Virus record (IMG/VR): IMGVR_UViG_3300029797_000018
Span: 1-25,102 of that record
Length of the DNA stretch: 25,102 nt
Strand: one strand, 5' to 3'
Origin: a virus
The position numbers and the translations under genes were made by a program. Numbering within the stretch: position 1 is the stretch's first letter; each line of letters starts with the position of its first letter. The notes under the pieces were generated by a model that was not told the DNA's origin, searched no databases, and saw only the letters and a list, made by a program, of their open reading frames with translations. Positions 1-25,102 of the stretch are shown one piece after another.

Positions 1-107
1 AGTTTTTTAATAGTGTTGGCTTTTTGAAATTCGCAGAAGAAAAATTATCTGAAAATAAACCTTCAAAACCAAAAGTAACAAAGAAAAGAAGGGTAAAGAA
101 TCTTTAA
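1..107 (+). CDS. C-terminal end of an unidentified protein (partial)
   Basis: An open frame enters from the left edge and stops with TAA at 105-107. About 34 codons are visible; they end in a lysine/arginine-rich tail (KVTKKRRVKNL). The basic tail could bind nucleic acid or be disordered, but no family can be recognised from so little. The next gene begins 20 bases later with its own ribosome site. Confidence 0.55.
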   Translation, partial: FFNSVGFLKFAEEKLSENKPSKPKVTKKRRVKNL

Positions 108-127
108 TTTTACGAAAGGTCTTAAAA

Positions 128-514
128 ATGGATAATAGATTGTTTATAGTGAATGGTAAAGGAAAAGATACTTTACTTGAAACTATAAAATTAGCTGTTA
201 AAACTGCTGGTTATCGTCAAATTGATGGATTTAGAATTGATGAAAAAAAAGGTTTTGTGTTGTTATGGCATTGTAATAATGGTATAACGATAGATGAAAA
301 AACACCGGAAGGTGTTTTTTCATATGTAGAATCATATCTTGAATCAGATGCGGCGGATTATGTTGAGAAAAAACAGTGGGAACAAGCTTATGATAGTTAT
401 GATGTTACAGATCAAGAAGGTTGGGTTGTATATTGTGAGGACTGGGGTCATATAGGTATTGATCCTTATGCTATTGTTGCTATTAAAAAAGCTTATTTGT
501 GGTATGGAAAATAA
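128..514 (+). CDS. hypothetical phage protein, 128 aa
   Basis: I do not recognise this gene. It starts at ATG 128 behind an AAAGG ribosome site and encodes a soluble protein with no signal peptide or membrane segment. The C-terminal half is rich in Trp, Tyr and acidic residues (GWVVYCEDWGHIGID) and the overall charge is acidic. Codon use is AT-rich like the neighbours. It lies 17 bases before the next gene, so the two are probably co-transcribed. Confidence 0.75.
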   Translation: MDNRLFIVNGKGKDTLLETIKLAVKTAGYRQIDGFRIDEKKGFVLLWHCNNGITIDEKTPEGVFSYVESYLESDAADYVEKKQWEQAYDSYDVTDQEGWVVYCEDWGHIGIDPYAIVAIKKAYLWYGK

Positions 515-531
515 TTTGAAAAGGAAATATT

Positions 532-1026
532 ATGATTTTTGATTATTGTCCTGAGTATATAAATGAAGGGTTTGTAAAAGGATTTGTAAAAAACAAACCG
601 TATTTTATAACTATTTTGAATAAAGATGGTAATATTCAAACAATTAAAGTTTTTGTTGAAAATGTTTATAGTGAAAGTCCTCCAGGCCCTATTATAAATA
701 TGCAAGATAAAAGAAGGTGGTATGTAAAATTATTTTTACCACATAAACATAAAAACAGATTTCATAAATTTATTACTTTTGGCAAACATAAATATTTTTT
801 ATTTGAAAAATATATTGAAATTGAGTTTGTTAGAGAAACAATGATTACATCACAAATTTCATTTTTGAATATTATGTCTGATCCAAACGTTGATTTGAAA
901 TTAAATATACAAAAAGCTCATTCTTTTTTTGCTGATAAATATCCTGATATTTATTTTACAAAAATGTTAAACTATAAAGGCTTAAGACGATCCCACCAAC
1001 CAATTTCCTGTCTTGAACTTATATAA
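532..1026 (+). CDS. hypothetical phage protein, 164 aa
   Basis: I do not recognise this gene. ATG 532 follows AAAGGA at good spacing. The product is basic and rich in aromatic residues, with runs such as KLFLPHKHKNRFHKF near residues 65-80. No catalytic motif or membrane segment is evident. It is followed by a non-coding gap holding an inverted repeat and a promoter-like site, so it is probably the last gene of its small transcription unit. Confidence 0.7.
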   Translation: MIFDYCPEYINEGFVKGFVKNKPYFITILNKDGNIQTIKVFVENVYSESPPGPIINMQDKRRWYVKLFLPHKHKNRFHKFITFGKHKYFLFEKYIEIEFVRETMITSQISFLNIMSDPNVDLKLNIQKAHSFFADKYPDIYFTKMLNYKGLRRSHQPISCLELI

Positions 1027-1046
1027 ACAAAAAATCTTTTCTATTA

Positions 1047-1110
1047 AATTCATCCTTATTTTTATAATTCATTTTGTAAAATTGAGATAAATAAAAAATA
1101 AGGATGAATT
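1047..1110 (+). promoter_or_regulatory. 17-bp inverted repeat flanking a TTTTGTAAAAT promoter-like site
   Basis: AATTCATCCTTATTTTT (1047-1063) is the exact reverse complement of 1094-1110. Between the arms lies TTTTGTAAAAT, with a -10-like TAAAAT near 1077-1082; the same TGTAAAAT string recurs before other genes at about 2855 and 4710. The right arm contains the AAGGA ribosome site of the next gene, so pairing of the arms in an mRNA could hide it. If transcription starts inside the loop, only the right arm would be in the mRNA. Confidence 0.5.
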
Positions 1111-1111
1111 G

Positions 1112-1582
1112 ATGTGCCATAACAAAATATATATGACTTGGAATAAATTCAATAAAGATATAGATGCATTTATTCAATATTTAAAAGAAAATGATTATCT
1201 TAAAGATTCCGTAATTTTAGCAATTAAACGTGGTGGATTTCCTATTTCGACAGCATTATCAAATAAATTAGATATTTCTGTGTCTACTGTATCATTTCAA
1301 ACAAGAGATGGAAATGATTTAGAACCTATATTCCTTGAATCAGATTTAATAAAGCAATATTCAAAAATCATTATACCGGATGATATTTATGATACTGGTT
1401 TAACAGTAGAAACTATTATAACTAAACTTATTGAAGATTATGATATTGAAATTGGTAATATTATTGGGTTATTTCATTATACCAGTAATGCTATTTTAAA
1501 TACTAAAATGAAAAATTATAAGAGTCTTGGTTTCAATTATGGTAGTTGGGTTGTATTTCCTTGGGAAAAAAGGGTATATTAA
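1112..1582 (+). CDS. purine-type phosphoribosyltransferase (type I PRTase)
   Basis: This is probably a purine-salvage enzyme transferring phosphoribosyl from PRPP to a base. The key evidence is the PRPP-binding loop IIPDDIYDTGLT (roughly residues 88-99), the type I PRTase signature of hydrophobics, two acidic residues and a DTGxT turn. The C-terminal YGSWVVFPWE resembles the end of xanthine/hypoxanthine PRTases. The early AIKRGGFPIS fits the PPi-binding loop region. The length of 156 residues is typical. ATG 1112 is preferred over in-frame TTG 1109 because AAGGA at 1100-1104 sits 7 bases upstream. The base specificity cannot be read. The next frame opens directly after its stop codon. Confidence 0.82.
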   Translation: MCHNKIYMTWNKFNKDIDAFIQYLKENDYLKDSVILAIKRGGFPISTALSNKLDISVSTVSFQTRDGNDLEPIFLESDLIKQYSKIIIPDDIYDTGLTVETIITKLIEDYDIEIGNIIGLFHYTSNAILNTKMKNYKSLGFNYGSWVVFPWEKRVY

Positions 1583-1933
1583 TTGCTAGAAAAAGAAATG
1601 CATGCTGAATTTGATGAAAAACAATATAAAGGCGTAATATCAATAGATTATTTGTTGCAAAAACCTTTTGATAAACATGTAGGCGAATTTGAAATACCAT
1701 TTGATTTGAAAAGTTTGTTTGATATTAGCGAAATTAATGCTATTATAACTTGGTATTTACATTGGAAAATAATATCAAACCCAAAAATACAAACCACATG
1801 CACAATTTATGATATATTTGGATATGATGATGGAACAAAAGTAATAATTGCTATAAATTTGTATAAATATTTGAGAAATAAAGATTATGATCCTGATATA
1901 GTAGAAGAATTCATAAAATTAAATAAATATTGA
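1583..1933 (+). CDS. hypothetical phage protein, up to 116 aa
   Basis: I do not recognise this gene. The frame opens with TTG 1583 directly after the PRTase stop codon, with GGG of a weak ribosome site about 8 bases before it. ATG 1598 is the alternative start but has no clear site of its own. The product is acidic and soluble, with a central aromatic helix (INAIITWYLHWKI). Tight packing against both neighbours points to translational coupling in one operon. Confidence 0.65.
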   Translation: MLEKEMHAEFDEKQYKGVISIDYLLQKPFDKHVGEFEIPFDLKSLFDISEINAIITWYLHWKIISNPKIQTTCTIYDIFGYDDGTKVIIAINLYKYLRNKDYDPDIVEEFIKLNKY

Positions 1934-1956
1934 GAAAGAAGGAAAAAATAAATAGG

Positions 1957-2325
1957 ATGTTTGAAAATAATATGAAAACTAACACAAAAAAGCATACAGT
2001 AACACAACCACAAGAAGAATTTTTAAGGCAAGTGTTATTTATGAAAGATGATGATAAATTATTAGCAGTGTTTCCATTTTATCATAACATAAGCGATAAA
2101 GAATATGAAATGGTAGTTAATAATTTTTTTAGTGAAGAAGAATTAATATCGCCGCCAAAAAATGAATTTTGTTTAATGCATGAAGCTGAATTTGGATGGG
2201 GTTGGATACATAAAGGAATGATTGAGTATTTGGAATTAGCTTATGAAGATGAATATAGTGAATTTAAAGACGCACTCATATCCAGTAAAGTAATAAAAGA
2301 AAGTTTTATTTTGAATGAGGAATAG
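1957..2325 (+). CDS. hypothetical phage protein, about 122 aa
   Basis: I do not recognise this gene. The open frame extends to TTG 1930, which overlaps the previous stop. ATG 1957 is the more likely start, with AAGGA at 1939-1943 a little further upstream than usual; ATG 1972 is also possible. The product is acidic, with a Trp-rich stretch EFGWGWIHKGM around the last third. No motif or membrane segment is seen. It ends two bases before the next ATG, consistent with coupling. Confidence 0.65.
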   Translation: MFENNMKTNTKKHTVTQPQEEFLRQVLFMKDDDKLLAVFPFYHNISDKEYEMVVNNFFSEEELISPPKNEFCLMHEAEFGWGWIHKGMIEYLELAYEDEYSEFKDALISSKVIKESFILNEE

Positions 2326-2327
2326 AG

Positions 2328-2843
2328 ATGGCTGTATTAGGTTCACCAAATTATAGGGTTGGATTAATTATTTCAAGATCTCAACCATTTAATAATATTC
2401 ATTTAAAACTAATAACAGATGCGTTAATGTATTGTGATGAAGTTATTTTTTCAATAAGAAATTATGATACCTCATATTTTGATTATGATATTGCGCAACA
2501 ATTATATAGAAAACTTTTTAAACTTGTAGATAGAGTTGCTTTTTTTGGTACATTATATGATCCTCTTTTGGGAACTCCAAAACATTATATTATGAAAACA
2601 TTAGAAAAATTGGAAGAGGGCAGATATCATATGCCTACTCATTTCTTATCAAATTCTGATTTATGGGTTGATGCTGCTATGGAATGTCAATTAGAGGCTA
2701 TTAAAGTATCTACGTTAGCAAATCATGATTCAGATGAAATTTATAATAGTGTTATAGATGGTTCGGAATTATGGAAAGAAAAAGTTCCATATGCTCTTAT
2801 AGAGGATATTGAAACATATATTGCGACAAAAAATCGCAACTAA
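2328..2843 (+). CDS. nicotinamide-nucleotide adenylyltransferase-like protein (NadM-type fold), possibly degenerate
   Basis: The N-terminus YRVGLIISRSQPFNNIHLKLI (residues 9-28 core) follows the plan of NadM/NMNAT enzymes, in which GRFQPFHxGH begins the nucleotidyltransferase alpha/beta fold. It continues with ALMYCDEVIFSI, matching the second strand and helix. Near the C-terminus, GSELWKEKVPYALIEDI resembles the usual tail after the ISxTxIR motif. NMNATs make NAD from NMN and ATP, and several large phages carry them. Two features are odd: the HxGH motif reads N22-N23-I24-H25, losing the first His and the Gly, and no clear ISGTxIR is visible. It may therefore bind a nucleotide without the usual chemistry, or use a different substrate. 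A terminator hairpin overlaps its stop codon. Confidence 0.6.
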   Translation: MAVLGSPNYRVGLIISRSQPFNNIHLKLITDALMYCDEVIFSIRNYDTSYFDYDIAQQLYRKLFKLVDRVAFFGTLYDPLLGTPKHYIMKTLEKLEEGRYHMPTHFLSNSDLWVDAAMECQLEAIKVSTLANHDSDEIYNSVIDGSELWKEKVPYALIEDIETYIATKNRN

Positions 2844-2853
2844 TATTTTTTTT
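2821..2853 (+). terminator. rho-independent terminator overlapping the stop codon
   Basis: TTGCGA (2821-2826) pairs with TCGCAA (2834-2839) around a CAAAAAA loop, followed within a few bases by a run of eight T. The hairpin lies at the 3' end of the NadM-like gene and would end the first operon. It is immediately followed by a promoter-like site. Confidence 0.6.
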
Positions 2854-2860
2854 GTAAAAT
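2850..2860 (+). promoter_or_regulatory. promoter-like TTTGTAAAAT
   Basis: A -10-like TAAAAT at 2855-2860, preceded by TTTG, lies about 35 bases before the next gene. The same string appears before other transcription units in this window, which is the main support. No good -35 is visible because upstream is the T-run of the terminator. Confidence 0.4.
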
Positions 2861-2896
2861 AAATATATTGAAATTAAGATATTTAAAGGAAATATG

Positions 2897-3793
2897 ATGG
2901 ATCTAACATATACTAATAGAGCTGGTATATCACTACAAAATGTTTTAGATATTTTGGATAAAAAGAATGAATCAGTGCCAAAAAAAGATATTCAAACGGA
3001 TTTGGATACAACAAAAAGTATTGATACTCTTTTAAAAAAATTAGAAGATGCTTCTTTGATTGAAAAACAAAAATCTGGTAATAAATTATTATATAGTCTT
3101 TTAAAAAAAGATGTTTCAAAAAAAGAAACATCTACAAAAAGAACATTACATAAATCAAAACCAACACGTACAAAGTCTCCGGCTGAAGTTGATAAAATTA
3201 ATAAACAGACAGAGAATATTAATAAAGAATATCAGATTACATCTTTAGTTGAAATAGATGAAGAAAAACCAAGATCTGAAAAAAAATCAAAATCCATAGA
3301 AGTGAATCAGAATGATTTGGATCTCCTTAAAAAAGAAATGGAATCTAAATTGGGGAAAGAAGTTACTGCTGTTCTTCATAAAAGAAATGAGAAAGCAATA
3401 AAAGAAAGAAAACAAACAGCTCAGAAAATTTATGAACAACAACAAGAAAAAATAAAAAAAGATTCAGAGGAATACGAGAAAGATAATCCTTATAGATTTG
3501 TGTTGAATTTTTTTGTTTCAACCTTGAATGGTGAAAAAGCAACACCTTATTTTAGAAGAAGAGATGAATATGTTGTCAAATCTATTTTCAACAAATTCAA
3601 TTCATTATGTGAACCTATGGATGATTATAATGTATCACCACAAAATTTACCTTTTTATAGAGTTATTACTCTAAATATGAAAGAAAATGTTGTGAAGATG
3701 TATCATATTGATATTAATAGAATTGTTAGGGGCGTATATACTTTATTTAAATTAAATGCATTTGATGATAAGTTTATCAAATTTAATGATTAA
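2897..3793 (+). CDS. winged-helix and coiled-coil protein of unknown role
   Basis: I cannot assign a family. The first 70 residues read like a winged helix-turn-helix (SLQNVLDILDKK, then DTLLKKLEDASLI, ending KSGNKLLYSLL), a fold used to bind DNA or proteins. A lysine/glutamate-rich low-complexity linker follows, then a coiled coil of about 60 residues (LLKKEMESKLGKE to QQEKIKKDSEE), then an ordered C-terminal domain of about 100 residues starting at NPYRFVLNFF. ATG 2897 is chosen over ATG 2894 because AAGGA then sits 6 bases upstream. A transcription or structural role is possible but is inference from the fold pattern only. Confidence 0.72.
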   Translation: MDLTYTNRAGISLQNVLDILDKKNESVPKKDIQTDLDTTKSIDTLLKKLEDASLIEKQKSGNKLLYSLLKKDVSKKETSTKRTLHKSKPTRTKSPAEVDKINKQTENINKEYQITSLVEIDEEKPRSEKKSKSIEVNQNDLDLLKKEMESKLGKEVTAVLHKRNEKAIKERKQTAQKIYEQQQEKIKKDSEEYEKDNPYRFVLNFFVSTLNGEKATPYFRRRDEYVVKSIFNKFNSLCEPMDDYNVSPQNLPFYRVITLNMKENVVKMYHIDINRIVRGVYTLFKLNAFDDKFIKFND

Positions 3794-3828
3794 GATAAAT
3801 AACGTAAACTAATAAATGGAGTGAAGTT

Positions 3829-4269
3829 ATGTGGAAATCTGCACATCATGAAGATATAGAATGGTGTATAGTTGGTCCAGTTAGCATTCTTTATCATACA
3901 ACGATTTCTATGAATGTAGCTGTACAATATGATCAACGTACTGTTTTTGGATCTCACGGAGCTTATGCTGTATGGACTGGTACTGATCCAAGAAGTTTTA
4001 ATGTAAGTGCAAGTATGGTTGCTGCAAATTCATCGGAAATAGAATTTAATGTTGATCAAGTGATTGCCGCTTATCAATGGACACAAGAAAGTCCTCCTAC
4101 TTGTCAAGGATTGACTGCTCCAACAGGGACTTCTGCTATTTTTGGAGCAGATGTACGACCAGAATCTGTAGATTCTTCTATTCAGGAAGCAGTTCATTTA
4201 GATAAAAATGGTAAAGGGCCAATACAAATAGATTTGTCTTTATCAGTAAAAGAATGTAAAGAAATTTAA
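3829..4269 (+). CDS. possible tail/baseplate structural protein, 146 aa
   Basis: ATG 3829 follows GGAGTG. The composition differs from its neighbours: fewer lysines and many Ser, Ala, Val and Thr, with alternating beta-strand patterns typical of virion proteins. The stretch WTGTDPRSFNVSASMVAANS, followed by VIAAYQWTQESPP, resembles the pattern of small tail or baseplate components: a strand pair, then a helix and an aromatic/proline turn. I cannot name the family with confidence. It sits between unrelated small genes, so context adds little. A non-structural role is not excluded. Confidence 0.55.
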   Translation: MWKSAHHEDIEWCIVGPVSILYHTTISMNVAVQYDQRTVFGSHGAYAVWTGTDPRSFNVSASMVAANSSEIEFNVDQVIAAYQWTQESPPTCQGLTAPTGTSAIFGADVRPESVDSSIQEAVHLDKNGKGPIQIDLSLSVKECKEI

Positions 4270-4281
4270 AAAGGATTAAAT

Positions 4282-4677
4282 ATGGGTTTATATAGTAGTT
4301 TTGACACATCACAATATTATGATACTCCTCCTAAGAAAAAAGAACAAAAAAAGGTAACAGAACATAAAAATCCTAATAATAATGTTAATAATTATGTATT
4401 GACTCCACAAAAAAGAAAATCTTTATATGAAGAAGCTAAATATATTAGAGAAAATGCATCTGATAAATCTAAAGTAGATTTTAGAGAAATATATAGAATA
4501 GGTCAAATGGTAATGATTCAAAAACCAAATGGAGAAATAAGAACCAGAAAAGGCAGAATTATTGAAATTGTTGCAAATGATTTAATGTATGTTGGTATGG
4601 AAGATACTTATAAAGATGTTAATGGTAATTGGCTTGTTGATTTTGTTACTGGTGATAGTATAATTACTAAACTTTAA
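4282..4677 (+). CDS. hypothetical phage protein, 131 aa
   Basis: I do not recognise this gene. ATG 4282 follows AAAGGA by 8 bases and begins 12 bases after the previous stop. The N-terminal 45 residues are Lys/Asn-rich and probably disordered. The C-terminal part, from about residue 70, alternates charged and hydrophobic residues (MVMIQKPNGEIRTRKGRII), like a small beta barrel. It is the last gene before the regulated gp32-like operon. Confidence 0.7.
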   Translation: MGLYSSFDTSQYYDTPPKKKEQKKVTEHKNPNNNVNNYVLTPQKRKSLYEEAKYIRENASDKSKVDFREIYRIGQMVMIQKPNGEIRTRKGRIIEIVANDLMYVGMEDTYKDVNGNWLVDFVTGDSIITKL

Positions 4678-4701
4678 TTTAAATTTTCAAAAAAAAGATG
4701 T

Positions 4702-4902
4702 TTTTTTTGTAAAATAATCTGAAAATTGGAATAAATAAATATGTGAAAAATGATTCACATTTAGTCTAAAAGACTTTAAAAAATTTAATAAAAAAGTATG
4801 AAAATCTATAAAAAAATGTAGAATGCCATACGAGACCCAAGGTCTTTAAACAATAAAATAACTTAACCCAGTCTATCGGACTTTAAACAAGGAGACTTAA
4901 AA
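4702..4902 (+). promoter_or_regulatory. structured leader of the gp32-like gene: promoter, four hairpins, ribosome site
   Basis: A promoter-like TTGTAAAAT (TAAAAT 4710-4715) begins a 190-base untranslated leader. It holds ATGTGAA/TTCACAT (4741-4747/4754-4760), AGTCT/AGACT (4763-4767/4771-4775), AGACC/GGTCT (4833-4837/4841-4845) and AGTC/GACT (4870-4873/4879-4882). Each of the last three is followed by TTTAAA. AGTCT at 4870-4874 could instead pair with AGACT at 4893-4897, which overlaps the AAGGAGA ribosome site. T4 gp32 represses its own mRNA by binding a structured leader; a similar role here is inference. Confidence 0.6.
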
Positions 4903-5898
4903 ATGGCTATTAATCTTAGAAAAACTGTAAACAAAGACAAACTCAAAGCAAAATTCGAAGCAGAATCCCAAAGTGGAAATCAGGGTCCAAGTGATTTTCT
5001 TCCATATTTTAAACTAAAAAATAAAGATTCTCTTACTATCAGATTTCTTTCTGATGCTAATCCAAATAACCAAGATTTTTTCACATATATTGAAGAAGTT
5101 TTCAATTTTTCTGGAAAAAATATGAAGTTCTCGGGCCTTGCAAAAGATTGTCCGTCTTCAAAGATTGCTTATGATTTTTTTGCAGAAGCAAAAGCTCTCG
5201 GAGAGGAAACACCGGAAGGAAAAGAAGTTCGTGATAAAGCTTTGAAATTTTATAAAAAGAGAAAATATTTGGCAAATGCGTATATTGTTGATGCGCCAGA
5301 TTATTTTTGGGTGGAAGCTGGACTTGATCCGGAAAAAATTGAAGACCGGGTAAAAGTAGTTTCTCTTCCCAAAAAGGTTTATGAAACTATCAAAGATACT
5401 GTCATGGATGAAGATTTTGATGAAGTTGAATTTTATAATTTTGGTGACGATGTTGTAAATTTCAAACTTACTGTTAAGAAGAATGCTGGTGGATATAATG
5501 ATTATACTTCTTCTAAGTTTGAAATTAAACCAAAAGAATTGGATATTGAAGACGACGCTATTGATATTATTGCTGAAAGTTTGAAGGATCTTTCTACTTT
5601 ATTTAAATCACATTCATTGGATGAATTCAATGAAGCGATTGATATTGAACTTAATGGTGAAGATGAAGATGAAGGTGAAGAAGAAAAGGTAACAAAAACT
5701 TCTTCTACTGAAAATACATCTACTACCGATGAAGGTAAAATGGAAACATCTTCAAATGATAATGATGAATCAAATGAGTGTTCTTCTGAAGAGCAAGAGC
5801 TAACAAATGAGGATTCTTCTGGTGAAGAAGGTGTTAAAGATATCAAATCCTTGAGAAAAGGTATTTTGACTAAGCTTAAAATTGAAGAAGAAGCATAA
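4903..5898 (+). CDS. 32: single-stranded DNA-binding protein, T4 gp32-like
   Basis: The protein coats single-stranded DNA during phage replication, recombination and repair. The layout matches gp32. A short basic N-terminal arm (LRKTVNKDKLKAKF, residues 5-18) serves cooperativity. The core contains SLTIRFLSD (43-51), DCPSSKIAYDF (82-92) and the basic KFYKKRKYLANAYIVDAPDYF region (115-135). A long acidic Ser/Glu/Asp-rich tail starts near residue 250, the part that recruits partner proteins in T4. It has 331 residues against 301 in T4. The zinc ligands of T4 gp32 are not conserved: the expected CPxC reads CPSS at 83-86, and C83 is the only core cysteine. A strong AAGGAGA ribosome site lies 8 bases before ATG 4903. 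Codons are richer in C and G than in neighbours, fitting high expression. Confidence 0.88.
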   Translation: MAINLRKTVNKDKLKAKFEAESQSGNQGPSDFLPYFKLKNKDSLTIRFLSDANPNNQDFFTYIEEVFNFSGKNMKFSGLAKDCPSSKIAYDFFAEAKALGEETPEGKEVRDKALKFYKKRKYLANAYIVDAPDYFWVEAGLDPEKIEDRVKVVSLPKKVYETIKDTVMDEDFDEVEFYNFGDDVVNFKLTVKKNAGGYNDYTSSKFEIKPKELDIEDDAIDIIAESLKDLSTLFKSHSLDEFNEAIDIELNGEDEDEGEEEKVTKTSSTENTSTTDEGKMETSSNDNDESNECSSEEQELTNEDSSGEEGVKDIKSLRKGILTKLKIEEEA

Positions 5899-5930
5899 TT
5901 AAGCTTTAATTAAAAAAGGGAAGATATAAT

Positions 5931-6212
5931 ATGGCTACGTTGACACGTGAAGAAGATATAGAACGTCAAGAAAAAGGAATTCCTTTATTTAAAGAAAAAA
6001 AAATAAAGGATGGTTGGGTTTTAAATCTTGTAAAACAAAATGAAGCGATATTATCAACTTCCCTTTATGATCCTTCTGGAAGGGTTGTGGAAAATAAAGT
6101 TTTTTTAACACAGGAAGATTCTGATATACAGAAATTTAGAGAGTATATTTCTTTATTTGAAGACAACCCAGAAAAAAATTATAGAAAAATGTCCAAAATA
6201 AAAAATAGGTAA
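5931..6212 (+). CDS. hypothetical protein, 93 aa, downstream of the ssDNA-binding gene
   Basis: I do not recognise this gene. It begins 32 bases after the gp32-like stop with a GGGAAG ribosome site. The small charged product has an N-terminal acidic helix (REEDIERQEKG), a strand-rich middle and a basic C-terminus (YRKMSKIKNR). Its position suggests co-expression with the ssDNA-binding protein. In T4 the neighbours of gene 32 are replication and late-transcription factors (59, 33), but no similarity to them is visible. Confidence 0.7.
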   Translation: MATLTREEDIERQEKGIPLFKEKKIKDGWVLNLVKQNEAILSTSLYDPSGRVVENKVFLTQEDSDIQKFREYISLFEDNPEKNYRKMSKIKNR

Positions 6213-6215
6213 TAT

Positions 6216-6596
6216 ATGGTTGAAAACATAAAATCAAAATCAACTTCTACTACAGAAAAAGTTGATTTAAAAACTGTTTATACATTTGTTTTTGGAAGAA
6301 ATATCTATACTGTAAGAATGAGTGACATTAAAAAAATAACTCTTCTTGGTCATAATTTTATAGATAAAAAAGATGACAAAGAAGAAGTTACTAAAACGTT
6401 ATATATTTTTTCAGTTGTAGGTAATCAAATAACTGGTATAAATGATCAAGATTCAGATGGAAATGCACGTCCCATGTATGAAACAATAATGGAAGTAAAA
6501 TCAGAAGAAGATGATTATTCTTCTCTTTACAAAATTTATGAAGATCTTGTTATTAAATGGGACAGATATTTGCAATTGGTACAACAATCACGTTAA
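6216..6596 (+). CDS. hypothetical protein, 126 aa, third gene of the gp32-like operon
   Basis: I do not recognise this gene. ATG 6216 starts 3 bases after the previous stop, with TAGG as a weak ribosome site, so translation is probably coupled. The N-terminal 15 residues are Ser/Thr-rich. A strand pattern follows (VYTFVFGRNIYTVRM), then an acidic helix near the end (DYSSLYKIYEDLVIKWDRYLQ). Its 3' end overlaps the convergent leftward gene by 9 bases. Confidence 0.7.
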   Translation: MVENIKSKSTSTTEKVDLKTVYTFVFGRNIYTVRMSDIKKITLLGHNFIDKKDDKEEVTKTLYIFSVVGNQITGINDQDSDGNARPMYETIMEVKSEEDDYSSLYKIYEDLVIKWDRYLQLVQQSR

Positions 6597-7253
6597 TGAT
6601 AAAAGAAATTTATTAATTTTTGATTTGGGTAGTGTATAGTGTTCTACATTATTAATATTTTCTTCTGTAAAAATATTAAAACACAAAATAGAATTATTTG
6701 TAGTAATATGTGTGAATACTAATGGATATGTTTGCATGTCTGCACTACTCCTTGAATTTGGTAAAGAAAATGATATTTGTTCTTTAAAACATTTTTTTGA
6801 TATGTCTTTACCTTCTAATTCTTTTGTTGTTACTATCACTTCATTACAATCTTCTGTTTCAAATTCATAATCATCTAATTTTCCACTCAATACTTTTTTC
6901 ATAGTTTTAAAATTAAAATCTTCTATTGGGATGTTGTATGCTCTTAAAATAGATTCAACTAAATGTTTGTTTTTTATTGTGTAATTAAGAGTTACATTAT
7001 AATCAATGTAATTATTGGTGGATATAAAGTTAGGAATAATATTATTAGATTCTTCAACATTGTTATAAAATGATTTTAAATCAATTTTGTATTGATGAGT
7101 ATTATAATATTTAGGCAATTCTTTAAATAGTTTTGTAAAATGTTTTATATATGTTGATTTTAATATTTTTGATACTTTTTTATTGCCAATTAAATAAGCA
7201 AGAATCTGAGCCTGAATTAATTTGTTGTCTAATTTTTTAATTTTGTTAATCAT
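6588..7253 (-). CDS. lone leftward hypothetical protein, 221 aa
   Basis: This is the only gene on the minus strand in the first 18 kb. It is read from ATG 7253 with AAGGA about 11 bases upstream. It is unrecognised: a Lys/Asn-rich soluble protein with a helical N-terminus (KLIQAQILAYLIGNKKVSKI) and a mixed alpha/beta remainder. Its orientation and its insertion between two rightward operons suggest an accessory gene gained separately, possibly with its own promoter in the 7254-7405 gap. No nuclease motif that would make it a homing endonuclease is visible. Confidence 0.65.
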   Translation of the reverse strand: MINKIKKLDNKLIQAQILAYLIGNKKVSKILKSTYIKHFTKLFKELPKYYNTHQYKIDLKSFYNNVEESNNIIPNFISTNNYIDYNVTLNYTIKNKHLVESILRAYNIPIEDFNFKTMKKVLSGKLDDYEFETEDCNEVIVTTKELEGKDISKKCFKEQISFSLPNSRSSADMQTYPLVFTHITTNNSILCFNIFTEENINNVEHYTLPKSKINKFLLSLT

Positions 7254-7405
7254 ATTTAGATAATATCCTTGAAAAAGAGTAATAAGAAATATTTATTAAC
7301 TTAATTTGAGATAACTATGTAAAATTAATAATTTTTTTTAAAAAAGATAAAAATAATATTTAAATTGTATAATTTAAAGGGAAATAAATAAAAGGAAACT
7401 ATGTT
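7254..7405 (+). promoter_or_regulatory. divergent intergenic region with TTGTATAAT promoter
   Basis: This AT-rich gap separates the leftward gene from the next rightward gene. TTGTATAAT gives a -10 at 7368-7373, followed by AAAGGA and the ATG at 7406. A second TGTAAAAT lies near 7319-7325. No -35 of quality is visible. Nothing else is recognised in this stretch. Confidence 0.5.
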
Positions 7406-8038
7406 ATGACAGAAAAAAAAGCACAAAAATACACAGATATTTGGTCTATAAAAGATGAAGTTATAGAAAAAAATAAAGAAGTAAAGAAAAAGGTTTTTGA
7501 TATTCCAGATGAGGATTTAGTATCAAATAATGTAAAAGGTTTTGTTATTAATGAAGTTGGTAATATTGTTGCTCAATTTGGCTTTTTTGTTGAAACAGAA
7601 GGCAAAGAAAACATTGAATTGAGAGTGAGTCAGGATGGGTTTCTTGCAGCAGTATATAATAAACCAACAAATATTATATTAGGTTATGGACATCCTTTAG
7701 GTTTTAATGGAATGATTGATGCTAAACAAGCAAATATTTTACATTTGGGGCCAGATCAAACTAATGGTGATCAATTACTCATTAATATTCAAAATGACGA
7801 ACAATTACAAAAACAAGGTATTGTTTGTATGATAAGAGATGTTGATGTTATGACTGAAATCTTACCAGATGAAGTAGCTGAAGATTTTAATGAATCTCTG
7901 ATTGATGCAAAAGACCAAGTTATGGATTTAAATGAAATAGAAGAAGCATTTAATAATTATTTGAAACGAATTTATACACTTTTGGGTGAAACTTATAATA
8001 CAAAAGATAATGTGGAGGAAGATGATGTCCAAAAGTAA
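7406..8038 (+). CDS. hypothetical phage protein, 210 aa
   Basis: I do not recognise this gene. ATG 7406 follows AAAGGA. Residues 1-40 are charged and helical. The middle (about 50-150) is a strand-rich domain with a Gly-rich turn (LGYGHPLGFNGMIDAKQAN), and the C-terminal 50 residues form an acidic helix pair. No catalytic signature is evident. Its last 14 bases overlap the next gene, which starts inside it, so the two proteins are probably made in linked amounts. Confidence 0.7.
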   Translation: MTEKKAQKYTDIWSIKDEVIEKNKEVKKKVFDIPDEDLVSNNVKGFVINEVGNIVAQFGFFVETEGKENIELRVSQDGFLAAVYNKPTNIILGYGHPLGFNGMIDAKQANILHLGPDQTNGDQLLINIQNDEQLQKQGIVCMIRDVDVMTEILPDEVAEDFNESLIDAKDQVMDLNEIEEAFNNYLKRIYTLLGETYNTKDNVEEDDVQK

Positions 8039-8777
8039 TTTTGTTAATGATACAGTTTTAATTGATGAAAAGTTAAATATACATATAGAAGAATTGAAAA
8101 GAGAAATGTTACAAGCTGTTTTCCTGCCTTATTTTACAGATCCTGAATCATTAGAATTGAGAGTAGTATTGAAACGATCTATTATGCCTGGAGCATTTAA
8201 TGTTGTAGGCAGAAAATTAGGTCTTTCTGCTCTTACCGTTGAATTACCAACAGATAATCCAATAACAATTGATCAAGCATTTGATCTATTAAATTTGGAT
8301 ACTCGTATAGAAAATGCAATTCCTTTTGGTAGTGTTATGCCTCTTCCGTATACATCAACTATTATGTATGAAATGGTATTAGTTCATATTGAACCATTAC
8401 AATTAATAGATGAAGAAAGAGGAATTTATTACCAAGAAAAAGGTAAATTTGAAATTGGTGTGCTTGATTTTAAAGATATTATTGCAGGTATTCATAATAA
8501 TATCGTTCAAGATTTAAAAACAAGATTATTATTGAATGAATTGTATATTATGGCTCTAGAAGAAAGTGCAAAAAATCGTGATCCTAATCAAATGATGGTA
8601 GGCAATAAAGATATTATTGGTGGTGGTTCTAATTTACCAAATGGATATGGTCAAAAAGCAGATACAATGAAAACATCACTTATTCCTAATGAAATAATTG
8701 AACAAAACTCCCAAAAGGATTTCGGTGCTATTTATGCAAAGAAATCAACAGAAAAGAGTTTTAAAACTATAGAATAA
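8025..8777 (+). CDS. hypothetical protein, about 250 aa, partly Nudix-like in pattern
   Basis: The frame is open from GTG 7986, but GGAGGA at 8014-8019 points to ATG 8025 (or ATG 8022) as the start. The region LRVVLKRSIMPGAFNVVG to IENAIPFGSVMPLPYTSTIMYEMVLVHI has the strand order seen in Nudix-type folds. It lacks the catalytic GX5EX7REUXEE box, so Nudix hydrolase activity is not supported. The C-terminal 70 residues are Asn/Lys/Ser-rich and probably disordered. It starts inside the preceding gene, so the pair is translationally coupled. Confidence 0.65.
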   Translation: MSKSNFVNDTVLIDEKLNIHIEELKREMLQAVFLPYFTDPESLELRVVLKRSIMPGAFNVVGRKLGLSALTVELPTDNPITIDQAFDLLNLDTRIENAIPFGSVMPLPYTSTIMYEMVLVHIEPLQLIDEERGIYYQEKGKFEIGVLDFKDIIAGIHNNIVQDLKTRLLLNELYIMALEESAKNRDPNQMMVGNKDIIGGGSNLPNGYGQKADTMKTSLIPNEIIEQNSQKDFGAIYAKKSTEKSFKTIE

Positions 8778-8798
8778 ACTTATTGAAAGGAGTAATTT

Positions 8799-9131
8799 AT
8801 GAAAGATACATATTCACCGGATGGATGGGTTATTTTAAAAATAACAGGCCATGATCCGCATTATAGAGTATTTGGATCTATTAGTGGTGGTTATCTTGAT
8901 AGTGATACATGGCGAATGAATAGTGGTATAGTTAGTGTTGAAGAATATGATGGGTTTTATTATTTTTACGGATATAGTGGATCTGTTTATAAATGTAATA
9001 AAAAAACTTATAATTATCTAACAACATATAATAGATCGGTTTTAATTCATTATTGTACTAATAATGATATAAACTATTTTAAAAAAATGCCAGATATAAT
9101 GAATATGAATTATCTTATAAGAAAAAAATAA
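8799..9131 (+). CDS. conserved-looking small phage protein, 110 aa
   Basis: ATG 8799 follows AAAGGAG. The N-terminus YSPDGWVILKITG, with YRVFGSISGGYLDSDTWRMN after it, has the feel of a small protein often seen in large phages, but I know no function for it. It is rich in Gly, Tyr and Ser with many predicted strands, including GYSGSVYKCNKKTYNYL. It is soluble and has no signal peptide. It lies in a run of small early-type genes. Confidence 0.72.
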   Translation: MKDTYSPDGWVILKITGHDPHYRVFGSISGGYLDSDTWRMNSGIVSVEEYDGFYYFYGYSGSVYKCNKKTYNYLTTYNRSVLIHYCTNNDINYFKKMPDIMNMNYLIRKK

Positions 9132-9172
9132 TTATTTGATCTAATATCTTTAAAATATTGAGGGGTGTAACA

Positions 9173-9496
9173 ATGATACTTTATAACAGTTTGAATATTT
9201 ATGATATCATTCCGGGTGATTCATTGTATTTAATAAGATATAGTCAAAAAAATCACCCGGATTTTATAGTTGTTAAATATAAAGGGCAAAAAAACAATAA
9301 AATTAAATGTTTAACAAAAAAAGGTATAATAAAGAATATAACTATCAAAAAAGCATGTTATAGACTTTTTTCTGATATAGATGAAATGTCTCGTTCATTG
9401 TATGAGTGTTTTATTAGAAGAAATATTAATATAATAAATGATTATAAAAAAATGATTTTGGTAAGTCAGGATAATAGGCCTGAATTATGGGTTTAA
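9173..9496 (+). CDS. hypothetical phage protein, 107 aa
   Basis: I do not recognise this gene. The open frame extends to TTG 9158, but GAGGGG at 9160-9165 lies 7 bases before ATG 9173, which is the likely start. The N-terminal half resembles a small beta barrel (DIIPGDSLYLIRYSQKNHPDFI, then VKYKGQKNNKIKCL), which could bind nucleic acid. The C-terminal half is helical and basic. No motif decides a function. Confidence 0.68.
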   Translation: MILYNSLNIYDIIPGDSLYLIRYSQKNHPDFIVVKYKGQKNNKIKCLTKKGIIKNITIKKACYRLFSDIDEMSRSLYECFIRRNINIINDYKKMILVSQDNRPELWV

Positions 9497-9518
9497 AAAA
9501 AATAATAAAGGATAATTT

Positions 9519-10046
9519 ATGAAATATATGATAAGTGATATTTTGGTAAATCCTAAAAATAGAGATTATTATATTGTTGAAGCTACTTTTAAACATACTG
9601 GATCTTCTGATTCCTATTTTGAATGTGTTTCATTGAAAAATATCAGAACTGGAAAAAAAACTATAGAAAGTCTTGATACAATAAAAAAATATGATTTTAT
9701 AGAACTTAACACTGGTAATTGTAATTATTGTGAACACGCTACAAACGGTTGTACTTTTGCAACAATAGAAGGAAAATGTCCAGAAGAACAAGGTTTTACT
9801 TTCAAATATGTTAATAATAAAGACGAAAAAAAAGTTTTAGAAGAAATAACAAAACTTTTAACTACTTGTTCTGATAAACGTTTTGATGAATTGTATGGTA
9901 ATTTGATTACAGAAATAAAAAAATTAATAAAAAATAATAGAAAATACAATAGAACATTAAAAAATATGATTGTTGATAAACTTCAAACACCAAATACAGA
10001 TGTTGATGAAATACTTAAAGAATTTTATGAAAAAATTGTTGATTAA
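9519..10046 (+). CDS. hypothetical protein with a cysteine cluster, 175 aa
   Basis: ATG 9519 follows AAAGGA. The N-terminal 70 residues are strand-rich. Next comes CNYCEHATNGCTFATIEGKC (about residues 68-87), four cysteines spaced like a small zinc-binding knuckle. The C-terminal 85 residues are helical and charged, containing LLTTCSDKRFDELYGNLI. Zinc-knuckle proteins of this size in phages often bind DNA or RNA, but the family is not recognised. It is followed directly by the kinase gene. Confidence 0.7.
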   Translation: MKYMISDILVNPKNRDYYIVEATFKHTGSSDSYFECVSLKNIRTGKKTIESLDTIKKYDFIELNTGNCNYCEHATNGCTFATIEGKCPEEQGFTFKYVNNKDEKKVLEEITKLLTTCSDKRFDELYGNLITEIKKLIKNNRKYNRTLKNMIVDKLQTPNTDVDEILKEFYEKIVD

Positions 10047-10060
10047 AAATTGATTTTCTA

Positions 10061-10068
10061 TATAAATA
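10061..10068 (+). promoter_or_regulatory. TATAAATA, matches the T4 late promoter core
   Basis: TATAAATA is exactly the T4 late promoter -10. It lies 5 bases before ATG 10074 of the kinase gene, which has no ribosome site. If used, transcription would start at or next to the ATG and give a leaderless message. In such AT-rich DNA the string can occur by chance. Confidence 0.3.
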
Positions 10069-10073
10069 AATTT

Positions 10074-10730
10074 ATGAATATTTTTGATTTAATTATAGAA
10101 AGTAAAAACATTACTTTAACCAATAAACAAATTTCAATGTCATTTTTGAATTCGCTTATTAAGGGATCAAAACCAATTTATATAATTGTTGCTGGATCAA
10201 CAGGAAGTGGCAAGAGTTTCGTGGTTAAAAGAGATCTTGATGTTAAAACAATCGACCCAGATGACTTTACTATGAAACTTGGTAATGGTATATATGATAG
10301 TAAAAATGTTGCCAAATCAATGTCTATGGTTAGAAAAGCAGTTAATGATAGTTTAAATAAAAAAGAAACATTTTTACAACAGGGAACCTCAGCAAATTTA
10401 CAGTCCACTATTAATAAATTAAAAAAAGCAAAAGAAAAAGGATTTATTACTGTTCTCCTTTATATTGATGCTCCTATTGAACAGGCATTAAAACAAGTTA
10501 AAAAGCGTGTTTCTTCTGGTGGACATGGGGCATCTATTGATTTAAAAAAAGTAAAAAATACTTCTGCCGGGGCAAAATTGACATATAGATCATTAAGTGG
10601 TATTGATTTTGAAAAAGTTTCACAATCTGATTTAGAACGAGTTGAAAAAGCTCTTGAAAAAACTGAAAAAACCTTAAATATAGCAAGAAAAAATTTAGAT
10701 TACTTTATAAGAATAGAAAATAAATACTAA
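10074..10730 (+). CDS. P-loop kinase, zeta-toxin/polynucleotide-kinase-like
   Basis: A Walker A loop GSTGSGKS (residues 41-48) in strand-loop-helix context, IDPDD (60-64) as a likely catalytic or Mg-binding acidic pair, and KRVSSGGHGASID (144-156) in the lid position are typical of small P-loop kinases of the zeta-toxin/AAA_33 type. These phosphorylate sugars, nucleotides or nucleic-acid ends; the substrate cannot be read here. The C-terminal 50 residues form a charged helix pair. ATG 10074 is preferred over TTG 10050 because MNIFDLI is a plausible N-terminus. Neither start has a ribosome site, which is unusual in this window. Alternatives include an end-healing kinase or an RNA-repair partner of the nucleotidyltransferase downstream. 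Confidence 0.75.
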   Translation: MNIFDLIIESKNITLTNKQISMSFLNSLIKGSKPIYIIVAGSTGSGKSFVVKRDLDVKTIDPDDFTMKLGNGIYDSKNVAKSMSMVRKAVNDSLNKKETFLQQGTSANLQSTINKLKKAKEKGFITVLLYIDAPIEQALKQVKKRVSSGGHGASIDLKKVKNTSAGAKLTYRSLSGIDFEKVSQSDLERVEKALEKTEKTLNIARKNLDYFIRIENKY

Positions 10731-10824
10731 AATCAATTGTTGCATTTTTTTGATATAATAATGATATGAGATAATTTCAGTATCTCCTTTTAAGGATAAC
10801 TTCACATTAAAGGATTCTAACTAA
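10731..10824 (+). promoter_or_regulatory. intergenic promoter and small hairpin
   Basis: TGATATAAT gives a -10-like TATAAT near 10754-10759 in a strongly AT-rich context. GAGATA (10768-10773) pairs with TATCTC (10781-10786) and is followed by CTTTT, so the hairpin lies in the 5' leader of the next gene. It could be an attenuator or a weak terminator. An AAAGGA ribosome site follows. Confidence 0.4.
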
Positions 10825-11688
10825 ATGGACAATTATGAAAGTGTAATAATTGATTATATTAATGACCATAATATTACAGCAGAAAATATTTTCAATGTAA
10901 TAAAATATGAAGGGTATGTTAATTTTTTTAATGATATTACTATAGGATGTCTTGGACAACCTAACATAGTTCATAATAAAAGACAACAAACCACATCTTC
11001 TATTGTATATTTGCCTGAGCTTGTAAAAGAAAGACTTATTACTAATTTTAGTATTGTATATATATCACATCTTTATTATGGTATTATGTCGAATGGATTT
11101 ATGCCATTTAATTATAGTGAATATTCTGTGTTTCTAGAAAGTTTATACAATTTAAGAATGTCTTTGAAAAAAAGAATTAATGAAAATGTTGCTGATAAAC
11201 AAACAAAAGTAGTTGAAAAAGTTATTAAAATGTACATGGTTAGTGTATATGGTATGTTAGATAATTCCTCATCTATATTATCTTCCGAAATAACTAATCC
11301 AAGAGAATTTGTTGTAAAAAAATCAATTGAAGTTTTATTGGAAATGGTTTCTTTTTTTGCAAACAAATCATGTCCTGTTTATTATATTAATATCGATGAA
11401 ATGTTTGTTCCTTATGTTGATGGAACTTTATTAAAAGAGTTACAACAATATTTTCAAAAAAATGGCAGTAAATACACAAATGTCAAGATTTCTAATGTTA
11501 ACATTGATGACGAAAATAGAAATTTAACCGGATACATTCTTGCTAAGAGAAAAATGATGTATGGTGATTCTGATTCAATAAATGTTAAAGGATTTAGAAA
11601 AGTAGATAATAAAAAATTACTTGTTCAAAACAAAAAATATTTTGGTAGGAATTACAAGGATATTTTCCCAGAATATGCAATTTGGTGA
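10825..11688 (+). CDS. stand-alone family B DNA polymerase fingers/palm-like protein with altered catalytic residues
   Basis: The order of motifs follows the polymerase core of T4/RB69 gp43. NFSIVYIS (74-81) aligns with motif A (DLTSLYPS). R111 and K115 have the R-x3-K spacing of the fingers helix (RB69 R482/K486). K135-MYM-VSVYG (135-143) aligns with motif B, K-x3-NSxYG. YINIDEMFV (187-195) aligns with motif C (YGDTDSxxV). KRKMMYG with VKGF (241-257) aligns with the KKRY/thumb motif. The motif A aspartate is Asn74 and motif C keeps only the second aspartate (D191). The protein has no exonuclease domain or thumb. In RB69 both aspartates bind the catalytic metals, so this copy is unlikely to polymerise alone. 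It may be a structural or regulatory paralogue, or part of a split enzyme. Confidence 0.62.
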   Translation: MDNYESVIIDYINDHNITAENIFNVIKYEGYVNFFNDITIGCLGQPNIVHNKRQQTTSSIVYLPELVKERLITNFSIVYISHLYYGIMSNGFMPFNYSEYSVFLESLYNLRMSLKKRINENVADKQTKVVEKVIKMYMVSVYGMLDNSSSILSSEITNPREFVVKKSIEVLLEMVSFFANKSCPVYYINIDEMFVPYVDGTLLKELQQYFQKNGSKYTNVKISNVNIDDENRNLTGYILAKRKMMYGDSDSINVKGFRKVDNKKLLVQNKKYFGRNYKDIFPEYAIW

Positions 11689-11725
11689 TAAATAAGAGAA
11701 AAACTTAATTAAAAGGTGAGAAATT

Positions 11726-13066
11726 ATGAATGATGCTGAAATTATTGATATGTTAATGGAAGGAGGGAATGCTCGTTACATTGACAGAAAAACTGGTGAA
11801 GTTGCTGGTTTTGCTGATAAAATGGATCTAAAAAAAATACCACGTTCAAAATTAGTTGATGAAATGGTGAAGGTTTTATCCAAACTTAATGATTTATTTA
11901 ATAAAAAGTATGGAGAAAAATTGTGGAAAAATTTTAGTGTAATAAAAAGTGGTAAAGCATTAAATGGTTCTAGTTCATCATTATTTAATAAAGATATAAC
12001 CGATGAAGAATTTATTACCCATAAACCAACAGTTGGTGATATTGATATTACCTTTCCTGGCGAAAATATGGGAAAGTTATGGGAATTACTTAATGAGCTT
12101 GATGGTAAAAAATTAGGTGATTTCACAAAATATTTAGGTCATAAAAATTCAAACATGCATCCACAAGCGGCTGCTGCACAACACCAAATTAATGCTATTT
12201 TTGAAATTGATACTGGTGATTATCGCGTGTTGGCACAAATAGATTTTGAAGCTTCTGAATATGACGATTTACATAGTCCTACTGACTGGGCTTCATTTTC
12301 TCATAGTTCAGATTGGGATGATATTAAAGAAGGGTTTAAAGGTGTTGCTCACAAATACACACTTTTAAATTTAGCAAGAGCGCAATCTAAACTAGAAGGT
12401 ATTTCTGTTGTTACTGCTACTGTTGCAAAAAAAGTTGTAGAAATGACTAAAGAAGAATATGAAAGTGGTAAACCCGTAAAAGTTTCTAAAGCACAAAAAT
12501 ATGCGAATCCTACTAACCTTGCTTTTTCTGTAGCTAAAGGTATCAGAACAAAATTCACTCCTGTATTTTTCAAAGGTGGAAAAGAACAACTTATAATAGA
12601 TGGAAAACCTGTTTTTGTTGAAAAAAATTCCAAACAAGATAAATATACAACACAATTAGAAAAACAATTTGAAATGATTTTTCAAAAAGAACCAAAAGGA
12701 TCTGATATGAAAAATTTTAATTCTTTTGTTGGTTTAGTAAAATTAATGAAAAAATATTCTGAAAAGAAAACTATTGAAGATTTTTTCTGGAATCAATTAA
12801 TTAAAAAATCATTATGGTGTGCAAGTGGATGTCAAGCTTTAGAAAGAAATAATCCAGAAGGTGATTTAGCTATTAAAGGTGCAATGGTTAATTATCTTTA
12901 TGATAATTTTTCATATTTAAAATCATATAAACCAAAAGTGGATAAAATGATTGAAGAATATTATAAAAATTATAAAATGATTGAAATATCAGAAGGTTTT
13001 ATTCCTTTTGGAAGTAAATTTTCAGAAATATTTGAAGCTGTTGAAAGTAAAAATGGAGAGGAATAA
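11726..13066 (+). CDS. nucleotidyltransferase of the DNA polymerase beta fold
   Basis: The signature is LNGSSSSLF (80-87), the GS helix turn, then GDIDITF (104-110) with D105 and D107 as metal ligands, and LAQIDFE (169-175) offering D173 as the third carboxylate. This GS...DxD...D triad defines the pol-beta nucleotidyltransferase superfamily, which transfers nucleotides to proteins, RNA or small molecules. At 446 residues it is larger than minimal members. The C-terminal 200 residues are helical (KLMKKYSEKKTIEDFFWNQL) and may set the substrate. It starts with EGGNA, common for phage relatives as I recall them. GTGAGAA lies upstream of ATG 11726. The next gene starts 3 bases after its stop, so the two proteins probably work together. 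The acceptor is unknown. Confidence 0.75.
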   Translation: MNDAEIIDMLMEGGNARYIDRKTGEVAGFADKMDLKKIPRSKLVDEMVKVLSKLNDLFNKKYGEKLWKNFSVIKSGKALNGSSSSLFNKDITDEEFITHKPTVGDIDITFPGENMGKLWELLNELDGKKLGDFTKYLGHKNSNMHPQAAAAQHQINAIFEIDTGDYRVLAQIDFEASEYDDLHSPTDWASFSHSSDWDDIKEGFKGVAHKYTLLNLARAQSKLEGISVVTATVAKKVVEMTKEEYESGKPVKVSKAQKYANPTNLAFSVAKGIRTKFTPVFFKGGKEQLIIDGKPVFVEKNSKQDKYTTQLEKQFEMIFQKEPKGSDMKNFNSFVGLVKLMKKYSEKKTIEDFFWNQLIKKSLWCASGCQALERNNPEGDLAIKGAMVNYLYDNFSYLKSYKPKVDKMIEEYYKNYKMIEISEGFIPFGSKFSEIFEAVESKNGEE

Positions 13067-13069
13067 ATT

Positions 13070-14875
13070 ATGCTTAAAGAAAAAGTTTTAAAAGAATTTT
13101 CTTCTTGGGATTTAGAAAGGCAAAAATCAGAACTTGAAAAATATAAGTTAATGGGTGCGTATTCTCCGTTAGATGAAGGGGATTATTATTTGATGGAACT
13201 TATAATGGAAGATCCTGATAAATGTATTGAATGTAACAAAGGTATCTGTGATATTGTTTATAAAGAAGAAATATTAGAAATTGATGAATTATTAAATGAA
13301 AAATATGAGATTCATGCATCTACAAGTAAAACCACAATTCTTATACTGAAAAAAATATATGCTACTGTAAAAAATCTTAAAAGTCAAAGAACAGAGATGC
13401 ATACATTAAAATTGATTTTGAATAATATTTATAGAATGTCTATGACTTCTAATTCAGTTTATGGTGCTGCTTCAGAAAAAGCACTTGGAATGATATTGGA
13501 TTTATTACGGCCAAAATTAAATAAAAAAGAACCATTATTTTTTTCAAAAAATGTTTTAACAAATAATGAAACAAAAATTAAATCTATATTTCATTCTTAT
13601 TTAACTGATGAAGAATATGGGTTGGTTTTTAAGAAAATAGGTGAAAATTATATAAACACATTTTTTAAAAATATAAGTTCAATTACTAATTCTGATTTAC
13701 CTGAAGAATATGAAGAATTGGCTGAAATTTTTCGTTCATTAGATACAACTTTAAAAGCAAAAATAAAAAATATAGAAATTATAAAATCAAAACAACTTGA
13801 AGACGATGATGAGGAAATAGAAGAAATTAATATTTCTTCTGATTTTATTGAAAAGTTTAAAAAAACAGTTGAAAATCTTACAGGAAGAACCGATTTAGAT
13901 TATGATAAAAGTAAATTTTTATTTAGTTATTTGGAAAAGCATTTTGATGAAATAGATTCAGAAATTTTGTCTTACTATAATAGTGTTATTATATCAGATG
14001 AAACTATTAAAAATTTTAATTCAGAAAATTATTCTCATGAATTTTTCTTGAATATGTTTAATCATGAAAAAGTAAGACAATTCGGCAAAGGTGAAATTTT
14101 AATAGAATTTTTGTTTGATGGTGTAAAAATTAATGGTGGGTCAGAATCATATGATCTTAATGTTTCAAAAGGTTCTATATTAGGTAAAAATCAATTAGAA
14201 ATTAAAGCTTATGATACTCAATCAAATATAGCTATAGGTACTACTGGTAAAATTTCTAGATTTCCTGTTTTTGCAGAAATAACACGATTATTAAAATATA
14301 TTTTGGCAATTCTTAAAGATGAAAATCTTTTAAAAAGTTTAAAACAAAATACAGTAAAATATTCTGATGTAATAACAGACAAATTTACAATAGATGCTTT
14401 AGATGAATTGCATAAAAGAATGGAAAGAGCAGAAGTACCATCAAGATTTTTTGAATATTTTGATGAAATTATGCCTAAAATAAAAAGTGCATTTACAACA
14501 TTATCAAAAAATAAACTTGATAATTCAAATACTATAAACCTTAATGGAAAATTTGTAACTTTTGATGATATTAATGATATAAAAAAAGGATCTAGCCTTA
14601 ATGTTATTTCTGTTTCTGATGAAGATACAGATAATGTATCTCTTAAAGATGCTATTAATAAAGTATTATCACATCCATTAATAAAGAATAGTGATTATAT
14701 GATGGGAAGTAATGGAAAATTGGAAGAGGCTTTAAAACAAATAAATGAAAAGTTTGAAAAAACCCCAATGATATTACTTCTTAAAAAATCTGGATTCAAA
14801 TTAGGTGGTATTTATACTAAATTTGAATTTTCAACTGTTACACTTGGAGAAATAAAAATATCTCCTGTTGAATAA
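13070..14875 (+). CDS. 601-aa protein with a PD-(D/E)XK nuclease-like signature
   Basis: I do not recognise the whole protein. Residues 1-330 are mostly helical, with two Cys pairs (CIECNKGIC, 52-60) and an acidic patch near 244-252. The stretch from 339 has G-K-G-E342, then SYDL with D362, then LEIKA with E377 and K379. This E...D...ExK layout is that of PD-(D/E)XK nucleases. The last 200 residues are again helical and end in a strand pair (FKLGGIYTKFEFSTVTLGEI). ATG 13070 is 3 bases after the nucleotidyltransferase stop, behind GGAGAGGA, so they form a pair. A packaging, recombination or defence nuclease are all possible. The signature is short and could be coincidental, so the enzyme call is tentative. 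Confidence 0.6.
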   Translation: MLKEKVLKEFSSWDLERQKSELEKYKLMGAYSPLDEGDYYLMELIMEDPDKCIECNKGICDIVYKEEILEIDELLNEKYEIHASTSKTTILILKKIYATVKNLKSQRTEMHTLKLILNNIYRMSMTSNSVYGAASEKALGMILDLLRPKLNKKEPLFFSKNVLTNNETKIKSIFHSYLTDEEYGLVFKKIGENYINTFFKNISSITNSDLPEEYEELAEIFRSLDTTLKAKIKNIEIIKSKQLEDDDEEIEEINISSDFIEKFKKTVENLTGRTDLDYDKSKFLFSYLEKHFDEIDSEILSYYNSVIISDETIKNFNSENYSHEFFLNMFNHEKVRQFGKGEILIEFLFDGVKINGGSESYDLNVSKGSILGKNQLEIKAYDTQSNIAIGTTGKISRFPVFAEITRLLKYILAILKDENLLKSLKQNTVKYSDVITDKFTIDALDELHKRMERAEVPSRFFEYFDEIMPKIKSAFTTLSKNKLDNSNTINLNGKFVTFDDINDIKKGSSLNVISVSDEDTDNVSLKDAINKVLSHPLIKNSDYMMGSNGKLEEALKQINEKFEKTPMILLLKKSGFKLGGIYTKFEFSTVTLGEIKISPVE

Positions 14876-15240
14876 AAATATTGTATAATAAATATGTTTA
14901 ATTGATGATCTTTGAAAATTTTGGATTGATGTGGGTGAGCTTGGAAATAGTCATCCTTTAAAAAGCAGTTTATTATTCTCGCAATAAATTGGCAATCAAA
15001 TTCGTATAGGAAGGACTATTTTAAATAATGCGAATAAAAGAATGAGTATGTGAATGTTTAATTGATGTACTGCTCTCATATAAATGAGACCCGAGGTCGT
15101 TGGATTATGCGTTAATAATTGATATATGAATAAAAATTACAATGGTTAATATTTTATATATGAAGGGAGAATAATCATTGAGTAAATTGAAGATTTTTGG
15201 TATTAGCTTTAACATCAGTCCAATTTTTTTTCAAAAAAAA
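14876..15240 (+). other. gene-free structured region upstream of the large RNA
   Basis: No convincing gene. TTGTATAAT (TATAAT 14885-14890) follows the last stop. AAATAGTC (14945-14952) pairs with GACTATTT (15014-15021), closing a 60-base domain. CTCAT/ATGAG (15075-15079/15084-15088) and GACC/GGTC (15088-15091/15095-15098) form adjoining hairpins. ATGTTTAATTGATG occurs at 14894-14907 and 15054-15067. GGGAG before TTG 15178 opens a 29-codon frame, but it has no gene-like character. The region may be a separate small RNA or the 5' part of the large RNA that follows. Confidence 0.4.
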
Positions 15241-15268
15241 TTGATTTTTGATAAAAATATTGTATAAT
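15241..15268 (+). promoter_or_regulatory. sigma70-type promoter of the large structured RNA
   Basis: TTGATT (15241-15246), a 16-base spacer and TATAAT (15263-15268), preceded by TTG as in other promoters here. The predicted start is near 15275, exactly where dense secondary structure begins. Confidence 0.6.
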
Positions 15269-15777
15269 ATCCGTATGAGTGAAGCAAAGAGTGTTTTTTA
15301 AACAGAAATAATAAAAAATATTGTTTGGTCTACTCAGACCCACAGCGTGATGTGGATAAAGGAGATAGTATCTCCCGAAGGCAGATTTGGTAATTCTGCG
15401 CCAAAGTAATTTGGTTAATTTACGCAAGCTGACTCAAAACTCCGTTGATTGCGGGGTGGTTAGAGGTAAAATATCTGACCTATTGACGAAGAAATGAAAC
15501 CGATAGTTTAATCAACTATATCTGTAAGAGCCGATCGGTGTAGCAGATAGAAACTGGGGACAGTGAAAGGGTTTATCCAACATTTCGAGTTGAGAATAGA
15601 GAACAGTAGAATAGTTGTCAGAGTGTAACAGCAAAGGCTACTATTCAGTTTGATAGGTTTAGTTCATAAGGCTAAATTCTTGAAAAACCGTTGAAGTCGA
15701 AAGACGGAGATAGAGAAGGTGTTGTATTCTGATGATAATACTTCGGAGCAACTGAGCAGACGCCTTTTCACCAAACC

Positions 15778-15853
15778 ATTGTATTAGCTCAGCTAGTAGA
15801 GCGATTCCCTCAAAAGGAATTTGTCAAAGGTGCGAATCCTTTATACAAAACCA
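15778..15853 (+). ncRNA. tRNA-like domain embedded in the large RNA (anticodon position CAA)
   Basis: All four arms are present: acceptor TTGTAT/ATACAA with an A-A mismatch at the end, D stem GCTC/GAGC, anticodon stem ATTCC/GGAAT with loop CTCAAAA, 5-base variable loop, T stem AAAGG/CCTTT, and encoded CCA. The anticodon CAA would read Leu codon TTG, but bacterial Leu tRNAs have a long variable arm, which is missing here. The T loop is TGCGAAT rather than TTCGAAT. A genuine Leu-CAA tRNA exists at 24802. This is more likely a tRNA-like piece of the large RNA than a working tRNA. Confidence 0.6.
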
Positions 15854-16200
15854 TTAAAAAACGGAAAGTTCTGCTACACATGTAAAAGGTCGAAAGACCC
15901 GATGAAAATAGCCTAATCGCTAACAGAGAAATCTGAATTGGCGGACACAAGTACCTCCCAAGGGGAAAGTGTTTTGATTGGAAACAGCATCTATTACCTT
16001 AGCGGGTATTAAGAGGTGGGCACACATCGGAGAATGTTGAAAATCGAGTAATCACATGTTAGAGGTCAAATGCTAGACCTGTAAAATAAATAGCGGTTAT
16101 GATGATAGAGTTATGTGATATCGGGAGATATGCTTAACTGGATAAGAAGAGAACCTCTATGGGGACATAGTAGGATAATGCTTCAAAGGTATCATCACTA

Positions 16201-16228
16201 AAAGGTATAATCTCAACCTTTATTTTTT
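16201..16228 (+). terminator. terminator of the large structured RNA
   Basis: AAAGGT (16201-16206) pairs with ACCTTT (16216-16221) around a 9-base loop and is followed by ATTTTTT. It closes the RNA domain just after the long-range TGATGATA/TATCATCA helix. Confidence 0.6.
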
Positions 16229-16454
16229 AAAAAAATGTAAATTGAATAAGATTAAATATAAAACTAAAAAAACTAAATTATATTAAATATGGATAACTTC
16301 ATCGTATATCTATTGAGATAACTTCAGAAAATAGAAAATAATATAGAATTGGTAATATAATAGTTAGAGTTAGAAAATTAAAAGATTCTATTTAAAATAG
16401 TATAAAAAATAAGAGATATACTAATAAAAATAATTTCTTTTAAAATAATTATGT

Positions 16455-16535
16455 TATAATTAAAGAGAGAATAAAATCTACTAATAATAGAATAAAAAGT
16501 AATAGATGCTTGGATTTTATTCTCTCTTATTTTAA
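16455..16535 (+). ncRNA. small RNA: promoter followed by a 16-bp perfect hairpin
   Basis: TATAAT at 16455-16460 is followed within a few bases by a perfect 16-bp stem (16463-16478 with 16513-16528) around a 34-base loop containing AATAATAG and AGTAATAG. The transcript would start at or inside the stem. After the stem the sequence TATTTTAAAG is a poor T-tract. The AT-rich stretch 16229-16450 before it holds no gene or clear signal. Confidence 0.5.
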
Positions 16536-16540
16536 AGTGA

Positions 16541-16682
16541 TTTACCAAAAACAAGAATTACAAGTAAAGAATACATCGTTAATTTTTGATATTAAACAAG
16601 AGCCCGTTCGATTCGTTTGGCTTTGGAAGCTGGTTGCCACATTTACTCTTTATTGATTTTATCTTGTTTTTGTTAAGTTTCT
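16541..16682 (+). ncRNA. small hairpin RNA family, divergent member (copy 3)
   Basis: It shares GAATTACA and ATACATCG with the two elements at 21464 and 21584. ACAAGA (16551-16556) pairs with TCTTGT (16672-16677) and AGTAAA (16563-16568) with TTTACT (16642-16647), the same two-stem layout with different sequence. The stem is followed by TTTTTG. The middle adds an AGCC/GGCT hairpin containing a T-loop-like GTTCGATTC. No gene is present. Confidence 0.5.
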
Positions 16683-16700
16683 TTAAAAAAATAAAAAAAA

Positions 16701-16740
16701 ATACAAAAAATGAAAAATTTTTGTATAATGTGTATAAATA
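16701..16740 (+). promoter_or_regulatory. tandem TATAAT and TATAAATA promoter upstream of the tRNA cluster
   Basis: AATGAAAAATTTTTGTATAAT (TATAAT 16724-16729) is followed by TATAAATA at 16733-16740. The same double arrangement, with near-identical flanks, occurs at 19856-19872. The first core is a host sigma70 -10; the second is the T4-type late core. It could allow transcription early and late. Confidence 0.5.
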
Positions 16741-16776
16741 AAAATTAAAACAAAAGGAAATATAGGAATTCAAAAA

Positions 16777-16869
16777 ATGCAAACTTCAAAATATACTTTT
16801 ATGTGTTCGTCAATCAAAGGATATTCGTTTGTACAATTTTCATCCTATTATTACCAAACCATTCACTAA
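16777..16869 (+). CDS. possible 30-aa leader peptide before the tRNA cluster
   Basis: ATG 16777 with AGGA 9 bases upstream opens a 30-codon frame ending at TAA 16867. The product is Ser/Tyr/Phe-rich and unrecognised. It lies just downstream of the tandem promoter. A hairpin, CACTAAG/CTTAGTG (16864-16870/16884-16890), overlaps its stop codon and may end or stabilise the transcript. It could be a real small gene or chance. Confidence 0.3.
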   Translation: MQTSKYTFMCSSIKGYSFVQFSSYYYQTIH

Positions 16870-16965
16870 GAGATATTTGAATCCCTTAGTGAGAATTTTC
16901 ACAAGGGAAACAATTAAGCTTTAATAAAAAAATCCCAAACTGAAAATTTAAAAAAACAACTTTGA

Positions 16966-17039
16966 TGCGGAGTGGAGCAGTATGGCAGCTCGCAAGGCTC
17001 ATAACCTTGAGGTCAGGGGTTCAAATCCCTTCTCCGCTA
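16966..17039 (+). tRNA. tRNA-fMet (CAT), initiator-like
   Basis: Acceptor GCGGAG/CTCCGC carries an unpaired T1-T72 end, the hallmark of bacterial initiators. D stem GAGC/GCTC gives the A11-U24 pair of initiators, and the anticodon loop is CTCATAA. The TGGAGCAG and AGCTCG stretches match bacterial fMet tRNA. The 3 G-C pairs of the anticodon stem are only partly kept. No CCA is encoded; a pseudoknot element follows after one base. Confidence 0.88.
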
Positions 17040-17040
17040 G

Positions 17041-17111
17041 AGCAATTAATCATTTACCTTCACGCGGTATTGCTTGTAAGTAGGAATTTAATTCCGAAAC
17101 TAAAAAATGAT
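17041..17111 (+). ncRNA. tRNA-trailing pseudoknot element, copy 1
   Basis: Order of parts: A AGCAAT (17041-17046), B ATCATTT (17049-17055), C ACC-TTCACGC-GGT (17056-17068), A' ATTGCT (17069-17074), spacer TGTAAGTA, D GGAAT/ATTCC (17083-17095), GAAACT, and B' AAATGAT (17105-17111). A pairs with A', and B, inside A, pairs with B' outside it, so the fold is a pseudoknot. Six other copies keep the pairing with different bases. It lies between the fMet and Ser tRNAs. Confidence 0.75.
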
Positions 17112-17117
17112 ATTTAT

Positions 17118-17204
17118 GGAAGCTTACTCTAATTGGCAAGAGGTCTGACTTGAAATCAGGTGTAGGTGTAACAGCCGATCGGGGTTCGAATCCCTGAGCT
17201 TCCG
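17118..17204 (+). tRNA. tRNA-Ser (TGA)
   Basis: Acceptor GGAAGCT/AGCTTCC, D stem CTCT/AGAG, anticodon loop CTTGAAA, long variable arm as in class II tRNAs, T arm GGGGTTCGAATCCCT, G73. No CCA is encoded; copy 2 of the pseudoknot element follows within two bases. Confidence 0.92.
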
Positions 17205-17205
17205 C

Positions 17206-17282
17206 ACTCGATGATGATAATTTACCTTTACGTGGTATCGAGTATAAGTAACTTTTTTAAAAAGTGAAACTGAAAAATTATC
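17206..17282 (+). ncRNA. tRNA-trailing pseudoknot element, copy 2
   Basis: A ACTCGAT pairs with A' ATCGAGT (17206-17212/17237-17243). B GATAATTT pairs with B' AAATTATC (17216-17223/17275-17282). C is ACC-TTTACGT-GGT (17224-17236). D is ACTTTT/AAAAGT (17251-17265), followed by GAAACT. Every stem differs from copy 1 but pairs perfectly. Confidence 0.75.
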
Positions 17283-17306
17283 AAAAAAATGAAATTTTTA
17301 AAATGT

Positions 17307-17389
17307 CCGTAGGCTGGGTATAGGTGAACCCAAGAGACTGTAAATCTCCCGCTTCGGCTGTGATGGTTCAATTCCGTCCCTGCGGACCA
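17307..17389 (+). tRNA. tRNA-Tyr (GTA)
   Basis: Acceptor CCGTAGG/CCTGCGG, D stem GGGT/ACCC, anticodon loop CTGTAAA, class II variable arm with a GC-TTCG-GC hairpin, T stem GATGG/CCGTC, A73 and encoded CCA. The first anticodon-stem pair is a mismatch. Confidence 0.9.
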
Positions 17390-17423
17390 AATATTTGATT
17401 TTATTAGAAAATAAGGAAATATA

Positions 17424-17771
17424 ATGCGACTTGAAACATTGACTGAAAAAAGAAAACTGAATTATACCGGCATCTTTTTTAGAGATGGAACTCATATGAC
17501 TTGGAATTACGGATTTCCTTTGGAAAGACCTGATGGGGTTTCAGAAGGTGATAAAACCAAAGTAAAAGTAATCGGTGGATATGAAGATGATCAAGTTAAA
17601 TGTCTTGTTGTAGAGTGGGAAAACCACAAAAATCAACCAAATGGTAAAACGTTGCTTCATATAACAACCGAAGTCCGAAATGGTGGAAAACCTGTAATGA
17701 GTGGAAAAAGAGCAACAAAATACGGATACGATAAAATTACACCTTACTATATAGACGGTGTTTGGAAGTAA
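17424..17771 (+). CDS. hypothetical protein inside the tRNA cluster, 115 aa
   Basis: I do not recognise this gene. ATG 17424 follows AAGGAAAT. The product is a soluble, mixed-charge protein with a strand-rich N-terminal half (YTGIFFRDGTHMTWNYGF) and a basic C-terminal half (SGKRATKYGYDKI). It lies between tRNA-Tyr and a CAU tRNA, so it may be made from the same transcript. Codon use is slightly richer in G and C than in the left part of the window, shared with other tRNA-cluster genes. Confidence 0.7.
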   Translation: MRLETLTEKRKLNYTGIFFRDGTHMTWNYGFPLERPDGVSEGDKTKVKVIGGYEDDQVKCLVVEWENHKNQPNGKTLLHITTEVRNGGKPVMSGKRATKYGYDKITPYYIDGVWK

Positions 17772-17798
17772 AGTTTTTATTTGAAAAAATAATTTTGA

Positions 17799-17870
17799 TG
17801 CGACGTAGAGAAGCGGTATCTCGTTAGACTCATGATCTAAAGAACGGGTGTTCGATTCACCCCGTCGCTA
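17799..17870 (+). tRNA. tRNA with anticodon CAT (Met or Ile2)
   Basis: Acceptor GCGACG/CGTCGC with a T1-T72 mismatch, D stem GAGA/TCTC, anticodon stem TTAGA/TCTAA with loop CTCATGA, T arm GGGTGTTCGATTCACCC, A73. Base 37 is G, whereas Met and Ile2 tRNAs normally have A. No CCA; a pseudoknot element abuts directly. Confidence 0.82.
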
Positions 17871-17940
17871 AAGCAATGAATCATTTACCTTCACGCGGTA
17901 TTGCTTGTAAGTAGGAATTTAATTCCGAAACTAAAAATGA
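17871..17940 (+). ncRNA. tRNA-trailing pseudoknot element, copy 3
   Basis: Nearly identical to copy 1. A AAGCAAT pairs with A' ATTGCTT (17871-17877/17900-17906). B TCATTT pairs with B' AAATGA (17881-17886/17935-17940). C is ACC-TTCACGC-GGT, D is GGAAT/ATTCC, then GAAACT. It abuts the tRNA discriminator base with no gap and ends 4 bases before tRNA-Cys. Confidence 0.75.
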
Positions 17941-17944
17941 AATT

Positions 17945-18020
17945 GACGATGTAGCCAAGTTGGTAAGGCAATGGATTGCAACTCCATTAATCTCTGGTTC
18001 GAACCCAGGCATCGTCTCCA
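17945..18020 (+). tRNA. tRNA-Cys (GCA)
   Basis: Acceptor GACGATG/CATCGTC, D stem GCC/GGC, anticodon stem ATGGA/TCCAT with loop TTGCAAC, T stem TCTGG/CCAGG, T73 and encoded CCA. Confidence 0.93.
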
Positions 18021-18046
18021 AATTTACTAAAAAAAGGACAAAAACA

Positions 18047-18107
18047 ATGTTTAAAATGTTTAGAAAGTCCTATCTTAACTCAAAATAATTTTGTGTTGGG
18101 GTAGGAC
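18047..18107 (+). other. mini-ORF plus long hairpin between tRNA-Cys and tRNA-Phe
   Basis: AAGGA followed by ATG 18047 opens a 13-codon frame ending at 18088. It overlaps a hairpin in which GTCCTATC (18067-18074) pairs with GGTAGGAC (18100-18107), with an inner CAAAA/TTTTG stem. Translation of the mini-ORF would disrupt the stem. It may be a leader-type control or an RNA processing spacer; no more can be read. Confidence 0.3.
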
Positions 18108-18130
18108 GGTAATAAAATAATCCATCTTAC

Positions 18131-18209
18131 CCCAACTTAGCTCAGATTATGGTAGAGCGTTCGGTTGAAGCCCGAAGCGTCGCTGGTTCAACTCCAGCAG
18201 TTGGGGCCA
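18131..18209 (+). tRNA. tRNA-Phe (GAA)
   Basis: Acceptor CCCAACT/AGTTGGG, D stem GCTC/GAGC, anticodon stem TTCGG/CCGAA with loop TTGAAGC, T stem GCTGG/CCAGC, encoded CCA. The discriminator base is G. Confidence 0.93.
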
Positions 18210-18219
18210 TTTTTATTTT

Positions 18220-19079
18220 TCAATTAAAGTATTCTTGTAATGTAGTTAGATTATTTAATGTTTCAATTAAATCATATTTTGATTGAGTATCACAAATGGC
18301 TTTAAATTCATTTCCAAAAACAAATCGGATTTCATCACCTTTGTCTGGATTATCTGCTAAGACACATTTCATCTTTTCTTCGTCATTGCCCCACCAGTAT
18401 CCTTTAATTTCTAATGTAATGTCAAATTGTGGTAATAATATGTCTGGAGTATATCTTTTAATTTTATCACCTATAGAGTAAGTTAACATTCCTTCTTTTT
18501 TGATTTTTTTCCATTCAATACCAAATTCATTAAATTTTAAAACACAATCTCGTTCCCATCTTCCTTGAACAAAAACATCATCTATTTTATACCATTTACA
18601 TCTTCCACCAGTATTATGCAAAGATTGTCTTTCACTTACTCGTTGTCTTGCTTCTTCGCCCATTTTTGAAACTTTGTAAGTACCATTAGAAATCTGACGT
18701 TGAAATGTTCTTGAAACATTTTTACTATTTTTTTTAACCCTTGTATCTGTTTCGTTTGTTAATCCTTTATTCCAACTTTGTCTGTTTCCATCTTTAAAAC
18801 CTATGTTTGGATCATGATTTTTTCCTTCACCATGTGATCTCCAAATATGTGTAGAAATACCTTTTTTTGAATATTCCTTTCCACAGTATGGACATTTGTA
18901 CTTTCATTTGGTTGTTTCCAAGATTCATTAATTTGGGTAATACTTGTTATTTCTTTTTTTCTTTGATTGATTTTGATATTTCTGTTTTTAAAACATGCTT
19001 TTGAATTTATATGTTTTTTGATATTATTGACTGTTATTGAAATCCCACATTCGGGACAAATTACGGTTTCACGTTTCAT
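18220..19079 (-). pseudogene. frameshifted homing endonuclease with zinc fingers and PD-(D/E)XK domain
   Basis: Read leftward from ATG 19079. The N-terminal part (MKRETVICPECG, KKHINSKAC) carries a C2HC finger. It loses frame near 18899-18906. The adjacent frame, which has a TGA just before that point, continues with a second finger (YKCPYCGKEYSKKG, HIWRSHG), a basic linker (SWNKGLTNETDTRV) and a nuclease domain. In the last 147 codons, RYTPDILLPQFDITLEIKGY holds P73-D74 and E85-I-K87, the PD-(D/E)XK catalytic set. Such proteins cut tRNA-cluster or intergenic DNA and spread by homing. One inserted base would restore a single frame, so this is a decayed gene or a sequencing error. From codon 1 at 18663 the nuclease half stays open. 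Confidence 0.72.
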
Positions 19080-19282
19080 ATTATTGACCTTTATTGTATA
19101 ATTGTTATTAGTATGAAGGACAGCCAATCTATTGACCTTGTTGGTTTTTCAACTATTTGGCGACAGTTGAAATTACTTCATACTTCCTATTTGTATTTAT
19201 ACGCTTTTATCTTATTTAAAAGGAAAAAAGTCAATTTTATGAAAATAAATTTGTGTTAAATATTGAGAAAGGAATACCAAAC
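19080..19282. promoter_or_regulatory. intergenic region with TTGTATAAT and a 7-bp hairpin
   Basis: ATTGTATAAT (TATAAT 19097-19102) lies on the plus strand, and TATTGACCTT occurs twice nearby. TTCAACT and AGTTGAA near 19147-19170 form a hairpin. AAAGGA at 19268-19273 is the ribosome site of the next gene. No further gene is seen. Confidence 0.35.
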
Positions 19283-19552
19283 ATGTATGCTTTAATTGGT
19301 GAAATAAACGATGTATATCAAGACAGACCCGGTGGACCGTTTAAGGATCATTGGAGTGAAGTAATTATTGCATTATTTACAACCGAACAGTTAGCAAATG
19401 AGTATATTAAAAAAAGTAGAGTTCCTGCCCCGTATTATACTAAAATGAATGTAACAAAATATTTTGAGGACGAGTCACTTTTATCCAACTGTCAAGTAGC
19501 AAGAGTAGAAAAATATAAAGAACCACAATATGAAATCAATCCTAAGTTGTAA
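19283..19552 (+). CDS. hypothetical small phage protein, 89 aa
   Basis: The frame is open from GTG 19253, but AAAGGA at 19268-19273 sets the start at ATG 19283. The product begins MYALIGEINDVYQD and contains a helix typical of small accessory proteins (TTEQLANEYIKK). It is soluble and slightly acidic, with no known function. Similar small proteins that begin with a short strand and a TEEQA-type helix are common in phages, but I cannot name a family. Confidence 0.68.
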   Translation: MYALIGEINDVYQDRPGGPFKDHWSEVIIALFTTEQLANEYIKKSRVPAPYYTKMNVTKYFEDESLLSNCQVARVEKYKEPQYEINPKL

Positions 19553-19560
19553 TTATATTG

Positions 19561-19566
19561 TATAAT
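19561..19566 (+). promoter_or_regulatory. promoter -10 TATAAT
   Basis: ATTGTATAAT lies directly after the stop codon of the preceding gene and 33 bases before the next ATG. It belongs to the TTGTATAAT group repeated across the tRNA region. No -35 is evident. Confidence 0.4.
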
Positions 19567-19598
19567 ATTAATTATAACGCACAATGAAGGAGACATAA

Positions 19599-19789
19599 AT
19601 GACTACTGTATTACAGCAAGATGGTGCCCCCCTTTAAAAAATGCAATTGAGTGGGTATCTGAACAAAGAGAAAAATTTCCTGATAAAAAAACTGCAAAAA
19701 TTGTTGATGAGGCATGTATCAAATTTGATTTAACCCCAAAAGATTCAGAATTTTTGGTTCGGTTTTGGAAAGAACAAAAAAACAATTAA
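19599..19789 (+). pseudogene. small gene with a frameshift at a C6-T3-A6 run
   Basis: ATG 19599 has a GAAGGAGA ribosome site and a promoter. The frame gives MTTVLQQDGAPL and then a stop. Beyond the run at 19627-19641, the frame one base back stays open for 50 codons (KNAIEWVSEQREKFPD to FLVRFWKEQKNN) and reads as an ordinary soluble helical protein. One extra C, or two fewer, would join the halves. This may be a homopolymer sequencing error, a real mutation, or programmed -1 frameshifting on the slippery run. The protein is unrecognised. Confidence 0.65.
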
Positions 19790-19832
19790 AATATAATTTT
19801 TATAACTTTATTTTAAAAAAATAAAAAAATAC

Positions 19833-19872
19833 TTGTAAAAAATGAAAAACTTTTGTATAATAGTTATAAATA
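19833..19872 (+). promoter_or_regulatory. promoter: TTGTAA-17-TATAAT followed by TATAAATA
   Basis: TTGTAA (19833-19838), 17-base spacer, TATAAT (19856-19861), then TATAAATA (19865-19872). Flanks (AAATGAAAAA, TTTTG) match the promoter at 16701-16740. It drives the small gene at 19913. Confidence 0.6.
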
Positions 19873-19912
19873 AAAACAATGAAACCACAAACTCCTAAAA
19901 AGGAAGAATAAA

Positions 19913-20050
19913 ATGAATATTACAATCGGTCAAGAAAATTTGAAACGTAATGAAGATAATATTCTTTCGACTGCGACTGCGCAAGATATGCCCGCGGCCA
20001 AGAAACATAATGAACCATCGTTGGGGTTTTTGGAGGATAAAGGCGTATAA
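19913..20050 (+). CDS. 45-aa small protein
   Basis: A complete small unit: promoter, AAAGGAAG ribosome site, ATG 19913, 45 codons ending TAA, then a strong terminator. The product MNITIGQENLKRNEDN... ends in SLGFLEDKGV and has an alanine-rich middle (STATAQDMPAAKK). No family is recognised. Its private promoter and terminator show it is expressed as a monocistronic gene. Confidence 0.65.
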   Translation: MNITIGQENLKRNEDNILSTATAQDMPAAKKHNEPSLGFLEDKGV

Positions 20051-20077
20051 ACACACACTTTATCATAAAAGAATAAC

Positions 20078-20116
20078 AAAAACCCCATCAGACGAAAGTT
20101 TGTTGGGGTTTTTTAG
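20078..20116 (+). terminator. strong rho-independent terminator
   Basis: AAAACCCCA pairs with TGGGGTTTT, with an inner AGAC-GAAA-GTTT stem and a run of six T. It ends the 45-aa gene transcript. Confidence 0.8.
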
Positions 20117-20144
20117 TTTATAAACAAAATAATTTAAAAAAAGG

Positions 20145-20173
20145 TTGACTTCTTTAAAATTATTTGGTATAAT
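20145..20173 (+). promoter_or_regulatory. near-consensus promoter TTGACT-17-TGG-TATAAT
   Basis: TTGACT (20145-20150), a 17-base spacer ending in an extended -10 TGG, and TATAAT (20168-20173). It is the best sigma70-type promoter in the window and fires into the Lys tRNA segment. Confidence 0.8.
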
Positions 20174-20203
20174 ACAAAAATAATGAAAAAAGGAAAATAA
20201 AAA

Positions 20204-20272
20204 ATGAAACAAGTTATGAAACTATAACTCTGTGTTTGAAAACCAATTGATTACAAATTGCTTGCACGGAGT
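20204..20272 (+). promoter_or_regulatory. seven-codon leader ORF and bulged stem before tRNA-Lys
   Basis: AAAGGA is followed by ATG 20204 and the peptide MKQVMKL, stop at 20225. A stem then forms between ACTCTGTG (20227-20234) and CACGGAGT (20265-20272), with an inner CAATT/AATTG stem. Two of seven codons are Lys AAA, and tRNA-Lys (TTT) is the next gene. The set-up recalls attenuation, but no terminator alternative is visible. Confidence 0.4.
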
Positions 20273-20297
20273 ATAAACTAAACAAAGAATATATTTT

Positions 20298-20373
20298 GGG
20301 CAAGTGGCGCAACCGGGAGCGCAACGGACTTTTAATCCGTAGGTTGTGGGATCGTACCCCACCTTGCTCACCA
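20298..20373 (+). tRNA. tRNA-Lys (TTT)
   Basis: Acceptor GGGCAAG/CTTGCTC, D stem GCGC/GCGC, anticodon stem ACGGA/TCCGT with loop CTTTTAA, T stem GTGGG/CCCAC, encoded CCA. The T loop ATCGTAC departs from the usual TTCGANC. Confidence 0.9.
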
Positions 20374-20378
20374 CCAAG

Positions 20379-20447
20379 TCAAACAAAGTAATTCACCTTT
20401 ACGTGGTGTTTGATATAAGTAACTGAAAAGTGAAACTAAGAAATTAC
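20379..20447 (+). ncRNA. tRNA-trailing pseudoknot element, copy 4
   Basis: A TCAAAC pairs with A' GTTTGA (20379-20384/20408-20413). B GTAATT pairs with B' AATTAC (20388-20393/20442-20447). C is ACC-TTTACGT-GGT (20395-20407). D is ACT-GAAA-AGT (20422-20431), then GAAACT. It lies 5 bases after the encoded CCA of tRNA-Lys and ends just before the ribosome site of the next gene. Confidence 0.75.
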
Positions 20448-20461
20448 GAAAGAGAGATGAA

Positions 20462-20854
20462 ATGACAATTATATATTGTTGTAAATGCGAAAGAGAAGTA
20501 AATACAGAAAAAAAATTTGGTTCATATGTGTATCCACATAGACCAGATCTTAAACGTAAAACCTTCTTTGTTTGTCAAAACTGTGGAAATCATGTTGGAA
20601 TGAACACAAAAAGTGGAAGACCTTTAGGTGTAATCCCAACAAAAGAAATTCGTTCTTTTAGACAAACTATTCATGGATTAATTGATCCATTGTGGCAAGA
20701 TGGAAAAATCTCTCGCAGTAAATTATATTCGGAATTATCCAAAAAATTAGGATATGAATATCATACTGCTAATCTTAGAAGCCTTGATGAATGTAGAAAA
20801 GTTATAAGAATCGCAATTAAGATGCGTGGATTGAAATACGGATATAGAAAATAA
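20462..20854 (+). CDS. DUF3268-type zinc-finger protein, 130 aa
   Basis: Two Cys pairs, YCCKCE (5-10) and FVCQNCGNHVG (36-46), form a zinc ribbon. They are followed by SGRPLGVIPTKEIRSFRQTI, IDPLWQDGKISRSKLYSEL and LRSLDECRKVI. This series (RPLG, then helix, PLW, R..Y..L, then a C near the end) is that of the DUF3268 zinc-finger domain found in many phages, of unknown function. The ribosome site GAGAG lies in the tail of pseudoknot copy 4, so folding of that RNA could affect translation. Confidence 0.75.
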   Translation: MTIIYCCKCEREVNTEKKFGSYVYPHRPDLKRKTFFVCQNCGNHVGMNTKSGRPLGVIPTKEIRSFRQTIHGLIDPLWQDGKISRSKLYSELSKKLGYEYHTANLRSLDECRKVIRIAIKMRGLKYGYRK

Positions 20855-20857
20855 ATT

Positions 20858-20886
20858 TTGCTTTTTTTGAAAAATTATCTTATAAT
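20858..20886 (+). promoter_or_regulatory. promoter TTGCTT-17-TATAAT
   Basis: TTGCTT (20858-20863), a 17-base spacer and TATAAT (20881-20886), 19 bases before tRNA-Pro. Both boxes and the spacing are good. Confidence 0.7.
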
Positions 20887-20905
20887 GTTAATGTATAAAA
20901 AATTA

Positions 20906-20980
20906 CGAGTCGTAGCCAAGTGGTATGGCGCATGCTTTGGGAGCATGAAATCGCAGGTTCGATCCCTGCCGACTCGACCA
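20906..20980 (+). tRNA. tRNA-Pro (TGG)
   Basis: Acceptor CGAGTCG/CGACTCG, D stem GCC/GGC, anticodon stem CATGC/GCATG with loop TTTGGGA, T stem GCAGG/CCTGC, A73 and CCA. Confidence 0.95.
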
Positions 20981-20992
20981 AGATTTGATAAT

Positions 20993-21086
20993 GTTCGGTA
21001 AAACTATATATGGTGGCCACCATATATAGATGATGTTCGAGTGAACGTGGTTAAAATGGGTGTTCGACTCACTCTTACCGAGCCCA
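20993..21086 (+). ncRNA. non-canonical tRNA-like RNA with His-type ends and a 26-bp palindrome
   Basis: The ends are those of a tRNA: G-1 plus TTCGGTA pairs with TACCGAG plus C73, then CCA, the extra G-1:C73 pair typical of tRNA-His. A T arm GGGTG-TTCGACT-CACTC (21058-21074) is present. The D and anticodon arms are replaced by a perfect 13+13 palindrome (21004-21029) and an ATGTTC-GAGT-GAACGT hairpin (21033-21048). No anticodon loop can be identified. A normal tRNA-His lies at 24540. It may be a decayed tRNA, an insertion, or a tRNA mimic. Confidence 0.6.
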
Positions 21087-21114
21087 AATTTTAAATAATA
21101 CATATGAGGTTATA

Positions 21115-21381
21115 ATGGGAGACGAATTAACAAAAGTTGAACAGATTAAACAAATCAGAAACCAATATGGTGTTAGTCTCCATACTGCTAAGAAAATTTT
21201 TGAAAAAGAGGAATTAAGACATCGCATTAGTGAAATTGATTTGAATGATCATGAAAAAGTAAAAAGTGGTATAAATAGAAAAATAAAGACATTTTTGGGG
21301 CACGGGAATGCTTGGGGTGTTCACCTCCCTTGCACGGAGGATATCAGTAGGGTTCAAATCCCTAGTGCTCCAGTGTGTTGA
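21115..21381 (+). CDS. small helical protein whose frame runs through tRNA-Ala
   Basis: ATG 21115 has TGAGG 5 bases upstream. The first 60 residues look like a real helical protein (KVEQIKQIRNQYGVSLHTAKKIFEKEELRHR). The frame then continues through the whole of tRNA-Ala, without a stop, to TGA 21379. The last 27 residues therefore encode tRNA sequence and are unlikely to be an evolved protein end. The natural stop was probably lost, or the tRNA was inserted near it. No family is recognised. Confidence 0.5.
   Translation: MGDELTKVEQIKQIRNQYGVSLHTAKKIFEKEELRHRISEIDLNDHEKVKSGINRKIKTFLGHGNAWGVHLPCTEDISRVQIPSAPVC
21297..21372 (+). tRNA. tRNA-Ala (TGC)
   Basis: Acceptor GGGGCAC/GTGCTCC, D stem GAAT/GTTC, anticodon stem CCTCC/GGAGG with loop CTTGCAC, T arm TAGGG/CCCTA, A73. 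No CCA; pseudoknot copy 5 abuts it. The gene lies inside the open frame of the preceding gene. Confidence 0.88.
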
Positions 21382-21445
21382 GACAACTACCTTTACGTGG
21401 TAACACACATAAGTAATTATTTTTAATAATGAAACCAAAAGTTGT
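21373..21445 (+). ncRNA. tRNA-trailing pseudoknot element, copy 5
   Basis: A GTGTGTT pairs with A' AACACAC (21373-21379/21402-21408). B ACAACT pairs with B' AGTTGT (21383-21388/21440-21445). C is ACC-TTTACGT-GGT (21389-21401). D is ATTATT/AATAAT (21416-21430), then GAAACC. It starts on the base after the tRNA-Ala discriminator. Confidence 0.78.
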
Positions 21446-21463
21446 TAACTTGAATTAAAAAAA

Positions 21464-21536
21464 TAGAGAATTACAGTTGGAAAATACATCGTTTATTTGG
21501 AAAACTAAAAAATTTCCAACGCTTTTATCTCTTTTT
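21464..21536 (+). ncRNA. small hairpin RNA family, copy 1
   Basis: AGAGA (21465-21469) pairs with TCTCT (21528-21532) and GTTGGAAA (21476-21483) with TTTCCAAC (21513-21520). Between the stems are ATTACA on the left and GCTTTTA on the right; the apical part begins ATACATCG. The outer stem is followed by TTTT, so the element could act as its own terminator. Confidence 0.6.
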
Positions 21537-21570
21537 GAAAAAAAACTTTTAAAAAACGAAAAAAATATTG

Positions 21571-21576
21571 TATAAT
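21571..21576 (+). promoter_or_regulatory. promoter -10 TATAAT between the two hairpin RNAs
   Basis: TATTGTATAAT ends at 21576, about 10 bases before the second hairpin RNA, and would transcribe it directly. No clear -35. Confidence 0.5.
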
Positions 21577-21583
21577 GAATAAA

Positions 21584-21666
21584 TAAGAGAATTACAGTTA
21601 GAAAATACATCGAATAAACCATTAATTTATTTACCATGAAAGTTTCTAACGCTTTTATCTCTTTTT
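21584..21666 (+). ncRNA. small hairpin RNA family, copy 2
   Basis: AAGAGA pairs with TCTCTT (21585-21590/21658-21663) and GTTAGAAA with TTTCTAAC (21597-21604/21643-21650). Compared with copy 1, the G-C pair in the inner stem is A-T here, a compensatory change. GAATTACAG, ATACATCG and CGCTTTTATCTCTTTTTGAA are shared. A promoter lies just upstream. Confidence 0.62.
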
Positions 21667-21694
21667 GAAAAATAAAACAAGGAATATGATTAAA

Positions 21695-21829
21695 ATGAAT
21701 ACACTTAATAATAACACAATTTGTATTGAAAACAATGACAATATTATTGTGACTATTCATGATCATATTCTAAATCTCATTGATATGAATGATGAACGTA
21801 TGTTGGAACGTAATACCAACAATCTGTAA
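21695..21829 (+). CDS. 44-aa small acidic protein
   Basis: ATG 21695 follows AAGGA with 11 bases; in-frame ATG 21686 is too close to it. The product is Asn/Asp-rich with a helical end (DHILNLIDMNDERMLERN). It is unrecognised. Its N- and C-terminal style resembles the 45-aa gene at 19913, which also stands alone between RNA elements. Its stop codon overlaps one arm of a set of alternative hairpins. Confidence 0.5.
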   Translation: MNTLNNNTICIENNDNIIVTIHDHILNLIDMNDERMLERNTNNL

Positions 21830-21869
21830 GTGATATAAAAAAATCCCTTACAGCGTATTTGTAAGGGAT
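21824..21869. terminator. alternative hairpins; terminator for leftward transcripts
   Basis: ATCCCTTAC (21843-21851) pairs with GTAAGGGAT (21861-21869). On the minus strand this 9-bp stem is followed by seven T, a good leftward terminator. CTGTAAG (21824-21830) can pair instead with CTTACAG (21847-21853), an exclusive alternative on the plus strand. Confidence 0.5.
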
Positions 21870-21941
21870 AAAAACACATCAAGTAACATCCTTTTTTAGA
21901 ATCCCTCAACAAATACATTTTTGAAAATTAAAATAATTTTT

Positions 21942-22016
21942 GTCCCGCTCGTCTAGTGATTAGGACATCGGACTTTCGATCCGACAACAAGGGTTTGATT
22001 CCCTTGCGGGATACCA
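21942..22016 (+). tRNA. tRNA-Glu (TTC)
   Basis: Acceptor GTCCCGC/GCGGGAT (G-T end pair), anticodon stem TCGGA/TCCGA with loop CTTTCGA, T stem AAGGG/CCCTT with loop TTTGATT, A73 and CCA. The CGTCTAGTG D region is typical of Glu tRNA. Confidence 0.93.
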
Positions 22017-22032
22017 TTTTTTCATTCCTTTA

Positions 22033-22096
22033 TATAATGTTAGTATAAAGAGTTGAAAATACATAGACAAGAGTTCAATTCTCTTATGGAACTCCA
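22033..22096 (+). pseudogene. promoter and truncated tRNA-like remnant
   Basis: TATAAT (22033-22038) precedes GAGTT (22050-22054), which pairs with AACTC (22090-22094). A full T arm AAGAG-TTCAATT-CTCTT (22069-22085) and a final CA follow. D and anticodon arms are absent. The 5' part TTGAAAATACAT resembles the hairpin RNA family core. It is a decayed tRNA or a minimal tRNA-like RNA. Confidence 0.45.
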
Positions 22097-22136
22097 TTTT
22101 TATTGTTTTTTTGACCTTTTGATTAAACATATATGT

Positions 22137-22142
22137 AAAATA
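22137..22142 (+). promoter_or_regulatory. promoter-like ATGTAAAATATAG
   Basis: TAAAAT preceded by TATG lies about 40 bases before the homing endonuclease gene and matches the TGTAAAAT group of the left half of the window. TTGACC upstream at 22111 is a possible -35, with a spacer slightly too long. Confidence 0.4.
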
Positions 22143-22182
22143 TAGAATGCGTTAACTTTTTCTATAAAGGAAAGGATATGAA

Positions 22183-23007
22183 ATGAAAATATGTTTATAT
22201 TGTAAAAAAGATATTACATATAAAACGGATAAAAGAGCTAAGTTTTGTAATAGTTCTTGTGCTGCAAAATACAATAATCCAAAAAGAAAGCACTCAAATG
22301 AAACAAAACAAAAAATAAGTGATGCGGCCATCAAAAACGATGCAGCAAAAAATTTTAGAAATAGTTTGAATAAGGGAGGGTTAAAACAGTGTTCTGTATA
22401 TTTCAAAAAGTGTAAAGTTTGTGGTTTATTATTTACAGCATCTTCAAAAATAAAAAATAGAAAATGTTGTTCTAAAAAATGTATTAAAATTCAAAGTGGT
22501 GGTTATAGAGAAGGATCTGGTAGATCCCATAGTGGATATTTTAGAGGAATTTTTTGTGGTTCTACTTATGAATTAGTTTGGGTGATTTATAGATTAGATC
22601 ACAATTTGATTGTAAAAAGATTTGAAGGATTTTTAACAGATGGTAAAATTAAATATTATCCGGATTTCTTAATAGAGAATAAAATTATAGAAATAAAAGG
22701 TTATCACACTAAATCGGTTGATAAAAAAACAAAATTGGCAATTGATAGTGGATATGAAATAGAATTAAAATATAAAAAAGATTTAAAGACAGAATTTGAT
22801 TGGGTAAATAATAATTACACTTTTGATCATATTAAAGAATTATATGATGATTATAAACCAACATATACTTATAAATGTGATTTCTGTGGTGAAGTGTTTA
22901 ATACTGAAAAAGAAAGAAAAACAAAATCTAAATTTTGTTCTCAAAGTTGTGCTGGAAAAGGACATACTGGCGGTAACAAAAAAGGTATTAACCAGTATAC
23001 AAAGTAG
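22183..23007 (+). CDS. zinc-finger homing endonuclease of the PD-(D/E)XK type
   Basis: A selfish DNA endonuclease. There are three four-cysteine zinc-binding modules: C4/C7/C22/C26, C77/C80/C96/C100 and C232/C235/C252/C256. Between the first two is a basic HSNETKQKISDAAI helix of the NUMOD3 type. The nuclease domain has GSGRSHSGYFRGIFCGSTYE (111-130), LVWVIYRLDH, and the active site YYPDF (158-162) with E170-I-K172. This layout is that of free-standing phage homing endonucleases, which cut phage lacking the gene and convert the site. AAAGGA lies 6 bases before ATG 22183. All motifs look intact, unlike the decayed relative at 18220. It sits between tRNA genes, a common target region. Confidence 0.8.
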   Translation: MKICLYCKKDITYKTDKRAKFCNSSCAAKYNNPKRKHSNETKQKISDAAIKNDAAKNFRNSLNKGGLKQCSVYFKKCKVCGLLFTASSKIKNRKCCSKKCIKIQSGGYREGSGRSHSGYFRGIFCGSTYELVWVIYRLDHNLIVKRFEGFLTDGKIKYYPDFLIENKIIEIKGYHTKSVDKKTKLAIDSGYEIELKYKKDLKTEFDWVNNNYTFDHIKELYDDYKPTYTYKCDFCGEVFNTEKERKTKSKFCSQSCAGKGHTGGNKKGINQYTK

Positions 23008-23017
23008 CATAAATTTT

Positions 23018-23093
23018 CGATCCGTATCTCAGTTGGTAGAGAGCACGACTGATAATCGTGAGGTCGGTGGTTCAAACCCACCCGGATCGACCA
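23018..23093 (+). tRNA. tRNA-Ile (GAT)
   Basis: Acceptor CGATCCG/CGGATCG, D stem TCTC/GAGA, anticodon stem CACGA/TCGTG with loop CTGATAA, T stem GGTGG/CCACC, A73 and CCA. Confidence 0.94.
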
Positions 23094-23099
23094 TAATAA

Positions 23100-23172
23100 T
23101 GGCATCTAGCAATAATGGCATTGCGTCAGCCTGTTAAGCTGAAGGGACTGGGTTCGATCCCCAGGGTGCCAG
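23100..23172 (+). tRNA. tRNA-Asn (GTT)
   Basis: Acceptor TGGCATC/GGTGCCA, D stem GCAA/TTGC, anticodon stem TCAGC/GCTGA with loop CTGTTAA, T stem CTGGG/CCCAG, G73. No CCA; pseudoknot copy 6 abuts it. Confidence 0.93.
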
Positions 23173-23245
23173 CGCTCATCAAACTAATTGCCTCCACGTG
23201 GCGTTGAGTGGTAATTATCCTTTAAAGGATAAGCTAAATATTAGT
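23173..23245 (+). ncRNA. tRNA-trailing pseudoknot element, copy 6
   Basis: A CGCTCA pairs with A' TGAGTG (23173-23178/23205-23210, one G-T). B ACTAAT pairs with B' ATTAGT (23183-23188/23240-23245). C is GCC-TCCACGT-GGC (23190-23202), a paired change from ACC/GGT. D is TTATCCTT/AAGGATAA (23215-23232). The usual GAAACT reads GCTAAA here. It is the most divergent complete copy. Confidence 0.72.
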
Positions 23246-23268
23246 AAATTAATTTTTGAAAAAAATTC

Positions 23269-23346
23269 GGCCATGTAACTCAGTTGGTTCAGAGTGCTAC
23301 CCTGTCAAGGTAGAAGCCGTCGGTTCAAGCCCGATCATGGCCGCCA
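23269..23346 (+). tRNA. tRNA-Asp (GTC)
   Basis: Acceptor GGCCATG/CATGGCC, D stem ACTC/GAGT, anticodon stem CTACC/GGTAG with loop CTGTCAA, T stem GTCGG/CCGAT, G73 and CCA. Confidence 0.95.
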
Positions 23347-23350
23347 TAAT

Positions 23351-23896
23351 TTATTGTTTTATAATGGAAATTTGAGAATATTTTGCACTTTTGATATTCT
23401 TAGTTATGGTGTTTATTTTAACAGATATCATCATATCATTAGCAATATCAGAAACAAATGATTTAAGACTGTCAACATTATAACCTTTTTGAAATGTACC
23501 TCTATTGGTTTTAAAACCATCATTAAATTTGGTCCATTTTTCATTTCCTGCTTTATTTATTTCATTAGCAGTTCTGGTTGTAATATAAGCAGTACCATTT
23601 GTTTTTAGTAATTTGATAATCTGTTTAACTACATTTATACGCTCTTGTAAATCACTAATTACATTAATAACATAGTTACAAATGATTGTATCATAACCAG
23701 ATTTAAAATTACAATGTGGATGATAATATTTATCATATCCGTCGACCATAATACCTTTGGATAATAAGAAGTCAAGGTCTTTACCTTTACCACATCCAAA
23801 ATCAAGAATTGTACCAATAAGAAGACTTTTTTGATATAGTTCTCTTGTAGGAGCTGAAACTTTTTTTCTTGATATTGCAGTTTTTTCAGAATTCAA
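23351..23896 (-). CDS. class I SAM-dependent methyltransferase
   Basis: Motif I ILDFGCGKGKDLDFL (30-44) is the SAM-binding glycine loop. VDGYDKYYH (51-59) carries the acidic end of strand 2, and YDTIICNYVINVI (68-80) is the motif IV region. The later helix ERINVVKQIIKLLKTNGTAYITT matches the usual strand-5 region. The length of 181 residues is that of a bare Rossmann methyltransferase with a short C-terminal extension. The substrate cannot be read. It is read leftward between rightward tRNAs; AAAGGAAAC lies upstream of ATG 23896. The location invites a tRNA-modifying role, but a DNA or small-molecule target is equally possible. Its end is 5 bases from tRNA-Asp. Confidence 0.78.
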   Translation of the reverse strand: MNSEKTAISRKKVSAPTRELYQKSLLIGTILDFGCGKGKDLDFLLSKGIMVDGYDKYYHPHCNFKSGYDTIICNYVINVISDLQERINVVKQIIKLLKTNGTAYITTRTANEINKAGNEKWTKFNDGFKTNRGTFQKGYNVDSLKSFVSDIANDMMISVKINTITKNIKSAKYSQISIIKQ

Positions 23897-23917
23897 TGTT
23901 TTTGTTTCCTTTTTTAA

Positions 23918-23944
23918 TTGATTTTACAAAAAATATGGTATAAT
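23918..23944 (+). promoter_or_regulatory. promoter TTGATT-15-TGG-TATAAT
   Basis: TTGATT (23918-23923), a short 15-base spacer, an extended -10 TGG and TATAAT (23939-23944). It drives the 77-aa gene and probably the following tRNAs. Confidence 0.6.
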
Positions 23945-24000
23945 AATTAAAAGATTAAATGTAACACAAACTTAATATAAATTTAAAATAAGGAAAAAAA

Positions 24001-24234
24001 ATGGAAAGAACAATTGTAAATTTGGGTGGTTATGGTGATTTTGATATGCCTTATGTAAATTCTACTTGGATGTCTCCAGATGGAATGGACCCCGAAGATG
24101 CAAAAGAGATTATTCAGAAAGTAGAACATGATAATTCAAATACAGATAGACTTGATAAAGCTGTTAAACAGTTGAAGCAAGCTGGATTTGTAAAAGTCCA
24201 AAGTATGGAGTGTTTGGTTGGTGGAAATCTTTAA
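24001..24234 (+). CDS. hypothetical small protein, 77 aa
   Basis: I do not recognise this gene. ATG 24001 follows AAGGA with a promoter 57 bases upstream. The N-terminus MERTIVNLGGYGDFDMPYVN is Gly-rich, followed by DGMDPEDAKEIIQK and a basic/acidic helix (TDRLDKAVKQLKQAGF). It is soluble. It is the first gene of a transcript that continues into tRNA-like RNAs. Confidence 0.65.
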   Translation: MERTIVNLGGYGDFDMPYVNSTWMSPDGMDPEDAKEIIQKVEHDNSNTDRLDKAVKQLKQAGFVKVQSMECLVGGNL

Positions 24235-24241
24235 CAAATAA

Positions 24242-24339
24242 TGTCCTGAACGTCCAATGAGAGGTTGTGCTCTCGGGCAGGAAGACTCTCACAACAGAGT
24301 CGAGGTTTATGGGAGGTTCGAACCCTCCCAGGACAACCA
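24242..24339 (+). ncRNA. tRNA-like RNA with complementary (kissing) hairpin loops
   Basis: Acceptor TGTCCTG/CAGGACA, T arm GGAGG-TTCGAAC-CCTCC, A73 and CCA are as in a tRNA. The D position carries GAGAG-GTTGTG-CTCTC (24259-24274), extended by GTCC/GGGC. The anticodon position carries GACTCT-CACAAC-AGAGTC (24284-24301). The six-base loops GTTGTG and CACAAC are perfect complements. No ordinary 7-base anticodon loop exists; opening one stem pair would expose CAC (Val). A tRNA mimic with a kissing-loop core fits better than a decoding tRNA. Confidence 0.6.
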
Positions 24340-24348
24340 ACAATATAT

Positions 24349-24426
24349 GCCAGTGTAGCTCAGTTGGTTTAGAGCGCTGCTCTCATAAGGCAGAGGTCAT
24401 AGGTTCAATTCCTATCACTGGTACCA
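24349..24426 (+). tRNA. tRNA with anticodon CAT (elongator Met or Ile2)
   Basis: Acceptor GCCAGTG/CACTGGT (G-T end), D stem GCTC/GAGC, anticodon stem CTGCT/GGCAG with loop CTCATAA, T stem ATAGG/CCTAT, A73 and CCA. The paired acceptor end and A37 fit an elongator Met or lysidine-type Ile tRNA. Confidence 0.92.
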
Positions 24427-24539
24427 TTTTTAAGTTAGTAAGGGTACTTGTAGAAAGTAGACTTGTATTTATTAAAAAATTTTTGTAGGAACAGTCATAC
24501 CTAAAAGTGGTATGTGGATTGAAACAGTTTAAATTATAT
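24427..24539 (+). other. intergenic gap with one small hairpin
   Basis: CATACC (24496-24501) pairs with GGTATG (24509-24514), followed by GATTGAAACAG. AGTAG and ACTTGT occur twice upstream. No gene, promoter or tRNA is recognised. Confidence 0.3.
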
Positions 24540-24617
24540 GGTGTGGGTAGGCAAAATGGCTAAGCCGCGGGATTGTGGCTCCCGTGATTGCGAGTTCAAA
24601 CCTCGTCCCTCACCCCA
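24540..24617 (+). tRNA. tRNA-His (GTG)
   Basis: G-1 (24540) opposite C73 is the His-specific extra pair. Acceptor GTGTGGG/CCCTCAC has one T-T mismatch. Anticodon stem CGGGA/TCCCG has loop TTGTGGC; T stem GCGAG/CTCGT; encoded CCA. Confidence 0.92.
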
Positions 24618-24704
24618 GGAACGAATGTAATTCACCTTTTCGTGGTGTCAACTATAAGTAATCTTTTTTTTAATACTAAGAGAGATGAAACTAAGAAATT
24701 ACAT
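24618..24704 (+). ncRNA. tRNA-trailing pseudoknot element, copy 7 (incomplete)
   Basis: B ATGTAATT pairs with B' AATTACAT (24625-24632/24697-24704). C is ACC-TTTTCGT-GGT (24634-24646). D is ATCTTT/AGAGAT (24661-24666/24681-24686, one G-T), then GAAACT. Spacer TATAAGTA is kept. Stem A cannot be found (no partner for GTCAAC), so this copy may be damaged. It ends 5 bases before tRNA-Val. Confidence 0.65.
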
Positions 24705-24709
24705 GATAA

Positions 24710-24785
24710 AGTCCGATAACTCAGTTGGTAGAGTACAACTTTTACAAGGTTGGAGTCATGGGTTCAAGTCCCTTTCGGACTACCA
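24710..24785 (+). tRNA. tRNA-Val (TAC)
   Basis: Acceptor AGTCCGA/TCGGACT, D stem ACTC/GAGT, anticodon stem CAACT/GGTTG with loop TTTACAA, T arm ATGGG/CCCTT with one mismatch, A73 and CCA. Confidence 0.92.
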
Positions 24786-24801
24786 TTTAAAAATAAAAAA
24801 T

Positions 24802-24886
24802 GCCCGCATGGTGAAATTGGTATACGCGGTGGTTTCAAACGCCATTTCCGAAAGGAGTGAAGGTTCAAGTCCTTCTGCGGGCACCA
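24802..24886 (+). tRNA. tRNA-Leu (CAA)
   Basis: Acceptor GCCCGCA/TGCGGGC, anticodon stem GTGGT/GCCAT with loop TTCAAAC, long variable arm (TTCCGAAAGGAG) as expected for Leu, T stem GAAGG/CCTTC, A73 and CCA. Confidence 0.94.
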
Positions 24887-24905
24887 TTAAAAAATATAAA
24901 TAAAT

Positions 24906-24992
24906 GCGCTGGTGGTGGAATGGAAGACACGGCGGGTTTAGACCCCGTTGCCTGTAATGGGCGTGAGAGTTCAACTCTCTCCTAGCGCACCA
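24906..24992 (+). tRNA. tRNA-Leu (TAG)
   Basis: Acceptor GCGCTGG/CTAGCGC, anticodon stem GCGGG/CCCGT with loop TTTAGAC, long variable arm, T stem GAGAG/CTCTC, A73 and CCA. TATAAATA, a T4-late-type core, lies 11 bases upstream. Confidence 0.94.
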
Positions 24993-25004
24993 TTAAAAAA
25001 ATAA

Positions 25005-25081
25005 GCGTCAGTAACTCAGTTGGATAGAGAGTTTGACTACGAATCAAACAGTCGAGGGTTCGAATCCTTCCTGGCGTGCCA
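25005..25081 (+). tRNA. tRNA-Arg (ACG)
   Basis: Acceptor GCGTCAG/CTGGCGT, D stem CTC/GAG, anticodon stem TTTGA/TCAAA with loop CTACGAA, T stem GAGGG/CCTTC, G73 and CCA. The first anticodon base A would normally be edited to inosine by the host deaminase. Confidence 0.93.
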
Positions 25082-25102
25082 AAAATAAATAATGAAACAT
25101 AA

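Follow-up and report, generated by a model that had tools for sequence, protein, structure and literature searches.

Candidate HDV-like ribozymes with a P4 domain directly behind the tRNAs of a phage tRNA array

What are the recurrent RNA structures that stand immediately behind tRNA genes in this viral DNA, and what might they do for the tRNAs? The window analysed here is the whole stretch of 25,102 nt, from IMG/VR record IMGVR_UViG_3300029797_000018. An earlier note had reported seven related elements directly 3' of tRNAs, and all of them were recovered not more than 1 nt from the positions it gave (Table 1). Every element starts at the tRNA end assigned by ARAGORN or at most 4 nt past it, if an ARAGORN overshoot of 1 nt is allowed, as at tRNA-Ala, whose assigned end (21373) runs 1 nt too far. 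The predicted cleavage site lies within 5 nt of the tRNA 3' end in all seven copies, the offsets relative to the ARAGORN end being -1 to +4. A covariance model trained on 32 sequences, five of which were window copies, matched all seven elements, and its search of the window found no eighth.

Table 1 Predicted ribozymes, their parts and the tRNAs preceding them, in window coordinates
Feature	Position	Strand	Remarks
tRNA-Met, initiator-like	16966..17039	+	ARAGORN; CCA not encoded; 1x72 mismatch, A11:U24
Predicted HDV-like ribozyme 1	17040..17111	+	directly 3' of tRNA-Met
Ribozyme 1, P1	17040-17046/17069-17075	+	
Ribozyme 1, P2	17049-17055/17105-17111	+	
Ribozyme 1, P3	17056-17058/17066-17068	+	
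Ribozyme 1, L3	17059-17065	+	
Ribozyme 1, P1.1	C17061-G17076	+	
Ribozyme 1, P4	17083-17095	+	between AAGTA (17078-17082) and GAAA (17096-17099)
Ribozyme 1, predicted catalytic C	17100	+	
tRNA-Ser(UGA)	17118..17205	+	ARAGORN; CCA not encoded, end G73-C74
Predicted HDV-like ribozyme 2	17206..17283	+	3' of tRNA-Ser; predicted catalytic C 17270
tRNA-Met, initiator-like	17799..17870	+	ARAGORN; CCA not encoded
Predicted HDV-like ribozyme 3	17871..17942	+	3' of tRNA-Met; predicted catalytic C 17931
tRNA-Lys(UUU)	20298..20373	+	ARAGORN; CCA encoded
Predicted HDV-like ribozyme 4	20378..20447	+	3' of tRNA-Lys; predicted catalytic C 20436
tRNA-Ala(UGC)	21296..21373	+	ARAGORN; CCA not encoded
Predicted HDV-like ribozyme 5	21373..21446	+	after discriminator A of tRNA-Ala; predicted catalytic C 21435
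tRNA-Asn(GUU)	23100..23173	+	ARAGORN; CCA not encoded
Predicted HDV-like ribozyme 6, divergent	23174..23245	+	after tRNA-Asn; predicted catalytic C 23234
tRNA-His(GUG)	24541..24617	+	ARAGORN; CCA encoded
Predicted ribozyme 7	24618..24702	+	after tRNA-His; predicted catalytic C 24691

The fold is the nested double pseudoknot of HDV, in the order P1-P2-P3-P1'-P4-P2', and the strands labelled A, B, C and D in the earlier note are P1, P2, P3 and P4. The simple H-type pseudoknot proposed there had to be given up for this topology plus the pair P1.1. The structure exceeds chance expectation: a descriptor of the fold gave 63 matches in 718 kb of loci and none in block-shuffled sequence. The proposed covariation of B with B' (P2) was borne out: pairing scored 8.25 within the own sequence against 4.92 with foreign partners, and 0 of 200 shuffles were as high. 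For A and A' (P1) the values were 9.24 and 3.75, again with 0 of 200 shuffles as high, so pairing is kept overall despite sequence change, but not in ribozyme 7, where only 3 of 7 P1 pairs remain (random mean 2.6). In the alignment, 81.1% of cells were paired compared with 52.7% in shuffles, and the covariation score was 0.677 against 0.206 (0 of 500 as high), falling to 0.09-0.23 when the alignment was slid. Two-sided base changes were found in all four helices and in P1.1, and among 51 non-redundant sequences P2 had a mean of 6.2 bp compared with 2.2 with shuffled partners (maximum 2.9 in 1000). P1.1, which joins L3 to the strand after P1' as the HDV topology predicts, covaries as U-A (45), C-G (22) and G-C (1) with one exception, and a motif-anchored test gave P = 6e-13 by a statistic that ignores phylogeny.

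The bases once described as conserved and unpaired were resolved into L3 (TTYACGY), a module at the foot of P4 (AAGTA...GAAA) and the predicted catalytic C together with the rest of J4/2 (C plus TAA). GAAACT as a single unpaired motif was rejected, because it splits into the GAAA flanking P4 and J4/2. In L3, U20, C24 and G25 are invariant in 51 of 51 sequences, partly by construction because some L3 positions were prescribed in the scan patterns, and they also occur in all seven window copies, which were first found without a scan pattern. The predicted catalytic C, the C of GAAAC, opens J4/2 (CYRA; CUGA in ribozyme 2 and CCAA in ribozyme 5). In the alignment of 78 matches, C was present at this position in every row reaching that column; two scan patterns had left the position free, and reads with other letters were, except for chance cases, shifted registers of C-bearing elements. 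P4 itself covaries as a helix (94.7% of cells paired over three modelled pairs), and the internal loop at its foot, AAGUA/GAAA, is conserved. In nearly all of the 51 sequences AGUA stands opposite GAA across the helix end, an arrangement that the scan patterns had in part prescribed and that, judged by its sequence, may form a bulged-G (loop E/sarcin-ricin) module.

The copies differ in their state. Ribozymes 1 and 3 are near-identical. Ribozyme 6 has an HDV-like P1.1 of two pairs (CC/GG), lacks the AAGTA/GAAA module and has one U-U mismatch in P1. Ribozyme 7 retains P2, P3, the core and the catalytic C, and with P1 lost it is probably decayed.

In the window an element follows 5 of 5 tRNAs without encoded CCA and 2 of 15 with it (P = 0.0014). 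These two are tRNA-Lys, whose element is intact and starts 4 nt past the encoded CCA, and tRNA-His, whose element is the one without P1. Several relatives in other records directly follow an encoded CCA (among them those of tRNA-Glu in L034 and tRNA-Tyr in L039), and the element is therefore not restricted to CCA-less tRNAs. A strict rule that a CCA-less tRNA always carries a ribozyme, true in the window, was likewise rejected across relatives: 61 CCA-less tRNAs had no match in the strict test, 13 of them in one huge-phage locus without the element (L074). The window tRNA-Asn is counted among the 61 because the P1 mismatch hides its element from this test. The matches at tRNA-Trp in L007 and L020 resemble chance folds.

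The elements were compared with known families. The mammalian CPEB3 ribozyme is similar in L3 (UUCACGU) and in its P1.1, where a U-U accompanies a single Watson-Crick pair, and differs in P4, host and context. RF02682 (HDV-F-prausnitzii), which shares the topology, L3 and the GCUAA junction, provided an independent family signal, in register at two copies: ribozyme 6 (28.8 bits, E 7.7e-4 for 201 bases) matched from end to end and ribozyme 4 scored 26.3 bits (E 0.0014 for 91 bases), both below the gathering score of 44. The remaining copies were not listed for RF02682 at E up to 10. The consensus of RF03077 (RT-2 RNA) contains the AAGUA-hairpin-GAAA module of the window elements; this is not a ribozyme family, and its hairpin-only match (13.9 bits) was not significant. 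No Rfam family attained its gathering score on the elements.

It has been reported that theta ribozymes, a minimal HDV-like class from gut Caudoviricetes, stand at the 3' ends of phage tRNAs, of which 4.5% encode CCA, and that the tRNA-linked ones cleave in vitro while C-to-U mutants are dead (Kienbeck et al. 2024, PMC10879173). The window elements share with them the HDV fold, the catalytic C first in J4/2, the CUAA junction and a (here predicted) cleavage site at the end of mostly CCA-less phage tRNAs. The claim that no described family fits is thus wrong in kind, the topology, L3, P1.1 and J4/2 being HDV-like, and it survives narrowly, in that no Rfam family is reached at gathering score and the published tRNA-linked class is, by its stated definition, without P4. 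By that definition the P4 and the conserved AAGUA/GAAA module set the window elements apart, as do seven copies in one array of mixed CCA status and relatives behind tmRNA, GOLLD RNA and hairpins. We call them, from sequence, a P4-bearing variant of the known tRNA-end HDV-like ribozymes, and predict that they too cleave themselves.

A possible but less probable reading is that they are ordinary theta ribozymes in which the P4 hairpin is merely a long L4; this would touch their separate status and leave their HDV-like identity as it is. The shared place, core, J4/2 (CUAA as in drz-Mtgn-1) and proposed role would fit it (Kienbeck et al. 2024, PMC10879173), and the same descriptor also finds P4-less matches in related loci (L069, L014 and L041). 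However, the published definition is of a minimal ribozyme lacking P4, with a motif tightened by shortening L4 (PMC10879173), whereas here P4 covaries between conserved flanks and the distance from P1' to the catalytic C is about 17-70 nt in P4-type matches.

Very improbable, in our judgement, is a non-cleaving plug against 3' exonucleases, or a ligand binder. Trimming could stall at a stable pseudoknot that lies behind the tRNA, and ribozyme 7 keeps most of its structure without P1; yet this leaves the catalytic C, the HDV-type L3, P1.1 and J4/2 unexplained, as well as the register at the tRNA end; a plug would be better placed beyond the mature end than flush with it. We hold it equally improbable that a repetitive mobile element lands at tRNA 3' ends, so that the ribozyme benefits the element rather than the tRNA. 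Such ends are common integration sites, ribozymes 1 and 3 are near-identical, and in one GOLLD lineage the same hairpin occurs with the ribozyme (L057 and L063) and without it (L120). Against this, the element has only about 70 nt and carries no coding gene, the copies have almost wholly different P1 and P2, and relatives also stand behind hairpins, tmRNA and GOLLD.

Viral contigs yielded about 78 of these relatives, and 257 Gb of prokaryote genomes a single stretch. The relatives stand in some cases behind a tRNA and in others behind a tmRNA or GOLLD RNA, and a hairpin tends to precede the remainder. In one record (L006) the element comes directly after the tmRNA discriminator base, and in three records from two lineages it lies 4-9 nt past the end of the GOLLD model. 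In 44 cases, tmRNA and GOLLD included, the upstream hairpin ends at a median of 2 nt before the predicted cut, and these hairpins had a mean z of -1.62 compared with -0.32 in controls (P = 1.3e-5). On these sequence data we put at even chances that the P4-bearing ribozyme is a general maker of 3' ends for structured phage RNAs. An obligatory link to GOLLD was rejected, as L120 has GOLLD and the hairpin without the ribozyme. The two ribozymes near ROOL, at 93 and 311 nt upstream of it, are too few for interpretation. The ribozyme was absent from the 634,780 bases of the huge phage LR745206, where the match was to a tRNA only, and both matches in a BLAST search of one ribozyme against 'phages' were judged to be chance.

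Each element is very probably a self-cleaving HDV-like ribozyme with P4 that frees the 3' end of the upstream tRNA. Among the functions suggested earlier, self-cleavage and tRNA 3' processing are thus the ones favoured by fold, core and position. For the activity, the cut site, the repair of the end and the benefit to the phage, we propose the following. The ribozyme would fold in the transcript of the tRNA array once the P2' strand is made and cut at its own first nucleotide, so that the tRNA ends at its discriminator base (or C74). The attacking group would be the 2'-OH on the terminal nucleotide of the tRNA, with the first base of J4/2 as general acid, giving a tRNA with a 2',3'-cyclic phosphate and a ribozyme with a 5'-OH. 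After removal of the cyclic phosphate, a host or phage CCA-adding enzyme would complete the end. The ribozyme would thereby serve CCA-less tRNAs as RNase Z does elsewhere, and CCA-encoding neighbours would be left to ordinary trimming. At tRNA-Lys the predicted cut by the intact element lies 4 nt past the encoded CCA, so that this tRNA would still need trimming. Enzymes for healing the cyclic phosphate and adding CCA were not found within the 25-kb fragment; of 20 related records, 3 have a CCA-adding enzyme, a number too small for a test of enrichment.

The predicted tRNA-trimming ribozymes of phages would thus have a second, P4-bearing design, which is probably undercounted, because it escapes Rfam as well as, on the definition published for it, the theta search. 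The array, with an element at every CCA-less tRNA and none at 13 of the 15 that encode CCA, offers a natural test of ribozymes replacing a host 3'-processing enzyme. If the relatives also form the ends of GOLLD cages and phage tmRNA, ends made by ribozymes would be general among phage non-coding RNAs, and where GOLLD truly ends on its 3' side would have to be looked at anew.

The seven elements lie directly 3' of window tRNAs, as the earlier note had placed them, with starts 0 to 4 nt past the tRNA 3' ends. The strand order of copy 1 (5' end at 17040) is the HDV order P1-P2-P3-P1'-P4-P2', and the C after GAAA occupies the place of the catalytic cytosine of HDV-like ribozymes, in a J4/2 junction with the variants CUAA, CUGA and CCAA. 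It has been reported that the core of such ribozymes comprises L3 and J4/2 together with the base of P2-P3, and that the cleavage site is at P1 nucleotide 1 (PMC4908430). In an Rfam search at relaxed threshold, RF02682 (HDV-F-prausnitzii) aligned in register with two copies, 20378 and 23174; the alignment to copy 23174 was end to end (E 7.7e-4 for 201 bases, score below gathering). The case for the fold of the elements and for their membership in the HDV-like family is strong.

Segments of copy 1 and other features of the window
Feature	Position	Strand	Content
Copy 1, 5' half		+	P1 GAGCAAT, J1/2 TA, P2 ATCATTT, P3 ACC, L3 TTCACGC
Copy 1, middle		+	P3' GGT, P1' ATTGCTT, G, TAAGTA, P4 GGAATTTAATTCC
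Copy 1, 3' end		+	GAAA, C, TAA(A), P2' AAATGAT
Initiator-like tRNA-Met	16966-17039	+	1x72 mismatch, A11:U24
Initiator-like tRNA-Met	17799-17870	+	1x72 mismatch, A11:U24
Phage endonuclease I-like gene	18220-18663		between tRNAs
tRNA-like sequence	22024-22093		29.1 bits
HNH/NUMOD3-type gene	22183-23007		between tRNAs

The pairing scheme of the earlier note was examined in a motif-anchored test, in which pairing partners were drawn from fixed sequence motifs, so the alignment gives the fold no advantage. P1 (A/A') had a pairing score of 9.24 versus 3.75 with shuffled partners and P2 (B/B') one of 8.25 versus 4.92, the observed value being reached in 0/200 shuffles for either stem; in the model alignment, 81.1% of cells were paired versus 52.7% in shuffles, the covariation score was 0.677 versus 0.206 in shuffles and 0.09-0.23 with slid partners, and P2 in free register had a mean length of 6.2 bp versus 2.2. 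The proposed stems stood. P1.1, which the earlier note had missed, covaries as well, between L3 position 3 and the base before TAAGTA (U-A 45, C-G 22, G-C 1, one exception). In all these tests kinship among the sequences is only partly corrected for. Copy 23174 has a P1.1 of two pairs (CC/GG), unlike this single pair.

Two viral-contig scans with the P3-L3-P3' core and TAAGTA, leaving P1, P2 and J4/2 unconstrained, returned 32 and 36 stretches, and a pattern with GAAA and without the following C returned 62. A fuller pattern gave one stretch in 257 billion bases of prokaryote genomes, and shuffled sequence gave 0 descriptor matches. A covariance model built from 32 sequences matched 78 elements across the loci fetched, the seven window copies all among them. 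Since the model inputs all had C and a count of 51 non-redundant sequences was pre-filtered on it, the unbiased evidence for this base comes from two scans with the C position unconstrained, the register check and the printed alignment; reads with A, G or U there were shifted registers of C-bearing elements, or chance.

AAGUA 5' and GAAA 3' of P4 were kept in nearly all of the 51 sequences, being partly fixed by the scan patterns, and may be read as a predicted internal loop where P4 starts. In sequence, AGUA opposite GAA matches the bulged-G (loop E, sarcin-ricin) motif. The RT-2 RNA (RF03077) consensus also has an AAGUA-hairpin-GAAA module; its match here was not significant. Theta ribozymes share with the window elements the place at phage tRNA ends and the junction; they cleave, lose activity on C-to-U change, and are by definition minimal, without P4 (PMC10879173). 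The elements were not filed as theta ribozymes because they carry P4; they would be expected to work in the same way. Three contigs had P4-less, theta-like descriptor matches (L069, L014:10525, L041:5834) together with the P4 type. No description of the P4-bearing variant was found in the non-subscription literature searched; a 2014 Yale dissertation cited in PMC12286853, which deals with candidate ribozymes of viruses and bacteria, may hold related material.

The window, a virus record of 25,102 bases, is a piece of a tailed-phage genome. It encodes a single-strand binding protein resembling gp32 (PHROG 1192), and other proteins have distant likeness to those of large myoviruses, Campylobacter phages and Vibrio phages. 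At least 20 tRNA genes follow on the plus strand from 15.8 kb onward. The endonuclease-like genes in the table suggest homing endonucleases within this array. The tRNA-like sequence is just at the Rfam gathering score and had no ARAGORN call, and the ribozymes of the two initiator-like genes are almost identical to each other.

Elements were found at 5/5 window tRNAs with no CCA in the gene (Met, Ser, Met, Ala, Asn) versus 2/15 with one (Lys, His; P = 0.0014). The His copy (24618) has lost P1 (3/7 pairs versus a random mean of 2.6) and kept P2, P3 and the core, which would fit an encoded CCA having made the element dispensable. Across all fetched loci, the window's own tRNAs included, the same trend was weak (11/72 CCA-less versus 6/182 CCA-encoding tRNAs, the latter containing two likely chance matches; P = 0.0014), and tRNAs are undercounted by ARAGORN, as Rfam finds some flush with further elements (L037, L034). 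Because some relatives are placed exactly after an encoded CCA, the general rule is better put as the element cutting at the mature tRNA end. From position, core and precedent, the elements are likely tRNA 3'-end cutters.

The majority of relatives have no adjoining tRNA. For example, locus L006 has a phage-encoded tmRNA (1351-1717; RF00023, E 2e-23 in a short search), found by Rfam and missed by ARAGORN, whose acceptor GGGGUCG/CGACUCC is followed by A and then, without an intervening CCA, by the ribozyme, which starts at 1718. In GOLLD records G020, G046 and G050, the ribozyme starts 4, 6 and 9 nt past the model end; G020 and G046 matches are below gathering, yet with E < 1e-19, and the three records count as two lineages because these two are closely related. 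Among loci L109-L114 (G044, G045, G050, G019, G046, G020), the GOLLD 3' model end and the ribozyme are 4-9 nt apart in three and about 140 nt apart in two. Locus L120 carries this GOLLD together with the hairpin and no ribozyme. Ribozymes also lie 93 and 311 nt upstream of same-strand ROOL RNAs (L116, L106). In L024 (2512-6369), three Hatchet ribozymes share a phage tRNA region with an HDV-like ribozyme of the P4 type (3071); a RAGATH-9 RNA lies beyond them (7826-7984). For 44 non-redundant tRNA-less elements, tmRNA and GOLLD cases included, the 40 nt before the predicted cut folded more stably than controls did (z -1.62 versus -0.32, P = 1.3e-5), and the median number of unpaired bases preceding that site was 2. 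What the tRNA, tmRNA, GOLLD and hairpin settings share is a structured RNA that ends at the predicted cut, and from these few independent cases it is plausible that the element serves generally to form the 3' ends of phage RNAs.
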